Assembly (NCBI RefSeq): GCF_000685865.1
Contig: NZ_JMKS01000005.1
Coordinates: forward strand, 62,001 to 126,000
DNA: 64,000 nucleotides
DNA from: Exiguobacterium antarcticum DSM 14480
GTDB lineage: Bacteria; Bacillota; Bacilli; Exiguobacteriales; Exiguobacteriaceae
Direction of reading: 5' to 3'
Below, piece after piece: positions 1 to 64,000 of this stretch. Below the pieces are notes generated by a model. It was not told the origin of the DNA. It was given only the letters and a program-made list of their open reading frames with translations, and searched no databases. Each line of letters begins with the position of its first letter. Positions within the stretch are counted from its first letter, which is position 1. The position numbers were made by a program, and so were the translations under genes.

Positions 1-41
1 CATGGCGTTTGACACATCGTTATTTATAAGGGGGAATCCAG

Positions 42-1355
42 ATGTACGGAAGCCAATATTTGACGGAACAAGAGAATGAATTACAAATCGATGGTGTGGC
101 GGCAACGGCGCTTGCAAAACAATACGGGACACCGCTTTATGTCATGGCAGAACGTGAATTGACAGACCGTCTGGCGACCGTACGGGATGCCTTTTTAGAG
201 AAATATCCGAACACGTATGCCTCGTTTGCTTCCAAAGCGTTGACGATTGGTGCGGTGTACCAGCAAGTCGTAAAGCATGGTCTCGGCATTGATGTCGTCA
301 CTGGCGGTGAACTATATATTGCCCGTAAAGCGGGTGTGCCGGCGGAACGAATCTACTTCCATGGCTCGAACAAATCGACACAAGATTTACGGTATGCCGT
401 GGATGAGGGAGTCGGGAAGATTGTTATCGATCATTATGGAGAGATCGCCCAACTCAATCAAATTGCGGCAGATGCCTGTCAAACCGTTCAGGTATTGATT
501 CGGATTGTACCGCAAGTCATTGGCGGTGCGCACACGAAAATTCAGACCGGCGGTGTCGATACGAAGTTCGGTTTCTCGACGCATGATGATTCGTATCTTG
601 AAGCGATCGAAGCGATTCTTGCATCCGAACACTTAGTCTTGCTTGGTATTCATTGTCACGTCGGTTCACAAATTCAAGAGATCGAACTGTTTGAACGGAC
701 GGCGCGGACGATGATGGGGTTTGTCGAAACGATCCGGGAGCGGACGTCCTTCGTCGCAAGCGAAGTCAATCTCGGCGGTGGTTTTGGGATTGCCTATACG
801 CAAGACGATCAGCCGCTTGATTTTGAACAAACGATCGAGCGGGTCATGACCATCATCGACGTCGAGACGACACGTCTTGCAATCGACCGACCACGAATCG
901 GCATCGAACCAGGTCGTTGGGTTGTGGCTAATGCCGGAACGACGCTTTACACGGTCGGGGCGATCAAGGAAGTGCAGGGTGTCAGAACGTACCTGTCAGT
1001 TGATGGCGGTATGGCCGACAATATCCGTCCTGCTTTATACGGGGCCGTGTATGAAACCGTCATCGCCAATCGAATCAAAGGAGAAACACGACATGTGACG
1101 GTCGTGGGTGCAGCTTGCGAGTCCGGTGATCTGGTTGCCGAGTCGGCGAACGTGGCAGATCCGGTCAGTGGCGATACACTGGCTGTCTTTGGGACGGGTG
1201 CCTACAACTATTCGATGGCAAGCAACTACAATCAATTTTTACGACCGGCCGTCGTCTTCGTCAACAAAGGAGAGTCCCGCGAAGTTGTTCGTCGACAGAC
1301 CTATGCCGATTTGATCCAGTGTGATCTCGGACTGGAAAACATTCCATCCTCTTAA
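42..1355 (+). CDS. lysA: Diaminopimelate decarboxylase
   Basis: Decarboxylates meso-diaminopimelate to L-lysine, the last step of lysine synthesis, using pyridoxal phosphate in the cytoplasm. The 437-residue length is normal for LysA. Visible family features are YASFASKAL near residue 60 (the lysine would hold PLP), HVGSQI near 205, NLGGGFG near 245 and IEPGR near 287, plus the C-terminal ACESGD segment with the cysteine from the partner subunit. The ATG follows a good AAGGGGG site. It sits alone and is closed by a strong terminator. Family assignment is secure. Confidence 0.96.
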   Translation: MYGSQYLTEQENELQIDGVAATALAKQYGTPLYVMAERELTDRLATVRDAFLEKYPNTYASFASKALTIGAVYQQVVKHGLGIDVVTGGELYIARKAGVPAERIYFHGSNKSTQDLRYAVDEGVGKIVIDHYGEIAQLNQIAADACQTVQVLIRIVPQVIGGAHTKIQTGGVDTKFGFSTHDDSYLEAIEAILASEHLVLLGIHCHVGSQIQEIELFERTARTMMGFVETIRERTSFVASEVNLGGGFGIAYTQDDQPLDFEQTIERVMTIIDVETTRLAIDRPRIGIEPGRWVVANAGTTLYTVGAIKEVQGVRTYLSVDGGMADNIRPALYGAVYETVIANRIKGETRHVTVVGAACESGDLVAESANVADPVSGDTLAVFGTGAYNYSMASNYNQFLRPAVVFVNKGESREVVRRQTYADLIQCDLGLENIPSS

Positions 1356-1360
1356 AACTA

Positions 1361-1397
1361 AAAAACACCTTCGTCTTCAACGGACGAAGGTGTTTTT
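1361..1397. terminator. Bidirectional terminator between lysA and the LysM deacetylase
   Basis: An inverted repeat (ACACCTTCGTC / GACGAAGGTGT, loop TTCAACG-like) is flanked by A and T runs on both sides, so it can end lysA on the plus strand and the convergent deacetylase gene on the minus strand. Confidence 0.85.
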
Positions 1398-1399
1398 GG

Positions 1400-2419
1400 T
1401 TACTTCGGAATGACGAGGACTTGTCCCACCGAAATCAAATTGACATTGGTGATTTTGTTGGCACTGGCGAGAGCGGTGACGGTGACACCATATTTCGTTG
1501 CGATCGAATATAACGTATCTCCTGCTTTGACCGTATAAGTGACGGTCGCAGGCGGAGGTGTCGTTCCCGGAATGACAAGAACTTGACCAACGTTGATCAA
1601 ATTATAGTTCGTGATATTGTTTGCTTTGGCGAGAGCTGCGACGCTGACATTGTAGAGGTTAGCGATTTTGTAAAGGGTATCGCCCGATTTGACGGTGTAG
1701 GTTTTACTGCCACTTGGAGGCAGTTTCAGCAATTCTGAAATCGTGACGAATTTATACCCTTTGGCTTTGAGTTGTGAAATCATCGAAGGTAGGGCAACAG
1801 GTGTTCCGGGGGCACCGGCACCAGTATGCATCAGAACGATTGAACCCGGGACGACATTGGGGACGACACGCGCCAAAATAGCGCTTGAACTGATACCTTT
1901 CCAGTCTGTCGTATCAATGTTCCACTGAATCGTTTTTGTATAACCGGCATTTCCGACGGCTGCTAAGACGGCACTGTTACTTGCACCAAACGGCGCACGG
2001 AAGATTGGTTTGGTTGTTCGACCGGTCAGCGATTTGATTAACGTTTCTGTCTTAGACAGTTCGCTCGTCATTTGTGCGGCGGTCAATTTCGTGAAGTCTG
2101 GATGCGTGTAGGAGTGATTTCCGATTTGATGAGTGGGGGTGGCGGTCGCGATGTTTTTAATCCGCTGAGGGTGGTTGTTGGCTCCAGTACCCGTCAGGAA
2201 GAAGGTGGCTTTGACATTGTTACTTTTTAAGATGCTCAAAATTTTTGTGATGTTCCCACCGTCTGACCCATCATCAAATGTCAACGCGACGACTTTACTG
2301 GTCGTTGAACCTTTCGTGACGAACGTCGAACTTGCTGCATCTGCTGTCAAACCGTAACTGAAGAAAGGAAAAAGCGATATCAGCACGATCATGATGATTC
2401 GAATCCACTTCGTATGCAT
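1400..2419 (-). CDS. Secreted polysaccharide deacetylase with two LysM domains
   Basis: A predicted exported carbohydrate esterase family 4 enzyme (339 aa) that removes N-acetyl groups from peptidoglycan or chitin-like glycans. A signal peptide (residues 1-29, cleavage near ADAAS) precedes a NodB domain at about 40-220. The domain shows TFDDGSDG (metal/base aspartates), HSYTHPD (metal histidines) and RAPFGAS. Two LysM wall-binding repeats follow at about 243-286 and 296-339, each opening [10 protein letters not shown] or [10 protein letters not shown]. Start: ATG behind AAGGAGG, 10-nt spacing. The catalytic part comes first and the LysM tail anchors it to the wall. Substrate (peptidoglycan or chitin) is not resolved. 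Confidence 0.92.
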
Positions 2420-2625
2420 GTGTATTTCGCCTCCTTTTTCTAGGATGACTGTCTCTCACTTGTCTCTACTTATCTATTACCCTTTTTGAGCAATAAAACT
2501 AAAAAAGAGGGAAATAATTCCCCAATCATTGTTGGTTCAAACGGAATAAACTGAGATAATTGTTTAATCATGAAATGAACAGGGAAAACATGATATATGG
2601 AAATAGTAAAAGGAGTGGAATATGA

Positions 2626-3753
2626 ATGATTGAATTTAAAAACGTTGGCAAGCAATTTAAAGATAACGTTGTCTTAAAAGGCTTGACCCTCGAAATCAAA
2701 GAGGGTGAACTGGTTGTCTTCATCGGACCAAGTGGTTGTGGGAAAACGACGTCCCTTAAAATGATCAACCGATTGATTGAACCATCGTCAGGTACGATTT
2801 TAGTGAACGGGAAAGATATCATGAAAACGGATACGATTGAATTACGTCGTCATATGGGATACGTCATTCAGCAAACTGGTTTATTTCCACATATGACCGT
2901 TCGGGAAAACATTCAGTTGATTGCCGGTCTCGAAGGAAAAGATCATGATCAAATGGACCTTCGGACAGAAGAATTGCTTCAAATGGTCGGGCTGGATCCA
3001 AAACAATTCATTGATCGTTATCCAAGCGAATTGAGTGGTGGACAACAACAGCGGGTTGGTTTCGCCCGAGCGTTGATGAATGACCCAGATGTCATCTTAA
3101 TGGATGAACCGTTTAGTGCGCTTGACCCCGTCACACGAAATGACCTCCAAGAAGAATTATTCAACCTCCAAGAAGAAGTCAAAAAAACGATTGTATTCGT
3201 CACCCACGATATGGATGAAGCGATTAAGTTAGCCGATCGGATTTGTATCATGCGTGATGGGGAAATTGTTCAATTTGATACACCGGAAGAAATCTTACGT
3301 CACCCGAAAGACGAGTACGTCGAATCATTTATCGGGAAAAATAAGATTTGGAGCAGCCCGGCGTTTATCAAAGCAGAGGACATCATGATTGAAGATCCTG
3401 TCTCAATCAGCGGAAAACGAACGTTATTACAAGGGATTGAAATCATGCGTGGACGCAAGGTCGACAGTCTGTTGATTACGGATCGCGACCGGATCCTGCA
3501 AGGAATCGTCAAGTTGAAAAACATTCAAACTGCACCTGACAAGGGAGTACGAATCGAAGACGTCATGGAAGGTGAACTCGTCGCCGTCGATGAACAAGAC
3601 TCGTTGCTTGATGTACTTGAAGTCATGAACCATGAAGAAACAGGTTATTTACCTGTCACCAACAAATCGGGTCAATTACGTGGATTAATTACAAGAAGTA
3701 GCTTACTTTCCGTCTTGAGTGAGCAGTTCATTCAGGAGGAGGAAGTACAATGA
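2626..3753 (+). CDS. opuCA: OpuC-type osmoprotectant ABC transporter ATPase
   Basis: ATPase of a quaternary-amine (glycine betaine, carnitine or choline) importer, 375 aa. Walker A GPSGCGKTT at about residue 35, signature LSGGQQQR near 135, Walker B VILMDEP near 155 and switch histidine in THDMDEA are all intact. Two CBS domains occupy roughly 250-375. In the OpuA/OpuC family such CBS modules sense ionic strength or cyclic di-AMP. The ATG follows AAAGGAG; a second ATG four bases upstream is out of frame. Its stop overlaps the start of the permease gene by four bases (ATGA), so the two genes are translationally coupled. Confidence 0.94.
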   Translation: MIEFKNVGKQFKDNVVLKGLTLEIKEGELVVFIGPSGCGKTTSLKMINRLIEPSSGTILVNGKDIMKTDTIELRRHMGYVIQQTGLFPHMTVRENIQLIAGLEGKDHDQMDLRTEELLQMVGLDPKQFIDRYPSELSGGQQQRVGFARALMNDPDVILMDEPFSALDPVTRNDLQEELFNLQEEVKKTIVFVTHDMDEAIKLADRICIMRDGEIVQFDTPEEILRHPKDEYVESFIGKNKIWSSPAFIKAEDIMIEDPVSISGKRTLLQGIEIMRGRKVDSLLITDRDRILQGIVKLKNIQTAPDKGVRIEDVMEGELVAVDEQDSLLDVLEVMNHEETGYLPVTNKSGQLRGLITRSSLLSVLSEQFIQEEEVQ

Positions 3754-5333
3754 GTGGATTTTTAGATTATGTGCAAAATAATACCGGTCAGATTTTTGAC
3801 TTATTACTTGAACACCTACAGTTAACTGTGTTTGCCGTCGTCATTGCGGTCATACTCGGTATTCCAATCGGGATTCTGATTACACGGTATCAGCGGTTTG
3901 CAAAACCCGTACTCGCCTTGACGAGTGTCGTCCAAGCCGTTCCGAGTCTTGCTTTACTTGGATTCTTGATTCCATTTATCGGCATTGGATCAACACCAGC
4001 CATTATCATGGTCGTCTTGTATTCCTTACTTCCGATCGTCAAAAATACGTATACAGGTTTATCAAGTATTCCAGGAGATATGTTGGAAGCTGCAAAAGGG
4101 ATTGGACTGACCGAACGACAAGTTTTAGGAAAGGTTCAAATTCCGCTTGCTTTACCAATCATGATGGCTGGAATTCGGATCTCGGCCGTGACGGCTGTTG
4201 GTCTGATGACGATTTCTGCCTTTATCGGTGCCGGTGGACTTGGTTATCTTGTCTTCTCGGGTATCCAGACAGTCGATAATAATCAAATCCTTGCCGGAGC
4301 GATTCCTGCAGGTATCTTAGCCCTTGCGATTGACTTCATCGTCAGTCGGATCGAATATTCTGTCGCACCAAACGGAATTCAGCTGGCAGACGGTCGAATC
4401 AAAAGTAAAGCCCGTAAACGCCGGAAAGCGATGACGGCCGGGAAGAAAATTGCCATCGTGAGTATCATTTTCCTGCTGATTGGTGGAACGGTCGCGTATT
4501 CGTTCTTAAAAACGGATAAGATCGTCATCGGTTCAAAAAACTTTACCGAACAATTGATTTTAGGAAACATGTTAGCAGACTTGATCGAGGAGAAAACCGA
4601 TCTCGAAGTCGAACGTCAACTCAACCTGGGTGGGACGAAAGTTGCCTATGGTGCTTTAGAAACGGGCGAGATTGATGCCTACGTCGAGTATACAGGGACG
4701 TTATTGATTGATGTCTTGAAACAGGATGTCGAGACTGATCCAAAAGCCGTTTATGAAAAGGTAAGTAAGATGATCCCGGCGAAAAGTCAGGTCGATGTTC
4801 TCGATTCAATTGGTTTTAATAACACGTATGCGTTGGCGATGACAAAAGAAGATGTCGAAAAATACGATTTGAAGACCGTATCCGATATGGCAGCAGTCAG
4901 CAATCGTCTTATTCTCGGATCGACGATCGAATTCGCGAACCGTGAAGATGGATACCTCGGATTGAAAGAGAAATACCCTGATATGAAATTCCAAGATGTT
5001 CAGCCTGTTGATGGGGGACTTCGTTATACCGCATTGACGAACGGGAAAACGAATGTCATCGATAGTTTCTCGACAGACGGTTTGTTAAAGAAATTTGATT
5101 TGACCGTTCTCGAAGATGATAAAGAATTTTTCCCGCCGTACTATGCAGTCCCGATTGTGCGTCAAGAAACGTTGGAAGAACATCCGGAACTGAAGGAAGT
5201 CCTGAATCTGTTGAAGGATAAAATCACAGATGAAAAGATGCAAGAATTGAACTTTAAAGCGGATGTCGAAAAAGAGCGTCCGGAAGACGTGGCACGTGAC
5301 TTCTTGATTGAAGAAGGATTAATCAAAAAGTAA
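3750..5333 (+). CDS. Fused permease and substrate-binding protein of OpuC-type importer
   Basis: A 527-residue fusion of membrane permease and extracellular binding domain. Residues about 20-215 form a multi-helix BPD-type permease with the EAA loop (AAKGIGLTERQV). After a basic cytoplasmic stretch (KSKARKRRKAMT) another helix near 230-250 leads into a binding domain at about 255-527 that opens DKIVIGSKNFTEQ, the signature of choline/betaine/carnitine binding proteins. OpuC of Bacillus and Listeria splits these into three genes; here one polypeptide does the work, tethering the receptor to the channel. SD is AGGAGGAGG. A hairpin terminator follows directly. Confidence 0.92.
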   Translation: MSGFLDYVQNNTGQIFDLLLEHLQLTVFAVVIAVILGIPIGILITRYQRFAKPVLALTSVVQAVPSLALLGFLIPFIGIGSTPAIIMVVLYSLLPIVKNTYTGLSSIPGDMLEAAKGIGLTERQVLGKVQIPLALPIMMAGIRISAVTAVGLMTISAFIGAGGLGYLVFSGIQTVDNNQILAGAIPAGILALAIDFIVSRIEYSVAPNGIQLADGRIKSKARKRRKAMTAGKKIAIVSIIFLLIGGTVAYSFLKTDKIVIGSKNFTEQLILGNMLADLIEEKTDLEVERQLNLGGTKVAYGALETGEIDAYVEYTGTLLIDVLKQDVETDPKAVYEKVSKMIPAKSQVDVLDSIGFNNTYALAMTKEDVEKYDLKTVSDMAAVSNRLILGSTIEFANREDGYLGLKEKYPDMKFQDVQPVDGGLRYTALTNGKTNVIDSFSTDGLLKKFDLTVLEDDKEFFPPYYAVPIVRQETLEEHPELKEVLNLLKDKITDEKMQELNFKADVEKERPEDVARDFLIEEGLIKK

Positions 5334-5336
5334 CGA

Positions 5337-5373
5337 AAAGAGAGCCGAGGCGGGAATCCGCTTCGGCTCTTTG
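5337..5373 (+). terminator. Terminator of the opuC operon
   Basis: AGAGCCGAGGCGG / CCGCTTCGGCTCT stem (G-U pairs tolerated) followed by TTTGTT, four bases after the fused permease stop codon. Confidence 0.8.
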
Positions 5374-5429
5374 TTATGCGCGCTGACGCGCTATATCGTT
5401 TTGGAAAATAGGTAATCCGGATTAGATCA

Positions 5430-5483
5430 TTATTTTTTGATTCGACTAGCGAGCCAAGCGCGAACTGTACTTTGTTGGATCAT
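5430..5483 (-). CDS. Possible 17-residue peptide coupled to the upstream small gene
   Basis: A tiny reading frame, MIQQSTVRAWLASRIKK, whose ATG overlaps the TGA of the preceding 65-residue gene as ATGA. That four-base overlap is the usual sign of translational coupling. The peptide is basic and could form an amphipathic helix. No family is recognised. It may be chance, as only its arrangement supports it. The stretch from here to the opuC terminator (5374-5430) shows only a TAATCCGGATTA palindrome and a GCGCG-rich repeat. Confidence 0.25.
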   Translation of the reverse strand: MIQQSTVRAWLASRIKK

Positions 5484-5677
5484 ACATGTTCTTCCTCTCT
5501 TGATTGAATTATTCCTAAACTCAAGGATTTTTGCTCGGCATCATTAACAATACGGTCTTGTAGCTCTTTCGTCAACCAATCTGTTTCTTGCTCCGGTAAA
5601 GTCGGCAAACCGTAACTTGGATTATTTGTGGATGAAAATAGATCTGCCATCAACCGTTCTTCGAATAATGGTGTCAT
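5480..5677 (-). CDS. Small acidic hypothetical protein (65 aa)
   Basis: Not recognised. The protein is 65 aa, acidic and hydrophilic, with no membrane segment or cysteine; the C-terminal half (from about residue 30) looks helical and charged and ends REEEHV. A strong ribosome site (GAGGGGG, 6-nt spacing) before the ATG supports translation. It may be coupled to the 17-residue frame that follows. The flanks are convergent-type intergenic DNA, so it is probably a single small transcript. Confidence 0.6.
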   Translation of the reverse strand: MTPLFEERLMADLFSSTNNPSYGLPTLPEQETDWLTKELQDRIVNDAEQKSLSLGIIQSREEEHV

Positions 5678-5785
5678 TTCAAATCCCCCTCGGTTTCGAA
5701 TCCTGTCCTACACTTCTAGTGTAAGGGAGAGATGTAAACAAACGAGAGGCAAATTGTTAAAAACAGGTGAACTTTGTAAGCGTTT

Positions 5786-6325
5786 TCACATTGTCGTCAA
5801 ATCTTCTTCGATTATTCGACAATCAGCTGCGTATTGTTGACCCCGTTTGACGTACTTTCGGATGGTTCGCTCCATGATGAACCGATCATGGTCATTGATT
5901 TCACGGACGACCTTAGCCGGTACACCCATGACCATCGAATTGGGTGGAACCACCATCTTTGGAGGGACGACACTGCCTGCCGCGATGAAGGAGCCACTGC
6001 CAATCTCCGCTTCGTCAAGAATCGTTGCCGACATACCGATCAAAGCTCCTTGGCGGATGATGCCCCCATGGATCATCGCCATATGTCCGATCGTCACGTC
6101 ATCTTCAATGATGGTCGGGTATCCTTCATACTGGTGAATCATCGATCCATCCTGAATGTTGACGCGTTCCCCGATTGTAATCGGTCCTTCATCCCCGCGG
6201 ATGACGGTATTGAACCAAACGGTCGAATCCTGACCGATCTGGACTTCACCGATGACTTTAGCTCCGTCTGCGATATAGACACTGGGATCGACGTTTGGGA
6301 CGAGTTGACCTACACGATATTTCAT
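5786..6325 (-). CDS. Gamma-carbonic-anhydrase-like hexapeptide-repeat protein
   Basis: A 179-residue left-handed beta-helix protein of the YrdA/PaaY/gamma-carbonic anhydrase family. Hexapeptide repeats (for example IGEVQIGQDSTVW, IGMSATILDEAEIG) run through residues 10-155. The three zinc-ligand histidines of the family are present in MIHQYEG, TIGHMAM and IHGG. It ends in a helical tail. True carbonic anhydrase activity is not assured, since many members are uncharacterised. ATG follows GAGG with 8-nt spacing. It is transcribed away from the adenine deaminase gene, sharing a short divergent region at 6326-6450. Confidence 0.88.
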   Translation of the reverse strand: MKYRVGQLVPNVDPSVYIADGAKVIGEVQIGQDSTVWFNTVIRGDEGPITIGERVNIQDGSMIHQYEGYPTIIEDDVTIGHMAMIHGGIIRQGALIGMSATILDEAEIGSGSFIAAGSVVPPKMVVPPNSMVMGVPAKVVREINDHDRFIMERTIRKYVKRGQQYAADCRIIEEDLTTM

Positions 6326-6450
6326 GCTGAATTCCTCACCTTCTCATTTAAATGTACGTTTTCATCTTGACCTGCCGAAAAATAAATTGCAACTGCTTAC
6401 AATCTAATTGTAAGATGGTAAAAATACCGTTCACCACAGGAGGAAACAGG

Positions 6451-8181
6451 ATGGATCAGACAGTTCGAGCACGCCTCATCACGATTGCTGCGAAAAAAGA
6501 GAAAGCAGCGGTCGTTTATCAAAATATTCAAGTCATCGATGTCATGACACGCGAAACCTATCAGGCAGATGTCGCGGTCGATTCAGGTTACATCGTGGCC
6601 GTCGGAGAAGGATACGAAGGGGTCGAGACGATTGATGGAACAGGAAAGTTCATCGCCCCAAGCTTCATCGATGGACATGTTCATATCGAGTCTTCGATGG
6701 TGACGCCAAGTGAATACGAACAGGCGATTTTGCCACTTGGTGTGACGACCATCATTGCCGATCCACATGAAATTGCAAACGTAAAAGGAGCAGAAGGTCT
6801 TCAGTTCATGTTAGACGACGCAGAAGGGTTGTCGCTTGACGTCCGGATGATGTTACCGAGTTGTGTGCCAGCGACTTCATTTGAGCACGCTGGTGCGTCG
6901 TTAGACGCCAAGGCGTTAGAACCGTTCGTGAACCACCAAGGGGTACACGGTCTAGGCGAAGTCATGGATTATCCGGCCGTCGAACGGGCCGATGCGGATA
7001 TGTTGAAAAAAATCGAACAGATCGAAGCAGCTGGAAAGCTCGTGGATGGTCATGCAGCGGGACTTGGCGTCCGTGAACTGAATATTTATGGAGTAGCGGG
7101 TATTCGAACGGATCATGAATCAGTTAGTAAAGAAGAAGCGATTGCCCGAGCGCGGCGTGGGTTGTATGTCGAAGTACGGGAAGGATCTGCGGCACGGAAT
7201 CTTCGAGAAGTGTTAGATGCCGTCACCGAAAGTAATGCCAGCCGTTTTCTGTTTTGTACGGATGATAAACATTTGGATGATACGTTACGTGAAGGGACGA
7301 TCGACTATAATATCCGTTATGCCATCCGTCATGGGATCAAACGGGAAACAGCCTATGCGATGGCATCGCTCCATGCGGCTAATGCCTACCAGTTACACGA
7401 CCGGGGAGCAATCGTCCCGGGTCGTCGTGCCGACTACGTGATTTTGAGTGATGCGAATCAAGTGGTGATCGACGAAGTCTTCGTAAAAGGAGAGTCTGTC
7501 GCCCGTAACGGAAAAACAACCGTTTCGTCTGAAAAGACACCTGTTCCAGCAACACTTCGTGGTGAATTGAAAACAAAGCCGATCACGGATCGTCTATTTG
7601 AACTTTCCCTAGAGGAACCGAAGGCACATGTCATCGGAATCATTCCGAAAAGTATTGTCACGGAACATTTGATTTTGGATGTACCGCTTCAGGATGGAAA
7701 ATTCCTAGCTGTTCCGGAACAGGATTTGTTGAAGATTGCAGTGATCGAGCGTCATCATGCGACAGATTTTTCAGCGGTCGGCATCGTCAAAGGATTCAAG
7801 ATGAAGCGAGGAGCGATTGCTGCGACGGTTGCTCATGATTCCCATAACTTGGTCATTGTCGGAACATCCGATGCAGAGATGAAGCTTGCGGCAGAACGGT
7901 TGGTCAAAGCCGGTGGAGGCGTCATCGCAGTGAACGGAACGGAAGTTTTGGCAGAGTTACCACTTGAGATTGCAGGTTTGATGACCAGTCGGCCCTTCCA
8001 AGAGGTAGGGGATACACTCGAAGCACTCAATGATGCACTTGATGTACTTGAAGCGGATCGTTCGTTTAATCCGTATTTAACGATGTCCTTCCTCTGTTTG
8101 CCAGTCATCCCGAATTTAAAGTTAACGGATAGTGGCTTGTTTGACGTTAAAACGTTCCAACATATTTCCGTTCAAGCTTGA
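6451..8181 (+). CDS. ade: Adenine deaminase
   Basis: Converts adenine to hypoxanthine and ammonia in purine salvage. The protein is 576 aa from the ATG at 6451, matching the usual length of bacterial AdeC; an in-frame extension back to 6352 lacks a ribosome site, whereas ACAGGAGG precedes 6451. Amidohydrolase metal motifs are visible: DGHVHIESS near residue 70 and DPHEIANV near 100, with DGHAAGLG and CTDDKHLDD further on. The C-terminal domain typical of AdeC is complete. No purine riboswitch could be seen in the leader. A terminator follows at once. Confidence 0.95.
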   Translation: MDQTVRARLITIAAKKEKAAVVYQNIQVIDVMTRETYQADVAVDSGYIVAVGEGYEGVETIDGTGKFIAPSFIDGHVHIESSMVTPSEYEQAILPLGVTTIIADPHEIANVKGAEGLQFMLDDAEGLSLDVRMMLPSCVPATSFEHAGASLDAKALEPFVNHQGVHGLGEVMDYPAVERADADMLKKIEQIEAAGKLVDGHAAGLGVRELNIYGVAGIRTDHESVSKEEAIARARRGLYVEVREGSAARNLREVLDAVTESNASRFLFCTDDKHLDDTLREGTIDYNIRYAIRHGIKRETAYAMASLHAANAYQLHDRGAIVPGRRADYVILSDANQVVIDEVFVKGESVARNGKTTVSSEKTPVPATLRGELKTKPITDRLFELSLEEPKAHVIGIIPKSIVTEHLILDVPLQDGKFLAVPEQDLLKIAVIERHHATDFSAVGIVKGFKMKRGAIAATVAHDSHNLVIVGTSDAEMKLAAERLVKAGGGVIAVNGTEVLAELPLEIAGLMTSRPFQEVGDTLEALNDALDVLEADRSFNPYLTMSFLCLPVIPNLKLTDSGLFDVKTFQHISVQA

Positions 8182-8187
8182 TCTATA

Positions 8188-8230
8188 GGTAAAGTCCAGT
8201 ACAAATCATCGACTGGACTTTACCTTTTCT
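8188..8230 (+). terminator. Terminator of adenine deaminase
   Basis: Perfect 13-bp stem GGTAAAGTCCAGT / ACTGGACTTTACC with an 11-base loop, followed by TTTTCTT. Confidence 0.9.
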
Positions 8231-8374
8231 TAATAGTTTTCCGGTTGAATCATTATTTGATCCTTGTTATAGTAGGTCTTATCATCTTACTGAAATTAGC
8301 TGTTCAGCTGAAACTTTTTATCGTTTTGTTCGTAAAAAGTAATATAGTTTTTAGAATAAGAAAGGATTGATTCA

Positions 8375-8632
8375 ATGGATAAGTCATATTTTGAAGGGCA
8401 TGAAAAGTTGATTGCTGATGTATATCGTTCTTTCATCGATCAATTTCACGAATTACCAATGAACCGTCGAACGAAACGTCAGTTGCGTAATCTTGCGTTT
8501 TCAGTAATACGACAAGCGGGTCCGACCTATCAGGAACGTACCGTCTTGTATGCATTTTTTGCAGAATTTTTCCGCGCTGTCGAAGAAGGACAGCGAGAAG
8601 AAATCGAGTTTTATAAACAAATCGCACAGTAA
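8375..8632 (+). CDS. Small hypothetical protein (85 aa)
   Basis: Not recognised. The protein is a compact, charged, probably all-helical polypeptide of 85 aa without signal peptide or membrane segment. It has a basic centre (NRRTKRQLRN, residues 29-38) and an acidic, aromatic C-terminal helix. ATG follows AAGAAAGGA. It is monocistronic, bounded by the ade terminator and its own terminator. The 145-bp leader holds an AGCTG-TT-CAGCT inverted repeat near 8299 and AT-rich promoter-like sequence, with nothing else clear. Confidence 0.65.
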   Translation: MDKSYFEGHEKLIADVYRSFIDQFHELPMNRRTKRQLRNLAFSVIRQAGPTYQERTVLYAFFAEFFRAVEEGQREEIEFYKQIAQ

Positions 8633-8634
8633 AG

Positions 8635-8666
8635 ACCCCGATCGGCTCCGGCAGAAGGGGTCTTTG
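8635..8666 (+). terminator. Terminator of the 85-aa gene
   Basis: AAGACCCC / GGGGTCTT stem around a GC-rich loop, then TTGTTG. Confidence 0.75.
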
Positions 8667-8670
8667 TTGT

Positions 8671-8708
8671 ATAGAAAAACCGGTAATCAAGTTCAACTTG
8701 ATTACCGG
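8671..8708 (-). terminator. Terminator of the oligopeptide-binding protein gene
   Basis: A near-perfect palindrome CCGGTAATCAAGTT/CAACTTGATTACCGG at 8680-8708, followed on the minus strand by TTTTTCTAT. Confidence 0.85.
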
Positions 8709-8719
8709 CAGGAATCCTC

Positions 8720-10354
8720 TTATTTCACTTCCATCCACTTGAAGCTCATATCTGCTCCGAACGGGTGACGGTATAATTTATCGATGTTTGCACGTTGCAA
8801 GTAGGCTTCACCTTTTTGATAGATTGGAGCAATCGCATAATCGTCCGCTAAAAGCATTTTCTCTGCTTCTTGGAGTGTCGACCAACGTTTCGCTTCATCC
8901 GGCTCTGCCTTCGCTTCTTTGATCATTTTGTCGAACTCTTTGTTCGAATACTCCATCCGGTTAAAGCTTCCGTCCGTCAACCACATATCGAGGAACGTCA
9001 TTGGATCCTGGTAGTCAGGTCCCCAGCCGGCAGCTGAGATATCGTAATCGCCTTTCGCTTCAAGATCGAGGAAGTTTTTGAACGGTTGTTGTTTGATGTT
9101 GATCGTCAGACCCGGAAGATTCTTCTCAAGGTCACCTTTTAAGAATTCAGAAACCTTTTTGAAGGCATCTTCATCACGTGAAAGCATATCGACTTCAATC
9201 GTTTTGACACCAAGTTCTTTGAGACCGGCATCCCATGCTTTTTTCGCTTCTGTTGCATCGAAGCTTTGAAGATCCGGATATTTTGTACGGAAGTCTTCTC
9301 CATCCGGTGTGAACGTAAAGTCTTTTGCGACGATGAAGTTAGCTGGTTTTGAACCATCATTTAAGATGACATCTGTAATTCCTTGTTTTTCAAAACCAAG
9401 TGCAAGTGCTTTCCGGATATTTTCGTTTTTAAGAGATTTATTTTTTTGGTTGAAACGCAGGAAGTTGATCCGGGCGTCCGGGCGAGTTTTATAGTCTTCC
9501 GACTGTTCGTATTGTGAGACGAACTCGGATGTGATAGGTGCAAAATCAACGTCTTTGGATTCAAACAAGTTAACACCCGTCGAAATTTCCTTGACGACCT
9601 TCACATCGATTTTTTCCATTTTAACATTCGCTTTATCCCAGTAATCCGGGTTCTTTTTGTATGTCCATCCGGCGTTCGATTGCCACTTATCAAGGATGAA
9701 GGGTCCGTTGAAGATCATCGACTCGACATTGGTCGCGAACTTATCACCTTTTTCTTCAACAAACGATTGCTTGAGCGGCAAGTAAGTAGGGAAACTTGTC
9801 AAACCGAGGAAGTAAGGGGCTGGAGCTTCCAGTTGTACTTCAAGTGTTTGATCATCAACCTTCTTGACACCAAGTGAATCAAGTTCAGCTTCACCCGCTA
9901 AGATTTTGTTGGCATTTTTTAAATCTTGAAGAATATAGGCATACTCGGCTCCCGTTTTCGGGTCGAGTGCACGTTTCCAAGAATAGATGAAATCGTCAGC
10001 CGTGACAGCCGAACCATCAGACCATTTTGCATCTTTCCGGAGTTTGAATGTATAGGTTTTTTTATCGTCAGACACTTCGACACTTTCCGCGATACCAGGA
10101 GTCGGTTTATTTTCTCCATCAAGACGGTACAACCCTTCAAAGACGTTGTTCGTGACGATGATGGACGTCGAGTCTGTTGTTTTTGTTGGATCGAGTTGTG
10201 GAACATCCGTTGTTGAGATGAGCGTCACTTCTTGCTTCTTTTCTTTTGATGAGGATGATTTTCCATCTGATTCGTTGCTTTGGCCACAAGCTGCTACTGC
10301 CAGCAGCGCCATGCTAGATAATCCAGCAAAGGCAATTTTTGTTTGTTTTTTCAT
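8720..10354 (-). CDS. Oligopeptide ABC transporter substrate-binding lipoprotein (OppA-like)
   Basis: A 544-residue extracellular receptor of the SBP_bac_5 (OppA/DppA) family, predicted to be anchored by a lipobox (LAVAACGQ, cysteine about residue 23). Sequence features include QLDPTKTTDS at the start of the mature fold, the family signature region YTFKLRKDAKWSDG near 110 and WGPDYQDPMTF near 440. No permease or ATPase genes lie beside it, so it either feeds a transporter encoded elsewhere or acts as an accessory receptor. ATG follows CAGGGGG. The upstream 100 bp are AT-rich with no clear operator. Confidence 0.92.
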   Translation of the reverse strand: MKKQTKIAFAGLSSMALLAVAACGQSNESDGKSSSSKEKKQEVTLISTTDVPQLDPTKTTDSTSIIVTNNVFEGLYRLDGENKPTPGIAESVEVSDDKKTYTFKLRKDAKWSDGSAVTADDFIYSWKRALDPKTGAEYAYILQDLKNANKILAGEAELDSLGVKKVDDQTLEVQLEAPAPYFLGLTSFPTYLPLKQSFVEEKGDKFATNVESMIFNGPFILDKWQSNAGWTYKKNPDYWDKANVKMEKIDVKVVKEISTGVNLFESKDVDFAPITSEFVSQYEQSEDYKTRPDARINFLRFNQKNKSLKNENIRKALALGFEKQGITDVILNDGSKPANFIVAKDFTFTPDGEDFRTKYPDLQSFDATEAKKAWDAGLKELGVKTIEVDMLSRDEDAFKKVSEFLKGDLEKNLPGLTINIKQQPFKNFLDLEAKGDYDISAAGWGPDYQDPMTFLDMWLTDGSFNRMEYSNKEFDKMIKEAKAEPDEAKRWSTLQEAEKMLLADDYAIAPIYQKGEAYLQRANIDKLYRHPFGADMSFKWMEVK

Positions 10355-10462
10355 GTGAACGATGACCCCCTGATTAAATTAAAATGATTTCAGAAAAGTG
10401 TGAACATAATGTAAATTTAAGTGAAAACGAATGAAAATGCAACATAAATTTTCTGACAATTC

Positions 10463-11146
10463 TCACTGATCAAGGTCTATATGCTCAATTCCCAGTGTTT
10501 TCAAGTAGTCATAAAGTATGAAAATCGTCAGTTTATGTGGCGAATACATCCGTAATGTCAACTGTTGCGGATGACCGCGTAACCGAATGTTAGTGATTCG
10601 GATCCCTTTTTGTTCCAAGGCTTTTTTAACAGTCTGGGCATCGGTTTCTTTAGATAAAGTGAGATGAGCGACGATCACATTCGCTTCGAAGCGACTATTG
10701 TTAAATCGTTTCATGATCCAGGTGATGCCTTCTAACGAGAAAAATAAGAAGAGGACTAGAAACGTCGCTTCCATGATAAAACCGGCGCCGACTGCGATGC
10801 CAATCCCACTAGCAGCCCATATAATCGCGGCTGTCGTCAAACCACTGACGATATCATGCGGACGTCTTAAAATCACGCCAGCACCAATGAAACCAATCCC
10901 GGCGACGACTTGAGCGACGAGCCGCATCGGATCCATTTGAACATTCGGGGCAATCGTGCTGTAGAGAATGACCGATTTGATGGAAACGATGGTTAACAGA
11001 CAACTGATCAGGGTAATTACGAGGCTAGTACGTATACCAACGGGCTTATTTTTGATTTCACGTTCAAAGCCGATGATGATTCCAAATATCGCGGCAATCA
11101 TCAATTTCAGAAAGTCTTCCAGTTGGAACGAATGGATCCAATTCAT
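10463..11146 (-). CDS. MgtC/SapB family membrane protein
   Basis: A 227-residue protein with an N-terminal MgtC domain of four to five membrane helices (about residues 8-135), including GIIIGFEREIKNKPVGIRT, the conserved arginine/lysine region of the family, and GIGFIGAGVILRR. A soluble ACT-like C-terminal domain covers about 145-227. MgtC proteins are linked to growth at low magnesium and to control of ATP synthase or potassium transport; the exact role here is unknown. The ATG at 11146 has AAAGGA at 10 nt; a TTG three codons earlier is too near the site. Confidence 0.9.
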   Translation of the reverse strand: MNWIHSFQLEDFLKLMIAAIFGIIIGFEREIKNKPVGIRTSLVITLISCLLTIVSIKSVILYSTIAPNVQMDPMRLVAQVVAGIGFIGAGVILRRPHDIVSGLTTAAIIWAASGIGIAVGAGFIMEATFLVLFLFFSLEGITWIMKRFNNSRFEANVIVAHLTLSKETDAQTVKKALEQKGIRITNIRLRGHPQQLTLRMYSPHKLTIFILYDYLKTLGIEHIDLDQ

Positions 11147-11163
11147 GATAACCAAATCCTTTC

Positions 11164-11191
11164 TTTACAATGGTTCTGATTTTGTTATAAT
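11164..11191 (+). promoter_or_regulatory. Sigma-A-type promoter of the amino acid exchanger
   Basis: TTTACA (11164-11169), 16-bp spacer and TATAAT (11186-11191) preceded by TG for an extended -10. It overlaps the 5' end region of the divergent mgtC gene and leaves a leader of about 70 nt. Confidence 0.6.
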
Positions 11192-11265
11192 GAGTTTTGT
11201 GTCTTTCGAATGAATATACGTTTGATATGAATAGATATACAAGAATTAAAGGACGTGTGTAGAGA

Positions 11266-12660
11266 ATGAATCAACAAAAAATTGGCTTTTTCGCATTAGC
11301 CGCAATGGTCATCGGTTCAATGGTCGGCGGGGGAGCATTTAATCTTCCTGGAGCGATGGCTCAAAAAGCGAGCGCAGGACCGATTCTGATCGGTTGGGGA
11401 ATCACGGGTCTCGGTATGATCATGTTAGCACTCGTTTTTCAACACCTTGCGAACAGTAAACCGGAACTTGAAGGTGGCATCTACGCCTATGCACGCGAAG
11501 GGTTCGGACGGTTTATCGGCTTCAACAGTGCCTGGGGATATTGGGTCTCCGCTTGGATCGGGACAGTCGCCAACATCACGTTGGTGTTTAACGCACTCAG
11601 TTACTTTTTCCCGATTTTTTCATCAGAAAATCGTGTATTTTTACTGGCAATGAGTGTTGTCGTCGTCTGGGGATTGTTCTTTATCGTCTCCAGTGGAATC
11701 AAGGAAGCGACACTCGTCAATTTAATTACGACGATCGCCAAATTGGTTCCAATCTTGATTTTTATTTTATTGGTGGCAATCGCCTTTAACGTCAAGACGT
11801 TTAACCTCGACTTTTGGGGAGAAGGAACGGAATTAGGAAGTATCTTTACGCAAGTCAAAGGAACGATGCTCGTCACCTTATGGGCCTTTGTTGGAATTGA
11901 AGGAGCCGTCGTCTTATCAACCCGTGCGAAAAAACGGAGTGATGTCGGAAAGGCGACAGTCATGGGACTTGTCGGTGTACTCGTCATCTATATCCTGATT
12001 TCTGTTTTGTCACTAGGTGTCTTGAGTCAAGCAGAACTGGCCGGATTACAAGAACCGACGATGGCATATGTGCTCGAAGCAGCGATCGGTCCGTTTGGAG
12101 CAACACTCATCATGATCGGTCTGATCATTTCTTTGTCAGGTGCTTTACTCGGATGGACGATCCTTGCCTCTGAGATTTCCTATCTCGTCGCAAAAGATGG
12201 TGCCTTCCCGAAATTCTTTGCGAAGACGAACCGGAAAGGGGCTCCAGTCGGGGCGTTGTTGATTACGCAAATCGCGACACAACTGGTTGCAGGAATCGCC
12301 TTATTCTCTGCGCAAACCTACTTGGTGTTATCAAGTATCGCAGGTATCTGTGCCTTGTTGCCTTATTTACTGTCAGCCATCTACAGTGTCCGTTTCTCAA
12401 AAGCAGAACGTAATCAAAAAATGTTGATTTTCTCAACGATTGCGGCACTCTATTCACTTTGGCTTGTTTATGCTTCAGGTATTTGGTATATCGTCATCGC
12501 AGCGCTTGTCTATGCGCCAGGCATCATTGCTTACCTGATGGCAGAACGTGAACAAAAACGTGGAGGCATGTCGCGTTATGAAATGATCGCGAGTGGTATC
12601 CTTGTCCTTTTAGCGGCAGTTGCCGTATACGGAATGGTCGTTGGACAGATTCAATTGTAA
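11266..12660 (+). CDS. Basic amino acid antiporter of the APC superfamily (ArcD-like)
   Basis: A 464-residue permease with 12 predicted membrane helices. The opening helix IGSMVGGGAFNLPG and GIEGAVVLSTRAKKRSDVG near 206 are typical of the basic amino acid/polyamine antiporter (ArcD/LysP-type arginine-ornithine) branch. It would exchange arginine or a similar cation for ornithine. No arcABC genes are beside it, but ornithine aminotransferase lies 2.3 kb downstream on the same strand, which fits an arginine/ornithine link. Exact substrate is inferred. It is monocistronic with its own promoter and terminator. Confidence 0.87.
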   Translation: MNQQKIGFFALAAMVIGSMVGGGAFNLPGAMAQKASAGPILIGWGITGLGMIMLALVFQHLANSKPELEGGIYAYAREGFGRFIGFNSAWGYWVSAWIGTVANITLVFNALSYFFPIFSSENRVFLLAMSVVVVWGLFFIVSSGIKEATLVNLITTIAKLVPILIFILLVAIAFNVKTFNLDFWGEGTELGSIFTQVKGTMLVTLWAFVGIEGAVVLSTRAKKRSDVGKATVMGLVGVLVIYILISVLSLGVLSQAELAGLQEPTMAYVLEAAIGPFGATLIMIGLIISLSGALLGWTILASEISYLVAKDGAFPKFFAKTNRKGAPVGALLITQIATQLVAGIALFSAQTYLVLSSIAGICALLPYLLSAIYSVRFSKAERNQKMLIFSTIAALYSLWLVYASGIWYIVIAALVYAPGIIAYLMAEREQKRGGMSRYEMIASGILVLLAAVAVYGMVVGQIQL

Positions 12661-12695
12661 GAAAAACCTGTAGAGACTAACTGAAGTCTAAAGAG

Positions 12696-12734
12696 AATGC
12701 TCCCATCCAACTAGGATGAGAGCATTTTTTTATG
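12696..12734 (+). terminator. Terminator of the amino acid antiporter
   Basis: AATGCTCCCATCC / GGATGAGAGCATT stem with short loop followed by TTTTTTT. Confidence 0.85.
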
Positions 12735-12755
12735 CCGAAAACCCGCAAGATTGGC

Positions 12756-14795
12756 TCAAATTTCAGGAGTCGACGGACCAAACCGCTCTTCAATCTCTGT
12801 GACAGACAACGGTTCTGAGAAAATGAAGCCTTGCATTTGCTGACACGCAGTTGCTTCTAGGTAGCGTAGTGCACTTGCCGTCTCGACGCCTTCCGCCACA
12901 AGATTCAAGTTCAGATTCCGACCAAGTTGGATGATGGAATCCAGTAAACCGTTTTCCCCTGAATCGATTCCATCAATGAAGACTTTATCGATTTTTAGTT
13001 CATCAATCGGAAAGGCACGTAAATATTGGAGAGAAGAATACCCTGTTCCGAAATCATCGATCGAAAGTCGGAAACCAAGCGACTTGATCAACTGCATCCG
13101 TTCAACCGTCCGTTGTGTCTGAAGGATGGCGATATTTTCAGTCATCTCCAGAGTGACGAAACGTGGATTGATTTTTTTTTGACCAACGATATGCTGTAAC
13201 GTCCGAACGAATGAGTCACTTTGGAACTGATGCGGAGAGATATTGATCGCCATCGTCAAATCATCTGAAATACGTTCTTGCCATTTTGCCAGCTGCTCAC
13301 ACGCTTCAAGGACGACCCAGTTATTGATCGGGGTGATCAAAGCAGCTTCTTCAGCTAGAGGAATGAACTCGTCAGGGGGAATGCTGCCGAGAGCGGTATG
13401 GTTCCATCGTAGCAAAGCTTCGAATCCGTCGACCTGTTTCGTTTTTAAATTGATGATCGGTTGATAGGCTAAATGGAGAGAGTGATCCTCAAGTGCTGTA
13501 AACAATGAGCGTTCCAGTTGCAGTTTCCGTGTGAACTGTTCGTCCATTTCATGGGTCAAGTATTGAATCGTACCTGTCCCGATAGCTTTTCCGGCATATA
13601 AGGCCATTTCCGAACGGCGATACAGATCATCTAACGATTTGGCCTCGGACGGGTAGGTGGTGATTCCAAAGGTACACGAAATAATCAAGGAATGACCATT
13701 GATATAGTAGGGACGTTGAAGAGCTTGTTGTAATTTTCGCGCATACTGGAACAAACCATTCCGATCCGTGACCACCACCAGTAAACCAAACAAATCGCTT
13801 GTCGGGTGAAAGGTCAACTTTTGTTCAGCATGTTGTGAAAGGCGTTTCGCTAACGCCTGAAGCAGCTGATCTCCTACATGGGTCCCAAAAGAATCATTGA
13901 TGACTTTGAACCGGTCGATATCAAATAAGATGAGCGAGATTGGAGTTTGATCTGTCGCTTCTGAAAATAAAGTATTGCCTTCACGGAGAAATCCACGTTT
14001 ATTCAACAGATGGGTCATCTCATGATGATGGACAAGAAAATCGAGTTCCTGCTCTAGCTGTTCGGTTTCGGTGATATCAGTACCGATGAAGATATGCTGG
14101 AAACGGACGCCGTTCACATCATAGATTGGAATTAGAGTGGCTTGAAGGACTTTTTCTTGATCACCGTTCGTCAGGATGGGCAGCTTTCCGGACCACGCTT
14201 TTTTCTGCTTGATTTGTGAGCGGATCGTCGAAAGGACCTCTTCGGACGAATTCAACAACATCGTCCACGGTTGGTCGAGTAACGTCTGCGGACAAAAACC
14301 GGTGAGGTCTGTCATGTTGGTATTGGCATATTGAATCGTGCCGCGTGCATCAAGGACGAGGACGCAAGCGATTTGGTCAAAGGCATACCGTAAATCCATC
14401 AGTCCTTGAAACAGCGGTTTACTATTTGTCTGCTGATCCGATGAAGGGAGCTGGCAGAAAAACGCCCCAATCACCTCATTTTGTTCATCGAAGAGTGGTG
14501 AGACAAGTAACGTTGCCGTCAGCTGTTCGCCAGATTTATGCAGAAATGTCGTGTTCGGCAGTTGCATCGATTGACGTCGTTCTAAAAACGACTGCCAGAT
14601 TTGTCGACTAAAGGCGGCATCCTCTTGATCGAGGAGGGGAACAAGCCGGCCCGTGATTTCTTGGGCAGACCACCCCCAATAGGATTCAGCAGCTTCGTTC
14701 CAAGAATGAACGGTTAAATCCACACGTAAGATGAATGCAGGTAAAGGGAACCCTTGCATGACAGTTTCATAGGAATTGATGATCGGACGATCCAT
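12756..14795 (-). CDS. PAS-GGDEF-EAL cyclic di-GMP phosphodiesterase
   Basis: A 679-residue cytosolic signalling protein. Two PAS domains (about residues 10-125 and 130-245) lead into a GGDEF-type domain (about 255-410) and an EAL domain (about 420-675). The GGDEF signature is lost: the usual R-GGDEF stretch reads FHPTSDLFGLL, so cyclase activity is unlikely. The EAL domain keeps EALLRW, EMTEN, DDFGTGYSSL and VAEGVET, so it should hydrolyse cyclic di-GMP. The PAS modules probably bind the controlling ligand or redox cofactor. AAAGGAG lies 12-13 nt before the ATG. Confidence 0.92.
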   Translation of the reverse strand: MDRPIINSYETVMQGFPLPAFILRVDLTVHSWNEAAESYWGWSAQEITGRLVPLLDQEDAAFSRQIWQSFLERRQSMQLPNTTFLHKSGEQLTATLLVSPLFDEQNEVIGAFFCQLPSSDQQTNSKPLFQGLMDLRYAFDQIACVLVLDARGTIQYANTNMTDLTGFCPQTLLDQPWTMLLNSSEEVLSTIRSQIKQKKAWSGKLPILTNGDQEKVLQATLIPIYDVNGVRFQHIFIGTDITETEQLEQELDFLVHHHEMTHLLNKRGFLREGNTLFSEATDQTPISLILFDIDRFKVINDSFGTHVGDQLLQALAKRLSQHAEQKLTFHPTSDLFGLLVVVTDRNGLFQYARKLQQALQRPYYINGHSLIISCTFGITTYPSEAKSLDDLYRRSEMALYAGKAIGTGTIQYLTHEMDEQFTRKLQLERSLFTALEDHSLHLAYQPIINLKTKQVDGFEALLRWNHTALGSIPPDEFIPLAEEAALITPINNWVVLEACEQLAKWQERISDDLTMAINISPHQFQSDSFVRTLQHIVGQKKINPRFVTLEMTENIAILQTQRTVERMQLIKSLGFRLSIDDFGTGYSSLQYLRAFPIDELKIDKVFIDGIDSGENGLLDSIIQLGRNLNLNLVAEGVETASALRYLEATACQQMQGFIFSEPLSVTEIEERFGPSTPEI

Positions 14796-14895
14796 TACGG
14801 GCGCACACTCCTTTTAGTTAACAGAGATGACGGTTCACTTGTCTTGTCTATTCCCAATATATTCAATTCTCATGCAAAGAAGTCCTGTATTTCGA

Positions 14896-14946
14896 TTGAA
14901 GATTATCGCGTAGAATCTGTTATAATCATCTTGAAAGCGTTTTCTA
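14896..14946 (+). promoter_or_regulatory. rocD promoter with downstream CcpA cre box
   Basis: TTGAAG (14896-14901) and an extended -10 TGTTATAAT (14918-14926) are followed at 14931-14946 by TTGAAAGCGTTTTCTA, a good match to the catabolite-responsive element. The cre covers the expected transcription start, the position typical for CcpA repression. The 19-bp spacer is long, so the extended -10 probably does most of the work. Confidence 0.7.
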
Positions 14947-14966
14947 AGTAAAAAGGGGGACTATTC

Positions 14967-16169
14967 ATGAATCAAACAGAGAAAATCATCACACAGACAG
15001 AAAAATTCGGGGCTCACAACTATCATCCACTGCCAATCGTTATTTCAGAAGCAGAAGGTGTCTTCGTCAAAGACCCAGAAGGTCGACAGTATATGGACAT
15101 GCTCAGCGCCTATTCGGCGGTAAACCAAGGACATCGTCATCCAAAAATCATTGATGCCTTAAAACGCCAAGCCGATAAAATTACGTTGACGTCACGTGCT
15201 TTTCACAATGATCAGCTCGGTTTCTTCTATGAGAAGGTCGCACAACTGACAGGAAAAGATATGGTCTTGCCGATGAATACAGGGGCAGAAGCGGTCGAAA
15301 CAGCCGTTAAAGCGTCGCGTCGTTGGGCATATGAAGTGAAACAAATTCCGGGAGATGCAGAAATCATCGTCTGTGAAGGCAACTTTCACGGACGAACGAT
15401 GACGGCTGTCTCGATGTCAACGGAAGCAGAGTATCGACGTGGTTTCGGACCGCTCTTGCCGGGAATCAAAACGATTCCATATGGCGATTTAGAAGCATTA
15501 AAAGGAGCAATCACGGAAAATACAGCAGCGTTCATCATCGAGCCGATCCAAGGCGAAGCAGGGATCTTGATTCCGTACGAAGGATTCCTGAAAGACGCAC
15601 AAGACGTGTGTAAGGAACATAATGTCTTGCTTGTCTCGGATGAAATCCAATCAGGTCTTGGACGTTCAGGAAAATGGTTTGCGTCAGACTGGGATAACGT
15701 AGTACCGGATATGTATATCTTAGGTAAAGCGCTTGGTGGTGGCGTCTTCCCTATTTCATGTGTCGCGGCGAATCGTGACATCTTAAATGTCTTCAACCCG
15801 GGATCGCACGGTTCGACGTTTGGTGGAAATCCATTAGCCTGTGCCGTCTCTGTCGCTTCACTCGAAGTATTAGAAGAAGAAAAACTACCAGAACGTTCAC
15901 TTGAGCTCGGCACGTACTTCATGAATCGTCTCAAAGAGATCGATAATCCGTTGATTAAAGATGTTCGTGGTCGTGGGTTGTTTATTGGCGTTGAACTGAC
16001 GGAAGCAGCCCGTCCGTATTGTGAAGCTTTAAAAGAAAAAGGATTACTCTGTAAAGAAACACACGAAACGGTTATCCGCTTTGCACCACCACTCGTCATT
16101 ACGAAAGAAGAATTGGACTGGGCATTTGAACGGATCGAACAAGTACTCGGTGTATCAGTCGCACAGTAA
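14967..16169 (+). CDS. rocD: Ornithine aminotransferase
   Basis: Transfers the delta-amino group of ornithine to 2-oxoglutarate, giving glutamate semialdehyde, in arginine/ornithine breakdown. The protein is 400 aa, the usual length. Visible residues include [12 protein letters not shown] near 110, [11 protein letters not shown] near 140, EPIQGEAG near 195, [12 protein letters not shown] near 225 and the PLP lysine in [11 protein letters not shown] near 255. SD AAAAAGGGGG precedes the ATG. Carbon catabolite control is likely through the cre box just upstream. Confidence 0.95.
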
Positions 16170-16170
16170 C

Positions 16171-16206
16171 GGAGAACTCCCTGTCGGAAACGATGGGGAG
16201 TTTTTT
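16171..16206 (+). terminator. Terminator of rocD
   Basis: GGAGAACTCCC...GGGGAGTT-type stem (AACTCCC / GGGGAGTT) followed by TTTTTTA right after the rocD stop codon. Confidence 0.75.
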
Positions 16207-16270
16207 AGGTTTGAATCTGTTTCAGTTGGGAACATACTATTATGCGGTAAAAAAATAAGGGGGAATGAAC

Positions 16271-16468
16271 ATGTCAAACGATAGTGGGTTAAACAAAAAA
16301 GCAGATGGTATGGTTGATAAAGTTGCTGGAAAAGCGAAAGAAGCGCTTGGAAAAGCAACGGGGGATAAGTCAACAGAACGTGAAGGCAAAAAAGATCAGC
16401 TGAAAGGCGACGCGAAAAAGACAGTTGGGAATGTTCAACAAAACCTTGATGATATGAATCGTCGTTAA
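16271..16468 (+). CDS. CsbD family stress protein
   Basis: A small (65 aa), highly charged, cysteine-free protein of the CsbD family, rich in Lys, Asp and Gly. The family repeat is visible as ADGMVDKVAGKAKEALGKAT followed by KDQLKGDAKKTVGNVQ. In Bacillus csbD belongs to the general stress regulon; molecular function is not established. The ATG at 16271 has AAGGGGG at 7 nt; an in-frame ATG six bases earlier is too close. Its natural terminator is interrupted by the insertion sequence that follows. Confidence 0.9.
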   Translation: MSNDSGLNKKADGMVDKVAGKAKEALGKATGDKSTEREGKKDQLKGDAKKTVGNVQQNLDDMNRR

Positions 16469-16473
16469 TGTAG

Positions 16474-16494
16474 ATCCAATAAGGTCCCTTTTCA
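16474..16494 (+). terminator. Left half of the csbD terminator, split by the IS
   Basis: The left arm AAGGTCCCT (16480-16489) pairs with AGGGATCTT (from 17929) on the other side of the insertion, with one G-U pair. Removing the insertion and one TTCA copy leaves a compact hairpin followed by a T run. The IS has therefore entered the loop of this terminator. Confidence 0.7.
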
Positions 16495-16501
16495 TGAACT
16501 G

Positions 16502-16549
16502 CCCCATAAAAGTTGGACATAAAAATCCAACTTTTATGGGGTGTTTTTT
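16502..16549 (+). promoter_or_regulatory. Perfect hairpin at the IS left end
   Basis: A perfect 16-bp stem (arms 16502-16517 and 16526-16541, loop CATAAAAA) followed by TGTTTTTTA. It is terminator-like, contains part of the left inverted repeat in its 5' arm and buries the GGGG ribosome site of orfA in its 3' arm. Read-through transcripts from csbD would end here or fold so that orfA is not translated. Confidence 0.75.
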
Positions 16550-17059
16550 ATGGTCAAATATACGAAGGCGTTTAAGATCAAGGTTGCTGAACATTACCTG
16601 ACGGGACGAGACGGATACCAGATTATGGCGGAGGAATTCGGGATAGCACGTGAACGAATCCGTGAGTGGTCGCGTCTCTATGAGCGATGGGGAGAGACGA
16701 TCTTCGATCCTTCCTATACAACACACTCGCCGGCATTTAAACTGGAGGTATTAAACGACATGGCGACCAATGAGCTGTCCTACATAGAGGCGGCCATAAA
16801 ATACAGAATCTCCTCCCCAGGGATGATCTCGAACTGGCGAGCGACGTATGAACGGAAAGGGACCGCAGGTCTGGTCGCCAGACCGAAAGGACGTGCCCCG
16901 ATGGCGAGACGCAAGAAGAAGGATTTTGAAGAAATGACAGAAGTCGAGAAGCTCAAGGAGCGGGTCGAGTATCTCGAGATGGAGAACGCTGCGTTAAAAA
17001 AATTGAGAGCCTTGGTTCAAGAAGAGAATGCGCGACGAACCGGATCAAGGCGCAAGTAA
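16550..17059 (+). CDS. IS3/IS150-type transposase OrfA
   Basis: The first transposase frame, 169 aa. It holds two helix-turn-helix segments (about residues 10-55 and 65-110), a basic linker ([15 protein letters not shown]) and a C-terminal leucine-zipper-like coiled coil ([21 protein letters not shown]). The A AAA AAA heptamer at codons for LKK lets ribosomes slip back one base into the orfB frame, which is open from there. ATG at 16550 follows GGGGTG. OrfA alone usually binds the ends and regulates. Confidence 0.9.
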
Positions 17060-17887
17060 TCGACGAGTTGCGGGCGGTCTATCCCGTCCTAGGACTCCTC
17101 CGCGTGCTCGGTATGGCCCGGAGCGTCTACTACTATTGGCGGACGCGCCTGACGGGCGAAGACAAGTATGCGGAGGTGAAGGCTGCCATCCATACCCTCT
17201 TCCACGAACACGAGGGTCGATGTGGCTATCGTCGCATCCACGCACTTCTCGAACGCCAAGGCTTCCGGCACGATCCGAAGACCGTGCGCCGTCTCATGGA
17301 CGAGCTCGGGCTCAAGTGTCTCGTTCGCATGAAGCGATATCGCTCTTACAAGGGACGGATCGGAGAAATCGCACCGAATCTTCTCCAACGTGACTTCAAG
17401 GCCTCCGGCCTGAACCAGAAATGGGTGACTGACGTCACTGAGTTTCACCTCTTCGGGGAGAAGCTCTACCTCTCGCCGATGATGGACTTGGGAAACCGTG
17501 AGATCATTGCCTATACGATGTCGGACCGCCCTACATACCGATTCGTCGGCGAAATGTTGGACCAGGCAATCGGGAAGCTCGACGGGAAGGAACGGCCAAT
17601 CCTCCATTCCGATCAAGGTTGGCATTATCAGTACCGAGCGTTCATACGAGCACGGCATCACGCAAAGTATGTCCCGTAAGGGCAACTGTCTCGACAACGC
17701 AGCCATCGAAAGCTTCTTCGCCGTGCTCAAGTCAGAGCTCCTGTATCTCAAGGAGTTCGATGACATGGACCACTTCAAATGTGAGCTCAAGCGTTATATC
17801 GAGTACTATAACCATCGTCGTATCAAGAGACGCCTAAAAAACCTGAGCCCGGTGGAATACCGGACTCAGGTCCTCAAGGTCGCCTGA
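17002..17887 (+). pseudogene. IS3/IS150-type transposase OrfB (DDE integrase), frameshifted
   Basis: The catalytic frame, entered by -1 slippage from orfA at 16996-17002. An HTH_21-like region ([22 protein letters not shown]) precedes the rve integrase core: WVTDVTEF gives the first Asp and HSDQGWHYQ the second. Just after this the frame is lost near 17628-17650 and ends at 17679. The remainder, with [16 protein letters not shown], the catalytic Glu in [11 protein letters not shown] and the usual YIEYYNHRR end, lies in the next frame to 17887. Either one base was gained or 11 were lost; the shortened gap between the motifs favours a deletion. Confidence 0.85.
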
Positions 17888-18005
17888 CAAATTATTTATT
17901 GTCTAACTTTTTTGGTTCAGTTCATTCAGAGGGATCTTTTTTTGTTAAAAAATTTGTATAAAGGTCTAGTCATTTAGATGTGTATGTGGAATAATAATAA
18001 TAAGT

Positions 18006-18021
18006 GTTAAAGCGTTTTCAT
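18006..18021 (+). promoter_or_regulatory. CcpA cre box before the PTS permease
   Basis: GTTAAAGCGTTTTCAT matches the catabolite-responsive element (TGWAARCGYTWWCA) with one mismatch, about 45 bp before the start codon. Carbon catabolite control of the PTS gene is likely. The spacing to a promoter was not resolved, though TAATAATAATAA-rich sequence lies just upstream. Confidence 0.6.
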
Positions 18022-18064
18022 CGTCATGTCATTATTAGTTTTTTATCCAGAAAGGGTGAAGTGT

Positions 18065-19573
18065 ATGTTGCAGTTTCTTCAACGAATCGGTAAAGCATTG
18101 ATGTTACCGATTGCCGTTTTACCAGCCGCAGGAATTGTCCTTCGACTCGGATCAGCAGATATGTTAGATGTTCCACTGATGGTTGCTGCCGGTGGGGCGA
18201 TTTTTGATAACTTGCCGCTGATTTTTGCGATTGGTGTAGCGATTGGTTTATCGATTGATGCAAGTGGAGCCGCTGGTTTAGCGGGAGCGGTCGGGTATTT
18301 GGTTCTAAAGACGGGCGTCGACTCGATGAATAAAGATTATTCGGATGCTCAGATTCAGGCGAAGTATGATGCGATTGCCGCCATCGTCAATGATTCCTCG
18401 ACCAAGGTCGATGGGGCGACCTTGAGTTCCATCGCCAGTCAGGCGACTTTAGGTTCGATGGTCAACATGGCAGTGTTTGGCGGAATCATCGCCGGTATCG
18501 TCGCCGGACTGTTATACAACCGTTTTTATAATATTAAATTGCCGGATTGGTTAGCCTTCTTTGGGGGACGTCGTTTTGTTCCGATCGTTACTTCAGCAGC
18601 GATGCTAGTTCTAGCATTTGTATTTGGTTACTTATGGCCGTTCATCGAAGACGGGATCAACAATGCAGGAGAGTGGATGGTCAGCCTTGGAGCCGGAGGA
18701 GCCGCCCTGTTTGGTTTCTTCAACCGACTCTTGATTCCTGTAGGTCTTCACCATGTCTTAAATAATATTTTTTGGTTCGTCTTTGGTTCCTACGAAAAAG
18801 CAGACGGAACGATTGCGAACGGAGATATCGCCCGGTTCTTCGCCGGTGATCCGACGGCCGGTATTTATCAAGCTGGATTCTTCCCAATCATGATGTTTGC
18901 CTTGCCGGCCGCTGCTGCCGCAATGGTCATGGCAGCACGGAAGGAAAATCGTAAAGCGGTCGCGGGAGCGATGATTGGTTTAGGATTAACCTCGTTCTTG
19001 ACCGGAATCACGGAACCGATTGAGTTTTCGTTTATGTTCTTGTCACCTGTCTTGTACGTGATTCATGCTGTTCTGACCGGTGTGTCAATGGCCGTCGTCA
19101 ACTTACTTGGTATTCTGCACGGCTTCTCCTTCTCAGCAGGATTCATCGATTATGTCTTGAATTTTGGGATTGCGACCAAACCCTTACTGTTACTTCTCGT
19201 TGGTCTGGCGTTCGCGGTCATCTATTACTTCCTATTCTACTTCATGATCACGAAGTTTGATCTGAAAACACCGGGTCGTGAAGATGAATCACTCGTAACG
19301 GACACGGGACTTGTCGCAGGAGTGTCTGATGACAAGTATGAGCAACAGGCAGCCCGGATTTTTGCAGGATTACAAGGAACGGAGAACGTGACGGCGATTG
19401 ATAACTGTGCGACACGCCTCCGTCTTCAAGTAAAGGATGCAAGCATCATTGATGAAGCAGCGATTAAAGCTGCAGGAGCAAAAGGTGTCATGAAGATGGG
19501 CGCAACAAATGTCCAAATCATCATCGGTACCGATGTCGAATTCGTAGCAGATGCCATGAAACGGCAAAAATAA
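18065..19573 (+). CDS. PTS permease EIICB of the N-acetylglucosamine/glucose family (NagP/NagE-like)
   Basis: A 502-residue phosphotransferase permease that imports and phosphorylates an amino sugar or glucose. The EIIC domain (about residues 1-385, eight to ten helices) shows GLHHVLNNIFWF and GITEPIEF. The EIIB domain (about 425-502) carries the phosphorylated cysteine in DNCATRLRLQV. No EIIA domain is attached, so it must borrow one. The N-terminus LQFLQRIGKALMLPIAVLPAAG resembles NagP, making GlcNAc the best guess. ATG at 18065 follows AGAAAGGG; an extension to 18026 has no ribosome site. Confidence 0.9.
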   Translation: MLQFLQRIGKALMLPIAVLPAAGIVLRLGSADMLDVPLMVAAGGAIFDNLPLIFAIGVAIGLSIDASGAAGLAGAVGYLVLKTGVDSMNKDYSDAQIQAKYDAIAAIVNDSSTKVDGATLSSIASQATLGSMVNMAVFGGIIAGIVAGLLYNRFYNIKLPDWLAFFGGRRFVPIVTSAAMLVLAFVFGYLWPFIEDGINNAGEWMVSLGAGGAALFGFFNRLLIPVGLHHVLNNIFWFVFGSYEKADGTIANGDIARFFAGDPTAGIYQAGFFPIMMFALPAAAAAMVMAARKENRKAVAGAMIGLGLTSFLTGITEPIEFSFMFLSPVLYVIHAVLTGVSMAVVNLLGILHGFSFSAGFIDYVLNFGIATKPLLLLLVGLAFAVIYYFLFYFMITKFDLKTPGREDESLVTDTGLVAGVSDDKYEQQAARIFAGLQGTENVTAIDNCATRLRLQVKDASIIDEAAIKAAGAKGVMKMGATNVQIIIGTDVEFVADAMKRQK

Positions 19574-19614
19574 AAAAACGGCCTTTCCTGATTTTTTCAG
19601 GAAAGGTCGTTTTG
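19573..19614. terminator. Bidirectional terminator between the PTS gene and the DMT exporter
   Basis: ACGGCCTTTCCTG / CAGGAAAGGTCGT stem with A and T runs on both sides. It overlaps the last codons of the convergent exporter gene. Confidence 0.85.
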
Positions 19615-20502
19615 ACGTTGAACAGAAACAGTAGGTTGTTTAAGACTACTCACATAAATCGGGTAGAAGATCCCGATTAAGATGATGATGATCCCGATCC
19701 ACTGGGAAGCGGATAGGTGTTCACCCAAGATGAGGACCGAACAGATGACAGCTGTCGGGAGTTCTGCAGCTCCTAACAACGAGACACTAGCAGAACTGAG
19801 ATGTGGTGCTCCTGCAGCAAACAGAAGCGGTGGCAAAATCAAGGCAAACAATCCAAGCGGCAGCGCGTACCAAATCAACCCTTGTTCAAAATTCGAGACA
19901 GTCAGGAAGGTTGTTGGGGGATACATAATCATCACGAACAGGAGTCCACCGGTCATCATATAAAAACTTTTTTTGATGACCGGGACATGATTGGCGACTC
20001 GACCACTCGCTAATAAGAAAATCGAGAAACTGATGGCCGCACCCAGTCCAAACAAAGTGCCGCGAAGATCAAGTGGACTTGAGTAAGCAGCACTGGCTAA
20101 GACTGCTCCACCAATCAATAAGACGGCCGATAAAAAGTGTGGACGTGATGGAAGACGTTTTGTCAAAAGCGAATCAATCACGACACCAATCCACGTGAAT
20201 TGGAACAGCAGAATGATGGCAACAGAAGCTGAAACCGTTTGGAGACTTTGGTAATACAAGTAGCCGGTCGTCCCGCTTGAAATTCCGATCGTGATTAAGG
20301 TAAGCGCCGTTGTCGGGGCTAACCGTAAATTTTTTGTCAGTAACGCTAAGATAAAAATCATCAACCAACCGAAAAAGAATTGGCTGCCAGAAACGGCAGC
20401 CGAGTCGAAACCAGCACCATATGCTAGTTTGACGATGGTGGATAAGACACCATAGCTGATGGCACCAATTAAGACGAAAAGTGTTGCTTTAGAACGATTC
20501 AT
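19597..20502 (-). CDS. EamA/DMT family transporter
   Basis: A 301-residue inner-membrane protein with ten predicted helices in two five-helix EamA repeats (about residues 5-135 and 150-285), typical of drug/metabolite exporters. The second repeat ends with the ILGEHLSASQWIGIIIILIGI pattern seen in this family. Substrate cannot be read from sequence. ATG at 20502 follows GGAGG at 7 nt; the in-frame upstream ATG at 20544 lacks one and lies in the preceding terminator. Confidence 0.9.
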   Translation of the reverse strand: MNRSKATLFVLIGAISYGVLSTIVKLAYGAGFDSAAVSGSQFFFGWLMIFILALLTKNLRLAPTTALTLITIGISSGTTGYLYYQSLQTVSASVAIILLFQFTWIGVVIDSLLTKRLPSRPHFLSAVLLIGGAVLASAAYSSPLDLRGTLFGLGAAISFSIFLLASGRVANHVPVIKKSFYMMTGGLLFVMIMYPPTTFLTVSNFEQGLIWYALPLGLFALILPPLLFAAGAPHLSSASVSLLGAAELPTAVICSVLILGEHLSASQWIGIIIILIGIFYPIYVSSLKQPTVSVQRQNDLS

Positions 20503-20530
20503 ATAGGTTCCTCCATGTTTTAGAACGCAC

Positions 20531-20588
20531 AAAAAAGGTTGCAACGGGGCCTTGTCCAGGTTTTTTGGACAGGGTTTGGTTGCAACCT
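20531..20588 (-). terminator. Nested-palindrome terminator between ykyA and the DMT exporter
   Basis: An outer perfect repeat AGGTTGCAAC / GTTGCAACCT (10 bp) encloses a second hairpin, CCTGTCCA / TGGACAAGG, and on the minus strand is followed by TTTTTTGTG. It should end ykyA transcription 29 bp before the exporter start, or act as an attenuator if the exporter has no promoter of its own. Confidence 0.75.
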
Positions 20589-20595
20589 GTGTGAG

Positions 20596-21246
20596 TTATT
20601 TAATGTTGAGTCCAACCTTTTCATAAAAGGCAGGCTTTAATTCGTTGTACCGGACCGTCAGTTGATTAAACGTCTTTAAAGCATCTGTCGCTTGACGAGA
20701 AGTTTGGTTTAAATCCGCTGTTGCTTCGTCAATCTTAACGAAATTCGGTTTTTCGGTCAAGTAGGAGAGCACTTTCTTTTCAGAGGTGATCACCGCTTCG
20801 TAACGTTTTAAAAAGGTGTTAAAGGCTTTTTTTCTCTGATCAAAAATGTCCAGTAACGCCGTACCATCTTTTTTTGCATCAGCCGGTAAGGTCGCTATTT
20901 CATCCGTCAATTCCTGTCGATCGAACTCTTCGAACGCACGGCTCCGGATTTTTTGTTCTTGTTTTAATAGATCAACCCGCTTTTGGTTCAAATCCGTCAG
21001 TTCATCACGTTCATTTTGAGCACGTTTGATGTCGTCGGCTCCAGCCTCTAGCACCGCCTGATACGTGTTGACAGAAACTTCATCTTGCCGTGTTCGTTGC
21101 TCTGCGATGGTTTCCGCTTTTTGTTCGAGTTGCGCCTGCTTCTCTAACTGGTCGTAAATCGAGGAAGCCGGATCAGTCGAACACGCACTGAGTAGAAGGA
21201 TGCTGAGACCGGTCAAACTACTAGCTAAAAACATCCGTTTTTTCAT
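20596..21246 (-). CDS. YkyA family cell-wall-associated lipoprotein
   Basis: A 216-residue lipoprotein (lipobox LLLSACST, cysteine about residue 22) matching the putative cell-wall binding YkyA family. After the lipobox it is almost all helical and charged, with long coiled-coil stretches (QLEKQAQLEQKAETIAEQ; RDELTDLNQKRVDLLKQEQK). Function is not known; other members are surface proteins of Bacilli. The start codon is odd: it lies directly beside the right end of a dead IscB element and no Shine-Dalgarno sequence is visible (CCACCCTATAAACA-ATG). Its original promoter and ribosome site seem to have been displaced. Confidence 0.87.
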   Translation of the reverse strand: MKKRMFLASSLTGLSILLLSACSTDPASSIYDQLEKQAQLEQKAETIAEQRTRQDEVSVNTYQAVLEAGADDIKRAQNERDELTDLNQKRVDLLKQEQKIRSRAFEEFDRQELTDEIATLPADAKKDGTALLDIFDQRKKAFNTFLKRYEAVITSEKKVLSYLTEKPNFVKIDEATADLNQTSRQATDALKTFNQLTVRYNELKPAFYEKVGLNIK

Positions 21247-21279
21247 TGTTTATAGGGTGGCGGAGACCCGTGACTTCAG

Positions 21280-21693
21280 TCATGGGAGGAGCCGACCCTC
21301 ACCTCCTTCTGGTTGGATGTCGACGAGCCATGTCGTCGCTCTCTCAAGTAGTATCAGTTTCTTATGCGAAGCGGATTTATGAACGCGGACTCCTTGTAAC
21401 GTCCTAAGGTCGAAATAGCCGGTCTTACGTCTTCCGAACACGAAACACGTCTGTCCCTCGTACTGCACCTTGTCGAACAGTTGATAGCCGTGGACAAGGC
21501 GCTCCGCTTTGTTCGCCTTTCTTTTACCAGCCTTTCCGATGGTCATCTGATGCAGTTGACGGTTGTTCGCGCGTACCTGTCGGAAAAGATACGACACCTT
21601 CGGTGCTTCTGCTAGTCGATTCCCGCTGATGCAACGTGCGTCGACAGCATGACGCTTCTCCAGTCCATTTTCGATGTGTGTGTTCTTCGTCAA
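21280..21693 (-). pseudogene. iscB: IscB RNA-guided nuclease, C-terminal fragment
   Basis: 137 residues that resemble the end of IscB proteins: TKNTHIENGLEKRHAVDARC carries the RuvC-III histidine/aspartate motif (HAVDA), followed by ISGNRLA, the basic RANNRQLHQMTIGKAGKRK segment, VHGYQLFDKV and FVFGRRKTGYFDLRTL, a C-terminal domain order known in this family. IscB proteins are normally about 400-500 aa, so around 300 N-terminal residues, including RuvC-I and HNH, are gone. A stop codon (TAA) lies eight codons upstream and the first codon is TTG without a ribosome site. It cannot be an active nuclease. Confidence 0.8.
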
Positions 21694-21699
21694 TGTTGG

Positions 21700-21872
21700 G
21701 AAGGCGTTTTACATCTGCAACACCGTCCCGACCCAACAGGACTTTTAATCACAGACGACAGGGCAATCGGCTAGAACAGGTACCGAGAGGTGTCATGACC
21801 CAACCAACGGAGTTCGTAAGAACCGAGACTAGTCCATTTCAGGCTTTCACAAGCCTGTCACTTTAGTGATGG
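21700..21872 (-). ncRNA. Probable omega-RNA (HEARO-type) remnant of the IscB element
   Basis: IscB genes are preceded by a structured guide RNA that spans the left end. The corresponding stretch here keeps folding elements: a TCACTAAAGTGA end hairpin, CAGGCTT-GTGA-AAGCCTG (21840-21858) and several GC-rich pairs up to the truncated reading frame. Position and orientation fit; identity as omega-RNA is inferred from the neighbouring IscB fragment. The guide would come from DNA just outside TTAC, the 3' end of the deacetylase gene. Confidence 0.5.
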
Positions 21873-21893
21873 GTAATTGACTATCGTAGCTCC

Positions 21894-22742
21894 TTACAGA
21901 TTTGGGTATTTCGAAAAATTATAGGGAATATGGAAGTCTTCATCATAAATCGAGAATTGATAACCTTTTTTCTTGAGACCTGCAATGATTGCCGGTAATG
22001 CGCGCAACGTTTGCGGTTGTTCGTGTAACAGGATGATTTCGACGGGATCCTCCGCCCGATCAATGACTGTTTTAGCAACTTCCTTGGCACTGTCCTTGTA
22101 GTACCAATCCATCGAATCGATTGACCAGTCCCACACCCGAAGATTTGCTCGTTCGATTTCTTTCGCAATCGATTTGGTAATGCTGGGAGACGAACCGTAC
22201 GGCGGACGTGTCAGAAGTGGGGCATGACCCGTCAGTTGCTTGATTTGTTTTTGAACACGCAGCATTTCGGGAACATATTGCTTCTTTTCATATAACGTAT
22301 CGTAGTCGTGCGTTTCACTGTGTAATCCGATGTAGTGACCGTCATTTGACATCGTACGCACCACATTCGCTTGCTGATTGATGTTAGGACCCATCAAAAA
22401 GAACGTTGCTTTGGCGTTTTGTTCCTTTAATGACTGTAAAATATCTGACGTCAATGCTGTCGGACCATCTTCAAAAGTCAGGTAAGCCACTTTTTTAGTA
22501 ATGCCGTTCCATTTTTCGACACGTGCTTTGTCGAGATTTGCAACCGGGACTTCACTTAGTGACTGTACGGACTTTACGGCAGTTTGCTGTTGGTTCGAAC
22601 TGAGGTATTGATAAATGACATAACCGCCGATCGGAAGCAACAGAAGGGCTAGAAAAATAAAAAGCTTAGCGACATACTTTCGTTTTGGTTTTCGGTGTCT
22701 TGGACCAAGTCCAATCGGGTTACCTGAGTTGTATGAGTCCAT
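21894..22742 (-). CDS. Membrane-anchored polysaccharide deacetylase
   Basis: A 282-residue carbohydrate esterase family 4 protein. A short basic N-terminus (RHRKPKRKY) and one membrane helix (about residues 25-47) are followed by an extracellular NodB domain (about 90-275) with TFEDGPTALT, HSETHDYDT (metal histidines), TRPPYGSSPS and a final LLHEQPQT motif. The usual first metal-site pair Asp-Asp reads Glu-Asp (FEDG), as in several PdaA-like peptidoglycan deacetylases. Start chosen at the ATG with AAAGGAG upstream; the ATG 16 codons earlier lacks one. An IscB relic begins 18 bp after its stop. Confidence 0.9.
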   Translation of the reverse strand: MDSYNSGNPIGLGPRHRKPKRKYVAKLFIFLALLLLPIGGYVIYQYLSSNQQQTAVKSVQSLSEVPVANLDKARVEKWNGITKKVAYLTFEDGPTALTSDILQSLKEQNAKATFFLMGPNINQQANVVRTMSNDGHYIGLHSETHDYDTLYEKKQYVPEMLRVQKQIKQLTGHAPLLTRPPYGSSPSITKSIAKEIERANLRVWDWSIDSMDWYYKDSAKEVAKTVIDRAEDPVEIILLHEQPQTLRALPAIIAGLKKKGYQFSIYDEDFHIPYNFSKYPNL

Positions 22743-22893
22743 CGATGTCTGAGCTCCTTTACGGAAAATCGTATGCTTTAACTGTAACATTTTGTCTATT
22801 TCATTTGTAACAAAAACATTACAAAAAGATGACTGAGTGGTCTATTTTTTAAAAAAATACATTTAATATAGAAGAAAATCATTTTTTTTAGAC

Positions 22894-22932
22894 AAAAAAA
22901 GAAGTCAATCCGCTAACGGAGACTTCTTTTTG
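22894..22932. terminator. Bidirectional hairpin between yhfH and the deacetylase promoter region
   Basis: AAAGAAGTC / GACTTCTTT stem enclosing an inner TCCG-CTAA-CGGA stem, with A7 and T5 flanks. It can end yhfH transcription on the minus strand. Confidence 0.75.
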
Positions 22933-22947
22933 CATGTCACTCAGTGA

Positions 22948-23097
22948 TCAGTGTTCTGTAACAGCACACTCGTCACACTCTGTTTTATACGATTCGCACT
23001 GTTCATCCATTTCTTTTCCGCAATGTGAGCAGGTTTTGACCGGAAGCTGGCGATAAAATTCGGGCGACGTTTCTTGGTAAAGGGGTTGTTCCATCAT
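22948..23097 (-). CDS. yhfH: YhfH family mini zinc-ribbon protein (49 aa)
   Basis: A 49-residue protein starting MMEQPLYQETSPEFYRQLP. The second half holds CSHCGKEMDEQCESYKTECD followed by ECAV: two CxxC knuckles (cysteines about 23/26 and 41/44) plus a fifth cysteine at 34. Spacing and the FYRQLPVKTC entry match the YhfH family of tiny Bacilli proteins, of unknown function, probably binding one zinc ion. The ribosome site GAGGAGG is excellent. It is divergent from the nitroreductase gene and shares its control region. Confidence 0.85.
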   Translation of the reverse strand: MMEQPLYQETSPEFYRQLPVKTCSHCGKEMDEQCESYKTECDECAVTEH

Positions 23098-23150
23098 GTT
23101 TTCCTCCTCGTGTTAGTAAATGTGTCCGCAAATAACACTTAATTTATTTT

Positions 23151-23194
23151 ATTGTACTAGTACAGTTTGATTTAGTCAACCTTTGTTTTATAAC
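23151..23194. promoter_or_regulatory. Divergent promoters of yhfH and nitroreductase with a shared palindromic operator
   Basis: Minus strand: TTGACT (23174-23179), 17 bp, TACAAT (23151-23156) for yhfH. Plus strand: TTTGAT (23166-23171), 17 bp, TATAAC (23189-23194) for the nitroreductase. A perfect 12-bp palindrome TGTACTAGTACA (23153-23164) covers the yhfH -10 and touches the nitroreductase -35, so one dimeric regulator could control both. The regulator is unknown. Confidence 0.5.
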
Positions 23195-23286
23195 AGATGA
23201 ATTTTAGATAAGTCTTGTCGTATGACAGTCGACACACAGGATGATACGATAACAAAGTAAACAGATAAACTTAGAGGGGGATCATC

Positions 23287-23913
23287 ATGAATCAGACATT
23301 ACCTGAAACATTAGCACTTTTAACAGAACGTCGTTCGGTTCGTCATTACGACGAGACCTTTAAACTATCCGAACAGGAAGTACAGGAACTTATCGAATTA
23401 ACGACAGCTGCACCAAGTGCCTGGAACTTACAGCATTGGCATTTCTTGGCGTTCCATTCAGAAGAAGCAAAACAACAACTGGCTCCGATTGCTTATAATC
23501 AACCTGCCGTCAGTTCCTCTTCAGTCGTCATTGCAGTTCTCGGGGATCTGCAGGCAAACCGGAACTACAATCCCGTATACGGACCGGCAGTCGAGGCGGG
23601 CGGAATGACAGAAGACTTGTTTGATTCCATTAAAGGACAAGTAGAGGGAGCTTATCAAAGCGAAGTCTATGCCCGTGATGCAGCGATGTCGAATGCGAGC
23701 CTGGCTGCGATGCAACTGATGTTGGTTGCGGAAGCGAAGGGGTTATCGACGCTCGCAATGGGTGGGTTCAACCATCAAACCTTTACAGAAACGTTCATTA
23801 CAGATGAGCGGTATGTGCCTGTCATGTTGATTGCAGTTGGAAAGGCAGTCGAAAATGCGAAAAAACGTCCGACACTCCGATTACCGGTTGATCAGGTAAC
23901 AACGATCTTATAA
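23287..23913 (+). CDS. Nitroreductase family protein
   Basis: A 208-residue FMN-dependent oxidoreductase of the nitroreductase family, acting on quinones or nitro compounds with NAD(P)H. ERRSVRHYD near residue 13 and TTAAPSAWNLQHW near 40 are the FMN-binding motifs, and the C-terminal GGFNHQTF loop is also typical. Physiological substrate unknown. SD AGAGGGGG precedes the ATG. Divergent from yhfH, with a shared palindrome, which suggests joint control by a stress-sensing repressor. Confidence 0.9.
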   Translation: MNQTLPETLALLTERRSVRHYDETFKLSEQEVQELIELTTAAPSAWNLQHWHFLAFHSEEAKQQLAPIAYNQPAVSSSSVVIAVLGDLQANRNYNPVYGPAVEAGGMTEDLFDSIKGQVEGAYQSEVYARDAAMSNASLAAMQLMLVAEAKGLSTLAMGGFNHQTFTETFITDERYVPVMLIAVGKAVENAKKRPTLRLPVDQVTTIL

Positions 23914-23921
23914 CAGGAGAC

Positions 23922-23971
23922 GGGACTGAAAAAAGCCTGTATTTCTTGATGCGTGGTGTGCTTCAGTCCCA
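23922..23971 (+). terminator. Hairpin after the nitroreductase
   Basis: GGGACTGAA / TTCAGTCCC stem with a 31-base loop; only a weak T tract follows, so this is a modest terminator candidate. Confidence 0.45.
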
Positions 23972-24007
23972 TTTCTAGTTCTTTTTCATATTTTTTTAGA
24001 AAAGTAC

Positions 24008-24036
24008 TTGTCAGATTGTTAGTTTCTTGCTATATT
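24008..24036 (+). promoter_or_regulatory. Promoter of the first tRNA-Val gene
   Basis: TTGTCA (24008-24013), 17-bp spacer, TATATT (24031-24036). Confidence 0.6.
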
Positions 24037-24068
24037 AATACATGTCCTAGCAAGTACATCACGTACTG

Positions 24069-24155
24069 CATCATGATTCTGTAGCTCAGCTGGGAGAGCG
24101 CTACCTTGACAGGGTAGAGGTCGCTGGTTCGAGCCCAGTCAGAATCATACCAAAA
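24069..24155 (+). repeat. 87-bp direct repeat, copy 1 (tRNA-Val cassette)
   Basis: Identical to 34369-34455 in the same orientation, exactly 10,300 bp apart, and includes the whole tRNA. Flanks differ, but the terminators remain similar. Confidence 0.95.
24075..24147 (+). tRNA. tRNA-Val (anticodon GAC)
   Basis: Full cloverleaf: acceptor GATTCTG/CAGAATC, D stem GCTC/GAGC, anticodon stem CTACC/GGTAG with loop TTGACAG (anticodon GAC, valine GUC/GUU), T arm GCTGG-TTCGAGC-CCAGT. CCA is not encoded. It is a single-gene unit with its own promoter and terminator and is identical to the copy at 34375. Confidence 0.96.
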
Positions 24156-24188
24156 GCCCGTTCATCCTATGATGAGCGGGCTTTTTTA
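24154..24188 (+). terminator. Terminator of the first tRNA-Val gene
   Basis: AGCCCGTTCAT / ATGAGCGGGCT stem followed by TTTTTT; its T run abuts the stop codon of the convergent ydhK-like pseudogene. Confidence 0.85.
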
Positions 24189-24557
24189 GTTATCTGCCTG
24201 CAGGTCGTCCTCTGTGACCCATTTATGGTGTTTGACGGTTTTTCCGCCTGTTGTTGGCTTGAAATCGACCCTGTATACTGTCGTTTGTTCAGTACGATCA
24301 ATCGTTGCGTCAGCACCGTCCATCCCTTGCATGTGATCGGAAGAGAGGATGACTTTAGCGTTATCCTTAAACTTCGGGTCCTTTGCTTGTTTGAGCCCGT
24401 TCGGAATTTTCCATCACTCGAATGCATCATTCCATCATGCGAAGCATTCATATCGTCATGCATGTCATGGGAACTAGACTTTGAATCCGTTCCGCAAGCA
24501 CCCAGACCTAAAACGGTAGTGAGTGCAACGGTTGTGACAAGTAGTTGTTTTTTTCAT
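24186..24557 (-). pseudogene. YdhK-like (DUF1541) lipoprotein, frameshifted
   Basis: Two homopolymer indels split a lipoprotein gene. With one A fewer in the A7 run directly after the ATG (24548-24554) the frame reads MKKQLLVTTVALTTVLGLGA then CG, a lipobox; it continues with a His/Met/Asp-rich stretch (HDMHDDMNASHDGMMHSSDGK). There one A is missing from an A4 run near 24407, after which IPNGLKQAKDPKFK, SDHMQGMDGADA and HHKWVTEDDL form one DUF1541 unit. YdhK proteins usually have two such units, so it is also short. Function of the family is unclear; metal or surface roles are suspected. Confidence 0.8.
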
Positions 24558-24707
24558 CTGCTTTCCCCCCTAAACTGATTTGATTACGTTAGTATTATAC
24601 CCATGCTTTGTGCAGAGAGCGTGACGATTTAGATTCAGCGTGTCTGATGTACAAGTTCGATTAAAAAATCTTTAAACTTATATCCTAGAAAGACAAGGAG
24701 GGGTGAC

Positions 24708-26069
24708 ATGAAACACATTTCTCATTACATCGGCTTACTCGTTTTAACGGCGATACTTCTCATCGGAAGTGTTCTGTTTAGTACGTTATATTTGAATCTC
24801 GTGAATCAACGCACGGATGAAGTGATATTGGGCTTGCTGAACCGTGGAAACACGCATCGTGACGTCTTGGAAGAATCATTTAACAAAGAAACAATCGAAC
24901 ACGTCAGCCTGATGGAATCTGCTTCTGAATTTATCGTCGTCATTACCGACGAAAAAGGAACCATCTTGAACGCTTCGAATCGTTTAACAGAAGAAATGAG
25001 AAAAGAATTGACGCATACTGAAATGAAGAATCAACGTAAAGACATGGTCCTCCAAACACCAACGGAACAAGGGGATTTTTTGATGACGGATAGTCCGATT
25101 GAAATCTCGGGTGTTCATCAGGGACATGTGTTTATGTTTGCACCGGAAGCTTTGATTCAACAAGTCGTCAAACCATTAAGACAACAGTTTATTCAAGTTG
25201 GTGTCATCGCAGTCTTCTTATCACTGGTCACCGTAGCCATATGTACACGACTGATTTCAAGACCACTCATTAAAATGGAACGGGCGACTGCAAAATTGAG
25301 AGACGGACATCTCGAAGTGGATTTGCCGATCAATCGTTCCGATGAACTCGGTGCATTGGCAAGATCGATCACACAGTTAGCAAACGATCTGGATTATGTA
25401 AATCGAGAACGAACAGAATTTTTGGCCCATATTTCGCATGAACTGCGAACACCACTGACGTACGTAAAAGGATATGCCGATATATTAAGTCGTCCGAATT
25501 TACCGGAATCCGAAAAGACCATGTACCTGTCGATTATCAAAGAAGAAAGTGACCATCTGAGCCAATTGATTGAACAGTTGATGTTCCTGGCTCGGTCAGA
25601 TGAAAACGAATTTGTAGTAAAACGGTTGCCTCTTGCTCTTGATCAGGTCATCTTATCGATTGCTGAAAAAACAAGACCTGCCATCGAAGAAAAAGGACTT
25701 CAGTTTGTTGTTTCCGGTCATCCTGTGCTGGTGACTGGAGACGAAATTCGACTCGGGCAAGTCATTTTGAATCTGTTGGACAATGCACGGAAGTACACAG
25801 AAACTGGTGAAATTAAAGTACGGTACGGAACAAATGATATCGGACCTTATTTTACGATCAGGGACACAGGAATCGGGATTGCTGAAGAGGCATTACCGCA
25901 TGTGAAAAAACGATTGTATCGGAGTGAGCCATCACGTTCAAGAAGTCACGGAGGATCTGGTCTCGGATTAACGATTGCGACGGCGATCGTTCAAGCGCAT
26001 GATGCGTTACTCGATATAAAAAGTGAACCGAATGCTGGGACGATTGTGACGGTGCAATGGAAGGGATGA
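24708..26069 (+). CDS. Two-component sensor histidine kinase
   Basis: A 453-residue membrane kinase. Helices at about 8-30 and 160-182 bracket a small extracytoplasmic sensor; a HAMP domain (about 182-235) follows. The HisKA segment has the phospho-acceptor in HISHELRTPLTY near 241. The ATPase domain shows NLLDNARKY (N box), DTGIGI (G1) and GGSGLGL (G2). The F box reads KKRLYRS instead of the usual ERFYR, a mild deviation. SD is AAGGAGGGG. The next gene, four bases on, is its response regulator, in the reverse of the common order. Confidence 0.93.
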   Translation: MKHISHYIGLLVLTAILLIGSVLFSTLYLNLVNQRTDEVILGLLNRGNTHRDVLEESFNKETIEHVSLMESASEFIVVITDEKGTILNASNRLTEEMRKELTHTEMKNQRKDMVLQTPTEQGDFLMTDSPIEISGVHQGHVFMFAPEALIQQVVKPLRQQFIQVGVIAVFLSLVTVAICTRLISRPLIKMERATAKLRDGHLEVDLPINRSDELGALARSITQLANDLDYVNRERTEFLAHISHELRTPLTYVKGYADILSRPNLPESEKTMYLSIIKEESDHLSQLIEQLMFLARSDENEFVVKRLPLALDQVILSIAEKTRPAIEEKGLQFVVSGHPVLVTGDEIRLGQVILNLLDNARKYTETGEIKVRYGTNDIGPYFTIRDTGIGIAEEALPHVKKRLYRSEPSRSRSHGGSGLGLTIATAIVQAHDALLDIKSEPNAGTIVTVQWKG

Positions 26070-26073
26070 AGAG

Positions 26074-26753
26074 ATGGGACGTATATTAATCGTCGACGAT
26101 GAACAGCGGATGCTGCAGTTGATGAAGTTGTATCTAACACCTCACGGGCATACGTGTCACCTGGTCGATTCTGCGGAAAAAGCACTTGAACTTGTCCGAA
26201 CAGTACCAATCGACTTGGCATTACTCGATGTCATGATGCCTGAAATGGACGGATGGATATTGTGTCAAAAAATACGGCAGTCAGCTGATTTTCCGATCAT
26301 CATGTTGACGGCACGAAATCAAAAGGACGATATTTTACGGGGGCATGAAGTAGGGGCGGATGACTATGTCGCAAAACCGATTCATGAAGGAGAATTACTG
26401 GCACGGATCGAATTATTGATTGGTCGAGTCAAAAATGAAAGTGAAACATTTCAAGGACTGTACTACGATCCTGCTTCGTATCAATGTACCTTTGATCAGA
26501 AAAAAAATTGCTGACGAAAACGGAATTTCAGCTTTTAGGGAAACTGTTAGCTTCGAAAAACAGGATCTTATCAAGAGAACAACTCGTCATGTCGCTTTGG
26601 GGAGAGAAACAATTGATTGAGCCGCGGACGATCGATTCCCACATTCGGCATCTTCGTGAAAAATTGCGCCGCTTCGGTTTTCCGATTGACTGTTATTTAG
26701 AGACGGTTCGCGGAGTCGGATACCGGTTGATCGAGCGGACGACAGAGGTTTGA
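26074..26753 (+). pseudogene. OmpR/PhoB-type response regulator, split at an A8 run
   Basis: The receiver domain (residues 1-120) is intact: DD near 9, phospho-acceptor in LLDVMMPEMDG, MLTARNQ and the lysine in VAKPI. At 26500-26507 (eight A) the frame runs into TGA after 146 residues. The DNA-binding winged helix (LLTKTEFQLLGKLLASKNRI ... RTIDSHIRHLREKL ... VRGVGYRL) lies in the -1 frame, 26508-26753. A9 or A6 would join both halves. Slippage of ribosome or polymerase at A AAA AAA could still make full protein; otherwise only a receiver stub is made. Confidence 0.85.
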
Positions 26754-26766
26754 GAAGGAGTCCCGT

Positions 26767-27327
26767 ATGACAACAATTTATCTAGTCCGCCACGCCCATT
26801 CGACGTATTCGGCAGAGGAAGAAACACGCCCGTTATCTGAACGGGGAATGGTTGATGCGAAACAGTTGCTTTCGCTATTTCGGGAAATCAAAATAGACGA
26901 CATCTATGCGAGTCCATACCAACGGGCGATTGAGACCGTTCAACCATTAGCGGAACAACGTGAGTTGACGGTTCATGAAGCAGCTGATTTCCGAGAACGC
27001 GTCTTGGCGCCAGGAAGACTTGACGATTTTCGACATGCCGTCCAGTTCGTCTGGGAACACCCAACCGAAAACCCATACGGCGGTGAATCCAATGAAGAGG
27101 CGAAACAACGTATCGTTCAAGGAATTCGGCAAATCTTGACGAAACATGAAAATGAAACTGTCGTGATCGGCACACACGGGAACATCATGGTGTTGTTGAT
27201 GCAGTTTTTTGATCCGGCATACGATTATGACTTCTGGAAAACGTTAAAGATGCCAGCGGTTTATCGTATGGTGTTCAAAAACGGAGAATGTCATCAGATT
27301 AAAGAAATCGCGCAGCGTTCCTACTAA
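26767..27327 (+). CDS. Histidine phosphatase family protein
   Basis: A 186-residue phosphoglycerate-mutase-like phosphatase. The catalytic motif LVRHAHST opens the protein (His at about residue 9). A second core residue set appears in YASPYQRAIET near 44 and GTHGNIMVLL near 138. Small-molecule substrate unknown. It begins 13 bp after the response-regulator frame with its own SD (GAAGGAG), so it is probably co-transcribed with the two-component genes. Confidence 0.9.
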   Translation: MTTIYLVRHAHSTYSAEEETRPLSERGMVDAKQLLSLFREIKIDDIYASPYQRAIETVQPLAEQRELTVHEAADFRERVLAPGRLDDFRHAVQFVWEHPTENPYGGESNEEAKQRIVQGIRQILTKHENETVVIGTHGNIMVLLMQFFDPAYDYDFWKTLKMPAVYRMVFKNGECHQIKEIAQRSY

Positions 27328-27330
27328 AAA

Positions 27331-27374
27331 ACAGGAGACCACCCCTTCCGTGAAGGGACAGTCTCCTGTTTTTG
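27331..27374. terminator. Bidirectional terminator
   Basis: AAAACAGGAGAC / GTCTCCTGTTTT stem (12 bp) with inner pairing CCCCTTCC-GTGA-AGGG, serving the phosphatase gene and the convergent carotenoid gene. Confidence 0.85.
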
Positions 27375-27375
27375 A

Positions 27376-28863
27376 TTATGCTTTTACTGGATTTTCGTGT
27401 TTTTGGATTAAATCAGCTGTCAGTTGTCCGGACAATGTGACCATCGGGACACCGCCGCCTGGGTGCGTTGAACCGCCGACAAAGTAAAGACCTTCGTAAA
27501 GATCACTCTTCGATGGAATCTTGAAGCCACCGTTCTTTTTGCGGTCAGCCGCTACTCCATAAATCGATCCACCGTTTGGACCATAAAGTGCTTTCAAATC
27601 TTCTGGTGTGAAACGATACTCAAATTCGATCGATTCACGTAAATCGGTTAACCCCATTCGTTCCAATTTATCCAGTACGACTTCACGATACGCGTCCCAG
27701 TCGGTTTGCCCATCTTGTTTCGTCAGTGGCGGCACGTGAGTCAAGACAAATAGATTATCCTTTCCTTCAGGTGCTTGAGAAGGATCCGATTTGGATGAGA
27801 CACCCACATAAATCGTTGGATCCTCTGGTGGGACACCGTCTTTGAACATCTGAGCAAATTCACGTTCGGGATCATCAGAGAAGAAGAAGTTATGATGTTT
27901 CAAGTCCTTGTATTCTCGATTGACCCCAAGTAACAAAACAAGTCCCGAGACAGATGGAACAAACGACTGATTTAGTTTTTTAGCGTGTTTTGGTCCTTTT
28001 TTGTCTGCAACGAGGTTTTGGTACGTCGGAATGACTTCAAGGTTCGAGACGACGACGTCCGCGGGATAAAAGACACCCTCTGTCGTTTCTACACCAATCG
28101 CACGTTTACCTTCCGTGACGACTCGGGCAACGGGTGTATTGACATGGACCGTCACACGAAGTTCATCAAGAACCGTCTTCATGGCGCGGGCGATATTGTA
28201 CATACCACCTTTTACGTAATAAATACCGAGACCCATCTGAACATAAATCATTTGGTTGAAGACGGCAGGGGCTTCATATGGATTGGATCCGACATACATG
28301 ACCATATAATTGAACAGCTGTTCGAGGTATTTATTATTCAGGTGTTTTTTAGTTCCGCTGGCTACCGTATTGAGTGGATCCATCTTAAGTAATTCAGACA
28401 TCGTATGATATTTTTTTAAGTCTTTTAAGTCTTCGAGACTGTACTTATAGAAGCTATCTAAACAAAGGTCGTACATTTTTTTCGAATAACTGAACAATTC
28501 GACGAAGTCTGCTTGAGCGGAGACTTTCTTGAATTCTTCCAACATCCCTGGAAGGTCACCTTTTACGTCAAGTTGTGTCCCATCTTCGAAAAACGTCCGC
28601 CATTGTGGTTCAATGCGTTCGATTTCTAGATAGTCATCGAGACGGCGGTGAACGCTCGTGAAGAGTTGTTCGAGTACCCAAGGCATCGTCAGGATGGAAG
28701 GACCCGTATCAAATGTAAATCCATGACCACTACGTTGGTTCAATTTGCCGCCGACATTCCCGTTTTGTTCAAGCATCGTGACCTCATAACCATCTCCTGC
28801 GAGACGAATTGCTGCTGACATACCTGCTAACCCTGCTCCAATGACAACTGCTTGTTTCTTCAA
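27376..28863 (-). CDS. crtP: Diapocarotenoid oxygenase/desaturase (CrtP/CrtN family)
   Basis: An FAD-dependent enzyme of the phytoene desaturase family, 495 aa. It opens with the Rossmann motif VVIGAGLAGMSAAIRLA and continues with GPSILTMP, HHNFFFSDDP, KMERMGLTDLR-like LERMGLTDLR, YGVAADRKKNGGFK and YFVGGSTHPGGGVPMV. These strings match staphylococcal CrtP (diaponeurosporene oxygenase, terminal methyl to aldehyde or acid) more closely than CrtN. Expected product is an oxidised C30 carotenoid in the membrane. AAGGAG favours the TTG at 28863. Downstream of a methyltransferase-like gene by 22 bp; no crtM or crtN is in the window. Confidence 0.85.
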   Translation of the reverse strand: MKKQAVVIGAGLAGMSAAIRLAGDGYEVTMLEQNGNVGGKLNQRSGHGFTFDTGPSILTMPWVLEQLFTSVHRRLDDYLEIERIEPQWRTFFEDGTQLDVKGDLPGMLEEFKKVSAQADFVELFSYSKKMYDLCLDSFYKYSLEDLKDLKKYHTMSELLKMDPLNTVASGTKKHLNNKYLEQLFNYMVMYVGSNPYEAPAVFNQMIYVQMGLGIYYVKGGMYNIARAMKTVLDELRVTVHVNTPVARVVTEGKRAIGVETTEGVFYPADVVVSNLEVIPTYQNLVADKKGPKHAKKLNQSFVPSVSGLVLLLGVNREYKDLKHHNFFFSDDPEREFAQMFKDGVPPEDPTIYVGVSSKSDPSQAPEGKDNLFVLTHVPPLTKQDGQTDWDAYREVVLDKLERMGLTDLRESIEFEYRFTPEDLKALYGPNGGSIYGVAADRKKNGGFKIPSKSDLYEGLYFVGGSTHPGGGVPMVTLSGQLTADLIQKHENPVKA

Positions 28864-28885
28864 AAAAATCACATCTCCTTATGTC

Positions 28886-29431
28886 TTAGTAGATAAACGG
28901 AATCAATCGTTTTCTAGCACTGGCCCACTCCGTATAAACCGAACCAAATCCTGCTGTTAAAAGTTGTTCCTCGATTCGAATTCGATGAAGTAAGGCGAAA
29001 AACATGATGATTCCGGCGAATACCGTTAAAATTAGATTTCCGAAATAGAGAGGGAAACCGACTGTGATGAACAATAGACCTGTGTAGAGTGGATGGCGCA
29101 AGACACGATAGGGACCCGTACTGACAAGTTGATCTCCAGGATTGACGGCGACATGGCGTGTAAACTGATGTTTTAGATGATAAATGCCCCAGTAACGTAA
29201 GAGGACGCCGCCGCTTAATAAGAAAAGACCAAGTTGCTTTTGGAAGAGAAGTGCTTCTGAACTGCTAAAGAGAACGGATAACAGAATGGTAACGATCAAA
29301 GTAGCTAAAATGAGATAAAAACTTCGTCGTTCTTCGAGTGGAGATGGTTCCTTCTCACGGTTTCGAAACAAAAATAATTCGAGTAACCAAAGAAGAGACA
29401 CGGCGATGAAGGCATCATCCAAAATGGTCAT
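28886..29431 (-). CDS. Isoprenylcysteine carboxyl methyltransferase-like membrane protein
   Basis: A 181-residue protein with about five membrane helices. The C-terminal half has the ICMT/PEMT core: GPYRVLRHPLYTG near 106 and a late RIRIEEQLLTAGFGSVYTEW segment with the acidic SAM-site residues. Bacterial ICMT-like enzymes methylate carboxyl groups of lipid-like substrates. Being first in a two-gene operon with a diapocarotenoid oxygenase suggests that the carotenoid acid is the methyl acceptor; that is inference. Start at 29431 has CAGGGG at 9 nt; the ATG ten codons before has no ribosome site. Confidence 0.8.
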   Translation of the reverse strand: MTILDDAFIAVSLLWLLELFLFRNREKEPSPLEERRSFYLILATLIVTILLSVLFSSSEALLFQKQLGLFLLSGGVLLRYWGIYHLKHQFTRHVAVNPGDQLVSTGPYRVLRHPLYTGLLFITVGFPLYFGNLILTVFAGIIMFFALLHRIRIEEQLLTAGFGSVYTEWASARKRLIPFIY

Positions 29432-29662
29432 GTAGATTCGCCCCTGACTGAATACAATCATTATTTAAAGAAAACGCATACAGACAATATTTACCCGAAC
29501 AAAACAAGATTCAATCATCTAGAACAGATTCATTTGATGAAAATAGGGAATTAAATCATTTTTGTTACACGATGGACAAAAAATGGTTGTGTCTTAAAAT
29601 GAATGCTATTCTAAAATCAAAGATTAATTACCCTGTTTTGGAAAAAAGGAGTTATGAGACGT

Positions 29663-30475
29663 ATGAAAAACATCAAAAAACCGTTATTGGCTATATTGGC
29701 AGTCGCTACGCTGACCGTCAATTTTTCAGTAGCGGCAGAAGCTTCGACCTACCGTCAAGCAAAAACACCACTTAACCTTCGAACCGGTGCATCGACAGAA
29801 AAAGCGATCACCACTGTAATTCCGACAGGTGTCTATATTAACGAATTAAGCAGACTCGGAACTTGGTCAAAAGTCCGTTATGGGACAAAGACAGGGTATG
29901 CGAGTACAAAATATTTGTTAACCGATCAACAAATCGGAGGAAAGCGGATTGGAAAGACATTGATTGTTAATCCGAATCATCCACTCCGTTCGTCATACGC
30001 ACCTGGTGAAAGTACCGTCGCACGGGCTGCGTTTGAAAAAATGAGGCTCGCTGCCAAAAAAGAAAAGATAACGATTGTTGCGTTCAGTACATATCGTTCC
30101 TATGCGTACCAAAAAGCACTGTTTGAAAAATATGTTGCACGGGATGGTTTTGAAAAGGCGAGCACGTACAGTGCGCAACCAGGTGAAAGTGAACATCAGA
30201 CGGGTCTCGGGTTTGATATCGGAGGAGCAGATGCTTCGAAATATGCCAAGTTTAGCTTTTCGAGTACAAAAGAAGCAAAATGGTTGGCAGTCAATGCGCA
30301 TCGTTATGGTTTCCATCTCCGGTACCCGCTCGGCAAAGAAGCTTGGACCGGTTACACGTACGAAAGCTGGCATTTCCGTTACGTCGGTGCGACGCTTGCG
30401 ACACGGTTAAAAGCAAGTGGCTTGACGATGGAAGAATACTATCAATTGGCGCCGGGAAAACCGATGCTCCCTTAG
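29663..30475 (+). CDS. Secreted VanY-type D-Ala-D-Ala carboxypeptidase with SH3 domain
   Basis: A signal peptide (about 1-28, cleavage after EAS) precedes a bacterial SH3 wall-binding domain (about 30-85, opening PLNLRTGAST) and a peptidase M15B/VanY domain (about 95-265). The zinc motif is intact: SEHQTGLGFDI and the final ESWHFRYVG. The enzyme trims the terminal D-Ala from muropeptides. Start: the in-frame ATG at 29654 lies only two bases after AGGAG, so the next ATG at 29663 (11 nt) is preferred, with some doubt. The 190 bp upstream (29462-29650) are AT-rich with no clear element. Confidence 0.92.
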   Translation: MKNIKKPLLAILAVATLTVNFSVAAEASTYRQAKTPLNLRTGASTEKAITTVIPTGVYINELSRLGTWSKVRYGTKTGYASTKYLLTDQQIGGKRIGKTLIVNPNHPLRSSYAPGESTVARAAFEKMRLAAKKEKITIVAFSTYRSYAYQKALFEKYVARDGFEKASTYSAQPGESEHQTGLGFDIGGADASKYAKFSFSSTKEAKWLAVNAHRYGFHLRYPLGKEAWTGYTYESWHFRYVGATLATRLKASGLTMEEYYQLAPGKPMLP

Positions 30476-30567
30476 GAGGTTTCATTTCCGTCATCAAATG
30501 GTAAACAATTGGTGTGTCATTCATCGTGCAGCGGTTGCGGTCTGTCTTCTTGAAAGAGGTGGAAGCT

Positions 30568-31044
30568 GTGGCTAAAAAAGACGAAAAGCATCATATCATT
30601 ACCTTTACATTTGATGAAGAAGCGACATCGTACCAAGTGTTCAGCGAACTCAAGAAGTATCATGCGAATGGTCAAGTTGATTTTGAACAAATCGCCGTCA
30701 TTAAACGAAGTGAGAACGGGGCCTTTTCGTTTGAAGATGCGATTGACTTAAGTGGTTCCAATAAAGCGTTTAAAGGTTCCTTGATCGGTATGGCCGTCGG
30801 GATTCTCGGAGGGCCATTCGGCATCTTGTTAGGGTCGATGACAGGGATGCTGATTGGTGGCTCAAAAGAGTTAAAAGAGAATCAAGCCATCCAGGAAACG
30901 TTTAAGCGGACGCTTGGTGTCATTCCACCGGGAAAAACGGGAATCATTGCGATCGGGGAAGAGTTTGAACCTTCTGTTCTCGACGGTCTTGTCGCCAAAC
31001 ATAATGGAACCATCGATCGGACAGATGAATTACTTGAAAAATAA
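30568..31044 (+). CDS. DUF1269 family protein
   Basis: A 158-residue protein of the DUF1269 (TM1358-like) family, function unknown. The front half is a soluble alpha/beta fold (IITFTFDEEATSYQVFSELK). The middle has a glycine-rich hydrophobic hairpin (GSLIGMAVGILGGPFGILLG ... GMLIGG, about residues 75-105). The end is charged. GTG at 30568 with AGAGGTGG is preferred; a GTG 18 codons upstream has no ribosome site. It lies 90 bp after the VanY-type peptidase. Confidence 0.8.
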   Translation: MAKKDEKHHIITFTFDEEATSYQVFSELKKYHANGQVDFEQIAVIKRSENGAFSFEDAIDLSGSNKAFKGSLIGMAVGILGGPFGILLGSMTGMLIGGSKELKENQAIQETFKRTLGVIPPGKTGIIAIGEEFEPSVLDGLVAKHNGTIDRTDELLEK

Positions 31045-31052
31045 TCCAGACA

Positions 31053-31092
31053 AAAATCCTTCTCTCGTTCGACATGAGAGAAGGATTTTTTG
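31053..31092. terminator. Bidirectional terminator
   Basis: AAAATCCTTCTCTCGT / ATGAGAGAAGGATTTTTT stem with the loop TCGAC, between the convergent DUF1269 and RND genes. Confidence 0.85.
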
Positions 31093-34000
31093 TTAGGACT
31101 GACGTTCTTTTTTCACCTTTTTGAAGAAGAATAGTTCGTAGACGACAGGAACGATGATTAACGTCAAGAGAGTAGAGGTCGTTAATCCACCGATAACCGT
31201 CAAGGCAAGACCTTTTGAAATCAATGTTCCGGATGATGTCGTGAGTGCAAGCGGAACAAGAGCCATGATGGTTGCGAATGCTGTCATCAAGATTGGACGA
31301 AGTCGTGTCTTACCAGCTTCGATCAAGGACTCACGAATTGGTAGACCACGCGTGACGTTTTGACCAATCCGGTCAACGAGTACAATCGCATTGGTTGTTA
31401 CGATTCCGATGAGCATCAAGAACCCGATCATGACACTGACGGATAATGGTTCATTTGCTAAGAACAGCGTGACGAGTGAACCGATTGGAACGAAGATCAA
31501 GGACGACAAGATGATGAACGGAATCCGTGCTTTTCCGAACGTGATCAACATCGTCAAGTAGACCAGTCCGATGGCAACGACGATCGCGATTCCGAGTGAC
31601 TGGAAGATTTCGATCGTATCATCATTTCCGCCACCACTCGTTAGAGAAACGCCGTCAGGCAAGTCGATTTTTTCGACGTCTGCTTTGACGTCACTCGAAA
31701 TGGCTTGAACGTCATCACCTTTTACTTGTCCGGATACACGGGCGTACACTTTTCCGTCTAATTTTTGAACCGACGTAAACGTATCGACTTCATTGACTGT
31801 CGCGACATCGTTCAAGGCGACAGGACCAGTAGCGGAGAACAATTGGACATTCTCAAGATCTGCTTTAGATGTCAAATCTTCTTTGTAGGATAATTGGACA
31901 TCTTGATCCTTGTCATCGAGGTTCAGCGTGCCGACTGTGACCGGTTTAGTCTGGTCATTCACTGTACCGAGGATTTGGAAGCCGGATAAACCACGATCAC
32001 TTGCTTTTTCAGAATCAATTTCAACGAGGAACTGTTTCTGTTTTTCGCTGAAGTTATTTGTGACATATTTTAAATCGTTGTTTTTGTTCATGTTGTCTTC
32101 GACGAGTTTCGCTGCTTGTTGCAGAGCTTCGAGATCCGTTGAGAATAAATCAACATCCACATTATTGTTTGATGGTGGACCACCGGTCGAAAGTTCAGCG
32201 ATACTGATTTTGACATCCACATCGTCTTCTTTCGCGATATCTTCCATCTGTGTTTCAAGAGATTTAATCGTCTTTTCGACATCAGCGCCGTCTTTTAGAT
32301 TCAAGAAATAACTCGCTTTGTTATCCAGACGTAAGCCTGTCGTGAAATCACGTGCGCCAACCGAGGTTGTCACATCGGCAATCGCAGTTTCCTCATCAAA
32401 CATTTTTTCCATGTTGAGCGAAACAGCACCTGTTTTCTCAAGCGAAGTCGCAGCAGGAAGTTCGAGCGAAGCCGTCAATGTTTTAGAGGCTTCGTTGGGA
32501 ATGAACGTAAAGCCGAGTTGCGGTACGATCGCAAGGGAACCACCAAGCAATAAGAAGGAAACGACCAGGATGATCGCTTTATGCGATAGTGATTTTTCAA
32601 TCAGTTTTCCATACCAACGTTGTAAGACACCTTCTTTTTCTTCAGCAGGTACCTTTTTGAAGGCGAATTTCGCTAAGATCGGCACGATGGTAATGGCGAC
32701 GAGAAGCGAAGCAAGTAACGAGAAGATAATCGTCAAGGCGAACGGTAAGAAGAACTTACCTGTAATCCCACCAACAAACCCGATTGGTAAAAAGACGACG
32801 ACGGTCGTCAGTGTAGAAGACGTGATCGCTTTTAGGATTTCTTTTGTTGACTGTTCGATGATCTCGTTCGTCATACCGGCGTCTGACTTGCGGACACGGC
32901 GGAAGATGTTTTCAATGACGACGATACTATCATCGACGACACGACCGACCGCGACCGCCATACCACCAAGAGTCATGATATTTAACGAGATGTCCTGCCA
33001 GTTCAAGAAGATCGCTGCGATTAAAAGGGACAGCGGAATCGAGACGATGGCAATGATCGTCGCCCGAATATTACGTAAGAACAGAAGGACGGCCAGAGAG
33101 GCAAACAAGGCACCGAGTAATCCTTCTTTTACAAGGGTGGCGACAGATTCCTCAATGTCTTTAGCAGAGTCGATTCCAATCGTATAATCAATCTGGTCAT
33201 CGTACTTATTCAAGATTTTTGTGACACCATCTGCAATTTCGACGGTATTGGCATCTTGTTTTTTCGTGATGGCCATCGATAATGAATCTTTTAAGTTGTA
33301 GCGTGTTTTTTCGCTTTGTTCGGAAACCGCTTCGATTTCTGCGATATCACCGAGACGAATTGGTTCTGCCGGCTGTTCAGCTTCTGCTGGTGGTGCGCCA
33401 GGAGCAGTTTCCGGAGCACCGCCTGTAGGCGGTCCAGATTGAGAACCTGTAGCTGGACTCGATGTGACGGTTGAAGTCAACTGGAGATTTTTTAGTTTAT
33501 CTAAGTTCTCGAGTTTTTCTTCGACCCGAATCGGGATTTTTGAATCGCCTTCTGCGAGCTGGCCAGACGGGAACGACACATACTTTGCATTGATTTGTTC
33601 TTTGATGCTTGATAACGATAAACCAGCAGCAGTTGCTTTATCATTATCGACGGTGATTTGGACAAGGTCATCCTTGTAGCCACCAACTGAAACACTGTTG
33701 ATTCCCGGAATTTTGTTGAGTTCCGGTTCGATTTCATCTTTTAAGAGTGAATCAATCTCTTTTCCATCTTTGCTGAAGAAAGAAATGTTATAGATCGGGA
33801 ATGAACCAAACGAAAAACGATTCAATTTCGTAGTTGCCTCTTCCGGAAGATTTGCATCTTGGATGGCCGCATCAATTTGTTGTTCGACCTTATCCATGTC
33901 GGTATCGAATGGGAATTCGATGTTGATGATCCCGATACTTTCATAAGCGGAGCTCGTAATCTTCGTTGAGCCCTCGATTCCTTTTAGGGCAGTTTCAAGT

Positions 34001-34200
34001 TTAGAGACGACTTGTTTGTCGACATCATCCGGTGAAGCGCCTGGATAAACAGCTTCTACTGAAATTTGGGGGAATTCAATCTCAGGAAATTGATCTACTT
34101 TGAGCTGGGTAAACGAGTACACGCCGCCTAAAATTAAAAGAATGGCAATAATAAACACGGCAACTGAGTTCTTCAAACTAAATCTTGTTAAAAAATTCAA
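31093..34200 (-). CDS. RND superfamily efflux pump (SwrC/YerP-like)
   Basis: A 1035-residue proton-driven exporter with the AcrB/HAE layout: helix 1 at about 12-30, a large periplasm-type loop, helices 2-6 at about 345-540, a second large loop and helices 8-12 at about 860-1025. MAVAVGRVVDDSIVVIENI near 415 holds the conserved helix-4 aspartates. Loop 1 has an unusual Pro/Gly/Ala-rich insert (about 245-275, TGSQSGPPTGGAPETAPGAP). Gram-positive members such as SwrC export surfactants or lipids. Initiation is TTG behind AAGGAGGG. No membrane fusion protein gene is adjacent. Confidence 0.92.
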   Translation of the reverse strand: MNFLTRFSLKNSVAVFIIAILLILGGVYSFTQLKVDQFPEIEFPQISVEAVYPGASPDDVDKQVVSKLETALKGIEGSTKITSSAYESIGIINIEFPFDTDMDKVEQQIDAAIQDANLPEEATTKLNRFSFGSFPIYNISFFSKDGKEIDSLLKDEIEPELNKIPGINSVSVGGYKDDLVQITVDNDKATAAGLSLSSIKEQINAKYVSFPSGQLAEGDSKIPIRVEEKLENLDKLKNLQLTSTVTSSPATGSQSGPPTGGAPETAPGAPPAEAEQPAEPIRLGDIAEIEAVSEQSEKTRYNLKDSLSMAITKKQDANTVEIADGVTKILNKYDDQIDYTIGIDSAKDIEESVATLVKEGLLGALFASLAVLLFLRNIRATIIAIVSIPLSLLIAAIFLNWQDISLNIMTLGGMAVAVGRVVDDSIVVIENIFRRVRKSDAGMTNEIIEQSTKEILKAITSSTLTTVVVFLPIGFVGGITGKFFLPFALTIIFSLLASLLVAITIVPILAKFAFKKVPAEEKEGVLQRWYGKLIEKSLSHKAIILVVSFLLLGGSLAIVPQLGFTFIPNEASKTLTASLELPAATSLEKTGAVSLNMEKMFDEETAIADVTTSVGARDFTTGLRLDNKASYFLNLKDGADVEKTIKSLETQMEDIAKEDDVDVKISIAELSTGGPPSNNNVDVDLFSTDLEALQQAAKLVEDNMNKNNDLKYVTNNFSEKQKQFLVEIDSEKASDRGLSGFQILGTVNDQTKPVTVGTLNLDDKDQDVQLSYKEDLTSKADLENVQLFSATGPVALNDVATVNEVDTFTSVQKLDGKVYARVSGQVKGDDVQAISSDVKADVEKIDLPDGVSLTSGGGNDDTIEIFQSLGIAIVVAIGLVYLTMLITFGKARIPFIILSSLIFVPIGSLVTLFLANEPLSVSVMIGFLMLIGIVTTNAIVLVDRIGQNVTRGLPIRESLIEAGKTRLRPILMTAFATIMALVPLALTTSSGTLISKGLALTVIGGLTTSTLLTLIIVPVVYELFFFKKVKKERQS

Positions 34201-34319
34201 CGGGTATCCCTCCTTTATTTTATATGTGCTTATTTACATAGTAGAGGACGGAAGAAAAGCCTGCAACTCTGAATGGTCATCAAACAAGAAAAAAATTAAA
34301 AAGAAAATCGGAAAAATCC

Positions 34320-34347
34320 TTTACAGTTTTCAATATGTTGCTATAAT
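34320..34347 (+). promoter_or_regulatory. Promoter of the second tRNA-Val gene
   Basis: TTTACA (34320-34325), 16-bp spacer, TATAAT (34342-34347), 28 bp before the mature tRNA. Its sequence is unrelated to the promoter of copy 1. Confidence 0.65.
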
Positions 34348-34368
34348 AAACGTATACCCAGTACACAT

Positions 34369-34455
34369 CATCATGATTCTGTAGCTCAGCTGGGAGAGCG
34401 CTACCTTGACAGGGTAGAGGTCGCTGGTTCGAGCCCAGTCAGAATCATACCAAAA
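34369..34455 (+). repeat. 87-bp direct repeat, copy 2 (tRNA-Val cassette)
   Basis: Perfect copy of 24069-24155 in the same orientation. Confidence 0.95.
34375..34447 (+). tRNA. tRNA-Val (anticodon GAC), second copy
   Basis: Base-for-base identical to the tRNA at 24075-24147, without encoded CCA, and again a single-gene unit. Together the two raise the dosage of the GUC/GUU decoder. Confidence 0.96.
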
Positions 34456-34488
34456 TCCCGTTCATCTTTTGATGGACGGGATTTTTTT
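34455..34488 (+). terminator. Terminator of the second tRNA-Val gene
   Basis: ATCCCGTTCATC / GATGGACGGGAT stem followed by TTTTTT; a diverged relative of the terminator behind copy 1. Confidence 0.85.
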
Positions 34489-34542
34489 ACGTAAGAAAAG
34501 CTATTCCTTCATTAAACTGAAAGGAATAGCGGATGTCTCTCA

Positions 34543-35565
34543 TCATTGAATTTCTAGTCGAAGATCACCCATCTTCGTCCAACCAGCCATTGTCGTCATC
34601 CGGTAAAAGACGAGAGTCAAGATACCCGGAAGCACTACTCCAGTTGCAAAAAAGACGAGGAACGCATTAAATCCTTGATTGACAAAGATATTGAGGGGGG
34701 CAATCATCGAATTCAACCCGAGACCTGCTAATTCGTACGGTACTTCTAATGAAAGAACAAGTGTCGCAATCGGTGCCGAAATCATTGCCGCTAAGAAAGG
34801 CGCGACGACGAGACGTGGATTCTTCACGATATTCGGGAACTGAACTTTTGGTGTGACAAAAAAGGAAGCAATCAATCCACCGGGATCAGTTTGGCGGTAT
34901 GCCATTAATGTAAACCCGACGAACTGAGCCGAACAACCAATCAAGGCGGCGGCACTGGCGACAGGGTCGAGTTGAAGTGCAATCGCGAGTGCAGCAGATG
35001 AAGCGGGAGACATCAATAAGACGCTAAAGATAAGAGCAATGACAAGGGATGTCGCAATCGGTGAAGTTTCGACGGACGTCGTGACCATAGCACTGAATCG
35101 TGTTAACAACGGGGTCGTGACGGCAGCAGCAGCGATTCCTGTCACACCACCGGCAAGGACGGCACTGACTGGAATGACCATCATGTCGAATTTTGTTTTT
35201 CCTGTCATCCGTTTACCGACGAACACAGCGACAGCAGCTGCGAGCAACGCACTGATCGGTTGACCCGGGACGAGAACGAGCCCGGCGTCCGTTGGTTGAA
35301 GCGCGCCCCCACCGATTGTCGCGGCAATCATGGCGCTGAATAAGACAAGTGTATTCCCACCGAGTTGATAAGCAATTCCGGCACCAAGTGCAGGCGCGAG
35401 TAAGACTTTAGCAACTCCGCCAATCGTCAACAGCATCTCGATATGTAATAAGTTACCGAATGTTTCAATCAATAAGCCTACTCCTAACGTCACTAAGACG
35501 GCGTTCGCCATCCCGGCAGACACTTTCACCATTCGATCCATCGCATATTCCTTCAACTCACTCAT
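34543..35565 (-). CDS. PTS_EIIC_2 family membrane transporter
   Basis: A 340-residue protein with about ten helices, glycine- and alanine-rich, resembling the PTS_EIIC_2 family. It contains SAGMANAVLVTLGVGLL, GGNTLVLFSAMIAATIGGGA and GCSAQFVGFTLMAYRQTDPG. These proteins stand alone without EIIA or EIIB, and their substrate is unknown; phosphotransfer may not be involved. The start is uncertain: 35589 (inside the leader terminator), 35565 or 35541 (best SD, AAGGA). A structured leader with a terminator lies directly upstream, so expression is probably attenuated. Confidence 0.78.
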   Translation of the reverse strand: MSELKEYAMDRMVKVSAGMANAVLVTLGVGLLIETFGNLLHIEMLLTIGGVAKVLLAPALGAGIAYQLGGNTLVLFSAMIAATIGGGALQPTDAGLVLVPGQPISALLAAAVAVFVGKRMTGKTKFDMMVIPVSAVLAGGVTGIAAAAVTTPLLTRFSAMVTTSVETSPIATSLVIALIFSVLLMSPASSAALAIALQLDPVASAAALIGCSAQFVGFTLMAYRQTDPGGLIASFFVTPKVQFPNIVKNPRLVVAPFLAAMISAPIATLVLSLEVPYELAGLGLNSMIAPLNIFVNQGFNAFLVFFATGVVLPGILTLVFYRMTTMAGWTKMGDLRLEIQ

Positions 35566-35590
35566 CCTCTCTCTTTTTCGTTTAGCCATT

Positions 35591-35617
35591 AAAAAAACCT
35601 ATCCGGTATCGGATAGG
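35591..35617 (-). terminator. Leader terminator of the PTS_EIIC_2 gene
   Basis: Perfect 8-bp stem CCTATCCG/CGGATAGG with tetraloop, followed on the minus strand by seven T residues and then the coding region. Confidence 0.8.
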
Positions 35618-35796
35618 CGCCATCATTCCTGCGGGCGCCTCATTCGATGCATCGAAAGGAGGGCCCAAAATCAATCCCGAAAATCAATCGGAAAAGGTTT
35701 CAGTCCCTCGTGCATAGAATAATCAGTCGGCCTGCAGTTTGGTGTGAAGACATTAGGTTGTGCCCCTTTCCGTGAATTTTTCTAAGCCTAACACGG
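35591..35796 (-). ncRNA. Structured 5' leader RNA of unassigned class before the PTS_EIIC_2 gene
   Basis: Read on the minus strand, about 205 nt contain ordered pairings: CCGTG/CACGG (35795-35769 region), GAGGG/CCCTC (35709 to 35660), an inner CCGA/TCGG, the perfect palindrome TTCGATGCATCGAA (35642-35656), AGGCGCC/GGCGCCT (35640-35614) and finally CCTATCCG-ATAC-CGGATAGG with T7 (35617-35591). The last hairpin is a terminator placed just before the start codon. This is the layout of a riboswitch or attenuator. Consensus cores of TPP, S-box, lysine, purine, FMN, cobalamin, fluoride and T-box were not found. Confidence 0.55.
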
Positions 35797-35902
35797 CTGA
35801 AAACAATAATCAATATTTTCTGACAATTTATTTTCCATGAATTTTCTGCACAAAATCAGGGGAAAGAAAAAAAGGCGTTAAACTGACATTGGAGGCGGTT
35901 AC

Positions 35903-36637
35903 ATGAAATTTGCAGTAATAACAGATATTCACGGCAACGCGACAGCGCTTGAAGCTGTCTTAAAAAAAATTAGAGAAGAGAAAACTGTTTCAGAGATTTT
36001 CTGTCTCGGGGATTTAATCGGAATCGGTCCGCAGACCAATGAAGTGATTGAGTTAGTTCGATCGACTTCCCGCATGACGACGATTAGTGGAAATCACGAT
36101 GAAAATGTACTGGCGTTACTACATGATCAACCCTATCCAGACAGTTACCGTCATGCACAAGCACATCATCAATGGATAGCGGATCAACTGACGCCAGAAA
36201 ACCAACACTTTTTAGAGCAACTTCCCCGAACGATTCGAAAGACATTTTCGGGACAAGATGTGTTGTTTACGCATTACGCATATCGCGATGAGTCGAAGGC
36301 GATTGGAGAGGAACCGTTGGCAGCAGCTGTCGACGGGACAGAAGAGACATTGCCTGATTTGTTTAAAGGACAACAGGCGAGTCTGATTTGTTTTGGTCAT
36401 CATCACCCGAAACAACTTGTTCGGACGAAAGGTGTCACTTATTTGAACCCGGGGGCGCTCGGTTGCCAGCCAGAAGCGATTGCTCCGTTTGCGCTAGTTG
36501 AACAGATAGAAGGTGGATGGCAAATCGATGTCATGGAAGTCATCTATGACGATCAGCCCTACCTCGAAGCCTTTCATGCTGCCGCTATGCCGGAAAAAGA
36601 ATTATTGCGGAAACTTTTTTTAGGCGGAAGAACATAA
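35903..36637 (+). CDS. Metallophosphoesterase family protein
   Basis: A 244-residue calcineurin-like phosphoesterase. All five metal-ligand blocks are present: DIHGNATA near 8 (D, H), GDLIGIG near 37, GNHDEN near 67, HYAYR near 122 and GHHHPK near 173, with the final LNPGALG. Such YfcE/Icc-type enzymes cleave phosphodiesters or phosphomonoesters; substrate unknown. SD TGGAGGCGG precedes the ATG. It is monocistronic and closed by a bidirectional hairpin. Confidence 0.9.
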   Translation: MKFAVITDIHGNATALEAVLKKIREEKTVSEIFCLGDLIGIGPQTNEVIELVRSTSRMTTISGNHDENVLALLHDQPYPDSYRHAQAHHQWIADQLTPENQHFLEQLPRTIRKTFSGQDVLFTHYAYRDESKAIGEEPLAAAVDGTEETLPDLFKGQQASLICFGHHHPKQLVRTKGVTYLNPGALGCQPEAIAPFALVEQIEGGWQIDVMEVIYDDQPYLEAFHAAAMPEKELLRKLFLGGRT

Positions 36638-36640
36638 ACA

Positions 36641-36683
36641 TTGAAAAAACGATCAGTGTAAAATTTCACTGATCGTTCGGCTT
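36641..36683. terminator. Bidirectional terminator
   Basis: AACGATCAGTG / CACTGATCGTT stem (11 bp) around TAAAATTT, between the phosphoesterase and a convergent small membrane protein gene. Confidence 0.75.
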
Positions 36684-36697
36684 AAAAAGTATCTGCA

Positions 36698-36985
36698 TTA
36701 GAAAAAACGATCCGTTAAGAACAGCACGAAAGGTAATCCGACGATGATGAGCCCGATGATTCGTTTGATACGACTGCGTTTCCACTGAAAGACAAGGGAT
36801 AGAACCGGTGACAAGACGAATCCGACAAACAGTGAGACTAAGGTGACGATGAAAAAGACAAAGTCGGTCGAAGCACTTGTTCGTGTATAGGATCGCCACA
36901 TATCAACCAGTGAGATGATGACGTACGTCAATAGGACGAGCAAGAACAACGGGGTAAAGACTACCAATTGAGACAAACCAAACAC
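36698..36985 (-). CDS. Small membrane protein (95 aa)
   Basis: Not recognised. Three hydrophobic helices are evident (about residues 5-27, 43-66 and 74-90), separated by a charged loop and by QWKRSRIKR. The only long-frame start is GTG at 36985 with a weak GGA beside it, so the N-terminus may be wrong. The next gene upstream is unrelated and divergent in position, so no functional hint comes from context. Confidence 0.55.
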   Translation of the reverse strand: MFGLSQLVVFTPLFLLVLLTYVIISLVDMWRSYTRTSASTDFVFFIVTLVSLFVGFVLSPVLSLVFQWKRSRIKRIIGLIIVGLPFVLFLTDRFF

Positions 36986-37016
36986 TCCATTCGAGTAAGA
37001 TGAACGTTACATGAAA

Positions 37017-37048
37017 ACAGCCTCTCGTCTATCCGAGAGGCTGTTTCA
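37017..37048 (-). terminator. Hairpin after the tetR gene
   Basis: ACAGCCTCTCG / CGAGAGGCTGT stem with the loop TCTATC, directly after the stop codon. On the minus strand it is followed by TTTTCATG. Confidence 0.8.
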
Positions 37049-37609
37049 TTATAACAATTTTAACATCGCTTGACTGATTGTTTTTAAATCAAGTGGTTGA
37101 CCGATTAACGGCCATTCGGAAATCAAGGCGACGTAGGTCTTGAACAACAAAAAGGCCGTGACTTCGACGGGAATTTCCGGCGAACGTTGTTCCAATTCTA
37201 AGCGTGTTTCGAGGAGGTTCTTTATATACTCGACGATATGCTGCTCGATCCGCATCCGTAATTCGAACATCTCTTGTAGTTTTAAGGTATGCGTTTCTTG
37301 TGTGATTTGTAAGATGAACAAATGTTCATGTTGATGATTGACGATGGCGTCAATCATGGCCTGTTTGTTTTCTTCGACAGAAGCTGTCATGACGTAAGCA
37401 TTCTCAGCTTCAGCCTTCATGTCCTGTAAGACTCGTGTAACTAACGTCTCAAATAAATCGAGTTTACTTTCAAACAGTTGGTAGACGGTCGGTTTACCGA
37501 CATGAGCACGTTTAGCAATCCGTTCAATGGTCGTTCCTTTATAACCAAGTTCAGAAAAACAAGCCATTGCCGCATCTAAAATCAGATATTCCTTATCAGA
37601 CAGTGTCAT
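37049..37609 (-). CDS. TetR family transcriptional regulator
   Basis: A 186-residue repressor. The N-terminal helix-turn-helix is classical: AMACFSELGYKGTTIERIAKRAHVGKPTVYQLFESK, residues about 14-49. The rest is the variable helical ligand-binding domain. It overlaps the end of the YhgE/Pip gene by 14 bp and is second in that operon. By precedent for such pairs it probably represses the operon and is released by a toxic amphiphile. Confidence 0.92.
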   Translation of the reverse strand: MTLSDKEYLILDAAMACFSELGYKGTTIERIAKRAHVGKPTVYQLFESKLDLFETLVTRVLQDMKAEAENAYVMTASVEENKQAMIDAIVNHQHEHLFILQITQETHTLKLQEMFELRMRIEQHIVEYIKNLLETRLELEQRSPEIPVEVTAFLLFKTYVALISEWPLIGQPLDLKTISQAMLKLL

Positions 37610-40037
37610 GGCGTGTTCTCGCTTTCGTCGAAAGTAAAATCCGTTTTGCGCCTAATGCACCGGCGAAGGTGATCGCAAGGGCAGAGAATAGAATCAATCC
37701 AAGTACCTGACTGTTTGAAATCAGTGTATCCGTCACGCCAATCCCAAGTGCTTCTCGGAAGCCGGTGACCGAGTAGGTCATCGGTAAGAAGCGGTGAATC
37801 GCTTGGAAGAAGCTCGGCGTCATTTCGACCGGGAACGTACCACCACTACCACCGATTTGAAGTAACAACAGTAAGAACGCACTAAATTGTCCGACACGAC
37901 CGAAAAGCATCGTTAACGTGAACAGTAACGTGATGAACGTCATGCCGGTCAAGGCAGCAAATCCATACAAAGCAGGTGTGCTTGCGACGTCGGCATCGAG
38001 GACATAGACGATGGCGATCGAAGCGGCAATTCCTTGCAGAGCACCGATCGGTAAGACGAGTGATAGCTTTCCGACGAGGAAACGCCATGTCAACGTCTCA
38101 CCATGTTCCGGACGGATTTGGTAGACGGATGAGAACATCAAGGCACCGGCGAATAACGCGATACTGAGGATGTAAGCCGCTAGACCAGAGCCATAGTTGT
38201 TGACGGTCGAATAATCATGTTCTTTTAAGACAACGGGTTCAGCTAACATGTTATCGCGGTCATTGGATGGTTTGACGGTTGCGTCTTTCGCTCCTTTACC
38301 GAGTTCCGTTTTTAACGTATTCGCGCCATCAACGAGTTTTGAGTTTCCGTCAGCCAGACGAGAAGCACCATCTGTCAATTGACCAGCACCTGATGAAAGG
38401 GCGACAGCCCCGTCGGATAATTGACCAAGACCTGAAGTTAAATCACCCGATGCAGTACTCGCATCATTCGCACCGGTTGCCAGTTGTTGCGCACCAGCCG
38501 TTAATTTCGTACTTCCGACGGCTGCTTTGTGAACGCCGTCTGTATAGGCAGTCAAACCTTGAGTGAGCGTACCTTGTCCCTGTTCCAGGTTTTTGGCACC
38601 GGTCAATAGTTGTGTTTGTCCTTGCTCTAATTGTTTTGAACCGGCAAGTAGTTTCGTTTGTCCTTGTTCCAATCGTTTTGAACCATCAAGCAACTGTGTT
38701 AAACCACCATCGAGTTGTGAAACGGCCGAAGCAATATTTTGCCCACCGACTGCCAGCTGATTGATTTTTTCTGTTGCATCATTGGCTTTAGCAAGACTGG
38801 CATCAAGGGAAGATTCTTGCTGCGCTAAATTTTGGACATTTTGTTCCATCGTTGCAATGGATTCCAACAAGGCGCCTTTTTCTTCTTCCGTTAATGTCTC
38901 GGACGAAGCGATGACTGCCTTGATATTGGCGACATTTGCTTCGAGTGCCTCACGGCGGGTGCTTAATTCTTGTTTTAACGTATCAGCGGCGTCATTGACG
39001 GCTACCAGAGAAGCATTGGCTTCTTGAGCCCGGGCGTTCAGTTGATCGAGACCAGCCGTGAACTGCGGCAGGTTATTGTCGAGCTTCGATGCACCGGCCG
39101 AAGCTGTTTCGAGACCTTGTCGGAGTTCCGTCGTTCCGGCAGATGCACTTTCGAGACCTTGACGGAGTTCCGTCGACCCGGCAGATGCACTCTCGAGACC
39201 TTGGCGGAGTTTAGTTGATCCGGCCTGTAAATCGGATGACCCCTTAATTAACTTTCCGCTGTTGCCGTCGAGCTGGTTGAGACCGCTCGATAATTCACTA
39301 GATTTCTCTGCCAGTGTCTGCGTTCCACCACTTAACGTATTCAGACCGCTTGAAAGCTGTACGGAACCGTCCGCGGCTTTTGTTAAGTTTGTCGATAAAT
39401 CATTTGTACCATTGGTTAATTTACCGAGATTTGTTGTAAGTGTCTTAGCCCCGTCGGTCGTTTTTTTAGCGCCATCTTCGAGTTTAGCTGAACCTTCAGA
39501 GGCATCTTCCAGTCCTTTGGCGATTTTTTTGAGTGATCCAAAAATCGCACTGCTGTATTGTTTTGTTACGGATTTACGGATTTTTTCGTTTAATTGTTTG
39601 GCGGCAGCACTGGAAATCTGCGTACCGGAATAGTTTTTAGCTGGATTCAAATAATATTCCAGTTCGATTTTTTTCGGATGATCGTCCAGCAATGTCGTCG
39701 CATTGTGCGAAAACTTTTTCGGAATGACGACTGTCATATAGATGTCACCTGAGCGAAGTTGTTTGGCAGCTTCTTTACGTGAAAGATATTGCCAATCAAA
39801 ATCGTCATTTTTTTTCAGTTTTTTAATAAACTGATCACCGATATCAATTTTTTCTCCTTCGAACTTCGTTGCTTTATCTTCGTTGACAATGGCGACTTTA
39901 ATATTTTCTGTCTGACCGTACGGATCCCAGAAAGCAGATAAAAAGATCGAATTGTAAAGAAACGGAACGAGGATAAGAGCAAGAATCACGATAATCGTCA
40001 TCGGACTTTTTAATTTTTTCCATTCTGAGCGAAACAT
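37596..40037 (-). CDS. YhgE/Pip domain membrane protein
   Basis: An 813-residue surface protein of the YhgE/Pip family. One helix near the N-terminus (about 15-35) and a C-terminal block of five to six helices (about 615-800, ABC2-type) flank a huge extracellular domain. That domain is dominated by 7- and 14-residue repeats such as LSSGLNTLSGG and LEQGQTKLLAGSKQ, predicted coiled coil. Relatives include phage receptor Pip of Lactococcus and type VII secretion EsaA-like proteins. The role here is unknown; a TetR gene in the operon suggests a stress-induced envelope function. SD is GAAGGAG. Confidence 0.88.
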   Translation of the reverse strand: MFRSEWKKLKSPMTIIVILALILVPFLYNSIFLSAFWDPYGQTENIKVAIVNEDKATKFEGEKIDIGDQFIKKLKKNDDFDWQYLSRKEAAKQLRSGDIYMTVVIPKKFSHNATTLLDDHPKKIELEYYLNPAKNYSGTQISSAAAKQLNEKIRKSVTKQYSSAIFGSLKKIAKGLEDASEGSAKLEDGAKKTTDGAKTLTTNLGKLTNGTNDLSTNLTKAADGSVQLSSGLNTLSGGTQTLAEKSSELSSGLNQLDGNSGKLIKGSSDLQAGSTKLRQGLESASAGSTELRQGLESASAGTTELRQGLETASAGASKLDNNLPQFTAGLDQLNARAQEANASLVAVNDAADTLKQELSTRREALEANVANIKAVIASSETLTEEEKGALLESIATMEQNVQNLAQQESSLDASLAKANDATEKINQLAVGGQNIASAVSQLDGGLTQLLDGSKRLEQGQTKLLAGSKQLEQGQTQLLTGAKNLEQGQGTLTQGLTAYTDGVHKAAVGSTKLTAGAQQLATGANDASTASGDLTSGLGQLSDGAVALSSGAGQLTDGASRLADGNSKLVDGANTLKTELGKGAKDATVKPSNDRDNMLAEPVVLKEHDYSTVNNYGSGLAAYILSIALFAGALMFSSVYQIRPEHGETLTWRFLVGKLSLVLPIGALQGIAASIAIVYVLDADVASTPALYGFAALTGMTFITLLFTLTMLFGRVGQFSAFLLLLLQIGGSGGTFPVEMTPSFFQAIHRFLPMTYSVTGFREALGIGVTDTLISNSQVLGLILFSALAITFAGALGAKRILLSTKARTRHDTV
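39110..39220 (-). repeat. 42-bp tandem repeat inside the YhgE/Pip gene
   Basis: Three successive 42-bp units start at 39110, 39152 and 39194 (unit begins CGAGACCTTG on the plus strand). They encode GLESASAGSTELRQ, GLESASAGTTELRQ and GLETASAGASKL. The high nucleotide identity suggests recent expansion; length could vary between strains. Confidence 0.85.
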
Positions 40038-40055
40038 AAATAAAATCTCCTTCTT

Positions 40056-40080
40056 GAAACTAAAAACTAATTTAAGTTTC
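40056..40080 (-). promoter_or_regulatory. Candidate TetR operator before the YhgE/Pip operon
   Basis: An inverted repeat GAAACT-N13-AGTTTC lies 19 bp before the start codon, overlapping the leader close to the ribosome site. Its position fits an autoregulatory TetR site, but the half-sites are short. Confidence 0.35.
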
Positions 40081-40188
40081 TGGTTTTGATGAGATTTACT
40101 CTACGCTCTTTTATGAAGGAATGCAACTACTTAAGCAAATGAATTGCTGATAAAGAGAACTGTTTCTTTTTTGTAATCGTTTAGACGA

Positions 40189-40226
40189 AAAAAACTCCCC
40201 CCATACTAGCAGCATGGGGAGTTTTT
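40189..40226 (-). terminator. Terminator of the quinone oxidoreductase gene
   Basis: AAAACTCCCCCCAT / ATGGGGAGTTTT stem around ACTAGCAGC, just after the gene's stop codon. A and T runs on both sides make it possibly bidirectional. Confidence 0.85.
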
Positions 40227-40230
40227 TGAA

Positions 40231-41217
40231 TTAATCGAGGTCGGATTCATCACTAGGAATCAACAAAATTTTTCCTGTACTTTGACGACTTTCTAAATAA
40301 TCATGCGCGCGTTTGCCGTCTGAGAGTGGAAATAGAGTAGGCGGAGCTAATCGTAACTGATCGGACTGAATCCAACTGAACAGTTCGCCGGCGCGACGAA
40401 TTCGCTCTTCTCGAGTCGTCAAGACGTTCCACAAATCGCCGCCTGTCAATGTCTTAGAAGTGTCCATCAAAAAACGTGGGTCAATCGCAACAGGATCACC
40501 GCCGGCCATTCCGTAAAAAACAACTGTCCCGTGGACTTTCGTTGCCTGAAAACTCTCCATCAAGGTGGAACCCACCGATTCGTAAACGACATCAACACCA
40601 CGTTGGTTTGTTAATGTATGGAGTTGACCGACCCAGTCGTCGGAGTAGAGAAAAACGTGTTCACAACCATTTTGTTTAGCGATGGCGGCTTTTTCCTGAG
40701 AAGATGTCAAACCGATTGGAATGGCACCACGTAGACGGACGATTTGCGTCAACAGTTGTCCGACGCCGCCAGCTGCCGCGTGAATCAATACCAGATCACG
40801 CGGCCGGATATCGTAACTGTCCCGTGTCAGGTAGTGAGCAGTCAAACCTTGCAACAACACGGAGGCGCCCGTTTCGTAAGAAATCGAATCCGGTAACGGA
40901 ATGATCTTATCCTGAGGCGCAGTCACGAATTCAGCATTGGCATTTGGAACGTCGGCAAATGCAATACGTTGTCCGACATGTAGATCGGTCACAGCATCTC
41001 CTAGTCGAACGATGAGACCGGAACCTTCGTATCCTAAAAGATAAGGTGGTGTTCCTTCTAAATGATAATTCCCTTTTCGACGGTAAATGTCGGCAAAATT
41101 TAGTCCGATGGCTTTCATCTCAATTAATACTTCATTAGATTGGAGTTCCGGTGTTGGATGTTCCTGGTACGTCAGTACACTAGAATCTCCAAATGAGTGA
41201 AACGTAAGAGCTTTCAT
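40231..41217 (-). CDS. Quinone oxidoreductase-like medium-chain dehydrogenase
   Basis: A 328-residue NADPH-dependent oxidoreductase of the zeta-crystallin/QOR branch. It has the GroES-like fold (LNFADIYRRKGNY near 38, GYEGSG near 65) and a Rossmann domain with HAAAGGVGQLLTQI near 148. The structural and catalytic zinc cysteines are absent, as is normal for QOR. It should reduce quinones or enals. The nearest upstream gene, YidD, is divergent. No strong operator was seen. Confidence 0.9.
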   Translation of the reverse strand: MKALTFHSFGDSSVLTYQEHPTPELQSNEVLIEMKAIGLNFADIYRRKGNYHLEGTPPYLLGYEGSGLIVRLGDAVTDLHVGQRIAFADVPNANAEFVTAPQDKIIPLPDSISYETGASVLLQGLTAHYLTRDSYDIRPRDLVLIHAAAGGVGQLLTQIVRLRGAIPIGLTSSQEKAAIAKQNGCEHVFLYSDDWVGQLHTLTNQRGVDVVYESVGSTLMESFQATKVHGTVVFYGMAGGDPVAIDPRFLMDTSKTLTGGDLWNVLTTREERIRRAGELFSWIQSDQLRLAPPTLFPLSDGKRAHDYLESRQSTGKILLIPSDESDLD

Positions 41218-41316
41218 AATTACACGTCCTTTTTAGTAGTTGTTAGAGGTAGTATAATTCACCAAAGCAGAAAATCCTTTTGATATGCGTTACAGTAAGG
41301 AAAAGAAGGTGAACAA

Positions 41317-41583
41317 ATGAAAAAAGTCATGCTGGGTGGCATTCATTTTTATCAAAAAGTCATTTCGCCGATAAAACCAGCGACGTGCCGATTTTATCCG
41401 ACGTGTTCCCAATACGGGAAAGAAGCGATTGAAAGACATGGTGCCGTCAAAGGTGGATATTTAACAACAAGGCGATTGATGCGGTGCCAACCGTTTCATC
41501 CGGGTGGTCTTGATTTTGTTCCAGAGACGTTTGATTGGAAAGCACCAGTGCAACGAGACAATCCGAATGAACATCAAGACTAA
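41317..41583 (+). CDS. yidD: Membrane protein insertion efficiency factor YidD
   Basis: An 88-residue protein with the YidD core: [20 protein letters not shown] then [12 protein letters not shown], and [17 protein letters not shown]. It carries the three conserved cysteines. It associates with the inner membrane by an amphipathic helix and assists YidC/Sec insertion. SD AAGAAGGTG precedes the ATG. It stands alone here rather than in the rnpA-yidC cluster, which is common in Bacilli. Confidence 0.93.
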
Positions 41584-41589
41584 TTCGAA

Positions 41590-41637
41590 AGGGAGTCTCA
41601 ACTCGATGTAGTGTCGAGTTGAGACTCCCTTTTTTTT
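41590..41637. terminator. Terminator of yidD, bidirectional
   Basis: A perfect long stem AAGGGAGTCTCAACTCGA / TCGAGTTGAGACTCCCTT followed by TTTTT. The matching A run is weak on the other side. Confidence 0.9.
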
Positions 41638-41663
41638 GATTTGTTGAACGTCTAAAATGATGA

Positions 41664-42053
41664 TTACAGGTCACCGGTCAAAAATTGTGCTTTACCGAGA
41701 CCAAAACTCCAGTCCGCGGCGTCATTTTCGACGATAGAAACCATTAAATCGCTTGGGGCGAGTCCACAGTTAGCTTCTAGTCGTTCGGCGAGCAACCGAT
41801 AAAGCGCTTGTTTCTTTTCTTCTGTCCGTGTCTTACTCGTCACGCTAATGAGAACGACCCGATCTGTCCGTTGGAAGCCAAGACCTGTATCTTGGATCAC
41901 CATCTCATTTGCTTTATGGGTATGAACGATTTGATAACGATCTCGTTCCGGAACATCAAATGCTTCAAGCATCGCCTCATGCGCGGTATCTAATAGAAGC
42001 TTCAGTTCCTCATCCGTACGTCCTTCAATGACATCAAAACGAAGTAATGGCAT
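41664..42053 (-). CDS. Tautomerase family protein
   Basis: A 129-residue protein with the catalytic N-terminal proline exposed after Met removal ([18 protein letters not shown]) and a second beta-alpha-beta unit with [19 protein letters not shown] near 72. It resembles the MSAD/cis-CAAD-like tautomerase group; substrate not predictable. SD AAGAAGGG. It follows the aldehyde dehydrogenase on the same strand by 61 bp, so they may form an operon. Confidence 0.87.
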
Positions 42054-42075
42054 AGTTTTGTTCCCTTCTTATGTA

Positions 42076-42099
42076 GAAGTACGGGAAACCCCGTACTTC
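42076..42099 (-). terminator. Perfect hairpin between aldehyde dehydrogenase and tautomerase genes
   Basis: GAAGTACGGG / CCCGTACTTC with a four-base loop. No T run follows on the minus strand, so this is more likely an RNA-processing or stabilising hairpin than a terminator. Confidence 0.4.
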
Positions 42100-42114
42100 G
42101 TCATCGTCATATTG

Positions 42115-43599
42115 TTATTCGAAAAATGGTTTGTATTGACGGCGTTCGTGCATGACAGACAACCACTGGACTGTCGAGAATTCTTCAAGAACCCATTCGC
42201 CGTTGAAACGACCAAGACCTGAGTCTTTTTCGCCACCAAACGGCATATGCGGCTCATCGTTGACTGATTGGTCATTGATGTGGATCATTCCTGTTTCGAC
42301 TTGAAGTGCAAACTCAGTCGCACGTTCGATGGATGAACCATGAACGGCACCGCTTAATCCATATGGAAGTGAGTTCGCAAGTTCAAGCGCTTCAGCGTCA
42401 TCTTTGAATGGAATGATGACAGCAACTGGTCCGAAAATTTCATTTTTCGCAAGCGGCATATCGTTTGTCACACCCGTCACGACAGTAGGAGCGATGACGT
42501 TACCGTTTGCTTCGCCGCCAACACGAACTGTTGCACCAGCAGCTTTTGTTTTTTCGATTTCTTCCATGATGCGATCAACCTGTGATTGGTTGATCAGCGG
42601 ACCGACTTGTGTCCGGTCGTTCGAAGGGTCACCGAATTGAAGCTCTTTGACACGAGCGACATATTTTTCGACGAATTCATCGTGAATCGATTGAGCGACA
42701 AGAATTCGGTTCGTCGACATACAGATTTGACCTTGGTGATAGAATTTGCTGTAAACAGCGGATTCGACCGCGCGATCTAAGTCCGCATCGTCAAGAACGA
42801 CGAAGACGTTGTTTCCACCAAGTTCAAGAGCAGTTTTTTTCAGGTGTTTCCCGGCCAGTTCACCGATATGGCGACCGACTTCCGTCGAACCTGTGAAGGA
42901 AATCAAACGTGGGACCGGGTGCTCGACGATGGAATCGCCAATTTCTGATCCGCGACCGACGATGACGTTTAAGACACCTTTCGGAAGACCCGCTTTTTCA
43001 AAGAGACTTGCAAAGATCAAGCCGCCTGATACCGGTGTATCGGTTGCCGGTTTAACGACGACCGCGTTTCCGATTGCGATAGCCGTAGCGATCGAACGGA
43101 TAGCAAGGTGGAACGGGAAGTTCCATGGGCTGATGATGCCGATGACACCAAGTGCCTTCCGGTAAATCCGGTTTTCTTTACCAGGAACGACCGATGGACG
43201 AATCTCACCGTGCATCCGGAGTGGGAAAGTAGCTGCTTCTTTAACGATCAAGACGGACGCCAGGAATTCACCTTCCGCTTTGATGCGTGTGCTGCCTGAC
43301 TCTTTGATGAGCCATTCGACAATCGTTTCTTTTTCTTCATACATGACTTTTAAGAACTGTTCGATTAATCCTTGGCGTTTTAGTGCCGGGGCTTTCGCCC
43401 ATTCTTTTTGGGCAACTTTCGCAGATTGATAAGCATCATCTAAGTCGTCATTATTTGCTGCCGAAATCTCAAATAATGTTTCTCCTGTGAAAGGATTCGT
43501 ATTTTTCATATTGCTGTCACTTGCGCCTTTGCGCCACTGACCATTAATAAAAATTTTAGTGAAGTCGGTATTGAGTGTTGATTGTGTTTGCTGTTGCAT
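42115..43599 (-). CDS. NAD(P)-dependent aldehyde dehydrogenase
   Basis: A 494-residue aldehyde dehydrogenase. Core residues are visible: SPWNFPFHLAIRS near 156, FTGSTEVGRHIG near 234, the general-base ELGGNNVFVV near 258, the nucleophile in GQICMSTNR near 292 and EIFGPVAVI near 388. GQICMSTNR rather than GQVC resembles benzaldehyde/vanillin-type dehydrogenases; substrate unsettled. The start codon follows AATTGGAGATGAATATCC. It may share a transcript with the tautomerase gene. Confidence 0.92.
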   Translation of the reverse strand: MQQQTQSTLNTDFTKIFINGQWRKGASDSNMKNTNPFTGETLFEISAANNDDLDDAYQSAKVAQKEWAKAPALKRQGLIEQFLKVMYEEKETIVEWLIKESGSTRIKAEGEFLASVLIVKEAATFPLRMHGEIRPSVVPGKENRIYRKALGVIGIISPWNFPFHLAIRSIATAIAIGNAVVVKPATDTPVSGGLIFASLFEKAGLPKGVLNVIVGRGSEIGDSIVEHPVPRLISFTGSTEVGRHIGELAGKHLKKTALELGGNNVFVVLDDADLDRAVESAVYSKFYHQGQICMSTNRILVAQSIHDEFVEKYVARVKELQFGDPSNDRTQVGPLINQSQVDRIMEEIEKTKAAGATVRVGGEANGNVIAPTVVTGVTNDMPLAKNEIFGPVAVIIPFKDDAEALELANSLPYGLSGAVHGSSIERATEFALQVETGMIHINDQSVNDEPHMPFGGEKDSGLGRFNGEWVLEEFSTVQWLSVMHERRQYKPFFE

Positions 43600-43755
43600 G
43601 GATATTCATCTCCAATTCGTTTTGATAACACTTAAGTTATTCACGTTATGTGGAGAAGTAAAACACAAACTTACACTTTCACAAAATGAATTGACTTGGT
43701 ATCTTCTGAAAAAATTACGAGAATACGTTTTACTAGATGTGGAAACAGGAATTAA

Positions 43756-43773
43756 AAATATACCGGTATATTT
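43756..43773. promoter_or_regulatory. Perfect 18-bp palindrome before the DUF2254 gene
   Basis: AAATATACCGGTATATTT lies 20 bp before the ATG and contains a TATATT-like -10 element, so bound protein would block the promoter. The remaining 43600-43755 stretch is AT-rich, with no gene. Confidence 0.5.
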
Positions 43774-43793
43774 AAGAGTGGAGTGGATGAGGA

Positions 43794-44999
43794 ATGCAGA
43801 AGTTGAAGTTATTGTATCGAGAAACCAACTGGTGGTGGCCCCTCCTTTACGGACTAGGTGGAGCGATGTTGACGGCAATCGTCTTAACCATCGATTTATA
43901 TGCAAAAGAGTTGTTTCCGAGCGATTGGAAAACGACTCTCGGATTGGCACAAACCATTCACAGTGCAGTCTTTACGGGGCTGTTGACGATGATGACGTTT
44001 ACGTTTTCGACGATTTTAGTGGTCTTGACGACCTACTCCTCTCAATTTTCTCCGCGGACGTTGCCGAATTTCATTGAGAATCGGCAAGTACAACATATCT
44101 TTGGGGTTTTCATCGGGACGGTCACGTATTCGATCACAATGCTCTTTTTTATGCGTCCTTCCTTAAAAGATAGTGTCGTTGCCTCAGCAGTTGCCGTGAT
44201 TGTCGTTTTGATTGCGATTGTTGCGTTTGTTGCATTTGTGCATATTGTCAGTCAGTCGATTCGCGTGACGACGTTACTCGATCGGCTGCATGAAGAAGGA
44301 TGTATGCTGATTGAAGAACACACCGACGCCATTGAAGCGGGACGTTACCAGCTCGTGTCCGACAACGGGACGAACCATCCCTTCGGTGTGACTGCTACTC
44401 AGACCGGTTATTTGCAGGCAGTTGATTATGACTTATTGATAAAATCGGATCGGCATGTCGTGATCGATGTTGCAATCGGGAGTTACGTCACACAAGGACA
44501 ACGAATCGGGAATACGACGCAACAAGATGTGGAGCAAGGGATCATCATCGGACCGACTCGATCAGCCGAACAGGATTTTCCGTTTGTGATTCAAAAATTA
44601 ACGGAAGTGGCGTTGCGGGCTATTTCACCCGGCATTAACGATCCTAACACCGCTCGTCATGCGATGCGGCAAATCGGAGATTTATTGAGACGTTATACCG
44701 TCTTAAAGGATGGTCATCTGTTAGTCTCTGGAACGGGAACGGTCGTGATGAGTCGCCTGACGTTTGCTGAACTTCTTTACCTGACCTTCTATCAACTACG
44801 CCATTATGGAAAAGAGGATATTTCCGTTCTGGCGACGATGCTTGAATCGCTTGAAATCATGAAGCGGAGTGCACTTCCGGAACATAGAATCAGCATTGAT
44901 CAATTCATCCCGTTTGTCTGTTCAGAAGTTGATTGGTCGTCGTTAAATGAGTGGGATCGCCGTCATCTTGAACAAGCCGAGCAAAAAGCAAGTTTGTGA
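43794..44999 (+). CDS. DUF2254 family membrane protein
   Basis: A 401-residue inner-membrane protein of the DUF2254 family. Four helices lie in the first half (about residues 15-38, 60-82, 108-125 and 135-158). A soluble C-terminal domain (about 165-401) follows with AISPGINDPNTARHAM, the conserved family motif. Function is unknown. The SD (GGATGAGGA) is close to the start. It lies 63 bp before a DUF456 gene on the same strand. Confidence 0.87.
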   Translation: MQKLKLLYRETNWWWPLLYGLGGAMLTAIVLTIDLYAKELFPSDWKTTLGLAQTIHSAVFTGLLTMMTFTFSTILVVLTTYSSQFSPRTLPNFIENRQVQHIFGVFIGTVTYSITMLFFMRPSLKDSVVASAVAVIVVLIAIVAFVAFVHIVSQSIRVTTLLDRLHEEGCMLIEEHTDAIEAGRYQLVSDNGTNHPFGVTATQTGYLQAVDYDLLIKSDRHVVIDVAIGSYVTQGQRIGNTTQQDVEQGIIIGPTRSAEQDFPFVIQKLTEVALRAISPGINDPNTARHAMRQIGDLLRRYTVLKDGHLLVSGTGTVVMSRLTFAELLYLTFYQLRHYGKEDISVLATMLESLEIMKRSALPEHRISIDQFIPFVCSEVDWSSLNEWDRRHLEQAEQKASL

Positions 45000-45062
45000 A
45001 ACCTCTCCACGGATTTTGACGTAATCGTAGGAAGGAAAGAAATCAGAAAGTAGGAGATATGC

Positions 45063-45545
45063 ATGACCATCGTATTATGGACATTGATTGCCGTCTGTTT
45101 CTTGGCGGCGTTTGCCGGACTTGTTTATCCTGTCATCCCAAGCGCGCCATTACTTGTCATTGGATTTTTAATTTATGGATTTGGATTTAGTTTTACAGAA
45201 TTGACGATTAGTTTTTGGATCATCCAAGCGGTTTTCATTGTCTTGTTGTTTACATTGGATTATTTAGTCAGTTCGTATACGGTCGATCGGCGTGGTGGAT
45301 CACAGGCTGCGAAAATCGCGACGACCGTCGGCTTGATCACGGGACCGTTCATCATTCCAGGAATCGGTCTACTGATTTTTCCATTTGTGTTTGCGATTCT
45401 GACCGAAAAAATCATCAGTAAAAAAACATGGAAAGATTCGGTATCAATCGGGATCGGAACCGTCCTAGGCATTCTTTCAAGTGCGCTCTTAAAAGGAATC
45501 GCGATGTTGTTGATGATCGTTGTTTTCATCATGTATGTCGTGTAA
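45063..45545 (+). CDS. DUF456 family membrane protein
   Basis: A 160-residue, very hydrophobic protein with five or so helices. The family core is visible as GLVYPVIPSAPLLVIGFLIY near 20 and DYLVSSYTVDRRGGSQAAK near 68, followed by GPFIIPGIGLLIFPFVFA. Function unknown. SD GTAGGAGA. A terminator follows, separating it from the CNNM-type gene. Confidence 0.85.
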   Translation: MTIVLWTLIAVCFLAAFAGLVYPVIPSAPLLVIGFLIYGFGFSFTELTISFWIIQAVFIVLLFTLDYLVSSYTVDRRGGSQAAKIATTVGLITGPFIIPGIGLLIFPFVFAILTEKIISKKTWKDSVSIGIGTVLGILSSALLKGIAMLLMIVVFIMYVV

Positions 45546-45616
45546 GTGAAAAGAAACGTCATCTGCAAGTACACATTTCGTGAGAGTTCCGTTATAGTAT
45601 GAATATGAAAAAGTAG

Positions 45617-45650
45617 AGAAGCTTGTTCGTTAAAAAACAAGCTTCTTTTT
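45617..45650 (+). terminator. Terminator of the DUF456 gene
   Basis: AGAAGCTTGTT / AACAAGCTTCT stem followed by TTTTGA. Confidence 0.8.
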
Positions 45651-45709
45651 GATGGAAAAGACCGACAAGATGTTGCCGGCTTAATTAAATGGAGGTGAAT
45701 CCCCTTAGT

Positions 45710-47074
45710 TTGGGGAAACGATTGGACAGTACACACGCAGTGGAAACATTTGATACAACAACGATTATCATTCGGCTTTTGATTATTGCACTCTTGATTG
45801 TGTTGACCGCGTTTTTTGTTGCAGCAGAATTTTCGGTCGTAAAAATGAGGATGTCCCGAATCGATCAATTGATCACAGAAGGTAGCAAAACGGCGAAGAC
45901 GGCTAAAAAATTAGTAGAAAACCTCGATTATTATTTATCAGCTTGTCAACTCGGGATTACGGTGACGGCACTTGGGTTAGGGTGGTTAGGTGAATCGACG
46001 GTGGGCGCGATCCTGGAAATGGTGTTTAAGGAAATTGAGCTTCCTGAATCTATTTCAACTGTCGTTTCGTTTACGTTAGCCTTTTCCGTCGTGACGTTTT
46101 TGCACGTCGTCCTCGGCGAACTCGCACCAAAGTCGTTAGCGATCCAAAAGACAGAAGCCATCACGATGTTGCTTGCGCCACCACTTTATTGGTTCGGGAA
46201 AGTCATGAAACCGGTGATTTGGTTGTTAAACGGCTCAGCCCGTGTGTTCTTGCGTCTATTTGGAGTTGAACCGGTCGGACATGAAGATGCCCATTCGGAA
46301 GAAGAAATCAAAATCATCATGACTCAAAGTTACAAGAGTGGTGAAATCAACCAAACCGAGTTGTCTTACATGCAAAATATCTTTTCGTTTGATGAACGGA
46401 TTGCGAAAGATATCATGTTACCGCGGACGGATTTAATTACTATTTCAAATGATGCCACGATGCAGGACATCATCGCATTAGTCGAGGAATACCAGTTTAC
46501 CCGGTATCCGGTCGCGGAAGAAGGCGATAAGGATAAGATTTTAGGCTTCATCAATGCGAAACAACTGTTCACCGACCATATGGCGAACAAAGGGAAGGCA
46601 TTAAGTTATTACGTCCACAACTTACCGATTGTATCGGAATATTCGCCTTTACAAGACGCGATGCTGAAAATGCAAGTCGAACGGACACCGATGGCACTTG
46701 TCATTGATGAATACGGTGGGACTGCCGGTGTCATCACGATGGAAGATATCTTAGAAGAAATCGTTGGTGAGATTCGCGATGAGTTCGACAAAGATGAAAA
46801 AGCAGACATCGAGCAGATTCATGAACGACTGTACCGGATTTCCGGTCGTGTCTTGATTGATGATTTAAACGAACGTTTCAATTTAGGAATTGAAGAAGAA
46901 GACATTGATACGATTGGTGGCTGGGTCATGGCGCAGGATACGGAAGTATCAAGTGGTCAGGAATTCCGTTATAAAAATCATACGGTCAAAGTCATGGAAG
47001 TCGACAATCACCAAGTCAAATCGATTTACCTGCAGTTACCTGAAAAAGAACCAGTGACAGAAGAAATTATCTAA
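45710..47074 (+). CDS. CNNM/CorC (hemolysin-type) membrane transporter
   Basis: A roughly 454-residue protein in the CNNM order: a DUF21 membrane domain (about 20-200, AAEFSVVKMRMSRIDQLI, GLGWLGESTVG, VVLGELAPKSLA), two CBS domains (about 215-335, LPRTDLITIS, PMALVIDEYGGTAGVITMED) and a CorC-type FAD-fold end (about 365-450). The family moves magnesium or sodium. The ATG at 45689 sits inside the GGAGGTG ribosome site, so a TTG near 45710 (or 45722) is the likely start. A CCCC-TTAGTTT-GGGG hairpin overlaps the start. Confidence 0.88.
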   Translation: MGKRLDSTHAVETFDTTTIIIRLLIIALLIVLTAFFVAAEFSVVKMRMSRIDQLITEGSKTAKTAKKLVENLDYYLSACQLGITVTALGLGWLGESTVGAILEMVFKEIELPESISTVVSFTLAFSVVTFLHVVLGELAPKSLAIQKTEAITMLLAPPLYWFGKVMKPVIWLLNGSARVFLRLFGVEPVGHEDAHSEEEIKIIMTQSYKSGEINQTELSYMQNIFSFDERIAKDIMLPRTDLITISNDATMQDIIALVEEYQFTRYPVAEEGDKDKILGFINAKQLFTDHMANKGKALSYYVHNLPIVSEYSPLQDAMLKMQVERTPMALVIDEYGGTAGVITMEDILEEIVGEIRDEFDKDEKADIEQIHERLYRISGRVLIDDLNERFNLGIEEEDIDTIGGWVMAQDTEVSSGQEFRYKNHTVKVMEVDNHQVKSIYLQLPEKEPVTEEII

Positions 47075-47082
47075 GCGTCGAG

Positions 47083-47116
47083 AAGGCGGCTACACTTCGG
47101 TGTAGTCTTTTTTTGT
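47083..47116 (+). terminator. Terminator of the CNNM gene
   Basis: GGCTACAC-TTCG-GTGTAGTC stem-loop followed by TTTTTTTG. Confidence 0.8.
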
Positions 47117-47220
47117 GAGGAAGAATCTTTTTAGTTGTTTATTCTTCTGCAGACAGTGGTATTACTGTCTATGTGGCCAAAACAAGCTACTAAAATTAGC
47201 TGACAAAGGGGTTCTTATTC

Positions 47221-47661
47221 ATGACGAAAACAATTCTTACTTCACGCGCAACTGCAGTAGGGGGACGCGATGGAAAGGTCGCCTCTGATGATAACGTAAT
47301 TAATTTAGATCTCGTAATGCCTGGTACAAAAGGCAAAGAAAATATACCAACGTCTAACCCGGAGCAGTTATTTGCTGCCGGATACGCTGCATGTTTTGAT
47401 GGCGCCTTTAACTTAATGGCACGTCAAGCGAAAAAAAGAGTCGAAACACGGACAAATTCTGAAGTCAGCCTGCTCGAAGATGAAGAAGCTGGTGGTGTAA
47501 AAATCGCTGCCAAGCTGGTTGTTGAAGTCGTAGGTGTGACAGAAGAAGAAGCGCAGGACCTACTCGAAAAAACACATCAATTCTGCCCATATTCAAAAGC
47601 GACACGTGGCAACATCGATGTTGATTTATCCGTAAAAGTAGTCGAAACGTTAAGCAACTGA
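47221..47661 (+). CDS. ohr: Organic hydroperoxide resistance protein (Ohr)
   Basis: A 146-residue OsmC/Ohr thiol peroxidase that reduces organic hydroperoxides. The two catalytic cysteines are in AAGYAACFDGA near 58 and FCPYSKATRGN near 124; the GGRDGKVAS opening with its arginine is typical. No ohrR-like regulator gene adjoins it. SD AAAGGGG precedes the ATG. It lies just before two small stress-type genes on the same strand. Confidence 0.94.
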   Translation: MTKTILTSRATAVGGRDGKVASDDNVINLDLVMPGTKGKENIPTSNPEQLFAAGYAACFDGAFNLMARQAKKRVETRTNSEVSLLEDEEAGGVKIAAKLVVEVVGVTEEEAQDLLEKTHQFCPYSKATRGNIDVDLSVKVVETLSN

Positions 47662-47689
47662 CTTGTCCTTGATAAGGGAGGGAAGCTAC

Positions 47690-47860
47690 ATGGCTCCAAA
47701 AGAAACGGACCGACCGAACGAAAAGTTTGAAGATGAACGAAAACGTTTGACGGATAAGGAACGTGAGCTTTCACCCGAACAACAAGAAGAAGTCCTTAAA
47801 GGAAAAGATCAGATGCCGGATGATCCGGTGTCATCTCGAGATCGAGGATTAGATAAGTAA
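47690..47860 (+). CDS. Small hydrophilic hypothetical protein (56 aa)
   Basis: Not recognised. The protein is 56 aa, very rich in Glu, Lys, Asp and Arg with no hydrophobic core (APKETDRPNEKFEDERKRLT), probably disordered or a single helix. ATG at 47690 has AGGGAGGG at 7 nt; an upstream GTG-type start has none. It lies between ohr and a DJ-1/PfpI gene, which hints at a stress regulon. A hydrophilin-like role is possible but unsupported. Confidence 0.65.
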   Translation: MAPKETDRPNEKFEDERKRLTDKERELSPEQQEEVLKGKDQMPDDPVSSRDRGLDK

Positions 47861-47889
47861 CGTAAACTTTATTTTGGGGGATCAATCAT

Positions 47890-48402
47890 ATGAGTAAAAA
47901 AGTAGCTGTCGTACTCGCTAATCACTTTGAAGATGTAGAATTTACCGGACCGGTTGAAGCGTTAAAAGAGGCAGGTCATGAAGTGACAGTCGTTGGAACT
48001 GAAAAGGGAACGGTACTTGTTGGAAAACAAGAAGAAGCAAAAGTGACAGTCGATCTTACAATCGACGAAACGTCTTCTTCTGATTTTGACGCATTATTGA
48101 TTCCGGGCGGATTCTCACCGGACTTGCTTCGGGAAGATGCTCGATTCGTGACGTTTACAGAAGAATTTGATGCCTCAAAAAAACCGATTTTCTCGATCTG
48201 TCATGGTCCACAATTGATGATTAATGCTAAAATCGTCAAAGGACGTAAGATGACAGGATATAAATCGATTCGAATCGACCTAGAAAATGCAGGGGTGACG
48301 TTTGAAGATCATGAAGTAGTCGTAGATGATAACTTCGTTTCAAGCCGTCAACCAGATGACATTCCGGCATTCAATCGTGAAATGTTAGCAAAACTTGCTT
48401 AA
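47890..48402 (+). CDS. DJ-1/PfpI family protein (YfkM-like general stress protein)
   Basis: A 170-residue type-1 glutamine-amidotransferase-like protein of the DJ-1/PfpI group. The nucleophile elbow is FSICHGPQLMI (Cys about 103, His 104), with the upstream glutamate in ANHFEDVEF near 14. Members act as deglycases, glyoxalases or proteases; YfkM of B. subtilis is a general stress protein. SD TTGGGGGA. It is closed by a long terminator shared with the convergent VOC gene. Confidence 0.9.
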   Translation: MSKKVAVVLANHFEDVEFTGPVEALKEAGHEVTVVGTEKGTVLVGKQEEAKVTVDLTIDETSSSDFDALLIPGGFSPDLLREDARFVTFTEEFDASKKPIFSICHGPQLMINAKIVKGRKMTGYKSIRIDLENAGVTFEDHEVVVDDNFVSSRQPDDIPAFNREMLAKLA

Positions 48403-48418
48403 CTTGGGTTCTTACTAA

Positions 48419-48468
48419 AAAAACGAGCGTCTCCGCCTTTTTAGGTTGAGAAACGCTCGTTTTTTTTA
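48419..48468. terminator. Bidirectional terminator
   Basis: AAAAACGAGCGT / ACGCTCGTTTTT stem with an interior CTCC/GAGA part and T8, between the DJ-1-like and VOC genes. Confidence 0.85.
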
Positions 48469-48873
48469 GTTTTCTGGATAATCACATAGCTCCGTGATGA
48501 CACCATGTGAATGGCGCGGATCCATGTAGATTAACCGTCGTCCGAGTGGAGTTTGGCGATACGTATCTTCTAAAAAGGTAATGCCACGTTCTTTTGCTTC
48601 GTGGATTGCTTGGTCTAAATCATCGACACGGTAGGCAATATGATGCACACCTTTTCCGCTTTGTTTTAAGAAACGAGCAATCGGACTTTCGGGACTTGTT
48701 GGAGTCAATAGCTCGATGTGTGCATCTTCAAAGGCGATGACAGCAATGTTTGATGCAACACCAGGAGTCGGATTGCTGTACTCCCGGATCAGTGTTCCTC
48801 CTAGAATGGTTGTATAGAACGTAATCGCTTCTTGCATATCGCGAACGGCAATACCCGTATGATCCAAATGCAT
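48466..48873 (-). CDS. VOC family protein (methylmalonyl-CoA epimerase-like)
   Basis: A 135-residue protein of two beta-alpha-beta-beta-beta modules. HTGIAVRDMQEAITFY near 5, HIELLTP near 53, VHHIAYRVDDL near 76 and VITELCDY at the end give the metal His/Glu ligands of methylmalonyl-CoA epimerase (H, Q/E, H, E). Epimerase is the best match, though no mutase or propionate genes are near. SD GGAGGAACT. Confidence 0.82.
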   Translation of the reverse strand: MHLDHTGIAVRDMQEAITFYTTILGGTLIREYSNPTPGVASNIAVIAFEDAHIELLTPTSPESPIARFLKQSGKGVHHIAYRVDDLDQAIHEAKERGITFLEDTYRQTPLGRRLIYMDPRHSHGVITELCDYPEN

Positions 48874-48932
48874 AGATAGTTCCTCCTTTACTTCGATAGT
48901 TACAGTGTGTCAAACTCTTCAACAACACGCAA

Positions 48933-48960
48933 TGAAGACGCCCCCATAAAAATTAGACAT
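48933..48960. mobile_element. Solo IS150-type terminal-repeat relic
   Basis: TGAAGACGCCCCCATAAAAA then TTAGACAT closely resembles the left end of the IS at 16495 (TGAACTG-CCCCATAAAAGTTGGACAT). No transposase sequence follows. It looks like the residue of a lost or decayed element 60 bp upstream of the VOC gene. Confidence 0.45.
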
Positions 48961-49162
48961 TCCGGTCGAAAAGAGAACTTATTAAAAATGACATATCACT
49001 GAAATATAATAGAGGTAAAATGAATGCTATAATCAAAAACGTTCTTATAATTTTTAAAAACTATTATGAAATTTAAATAATATTACCATATTACTTAAAA
49101 AAATTACTATAAACTACCCAGAAAAGTCTATACAAATTACACAGAAAAAGAGGGAATACTAC
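48961..49162. other. AT-rich intergenic region before the M23 pair
   Basis: About 200 bp of strongly AT-rich DNA without a gene. It contains the upstream control region of the first M23 gene: TATAAT-like boxes (near 49006 and 49028) and AAAATTACTATAAACTACCC are visible, but no promoter can be fixed with confidence. Confidence 0.4.
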
Positions 49163-50602
49163 ATGAAAAAAACGTTCGCGTCGCTCATCGTTTCCGCACT
49201 TATTCTTTCATCCACTCCTCATTTCGTAGCAGCAGATGACTTAAGTGAACAAAAAGCCAAAAACGAACAAAAACAACAAGAAAATGCAAATACGCAAAAA
49301 AACTTAGAGTCTTCTGTTAATCAAGAAGGACAAAAAATCTCTAAAACACAGCAAGAGGTCAATCGGTTGGACGAAGCATTAAACGAAAAGATGTTTGCCG
49401 TTGAAGCAAAAGATCGTCAAATCAAAGCAACGGAAGCAGAAATCGTTGAGCTTGGGAAACAAATCGAAAAATATAAAGCGAAATTAAAACGACAAGAAAA
49501 ATTACTTGGTGACCGTCTTCGTGTTATGCAAGAAAATGATGGGAATTCTATTAAATGGGAAGAAGTCATTTTTGGGTCAAAAGATGTCGGGGATCTCGTC
49601 AGCCGTGTGTTAGCTGGAAAATCGATTTCACAACAAGATGATAAAATGATTACTGATTATCAAAACACACAGAAAAAATTAGCACGTGCCCAGCAGCAAT
49701 TAAAAGATAAAAAAGCGAAATTAGTTGTTGAAAAACAAGATCTTAAACGTCAACAAGCAGAACTTGAGCAACAAATCAAAGAACGGAACAAACGCTTAAA
49801 AGAACTCCGGAAACAAAAAAAGAAGTTTGAAACACAATTGATGGATGCAAAAGAAGTCCAACAAATTTTGATTGCACAAGAACAAGCGATTGCAGCTGAA
49901 AAAGCAGCCCGTGAACGTGAAGCACGGATTGAAAAAGAACGTCAAGCTCAGGCAGCCCGTGAAGCAAAAGCGCGTGCAAAAGCACAAGCGGCTCAAGCGG
50001 CAGCGGCAGAACAAGCAGCCGCTGAACAACAGGCAGCGGAAGCAGCAGCGGCGAAAGCAGCAGCAAAAGCGAATCAGAAATCATCAGCACCTGCTACCGG
50101 TTCAACAAAACAATCTGCACCAAAAGCGACACCAAGTGTACCGCAGGCAGCACCTGCTCCGACACCAGCACCACCTGCTCTATCATCATCTTCGTTGTTC
50201 ATTCATCCGACAAGCGGAGGAATCACGCAAGGATATGGTTCGGCAAGTGGATCAAACGGTTATTCATTCCATAACGGAATCGATTTTGGTGCTCCAGTCG
50301 GCACACCAATCGTTGCAGCAGCAACCGGAACGGTCATCACAGCATCAAGTGGCGGTCCATATGGTAACCACGTCATGATTGCTCACCAGTTAGATGGAAA
50401 AACGTATACTACAGTTTACGCACACATGAGTTCGTTGAATGCACGTGCAGGTCAACGTGTCAGTCAAGGTGAACAAATTGGAGCTCTTGGAAGTACAGGG
50501 AATTCAACAGGCCCACACCTACATTTTGAAATTCACGTAGGTGGTTATAGCTACAGTGCTTCAGGTCCAGCGAATACCGTTAATCCGATGTCAATTTTAT
50601 AA
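49163..50602 (+). CDS. Secreted coiled-coil/M23 murein hydrolase, first copy
   Basis: A 479-residue exported protein of the EnvC/PcsB-like type. A signal peptide (1-24, cleavage after FVAA) precedes a long coiled coil (about 30-290). It includes RLRVMQENDGNSIKWEEVIF, also present in the next gene, and an Ala/Glu/Gln-rich tract. A Pro/Ala/Ser linker leads to a LytM/M23 endopeptidase (about 345-475). Zinc ligands are intact: FHNGIDF (HxxxD) and HLHFEIH. It should cut peptide cross-links at division or growth sites. SD AGAGGGA. Tandem with a close paralogue. Confidence 0.92.
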   Translation: MKKTFASLIVSALILSSTPHFVAADDLSEQKAKNEQKQQENANTQKNLESSVNQEGQKISKTQQEVNRLDEALNEKMFAVEAKDRQIKATEAEIVELGKQIEKYKAKLKRQEKLLGDRLRVMQENDGNSIKWEEVIFGSKDVGDLVSRVLAGKSISQQDDKMITDYQNTQKKLARAQQQLKDKKAKLVVEKQDLKRQQAELEQQIKERNKRLKELRKQKKKFETQLMDAKEVQQILIAQEQAIAAEKAAREREARIEKERQAQAAREAKARAKAQAAQAAAAEQAAAEQQAAEAAAAKAAAKANQKSSAPATGSTKQSAPKATPSVPQAAPAPTPAPPALSSSSLFIHPTSGGITQGYGSASGSNGYSFHNGIDFGAPVGTPIVAAATGTVITASSGGPYGNHVMIAHQLDGKTYTTVYAHMSSLNARAGQRVSQGEQIGALGSTGNSTGPHLHFEIHVGGYSYSASGPANTVNPMSIL

Positions 50603-50606
50603 ATAA

Positions 50607-50646
50607 CAGGAAGAATCATTGCGATAGCAGTGATTCTTCCTTTTTT
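50607..50646 (+). terminator. Terminator of the first M23 gene
   Basis: AGGAAGAATCA / TGATTCTTCCT stem with inner TTGC-GATA-GCAG pairing, then TTTTT. Confidence 0.85.
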
Positions 50647-50809
50647 AATGTCATAAAAAAGAAGTTTATATTACAAAAAAACGGTTTCACTTGAAACACA
50701 AATGAAATTTTACTGAAACTATTACGATGCTATAATCAATTTCAGACGGAAATACTTTGAATTAAATACTTTTCAAATAAGAATTCATACATAAGTGAGG
50801 AAACTGACC

Positions 50810-52087
50810 ATGTTAAAAAAATTGCTTTCGACAGTATTGTTAGGAACATTACTTTTGGCAACTGCGCCGAATTCTGGTCATGCTGCGACGATTAAGGAAA
50901 AGAAATCTCAAAATGCGACAGAACAGCGTCAATTGGAAAAAGCAATCAAAAAACAAGAAGCTAAAATATCAACGGAACAGCGAGAAATCAATAAAATTGA
51001 TGCTGCGATCAATGAAAATATTTTCCGGATTTCAGAAAAAAATAAACAGATTCAGCAACTGAATCTTCAGATTAAAGATCTCGAAGCGGAAATTGTTCGA
51101 TATGAAGCGATGTTGAAACGGCAAGAAGAACTGTTGGGGGATCGTTTACGTGTCCTTCAAGAAAATGATGGAAATTCAATTAAATGGGAAGAAGTCATTT
51201 TTGGATCGAAAAATCTAGGGGATTTATTTAGTCGCGTCATGGCAGGTAAAAAGATTGCTGAACAAGATGACAAGATGATTTCTGCCTACCTGGAGACACA
51301 AAAAAAACTAGCCGAAATGAAACGTAATCTTATGGCTAAAAAAGAAGAACGTGTTCAAGAAAAAGAAACGTTGTTAGAGCAGAAAAAACAGCTGAAGAAG
51401 CAAATGAAGGAACGGAGTGCGACCTTAAAGAAGTTGCGTAAAGGGAAAACGAAGTTCACGACGAAACTATTGAACGCCAAAGAATTACAAGCGACACTAG
51501 AAGCACAAGAGCGAGCGATTGCAGCAGCGAAAGCAGCGGCAAAGGCAGCAGCTGAACGTGCTGCAGCTGAACAAGCAGCGGCTGAACGTGCGGCAAAAGA
51601 GGCGGCAAAAGCGACGAGCGAATCAAATAAATCCGCAGTCAGTCCTTCTCCGGTCGTTAGTGTTCCAACAGGCTCAGCGAAGTTCATTCGTCCAGCTTCA
51701 GGTGGTGTTTCACAAGGATTTGGACCGGCGAGTGGGGCAAACGGGTATACTTTTCATAATGGAGTAGACTTCAGCGGACCAGTGGGGTCGCCGATTCGAG
51801 CAGCCGCTTCCGGAACAGTCATTACAGCTGGAAGTGGAGGACCTTACGGAAACCATGTCATGATTTCGCATTTCCTGAATGGTCAAGTCTATACGACGGT
51901 GTACGCTCATATGAATTCGTTGGCAGTTCGTGCGGGTCAGACGGTTTCACAAGGTCAATCGCTTGGTACGCTTGGAAGTACCGGCAACTCGACTGGACCA
52001 CATCTTCATTTTGAATTGCATATCGGTGGATATCAATACAGTGCGACAGGACCGGCAAACACGGTTAATCCACTTGGATATTTATGA
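50810..52087 (+). CDS. Secreted coiled-coil/M23 murein hydrolase, second copy
   Basis: A 425-residue paralogue of the preceding gene with the same plan: signal peptide (cleavage near GHAA), coiled coil (about 25-265), short Ser-rich linker and M23 domain (about 290-420) with FHNGVDF and HLHFELH. The core ENDGNSIKWEEVIFGSK is identical; the Ala-rich tract and linker are shorter. The ATG at 50810 follows GTGAGG, with the GTG at 50795 too near. It has its own leader and terminator, so the two copies can be regulated apart. Confidence 0.92.
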   Translation: MLKKLLSTVLLGTLLLATAPNSGHAATIKEKKSQNATEQRQLEKAIKKQEAKISTEQREINKIDAAINENIFRISEKNKQIQQLNLQIKDLEAEIVRYEAMLKRQEELLGDRLRVLQENDGNSIKWEEVIFGSKNLGDLFSRVMAGKKIAEQDDKMISAYLETQKKLAEMKRNLMAKKEERVQEKETLLEQKKQLKKQMKERSATLKKLRKGKTKFTTKLLNAKELQATLEAQERAIAAAKAAAKAAAERAAAEQAAAERAAKEAAKATSESNKSAVSPSPVVSVPTGSAKFIRPASGGVSQGFGPASGANGYTFHNGVDFSGPVGSPIRAAASGTVITAGSGGPYGNHVMISHFLNGQVYTTVYAHMNSLAVRAGQTVSQGQSLGTLGSTGNSTGPHLHFELHIGGYQYSATGPANTVNPLGYL

Positions 52088-52088
52088 A

Positions 52089-52113
52089 AACGAGCTTCGG
52101 CTCGTTTTTTTGA
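52089..52113 (+). terminator. Terminator of the second M23 gene
   Basis: AACGAGC-TTCG-GCTCGTT stem-loop followed by TTTTTTG. Confidence 0.88.
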
Positions 52114-52151
52114 TAACGCTATGCTACAGTAAAAAGGAATTAAATTACGAG

Positions 52152-52244
52152 CAACTAGGGGAGCTGGAGGAGTCCGGCTGAGAGGAAAACTATTCTGTTT
52201 TCGACCCTGTCACCTGAACTGGATAATACCAGCGTAGGAAAGTT
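52152..52244 (+). ncRNA. TPP riboswitch (THI element)
   Basis: The thi-box core is clear: GGGGAGC..., GGCTGAGAGG at about 52177-52186, CCCTGTCACCTGAACTGGAT then AATACCAGCGTAGGAAAG. Thiamine pyrophosphate binding should fold the downstream terminator and shut off thiD-thiM-thiE. Confidence 0.96.
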
Positions 52245-52289
52245 GAGATCGAAGACATGAGATATAAAACCTAGATGAGGGTTTTTCAT

Positions 52290-52327
52290 GGCGTCGTCTG
52301 CTTTTTTACAGCGGACGGCGCTTTTTG
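52290..52327 (+). terminator. Expression-platform terminator of the TPP riboswitch
   Basis: GGCGTCGTCTGC / GCGGACGGCGC (with G-U pairs) around TTTTTTACA, followed by TTTTTG, between the aptamer and thiD. Confidence 0.8.
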
Positions 52328-52373
52328 TCGTCCGTTTTCTCCTAATTGGCTCATAAGAAAGGGAGGAAGCGAT

Positions 52374-53183
52374 ATGAAACATGTATTGACGATTGCAGGA
52401 TCGGATTCTAGTGGTGGAGCGGGCATTCAAGCAGATTTAAAAACATTTTCTGCCCTCGGCGTGTATGGGATGAGTGTCCTCACAGCGATTACGGCACAAA
52501 ATACATTAGGTGTCCAAGCCGTCGAGGATGTGTCACCTCGTCTTGTAGAAGCACAATTGACATCTATCTTTTCCGATATTCGTGTTGATGCTGTCAAAAT
52601 CGGGATGGTCTCTAATCAAGAAACGATTCAAATCATCGCAAAACAATTAAAACAATGTGATGCTCCAATCATTTTAGATCCAGTCATGGTCGCAAAAGGT
52701 GGACACGGCTTGTTACGGAAAGATGCAGAACAAGCCTTGTTAGAACATCTGTTACCGCTCGCGACACTCGTCACACCGAACATCCCCGAAATCGAGCGGA
52801 TGATTGGGAGGACGGTTCAATCGCTTTCGGATATGGAACAAGCAACGGTGGAACTAGCGAAAAGACCCGGGGGAGCCATTTTGCTCAAAGGTGGTCATTT
52901 GGAGGGACAACAAGCAATCGATTTGTTATATACGCAAGGAAATCATTACGTGTATGAACAGAAACGACTAACTCGTCAGCACACACATGGTACAGGATGC
53001 ACGTTGTCTGCTGCGATTGCAGCCCGACTCGCACAAGGTGACTCCTTGTACGACAGTATCATGTATGCGAAACAGTACGTGACGGAGGCGATTCGCCACG
53101 GTTTTGCGCTCGGACACGGAATTGGACCAACCCATCACTTTTACGAACTTTGGAGGGAAAATCATGTTACCGATTATTCATGA
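52374..53183 (+). CDS. thiD: Hydroxymethylpyrimidine/phosphomethylpyrimidine kinase
   Basis: Phosphorylates HMP and HMP-phosphate for thiamine synthesis or salvage. 269 aa, ribokinase fold, with TIAGSDSSGGAGIQADLKT near 5, DPVMVAKGG near 105 and the anion-hole THGTGCTLSAAI near 207. The ATG follows AAGGGAGG; an in-frame start at 52275 lies inside the riboswitch terminator and is rejected. First gene of the riboswitch-controlled operon; overlaps thiM by 20 bp. Confidence 0.95.
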   Translation: MKHVLTIAGSDSSGGAGIQADLKTFSALGVYGMSVLTAITAQNTLGVQAVEDVSPRLVEAQLTSIFSDIRVDAVKIGMVSNQETIQIIAKQLKQCDAPIILDPVMVAKGGHGLLRKDAEQALLEHLLPLATLVTPNIPEIERMIGRTVQSLSDMEQATVELAKRPGGAILLKGGHLEGQQAIDLLYTQGNHYVYEQKRLTRQHTHGTGCTLSAAIAARLAQGDSLYDSIMYAKQYVTEAIRHGFALGHGIGPTHHFYELWRENHVTDYS

Positions 53184-53934
53184 CAAAAAACCACTGATTC
53201 ATCATTTGACGAACACGGTCACGATCAACGACTGTGCCAATATGACGCTAGCGCTTGGAGGATCCCCAGTCATGGCGGAAGATGTATTAGAAGTAGAAGA
53301 GATGGTTGGTCTTGCTGACGCTGTCGTCATCAATACAGGCACGCTGCATCCATCGATCCGGGAGGCGCAACTGTTGGCAGGGAAAACCGCTAATCGATTG
53401 GGCAAACCAATTATTCTGGATCCGGTCGGAACAGGCGCGACGACATTACGTACGAATTTCATAAACGAATTGATGCATGACATTCAGTTTACGGTCATTA
53501 AAGGAAATGCCTCAGAAATCAAAACGCTAATCGGGCAAGCGACGACGACAAAAGGAGTAGATGTTGCGGAAGGGGAATCACTCGATTTTCAAGCAGTCCA
53601 TACCTTTGCAGCACAAACCAACCAAGTCATTGTCGTGACAGGTCCGATTGACTTTGTGACGGACGGAAGCCGTCAATGCCGTCTCGATGTCGGGGCAAAG
53701 CGGCTTGGGCAAGTGACCGGGACGGGGTGTATGACAGCTTCGTTGATTGCGACGTTTTTAGGAGCGGGATATGGCCGATTCGAGGCAGCCGTATATGGGA
53801 CATATTTGATGGGCAAAGCAGGGGAGCTTGCTGATCGACAAGCAGGGATCGGTGATTTTCGGACGGGTTTGTTTAATGCAGTCAGTTTAATGACGGAAGA
53901 GACGCTTCAGGAGGTGCAAACCGATGGAAACTGA
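53164..53934 (+). CDS. thiM: Hydroxyethylthiazole kinase
   Basis: Salvage kinase that phosphorylates 4-methyl-5-hydroxyethylthiazole. 256 aa, with HHLTNTVTINDCANMTLALG near 13, INTGTLHP near 58, DPVGTGATTLR near 87 and VTGTGCMTAS near 184 (catalytic Cys and Asp region). The ATG at 53164 follows GGAGGG and lies inside the end of thiD. Ends 11 bp inside thiE. With thiD and thiE it makes thiamine phosphate from the two salvaged rings. Confidence 0.95.
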   Translation: MLPIIHDKKPLIHHLTNTVTINDCANMTLALGGSPVMAEDVLEVEEMVGLADAVVINTGTLHPSIREAQLLAGKTANRLGKPIILDPVGTGATTLRTNFINELMHDIQFTVIKGNASEIKTLIGQATTTKGVDVAEGESLDFQAVHTFAAQTNQVIVVTGPIDFVTDGSRQCRLDVGAKRLGQVTGTGCMTASLIATFLGAGYGRFEAAVYGTYLMGKAGELADRQAGIGDFRTGLFNAVSLMTEETLQEVQTDGN

Positions 53935-54562
53935 TTACTTCGTGTATGCCGTGACCGATCGACGGTTTCACCCTGAATTGAACTTGATAGATGCGGTAGA
54001 AGCAGCGCTCAAAGGTGGTGCGACGATTGTTCAATTACGTGAAAAACAAACATCAGGAAAAACTTTTTTAGAAGCGGCCATCGGACTGAAGGCGTTGACG
54101 GAACGTTACGGCGTGCCACTGATCATCAATGATCGGATTGATATTGCGATGCTCGTAGGCGCTGGTTTGCATATCGGACAGGAAGACATCCCTTTGCGTG
54201 AAGCTCGTCGTCTTCTGCCTACAGCGATGATTGGTGTCTCTGTCTCGACGGTAGAACAGGCACTAATCGCGGAACGGGAAGGGGCGAATTATTTAGGCGT
54301 CGGTTCACTTTTTCTGACGACGACGAAACGAAATGCTACTTTCATGCCGAAAGAAACGTTAAAGGCGATTCGTCAAGCTGTTCAGGTTCCGTTGGTCGGG
54401 ATTGGCGGGATCACCCAAGAAAACATCGGTGAACTAGGCAGTTTAGTCGACGGATATGCTGTCATCTCCACACTGTTTGCGAAAAAAGAAATCGAACGGG
54501 CGACACAGGAATTCAGAGAAGCCGCAAAACAAGCGCGTCAGAGCATTTCAGACAGGGTATAG
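53924..54562 (+). CDS. thiE: Thiamine-phosphate synthase
   Basis: Joins HMP pyrophosphate and thiazole phosphate. 212 aa, TIM barrel, with VQLREKQTSGKTF near 34, INDRIDIAM near 68, GQEDIPLREAR near 86, VGSLFLTTTKRNA near 126 and GIGGITQENIGEL near 162. The SD AGGAGGTG lies in the thiM end. Last thiamine gene. No thiC, thiG or thiO is in the window, so the operon seems to serve salvage. Confidence 0.95.
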   Translation: METDYFVYAVTDRRFHPELNLIDAVEAALKGGATIVQLREKQTSGKTFLEAAIGLKALTERYGVPLIINDRIDIAMLVGAGLHIGQEDIPLREARRLLPTAMIGVSVSTVEQALIAEREGANYLGVGSLFLTTTKRNATFMPKETLKAIRQAVQVPLVGIGGITQENIGELGSLVDGYAVISTLFAKKEIERATQEFREAAKQARQSISDRV

Positions 54563-54582
54563 TCATCAAGAGGTGATAAGTC

Positions 54583-55029
54583 GTGAAATGGCAGTCTATT
54601 CGATTTCGGGGACGTTGGATTCGATATAAAATCGAACCACAAATCATTCGAGTCGATAATCGAGGGAAATATCATTTAGGAGCAGCTTTGTTCCCTTTTC
54701 CTAATCGGTATTCGTATCAACTAGCTGTTCTATTAAAAAATAAATACCAACAACGTTATAAACGTTCCTTGCTGATTCAAACGAGCTCCATCGCGACTGA
54801 GATTTGGGGACACACACATCTCGATCTTTTTTACCGGCTGATGTTGCATCTTCCGTTACCGAGGTTGTTACGGAAACGGTATCGTGAACGCCTATACAGT
54901 ACAGGTATCATTGATATCGGTGTTCGTGCCGTCGACAATAATCGGATTGTCTGGGATATCGGAAATTTTTTGGGTGGTTGGTTCTTTTACGCGATCACAA
55001 GACGAAATCAACACAAATCAGAACGCTGA
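54583..55029 (+). CDS. Hypothetical basic protein (148 aa) downstream of thiE
   Basis: Not recognised. The protein is strongly basic with many aromatic residues, no signal peptide, and two weakly hydrophobic stretches (about residues 84-95 and 128-140). It starts at GTG with AAGAGGTGA, 20 bp after thiE, so it is probably in the thiamine transcript. No thiamine-related motif is seen, so the link may be only positional. A peripheral membrane or nucleic-acid-binding role would fit the charge but is guesswork. Confidence 0.65.
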   Translation: MKWQSIRFRGRWIRYKIEPQIIRVDNRGKYHLGAALFPFPNRYSYQLAVLLKNKYQQRYKRSLLIQTSSIATEIWGHTHLDLFYRLMLHLPLPRLLRKRYRERLYSTGIIDIGVRAVDNNRIVWDIGNFLGGWFFYAITRRNQHKSER

Positions 55030-55059
55030 TTGTTCATTTTTTTCCGGATAGCGTCTAAA

Positions 55060-55098
55060 AGGGTTCTCTTCTGTACTTTAAGAAGAGAACTTTTTTAA
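55060..55098 (+). terminator. Terminator of the thi operon
   Basis: AAGGGTTCTCTTC / GAAGAGAACTTTT stem around TGTACTTTAA, then TTTTTT. Confidence 0.85.
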
Positions 55099-55223
55099 TA
55101 GGAGTCGAGCAGGGGAAACTAGTTATTTTTTGACGGATTTAGAGGTAGGTCAGAGGTCAGGAATGGATTTTCTTGCAATTGATCCGAATCGATGGTGCAA
55201 TTAAAAGGAAAGAGGTGATTGCG

Positions 55224-55589
55224 TTGGATGCCCCACGTTGTGAAACGATTGCCATTGATATAAAACGTGCGCAGGAAATTGGGCACGTCGTCGATACGAT
55301 TCCGACGATGGATATCGGAAAGCTGTTTAAAGTATTATCAGACGCAACGCGTCTGCGAATCGCCTATGCGCTGACGATAGAAGAAGAACTTTGTGTCTGT
55401 GACGTCTCCGCTTCAGTCGATTGTTCCATCGCGACAGCGTCCCACCATCTGCGGACCTTGTTGAAACAAGGGTTAGTAAAATATAGAAAAGAAGGAAAAG
55501 TCGTCTACTATTCCTTGGATGATCATCATGTGTCCTCTCTTGTGCATCTTGCGATGGAACACGTGAATGAAGGAAAATTCTCGTCCTGA
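55224..55589 (+). CDS. cadC: CadC/SmtB-type metal-sensing ArsR family repressor
   Basis: A 121-residue winged-helix repressor with strong similarity to staphylococcal CadC: EELCVCD near 58 (two soft-metal cysteines), the recognition helix SIATASHHLRTLLKQG near 75 and a C-terminal DDHH...HLAMEHVNE helix that keeps the zinc-site D, H, H, E ligands. The N-terminal arm has only one cysteine (APRCETIAI); CadC normally has two. TTG start with AGAGG at 8 nt. No cadA or exporter gene lies downstream, so its target is elsewhere or lost. Confidence 0.88.
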   Translation: MDAPRCETIAIDIKRAQEIGHVVDTIPTMDIGKLFKVLSDATRLRIAYALTIEEELCVCDVSASVDCSIATASHHLRTLLKQGLVKYRKEGKVVYYSLDDHHVSSLVHLAMEHVNEGKFSS

Positions 55590-55590
55590 A

Positions 55591-55650
55591 TAAAAACAAA
55601 AACAAACACGTACCGTCCATGTGACCGTCACGTGTTTGTTTTTGTTTAGG
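55591..55650. terminator. Long bidirectional terminator
   Basis: CAAAAACAAACACGT / ACGTGTTTGTTTTTG stem (15 bp) enclosing GACGGTCACATGG-type inner pairs; T-rich on both ends. It serves cadC on the plus strand and the minus-strand RNA candidate. Confidence 0.85.
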
Positions 55651-55840
55651 AGACAGGTTTAGAACGTTGATCTTGTCCGTTTCTTTTATACGGATGCCTA
55701 CTCTGCTTGGTTTTCGCTACTTCGGTCATCCGCAAGGTGAACGTTGAAGATTTTACGTGACAGACGAACTTCCTGTCACAACCCTACTATCTTCAGTTTT
55801 CAAAGAACATGACTCTTTTTTTATTCCTGATTTTAATTGT
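55600..55840 (-). ncRNA. Candidate boxA-containing small RNA (rRNA-spacer-like)
   Basis: No protein fits this interval. On the minus strand TGTTCTTTGAAAACTGAAG (about 55814-55796) equals the boxA antitermination motif found in Bacilli rRNA leaders and 16S-23S spacers. Then follow GAAGAT/ATCTTC enclosing GTGACAG/CTGTCAC, a CGGATG/CATCCG stem and the strong terminator at 55650-55591. An upstream TTGAAA/TAAAAA-like promoter is possible near 55845. No 16S, 23S or 5S sequence is present. It is either a stray rRNA-spacer fragment or an independent RNA. Confidence 0.4.
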
Positions 55841-55864
55841 TTTCAAACCAAGAGTGTCGGACAA

Positions 55865-55957
55865 TTGACGTGTCGCAAGACACGCCTTGCCCGAAGACGA
55901 TTCATCTCCCACTTGCACTAGGGTTTCGCCCTGAACGTTTAGAAGTGGGAGTATTCT
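55865..55957 (-). mobile_element. IS200/IS605 right-end relic (TnpB omega-RNA 3' end)
   Basis: Minus strand: CTCCCACTT ... AAGTGGGAG stem (55953 to 55907) with an inner CAGGGCGAAACCCT hairpin, then CGTGTC-TTGC-GACACG (55884-55869) followed directly by TCAA (55868-55865). A subterminal hairpin followed by TCAA is the right-end signature of IS608-type elements, and the larger stem resembles the TnpB guide-RNA scaffold. No tnpA or tnpB remains; the inner side runs straight into a chemoreceptor gene. Confidence 0.6.
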
Positions 55958-56561
55958 CGTCTAATTTTGATAAAAAGATGGTTGCGGCAATTAACAAAAA
56001 AGATAAGATCGATAAACTAATGCACATCCGTTTATAATTCGCCGTTAATTCAGTTGTTAATTCGAGCTTTTGTTCCAATTCACGATACAACTTCTCTTTG
56101 ATTTGTGAGAGGTCCTCGAGAATCGTTTGAGTGGTTTGAGTCGTCTGCCTAGCTAATTTTTTGGCATTCTGTGGGTGATCGGTTTCATAGACAGTGAACA
56201 CTTCCTCGATTTCCTCTTCCCAAGCGCTGTTACGTAGCAATAAATCTTTGATTGCACCTGGCGTCTGATTGGATGCATTCAGTAAGCGTCGTAAGTCATG
56301 GACTTTTGAAGTGGAAAAATAATACTGTTCGATGTAACGTTCATCTTCGTATAACAATAATCCACGGACGGCATTTGCCCGGTCGCGATTATGTTCTATC
56401 AACTCGTCGACTTGCTTGATCATTGGAATATCTTGTCTATGCATTTCTTCCGTCAGTTTAGAAATAGCTCGGTATCCATTCAAGGCATAAAGCAATGGGA
56501 TTGAAGCGAACAGACTGACAATCAGAATGAGAATGATGCGGTGACGCCACAGCTGATTCAT
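55902..56561 (-). pseudogene. Methyl-accepting chemotaxis protein, N-terminal part only
   Basis: About 200 true residues of a chemoreceptor: helix 1 (about 7-27), a four-helix-bundle ligand domain (about 30-175, typical spacing ISKLTEEMHRQDIPMIKQVDELI and RANAVRGLLLYEDERY) and helix 2 (about 178-198, ISLSILSFLLIAATIFLSKL). The HAMP and methylation/signalling domains are missing. After LDEN the frame runs into the IS200/IS605 right end, adding a foreign SRSGRNPSASGR-like tail. ATG at 56561 follows AAAGGA. It could at most be a dead membrane sensor. Confidence 0.75.
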
Positions 56562-56682
56562 ACAATTCATCCTTTTTTACTAATACGTAATGTCATTATC
56601 TTAACCACTATTTCCCAAAAAGTGAAGGATTATGCAAATAAAGATGGAACATTTTCTCTTATCTTGCGTATTGTACACAAAA

Positions 56683-56716
56683 AACCGCTACATAAAATTT
56701 ATGTAGCGGTGAAGGT
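56683..56716 (-). terminator. Terminator of the YitT gene
   Basis: ACCGCTACATAAA / TTTATGTAGCGGT stem followed on the minus strand by TTTTTTG. Confidence 0.88.
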
Positions 56717-56728
56717 ACTTCACGAAGA

Positions 56729-57598
56729 TTAAAAAGAATACGAGTGTTCTTTATAATTTCCGAAAACCGTATGAATCTCGGAAAATGTGACAAAGGCATT
56801 GGATTCGACAGAGGAAACGATTTCTTGTAGTTTAAGGATTTCATTGTTTTGGACAACGACATACACCATCTTTTTCGTTCGGTTCGAATACCCACCACGC
56901 GCATCAAGAATCGTCACACCACGTCCAAGTTCTTTTGTGATGACCTCATTGATTTCATCTGCTTTTTCACAAATGATGATACATTGCTTAGAAGCAGAAT
57001 AAAAACTATAGACGGTTTGAAGTGCTTTTGCACGAACAAAACTCATGATCAGTGCATACATGACGTGCTTCAAATCAAATACAAACCAGACGAGTACATA
57101 AATCACTAAGTCCTGCATTAAAAAAATACGTGGGAGCGGCCAATTATGAAAACGTGCATAGAAAAATTTCCCGAGAATATCGAGTCCGCCTGTTGAGGCA
57201 CCGCCAAAGAAAATCAAGGCCATCGCTAAACCAGAAACAAGACCGGCAAAAATAGAAGCGACGAGAGGATCATTTAAAGACTCAGGTACGATTTGTGTTG
57301 GAATCCAGTCAATCAAAAAAGAAGAGACCAGGACGATGATACCCGATAAAAACATAAATCGTTTGGGTAAAAAACGAAAGCCGAGTAAAAAAAGTGGGAT
57401 GTTTAAGACAAGTTGTGTCAAGCCGATGGGTGTATGAAACAATTCTTGGGCAATGAGCGTAATCCCCATGATACCACCGGATCCGATATCGTTAGGTGAT
57501 AAGAGAAGGCTGATATACAACGAGTACAACAATGTTCCAACCAAAAGGAAACCAATTTTTTCTGTTCGTTTTTTCTTTGTAGGTCGTTTAATTTTCAT
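56729..57598 (-). CDS. YitT family membrane protein
   Basis: A 289-residue member of the YitT (DUF161 plus DUF2179) family. Five or six helices occupy about residues 12-185 (GGIMGITLIAQELF, GGASTGGLDILGKF). A soluble C-terminal ACT-like domain covers about 205-280 with ELGRGVTILDARGGYSNRTK. The family is widespread in Firmicutes, and its transport role is not settled. It is transcribed divergently from the small exported protein gene at 57739. Confidence 0.9.
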   Translation of the reverse strand: MKIKRPTKKKRTEKIGFLLVGTLLYSLYISLLLSPNDIGSGGIMGITLIAQELFHTPIGLTQLVLNIPLFLLGFRFLPKRFMFLSGIIVLVSSFLIDWIPTQIVPESLNDPLVASIFAGLVSGLAMALIFFGGASTGGLDILGKFFYARFHNWPLPRIFLMQDLVIYVLVWFVFDLKHVMYALIMSFVRAKALQTVYSFYSASKQCIIICEKADEINEVITKELGRGVTILDARGGYSNRTKKMVYVVVQNNEILKLQEIVSSVESNAFVTFSEIHTVFGNYKEHSYSF

Positions 57599-57738
57599 GG
57601 TGAATGATGAGAAATCTCATGCTCCTCCTCTGTAAAAGTATCTGCCTGCAAGAGTACGCTGATATCAGGAATAATTCAACCCCTGATTTGAAAAAGGTTA
57701 ACAAAACGACGAGTTTTTTGAGAAAGGGGACCATTTTT

Positions 57739-58347
57739 TTGAAAAAAATCATACTGATCATTTTCTGTGTCGGAATCGGGTTATCGACCGGTTCATGGGT
57801 GGTCTTACAGCAGCAAAAACAACCGGAAGAAGAAAGTTGGAAAGACGGTCATGTGATTACCCGTCATGTCGGCACGTCCATTTCAAATACGGCAGCCATC
57901 GAAGAATTGGTCAAACAGTTTCCGTTCTCCGAGTCCTTAGACGACGTTTCAATTACAGGGACAACCGTACGGATGACGTATCGCGTGACGGGGAAAGAAC
58001 GAGTAGCGTGGACAGGGAGCGATACGGAGGATATTAAACGTGGAAGCCCATTCTTTTTAGAAAGTCGTTTGCCAAAGCTCATCATGCACCATACGTTAGG
58101 TCTTTTTTTGAGTGTATCGGATCTCTCCGAACTCCGGATCGAGTACAATGATCCGTTCACTGAAGTGGTATTTGACGTGGACCGTTCGAAGTTTGAAGAG
58201 TATACGCCGAAAGATATCGACCGAGCCAGTTCTTCCGCAGATCGGTTTAATCGTGTCGTCGTGGAAGACTATATTCTTGTTGATTCAAGGCGGGCCGCAT
58301 TTTTCGAAAAGTTTGTCGATGCGCTCCGCATCACACCTGAAAACTAG
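57739..58347 (+). CDS. Exported hypothetical protein (202 aa)
   Basis: Not recognised. The TTG at 57739 (AAAGGGG, 11 nt) gives KKIILIIFCVGIGLSTGSWV, an uncleaved anchor or signal peptide. The extracellular part (about 30-202) is mixed alpha/beta without cysteine; it includes SITGTTVRMTYRVTGKERV and ends with FVDALRITPEN. A longer frame back to 57604 has no ribosome site. The next gene is a formate/nitrite channel after 184 bp. Confidence 0.65.
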   Translation: MKKIILIIFCVGIGLSTGSWVVLQQQKQPEEESWKDGHVITRHVGTSISNTAAIEELVKQFPFSESLDDVSITGTTVRMTYRVTGKERVAWTGSDTEDIKRGSPFFLESRLPKLIMHHTLGLFLSVSDLSELRIEYNDPFTEVVFDVDRSKFEEYTPKDIDRASSSADRFNRVVVEDYILVDSRRAAFFEKFVDALRITPEN

Positions 58348-58391
58348 TTGTATCTAACAATGAAAAGGCATTTTTCACAAACTTGACACAA

Positions 58392-58405
58392 TGATATCGT
58401 TTTCA
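58392..58405 (+). promoter_or_regulatory. Possible cre box before the formate/nitrite channel
   Basis: TGATATCGTTTTCA fits the loose cre form TGNNANCGNNNNCA. It lies 127 bp before the start codon, close to TTGACA-like boxes (58383 and 58419). The rest of 58348-58531 is AT-rich leader with no other clear element. Confidence 0.4.
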
Positions 58406-58531
58406 CCTTGTTCTTTTGACAAAACGCTAAATAAGGTCTATTCATCACTTGAACATCTTATAAGATGGAAGTATGATAATAAGTGAACAGACATTGTGAA
58501 GTTTTGAACAAAAGAAAGCGAGGTTTCTACG

Positions 58532-59368
58532 ATGAACGAGGTAGAAGCATTAGAAGGATTAAGAAAAAAAGCCGTCAAATCGACGCAAATGTTACAGTTG
58601 CGTCCACTAGAATATTTGGTTCGAGCGATGCTGGCTGGCGTTTTCATTGGTTTTGCAATCATATTTACACTTAAATCAATCAACGGTTTTTATTTAAATG
58701 AATCACCTGTCACGACACTTGTCGGTGGATTGACGTTTGGTGTTGCGCTCGTCTTGATTGTTTATGGCGGAGCAGAATTGTTCACCGGAAACACGATGTA
58801 CTTTACGACATCGACGATGCGTGGTTATACATCGAAAATGGATACGTTTAAAGTATGGACGCTTTGTTTTATCGGAAACGGACTCGGCGGATTGGCATTT
58901 GCTTTACTGTTTTCACAAACGGGAATCATTCAGGAACTCGGGATGGACAACTGGTTGTTTGCCGTATCGGAGACGAAGATTCACCATACGACATGGGAAA
59001 TCTTTACCCGAGCGATTTTTTGCAACTGGATGGTCTGTCTAGCGATTTTCATTCCAAAAAACATGAAAAATGAGTTAGCACAAATCATGATGATGATGAT
59101 CCTCGTGGCTGTTTTCTTTGCCTCTGGATTTGATCATGTCATTGCTAACATGGCATTGTTCTCACTTGCTTTAGTCGTACCGCACCCAGAAGCGATTTCG
59201 TTTGCTGGAGCAATCCACAATCTGATTCCTGCCTTGTTTGGAAACATCATCGGCGGAGCACTTTTCATGGGAATGATCTACACATGGCTCAATAAATCAA
59301 AATTAGAAGTCGATCAATCGGATCAAGAAGCAGCAACGATCAATATCGCTTCAAAACAAAAAGCTTAA
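58532..59368 (+). CDS. Formate/nitrite transporter (FNT) family channel
   Basis: A 278-residue member of the FocA/NirC family with six helices. Family signatures are GGLTFGVALVLIVYGGAELFTGNTM near 70 and FCNWMVCLAIFIP near 165 (pore loops), plus FASGFDHVIANM near 195 with the central pore histidine. It conducts formate, nitrite or a related monovalent anion with protons. Formate export under fermentation is plausible but untested. SD GCGAGG. A strong terminator follows. Confidence 0.92.
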   Translation: MNEVEALEGLRKKAVKSTQMLQLRPLEYLVRAMLAGVFIGFAIIFTLKSINGFYLNESPVTTLVGGLTFGVALVLIVYGGAELFTGNTMYFTTSTMRGYTSKMDTFKVWTLCFIGNGLGGLAFALLFSQTGIIQELGMDNWLFAVSETKIHHTTWEIFTRAIFCNWMVCLAIFIPKNMKNELAQIMMMMILVAVFFASGFDHVIANMALFSLALVVPHPEAISFAGAIHNLIPALFGNIIGGALFMGMIYTWLNKSKLEVDQSDQEAATINIASKQKA

Positions 59369-59403
59369 AAAATGGCCCGGGTTCGATGGGCTTGACCATA
59401 CAC

Positions 59404-59442
59404 AAAGAAGGATCCGATGAAAAAATCGGATCCTTCTTTGTT
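59404..59442. terminator. Bidirectional terminator
   Basis: AAAGAAGGATCCGAT / ATCGGATCCTTCTTT perfect stem (15 bp) around GAAAAA. Confidence 0.88.
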
Positions 59443-59473
59443 ATGAATGGGTGTAGGACATGATCTGATTCGG

Positions 59474-59896
59474 TTACTCCAGATGCTGAAAACGATCGAC
59501 ATCTGCCGCCAGTTCTTCGTAGATGGCTTCGACGATTTGTGCATCGTCGAATAATCCTAAGATGTTTTCATCTGGTAAGGCATCAACCGGAGACGTGAAA
59601 TATAGAACGGCTGTCAATAACAATTGTTCTTGCTCAGGTTGCATCTCAAAACGTTTCGTATATAGCGCCCGTAACATTTCAAGTAATTGTTTGAGTTGGA
59701 AATAAAGGACAAGTTCCGCTTCACGTTCGATATCCGAACCATCTTCTGACGCGATATCCGTTGTGAGTCGCGCCAATCCGAGTTCGCCTTGAATCAATAA
59801 GTCTTCCTGTGCTTTCGTATTTCCGACAGCTGTTAATGCTTGTCGGTGAAAATAGGTGTAAGCAGATTTAAAATCGCCTGGTGTAAATTCCATCAT
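59474..59896 (-). CDS. YkvA/DUF1232 family protein
   Basis: A 140-residue helical protein whose last third carries the DUF1232 motif LLLTAVLYFTSPVDALPDEN followed by GLFDDAQIVEAI. In this family the segment is thought to sit at the membrane. The first 90 residues are a charged helical extension. Function unknown. The ATGs at 59896 and 59893 both fit the AAGGAG site; the upstream GTG/TTG codons are too near it. Confidence 0.85.
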   Translation of the reverse strand: MMEFTPGDFKSAYTYFHRQALTAVGNTKAQEDLLIQGELGLARLTTDIASEDGSDIEREAELVLYFQLKQLLEMLRALYTKRFEMQPEQEQLLLTAVLYFTSPVDALPDENILGLFDDAQIVEAIYEELAADVDRFQHLE

Positions 59897-59991
59897 CAAC
59901 ACTCCTTCTGTATCTCTAGTTTCACCTTATTTCTTGCAAAATTGCAACTATTTCGTGAAAATAAGAGTAATAGTTGAAAGGGGATTACATA

Positions 59992-61215
59992 ATGCCGACT
60001 CAAGAACAGTTAAAAAAGTATGCCGCACTTGCCGTACGAACAGGAATTAACCTACAAGCAGGTCAACAATTGGAAGTTCGTGCCGGAATCGAAAATGCAC
60101 CGCTCGTCCGTGAAATCACGCGTGTTGCGTATGAAGTGGGAGCTTCTAACGTATATGTGCAGTGGTCTGATGACGAAATGACGAAAATCCGTTACTTCGA
60201 CGCACCGGAAGATTCGTTTGACGCCTTCCCGGATTGGTTAACAGCACGATTCGATCAGTTGGCAGAGGAGAAAACAGCGTTTCTATCCGTCGTCAGTGAA
60301 GATCCGGATTTATTGAACGGAGTCGAATCGAGCCGGATTGCCCGTGCCAACAAAGCAGCAGGTGTTGCATTAGCTAACTGGCGTAAATTCGTCATGAGCG
60401 ATAACGTAAGCTGGTGTGTCATCGCAGCGCCTTCGGATGCTTGGGCGGCTAAGGTATTCCCGGACTCTGAACACGCTGTGGAAGACCTGTGGGATGCTAT
60501 CCTGAAGGCGACACGCGTTGATCAAGCCGATCCAGTCGCAGCGTGGGAGCAACATGACACGAACTTGCGGACAAAGGCGACGTTCCTAACTGAAAAAAAA
60601 TATAAAAAATTACATTATTCAGCACCGGGTACAGAATTGACGATTGAATTACCAGAGCGTCACGTCTGGCTTGGCGGTGGTGGACCAAATGCCGATGGAG
60701 TTGATTTCATCGCGAACCTGCCGACGGAAGAAGTCTTCACATTACCGAAAAAGACAGGTGTGAACGGTCATGTTTCGAGTACGAAACCGCTCAGCTACAG
60801 CGGGAATCTGATTGATGGGTTCACATTATGGTTCGAAGACGGAAAAATCGTTAAAGCCGAGGCAAAACAAGGACAGGCAGCACTGGACGAATTGATTTCA
60901 CTGGACGAAGGTGCACGTTACCTGGGCGAAGTAGCCCTCGTTCCACATCATTCACCGATTTCAGACTCCGGGATTTTATTCTATAACACGTTGTTTGACG
61001 AAAATGCATCGTGTCACTTGGCGATCGGCCGTGCCTATTCGACCTGCCTTGAAAACGGACCAAGCTTATCGAATGAGGAATTGGCTGATCAAGGTGCCAA
61101 CGACTCGATGACACACGTCGACTTCATGATTGGTTCAGGTCAGATGTCGATCGATGGAGAACTAGTGGATGGAACCCGTGAACCATTGATGCGCGACGGA
61201 AACTGGGCAATTTAA
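59992..61215 (+). CDS. M29 family aminopeptidase (AmpS-like)
   Basis: A 407-residue leucyl-type metal aminopeptidase of family M29. The N-terminus QLKKYAALAVRTGINLQAGQ is typical. C-terminal ligand motifs appear in GEVALVPHHSPISDSG near 309, FDENASCHLAIGRAY near 333 and MTHVDFMIGS near 370, giving the Glu, His and Asp cobalt/zinc ligands. It acts in the cytosol on short peptides. ATG at 59992 has AAAGGGG at 7 nt; the upstream ATG at 59974 precedes that site. Confidence 0.94.
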   Translation: MPTQEQLKKYAALAVRTGINLQAGQQLEVRAGIENAPLVREITRVAYEVGASNVYVQWSDDEMTKIRYFDAPEDSFDAFPDWLTARFDQLAEEKTAFLSVVSEDPDLLNGVESSRIARANKAAGVALANWRKFVMSDNVSWCVIAAPSDAWAAKVFPDSEHAVEDLWDAILKATRVDQADPVAAWEQHDTNLRTKATFLTEKKYKKLHYSAPGTELTIELPERHVWLGGGGPNADGVDFIANLPTEEVFTLPKKTGVNGHVSSTKPLSYSGNLIDGFTLWFEDGKIVKAEAKQGQAALDELISLDEGARYLGEVALVPHHSPISDSGILFYNTLFDENASCHLAIGRAYSTCLENGPSLSNEELADQGANDSMTHVDFMIGSGQMSIDGELVDGTREPLMRDGNWAI

Positions 61216-61223
61216 TCCATTCC

Positions 61224-61276
61224 AAAAAAGGGAGTAGGCGGACACGTTAATTGTGTTGGCCTACTCCCTTTTTTTG
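61224..61276. terminator. Bidirectional terminator
   Basis: AAAAAAGGGAGTAGGC / GCCTACTCCCTTTTTTT stem with AACAC-type inner pairing, between the aminopeptidase gene and murB. Confidence 0.88.
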
Positions 61277-61278
61277 AT

Positions 61279-62211
61279 TCAACTGTGTAATTCTTCGCCA
61301 ATGATTTTTACTTCCGGTTCCAGTAAGATTCCGAATTTTTCTTGAACGGTTTCCTGCACGTGTTGGATGAGCGAAATGTAGTCTGTTGCTGTCGCATCTT
61401 TAATGTTGACGATGAATCCGGCATGTTTTTGAGAAACTTCAGCACCACCGATCCGTGCGCCTTGTAAACCGCTGTCTTGAATCAATTTACCGGCAAAATA
61501 ACCTTCCGGGCGTTTGAAGACACTTCCACAAGATGGATACTCAAGTGGTTGTTTCGTCTCACGTTTATGCGTCAAGTCATCCATCATTTCTTTGATCAAG
61601 GCAGGATCACCTTCTGTGAGTAAAAAGCGTCCTTCTAAAATGATGTACTCTTTTTTCGAAAAACAGCTTGATCGATACCCAAGCTCAAGTTCCTCGTGTG
61701 AGATGTTCAACAGTTCGCCTTTACGCGTCAAGACCGTCGCGCTGTGGAGGCAGTCTTTTACTTCGCCACCGTAGGCTCCGGCATTCATGATTAAAGCTCC
61801 GCCAATCGTACCGGGAATACCACAGGCGAACTCAAGTCCACTCAAAGCATGGTCATACGCAACACGTGATGCTTGGATGATCGCAGCGCCGCTTTGGGCA
61901 ACGAGTTCATGTCCTTCAACAGAAATATCGGTTAGTTTTTCGAAAGATAAGACGATTCCACGAATACCACCGTCACGAACGACAAGATTCGAACCGTTTC
62001 CGAGCATCGTCAGAGGGAGTTCGTGTTCATAGGCATAACGAACAGCAAATGCTGTTTCTTCATATGTCGACGGAATGAGGAACAAATCCGCCAGCCCACC
62101 CATTTTAGTGTACGTATGGTTTTTTAAGGGTTCATTAATCAAAACGGCTTCTTTTGCGATACCTTCATATAATCCAGCTAATAATTGCTCTAATAATTGC
62201 TCAGTCATCAT
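61279..62211 (-). CDS. murB: UDP-N-acetylenolpyruvoylglucosamine reductase
   Basis: Reduces enolpyruvyl-UDP-GlcNAc to UDP-MurNAc with NADPH and FAD in peptidoglycan precursor synthesis. 310 aa, type II MurB. Motifs: TKMGGLADLF near 32, LGNGSNLVVRDGGIRG near 72, GLEFACGIPGTIGGALIMNAGAYG near 122, YRSSCF near 178, the proton-donor SCGSVFKRP near 229 and EPEVKIIGE near the end. ATG follows AAAGGA. It is solitary here. Confidence 0.95.
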   Translation of the reverse strand: MMTEQLLEQLLAGLYEGIAKEAVLINEPLKNHTYTKMGGLADLFLIPSTYEETAFAVRYAYEHELPLTMLGNGSNLVVRDGGIRGIVLSFEKLTDISVEGHELVAQSGAAIIQASRVAYDHALSGLEFACGIPGTIGGALIMNAGAYGGEVKDCLHSATVLTRKGELLNISHEELELGYRSSCFSKKEYIILEGRFLLTEGDPALIKEMMDDLTHKRETKQPLEYPSCGSVFKRPEGYFAGKLIQDSGLQGARIGGAEVSQKHAGFIVNIKDATATDYISLIQHVQETVQEKFGILLEPEVKIIGEELHS

Positions 62212-62475
62212 GTCTCAGTCCTTTTTCATAAATTCCATTCAGCTAAAAACGCTCAAAATATATTTTACACTAATTCTATGATTGATGTTTAGCATACTGT
62301 CCCCAAAATACAGACTTGACAGATAAAAAGCAAGCTGTACTTCAGAAATAGGAGTGAATTTTCATCAATATATGATGATTTTCTTTAAAAATAAAAATAA
62401 TAGGATCAGGAATGAATAAAAGAAAAAAGGGGAAAAATAAAATGAAGGCCTGGTATTTAAAAAGGGGGATTTCAG
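62212..62475. other. Intergenic region between murB and the GNAT gene
   Basis: 264 bp of AT-rich DNA without a gene. TTGACA at about 62316 and ATAATA-like sequence near 62398 may belong to promoters, but no convincing pair or hairpin could be fixed. Confidence 0.4.
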
Positions 62476-62991
62476 ATGGAAAGTGAACGGTTAGAGATGC
62501 GACCATTTTCAGAAGCAGATTTTTCCTTTTATAAAACACTTGTCCAAAATGAACGCGTCATGCGGTATATCAATGGCGGGACGGCACTAGAAGAGGCGGA
62601 AGCACGAAGTTGGTTCGAACGACAATTCGGACGATATGAAGACGACCGCCAAACCGGTTTTCTATTGTTGGAAAAAAAAGAAACACGCGAACCGGTCGGA
62701 TTTGCCGGACTCATTCTTCAAGAAGTGGACGGTGTCGAAGAATTAGAAGTCGGATATTGGTTGACACCGATTCATTGGAAGGTCGGATATGGTCGAGAAG
62801 CAGCAAATCGGTTGATGCGCGAAGCGTTTGAAAGAGGACACGATCGTTTGATTTCGATTATTCATCCAGAAAATAAATCTTCCCAAAATGTCGCGCGGGC
62901 GAATGGGTTACAATGGGAAAAGGACACAGTTTTCAATGGAATTCCAGTCGTCATCTATTCCTGTCGCTTATCTCGGCTGTTTAGAGGATGA
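62476..62991 (+). CDS. GNAT family N-acetyltransferase (RimJ/RimL-like)
   Basis: A 171-residue acetyl-CoA-dependent acetyltransferase of the RimJ/RimL type. ERLEMRPFSEADF at the start, VGYWLTPIHWKVGYGREAAN with the acetyl-CoA P-loop near 98, and SIIHPENKSSQNVARANG near 125 are diagnostic. The acceptor could be a ribosomal protein, an amino acid or a drug. SD AAAAGGGGG. It is followed after 31 bp by a second GNAT gene. Confidence 0.9.
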   Translation: MESERLEMRPFSEADFSFYKTLVQNERVMRYINGGTALEEAEARSWFERQFGRYEDDRQTGFLLLEKKETREPVGFAGLILQEVDGVEELEVGYWLTPIHWKVGYGREAANRLMREAFERGHDRLISIIHPENKSSQNVARANGLQWEKDTVFNGIPVVIYSCRLSRLFRG

Positions 62992-63022
62992 CCTATGAAA
63001 TGATAGAGGAGCGAAGTCATTC

Positions 63023-63490
63023 ATGTACCAGACCACGTTGATCACATTTAATGAGTTAACTGTCTCAAGCTTATATCAGTTACTGAAGTTACGAACCGAT
63101 ATTTTCGTCGTTGAACAAGACTGCCCGTATCCCGAGCTCGACAATCGTGATCAAGACGCGTTACATGGTCTTGCTTATGAGGGAGAGAAATTAATTGGTT
63201 GCTTACGGATTTTACCGAGAAAGTCGTCCGGAGCAGTTGCGATCGGACGTGTTGCCGTGCAAGTCGATTACCGATCGCATGGAATAGCAAGAAGACTGTT
63301 AAACGAAGCGATCGCGTATCTTCAAGAGCAAGGCGAGGTTTTGATTGACCTTCAAGCGCAGGCGCACCTGAAAGAGTTTTATGGTTCATTTGGATTTGAA
63401 GAGAAATCAGAGATTTATCTAGAAGACGGCATCCCGCATCTGGATATGCAGATGCAGTTAAGTGAAGTTCCAAAAAGACTTCAGGAATAG
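63023..63490 (+). CDS. ElaA-type GNAT acetyltransferase
   Basis: A 155-residue protein of the ElaA branch of GNAT enzymes: LYQLLKLRTDIFVVEQDCPY then PELDNRDQDALH is characteristic, with IGRVAVQVDYRSHGIARRLL near 75 as the acetyl-CoA site and FYGSFGFE near 118. Substrate unknown. SD GAGGAGCG. Probably co-transcribed with the RimJ/RimL-like gene. Confidence 0.9.
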   Translation: MYQTTLITFNELTVSSLYQLLKLRTDIFVVEQDCPYPELDNRDQDALHGLAYEGEKLIGCLRILPRKSSGAVAIGRVAVQVDYRSHGIARRLLNEAIAYLQEQGEVLIDLQAQAHLKEFYGSFGFEEKSEIYLEDGIPHLDMQMQLSEVPKRLQE

Positions 63491-63546
63491 GGTGGACGAA
63501 CCGATGATGATAGCAGGAAGAACTCTATCTGGAGGTGAGTCAGTCA

Positions 63547-63906
63547 TTGAAAAAAGTACTGGTCATTCTCGCGTTAAGTCTGATCGGGGTGTTATCGTTT
63601 GCTGTCGGTATCTCCTATGCTGAACTTCAAATTAGCCAACGTAGTTCGGAAGAACAATTGGCTAAGATGTTACAAACCCGGCATGGCATCGATCAGACAT
63701 CATTGTTAGAAGTGAAGGCCTCGTTTTCATTTCGACATCGGCAAGTGATTCAGGTCCGCTTACGTGGTGAACCCGCCGTCACCTATGAATTCATTCAACC
63801 TGAACGACAACTTGAGTATGTCGGTTCGGTTGGGACAAGTGTCGAAAAAGTCGGAAAGCAGGATGAAGCTTTTCGAAATTCGCACTTGAAAGTGAGTGAA
63901 AAATAA
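63547..63906 (+). CDS. Small exported hypothetical protein (119 aa)
   Basis: Start likely TTG at 63547 (GGAGGTG upstream; the GTG at 63535 is inside that site). Residues 1-24 (KKVLVILALSLIGVLSFAVG) form a signal or anchor. The rest resembles short DUF3139-like exported proteins with a charged helix (SQRSSEEQLAKMLQTRHG) and a small beta domain (VIQVRLRGEPAVTYEFIQ). Family placement is tentative. It may share the transcript of the two GNAT genes. Confidence 0.7.
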   Translation: MKKVLVILALSLIGVLSFAVGISYAELQISQRSSEEQLAKMLQTRHGIDQTSLLEVKASFSFRHRQVIQVRLRGEPAVTYEFIQPERQLEYVGSVGTSVEKVGKQDEAFRNSHLKVSEK

Positions 63907-63908
63907 AA

Positions 63909-63955
63909 AATCTTGGTGCTATTCTCGAAGCAGAGAAACACCAAGATTTTTTTTG
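63909..63955 (+). terminator. Terminator after the GNAT cluster
   Basis: AAATCTTGGTG / CACCAAGATTT stem with inner CTC/GAG pairing, followed by TTTTTG. The last 45 bases of the window show no feature. Confidence 0.85.
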
Positions 63956-64000
63956 AGTCTTTCAAGAAGAATCGATATTGCGTACACTACGAAGAGAGAC

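What the first reader, a model, noticed from the sequence alone, without database searches (positions are those of the whole stretch)
21257..21872. Collapsed IscB element that kept its guide-RNA end and the nuclease C-terminus but lost the catalytic core
Seen: IS200/IS605-type left end (TTAC then hairpin), omega-RNA-like sequence, then only the last 137 codons of IscB starting near the RuvC-III motif, then the right-end hairpin. Known: IscB is an RNA-guided nuclease ancestral to Cas9, with its omega-RNA encoded upstream. Inference: an internal deletion made a MITE-like unit that could be moved in trans by a TnpA and could still donate an omega-RNA to a full IscB elsewhere in the genome. Persisting RNA-only copies would be a reservoir of alternative guides.
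Basis: partly seen in the sequence, partly recalled or inferred. Interest (0 to 1): 0.72.

Follow-up and report, generated by a model that had tools for sequence, protein, structure and literature searches.

The report
Guide-RNA transposon that lost its nuclease
In an Exiguobacterium chromosome, one of three copies of a jumping gene for the RNA-guided cutting enzyme IscB (a relative of Cas9's ancestor) lost most of the enzyme by one deletion but kept an intact guide RNA and both ends, and those ends also seem to carry a ready-made ribosome landing site for whatever gene they land in front of.

Summary
Window 21247-21881 (minus strand, 635 bp) is an IscB (ISC/HEARO) element of Exiguobacterium; a sister species has the exact empty site. 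Its omega-RNA is a full-length HEARO match (114 bits; cut-off 83). iscB lost ~281 codons (PLMP, RuvC-I/II, HNH) by one deletion between two copies of ACGAAGAACA. The genome holds one intact iscB (418 aa) and one C-terminally frameshifted copy, with 91-93% identical omega-RNAs, so a trans-supplied guide is plausible; standalone omega-RNAs are known. Unsupported: 'MITE-like' (single copy, no amplified family in 399 Bacilli genomes), mobilisation by the resident TnpA (different cleavage sites), and 'reservoir of alternative guides' (the guide's only exact matches are its own site and the sister species' empty allele). Likely role, inferred: retention of its own insertion using an intact IscB in trans.

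Beyond the finding: the element sits between a gene's Shine-Dalgarno and its ATGA start. Its 3' end carries a Shine-Dalgarno plus a covarying stem just before the start codon. This recurs across distant IscB elements (26/33; 4.7 expected), and solo copies form the addB leader in six species. It suggests a portable ribosome-binding end, for which I found no prior description.

The parts
21247..21881 (-). whole collapsed IscB element (635 bp; one-base ambiguity at the edge)
   Evidence: empty site in sister species G018, flanks 95% and 91% identical; length
21676..21881 (-). omega-RNA (HEARO) scaffold
   Evidence: RF02033, 114.3 bits, full length
21882..21898 (-). predicted guide (TGTAAGGAGCTACGATA), taken from the 5' flank; overlaps the end of the deacetylase gene
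   Evidence: position next to the omega-RNA 5' end (known IscB layout); exact matches only at own site and at the empty site of G018
21681..21690 (-). deletion junction: single remaining copy of the direct repeat ACGAAGAACA
   Evidence: alignment with the full copies, which have two copies of the repeat
21280..21693 (-). iscB remnant, 137 codons (RuvC-III to C-terminus), open frame from a TTG
21300..21308 (-). Shine-Dalgarno-like AAGGAGGTG carried by the element, within the last iscB codons
   Evidence: sequence; conserved across IscB elements
21254..21299 (-). terminal stem (arms 21291-21299 and 21254-21261) enclosing the transposon-end hairpin
   Evidence: fold; covariation with related ends
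21241..21246 (-). ATGAAA: insertion target and predicted TAM, also the start codon of the downstream lipoprotein gene (20596-21246)
   Evidence: empty site; ORF list; fits NWRRNA
21890..21895 (-). native Shine-Dalgarno AAGGAG of the lipoprotein gene, displaced 635 bp by the insertion
   Evidence: comparison with the empty site

Best explanation
A full-length IscB element inserted between the Shine-Dalgarno and the ATGA start codon of a lipoprotein gene (shown: empty site in a sister species). It lost ~870 bp by recombination or slippage between two ACGAAGAACA repeats, one at the 3' edge of the omega-RNA and one inside iscB (shown by alignment; that the deletion followed the insertion is inferred). 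What is left is a non-autonomous element. Its omega-RNA is probably transcribed by read-through from the upstream deacetylase gene and bound by the intact IscB made at L002 (inferred). Because the guide comes from the 5' flank and the right flank ATGAAA fits a known IscB TAM, the complex would cut only the empty allele of this same site, which would favour retention or homing of the insertion with the nuclease supplied in trans (inferred). The 3' end supplies a Shine-Dalgarno and stem just before the downstream ATG, so the downstream gene can probably still be translated (inferred from conservation).
For: HEARO match; two-block alignment joined at the repeat; empty site; one intact and one frameshifted iscB with 91-93% identical omega-RNAs; exact guide match to the G018 empty allele and nowhere else; TAM fit; standalone omega-RNAs reported to work with IscB (PMC9581776); retention and gene-drive role shown for the sister nuclease TnpB (PMC11870625); direct-repeat ORF loss known in IStrons (PMC4227781).
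Against: No expression data. A few private changes in the omega-RNA, one breaking a closing-stem pair, and its score is the lowest of the genus copies. The deletion is too young to show that anything is being kept. No TnpA with matching ends was found in the genome, so excision, which would create the empty sites to be cut, may be rare.
Confidence: 0.55

Rival explanations
1. Plain decay: a recently broken IscB element with no remaining function, whose omega-RNA will erode like the rest.
For: Single copy; young deletion; internally deleted and ORF-less HEARO copies recur without amplification in other Bacilli.
Against: The deletion spares exactly the RNA, and an intact IscB is present. Neither excludes chance.
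Confidence: 0.4
2. MITE-like unit that is moved in trans and acts as a store of guides.
For: Both ends are present.
Against: No second copy in 19 genomes; no amplified families in 399 Bacilli genomes; resident TnpA has other cleavage sites; guide matches only its own site.
Confidence: 0.04
3. On the end module: the conserved GGAGG is part of the single-stranded DNA end recognised by the transposase, not a ribosome-binding site.
For: It lies next to the transposon-end hairpin; it is kept even where RTGA does not start a gene; a CCTCC inside the hairpin could pair with it.
Against: It is kept at addB in six species after the rest of the element is gone; after the stem is looped out, the spacing to ATG is that of a normal Shine-Dalgarno; the best match near the iscB stop is within background in eight cyanobacterial and one Deinococcus element (weak, confounded by phylogeny).
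Confidence: 0.3

Closest known systems
ISC / HEARO elements (IscB with omega-RNA, IS200/IS605 superfamily)
   Same: omega-RNA family, iscB remnant, ends and RTGA insertion context
   Different: lacks the first ~281 codons of iscB, so no nuclease of its own
Standalone omega-RNAs of IscB (Altae-Tran 2021, cited in PMC9581776)
   Same: guide RNA locus without a functional nuclease gene, with IscB elsewhere in the genome
   Different: trans function not tested here; here the collapse is traced to one deletion between repeats, with an iscB remnant still present
ORF-less BcISt1 IStrons of Bacillus cereus (PMC4227781)
   Same: loss of the nuclease ORF between short direct repeats in an IS605/IS607-type element, leaving the RNA part
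   Different: the RNA kept there is a group I intron; ORF loss was shown experimentally and depended on ORF B
MITEs
   Same: internally deleted element with both ends
   Different: single copy, no sign of amplification
Insertion sequences with outward-reading promoters (general knowledge)
   Same: a mobile element end that supports expression of the neighbouring gene
   Different: here a ribosome-binding module at the start codon rather than a promoter (inferred from sequence)

Membership tests
ISC/IscB transposon (HEARO element) | HEARO/omega-RNA upstream of iscB | tested here: met
   RF02033, 114.3 bits over the full model
ISC/IscB transposon (HEARO element) | iscB with PLMP, split RuvC and HNH | tested here: not met
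   only residues ~282-418 remain; so it is a deletion derivative, not a complete member
ISC/IscB transposon (HEARO element) | precise insertion with both ends and an RTGA-flanked site | tested here: met
   empty site in G018; same ends in L001, L002, L004, L006
Standalone trans-acting omega-RNA | intact IscB elsewhere in the same genome with a matching omega-RNA | tested here: met
   L002 418 aa, omega-RNA 91% identical
Standalone trans-acting omega-RNA | the RNA is made and guides IscB cleavage in trans | not testable with these tools
   needs RNA sequencing and biochemistry
MITE | several copies of the same deleted form | tested here: not met
   one copy in 19 genus genomes
MITE | mobilised by a resident transposase with matching ends | tested here: not met
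   resident TnpA elements have TTAC/TCAA ends, the IscB element does not
Portable ribosome-binding end (proposed here) | Shine-Dalgarno next to the terminal stem in IscB elements, more often than expected | tested here: met
   26 of 33 against 4.7 expected; mean -9.3 against -2.8 kcal/mol; elements are related, so p-values are indicative
Portable ribosome-binding end (proposed here) | covarying stem between Shine-Dalgarno and start codon | tested here: met
   95.8% paired, 8 two-sided changes, 0/500 shuffles; slid controls at most 45%; related sequences can exceed shuffles without structure
Portable ribosome-binding end (proposed here) | the end drives translation of the downstream gene | not testable with these tools
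   needs reporter assays

The most novel reading that the evidence does not exclude
IscB transposons end in a portable ribosome-binding module: a Shine-Dalgarno, then a terminal stem that loops out the transposon-end hairpin, then ~5-12 nt, then the RTGA target. Insertion between a gene's own Shine-Dalgarno and its ATGA/GTGA start codon therefore rebuilds a working translation start, and such ends can be domesticated after the rest of the transposon is lost, as at addB in Exiguobacterium. The collapsed window element is one instance.
Probability: 0.5. Interest if true: 0.75.

Novelty: new member of a known kind. Interest (0 to 1): 0.48.

Why it matters
The collapsed copy is a clean natural case for asking whether an omega-RNA without its own nuclease is kept by cutting empty sites with a nuclease supplied in trans: a defined insertion, an empty sister allele with an exact guide match, and an intact IscB in the same cell. 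The translation-compatible end, if confirmed, would help explain how IscB elements survive insertion in front of genes: they would replace the ribosome-binding site they displace, much as IStrons splice themselves out. It would also show a route by which transposon ends become host leaders.

Tried and rejected
Searching the 137-aa fragment alone in Pfam, NCBIfam and PDB gave nothing; its identity came from alignment with the full copies of the genome. The two equal-scoring HEARO copies in G326 (L104/L105) looked like amplification but are a 99.9% identical 3.8-kb segment present twice, so they say nothing about mobility. A first stem finder without the inner-hairpin requirement gave many spurious stems and was replaced. 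Literature searches for a Shine-Dalgarno in IS605/IscB ends found nothing relevant. The founding papers (Weinberg 2009, Altae-Tran 2021) are not held, so the statement that HEARO elements insert 5' of ATGA/GTGA was recalled from memory and then seen in the data here. I considered that the remnant protein might be functional: the frame is open, but dN/dS is uninformative at this age. Shared insertion sites between species (L001/L004, L002/L006) fit vertical inheritance: elements 98% and 91% identical, flanks 92-93% and 84%.

Full report
WHAT IS THERE. On the minus strand the window holds an element at 21247-21881. Its first 206 nt are a full-length HEARO (omega-)RNA: RF02033, 114.3 bits against a cut-off of 83, E 7.8e-23. 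The rest is the last ~137 codons of iscB and a hairpin end. The own genome has two other HEARO loci, each followed by iscB. L002 encodes an intact 418-aa protein with PLMP, RuvC and HNH parts (387 bits against NCBIfam IscB; the closest solved structures are IscBs such as OgeuIscB). L001 has a frameshift that removes the last ~24 residues.

THE DELETION. Against L001 and L002 the window copy aligns in two blocks, 93/91% over 201 nt and 92/88% over ~450 nt. The blocks meet at ACGAAGAACA, which occurs twice in the full copies: at the 3' edge of the omega-RNA and within iscB before RuvC-III. About 870 bp, residues 1-281, are gone; the RNA is spared. The remaining coding part has dN/dS 0.20-0.30 against the full copies, the same as among most full copies, so the deletion is recent. 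The omega-RNA is nearly identical to that of G007 in its middle part and has a few private changes, one breaking a closing-stem pair.

INSERTION AND GUIDE. In G018 the same place is empty...aaatctgtAAGGAGctacgata|ATGAAAAAACGG, with flanks 95% identical on the deacetylase side and 91% on the lipoprotein-gene side. The element thus sits between the Shine-Dalgarno and the start codon of the lipoprotein gene 20596-21246. If the guide is taken from the 5' flank, as in known IscB systems, it is ...TGTAAGGAGCTACGATA next to ATGAAA, which fits the OgeuIscB TAM NWRRNA (PMC11900391). Its only exact matches in 19 genomes are its own site and the G018 empty site; one place in each of two other genomes has two mismatches. 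The predicted target is therefore the element's own empty allele. That fits the retention or gene-drive role described for the sister nuclease TnpB (PMC11870625) rather than a store of alternative guides.

MITE OR SINGLETON. No second copy of this deleted form exists in 19 genomes. In 399 Bacilli genomes (30 with HEARO) other internally deleted copies (L103, L110, L111) and ORF-less or stub HEARO copies (L104, L107, L112, L114, L120-L123) occur, but not as amplified families; tblastn with one query could miss very divergent iscB next to the weakest of these. Collapse is recurrent and its products stay single. The only TnpA in the genome (two copies, each with a tnpB) belongs to elements flanked by TTAC and ending TCAA, unlike the IscB ends. 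Standalone omega-RNAs that work with IscB are already reported (PMC9581776). ORF loss between short direct repeats is reported for IStrons, where it needed full-length ORF B (PMC4227781).

BEYOND THE FINDING: THE 3' END. In the window copy the last codons of the iscB remnant contain AAGGAGGTG (21300-21308). It is followed by a terminal stem that closes over the transposon-end hairpin, 7 nt, and the ATG. The predicted fold leaves the Shine-Dalgarno nearly free (the energy is unremarkable, z -1.4). A finder that ignores the Shine-Dalgarno and asks for terminal stem, inner-hairpin motif and RTGA returned 33 elements, at least two of them probably mis-hits (L117, L150). 26 have a Shine-Dalgarno core in the 18 nt at the 5' side of the stem (4.7 expected from windows in the same elements), with mean anti-Shine-Dalgarno energy -9.3 against -2.8 kcal/mol, Wilcoxon p 1.6e-6. 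The elements are related, so p-values are indicative only. The same layout is visible by eye in Acidithiobacillus, Cetobacterium, Pseudoalteromonas and Natranaerobius plasmid copies. Among 58 ends curated by eye, about half have RTGA starting an ORF of 90 codons or more, and their displaced 5' flank has a stronger native Shine-Dalgarno (-6.5 against -3.4, p 4e-4). The RTGA target is thus often, not always, a start codon.

THE addB LEADER. A 50-nt match to the element end lies directly before addB. G000 and G012, and in diverged form G004, G008, G013 and G014, have Shine-Dalgarno, stem and ATGA there; the other 13 species have an ordinary leader. Across these six leaders and six IscB ends the stem pairs in 95.8% of cells, with 8 two-sided changes (0 of 500 shuffles; slid controls at most 45% paired). 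The addB leader of this genome folds with z -2.6. This is best read as a solo transposon end kept as a ribosome-binding leader; that the more diverged G004-type leaders derive from the same kind of end is inferred.

LIMITS. There are no expression or biochemical data; two key papers are not held; the Shine-Dalgarno evidence is conservation only; the contrast with Shine-Dalgarno-poor lineages is small and confounded by phylogeny; the element ends were curated by eye using RTGA. A first attempt to hand in this report failed its schema check and nothing was filed then.

Noticed in passing
L041 (G000 C5 ~309102-309163), before addB; also L042, L044-L047: Solo IscB-type 3' end (Shine-Dalgarno plus covarying stem) directly before the ATGA start of addB in six Exiguobacterium species; 13 others have an ordinary leader.
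   Followed up: partly
L001 (G000 C5 ~560614-562133): The second full iscB of the genome has a one-base deletion near its end that replaces about the last 24 residues.
   Followed up: partly
window 24074-24148 and 34374-34448: Two tRNA-Val(GAC) genes 10.3 kb apart within a 119-bp, 95% identical direct repeat, as at the edges of an integrated element; the DNA between them was not examined.
   Followed up: no
window 52147-52257: TPP riboswitch (RF00059, 70 bits, plus strand).
   Followed up: no
L108 (G116 C3 ~481055-484384): HEARO RNA separated from its iscB by ~1.8 kb, possibly a nested insertion.
   Followed up: no
L148 (Quinella sp.): Two HEARO RNAs about 550 bp apart upstream of one iscB.
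   Followed up: no
L110, L111 (G205) and L103 (G270): Independent internal deletions within iscB of other Bacilli, at other positions than in the window copy.
   Followed up: partly
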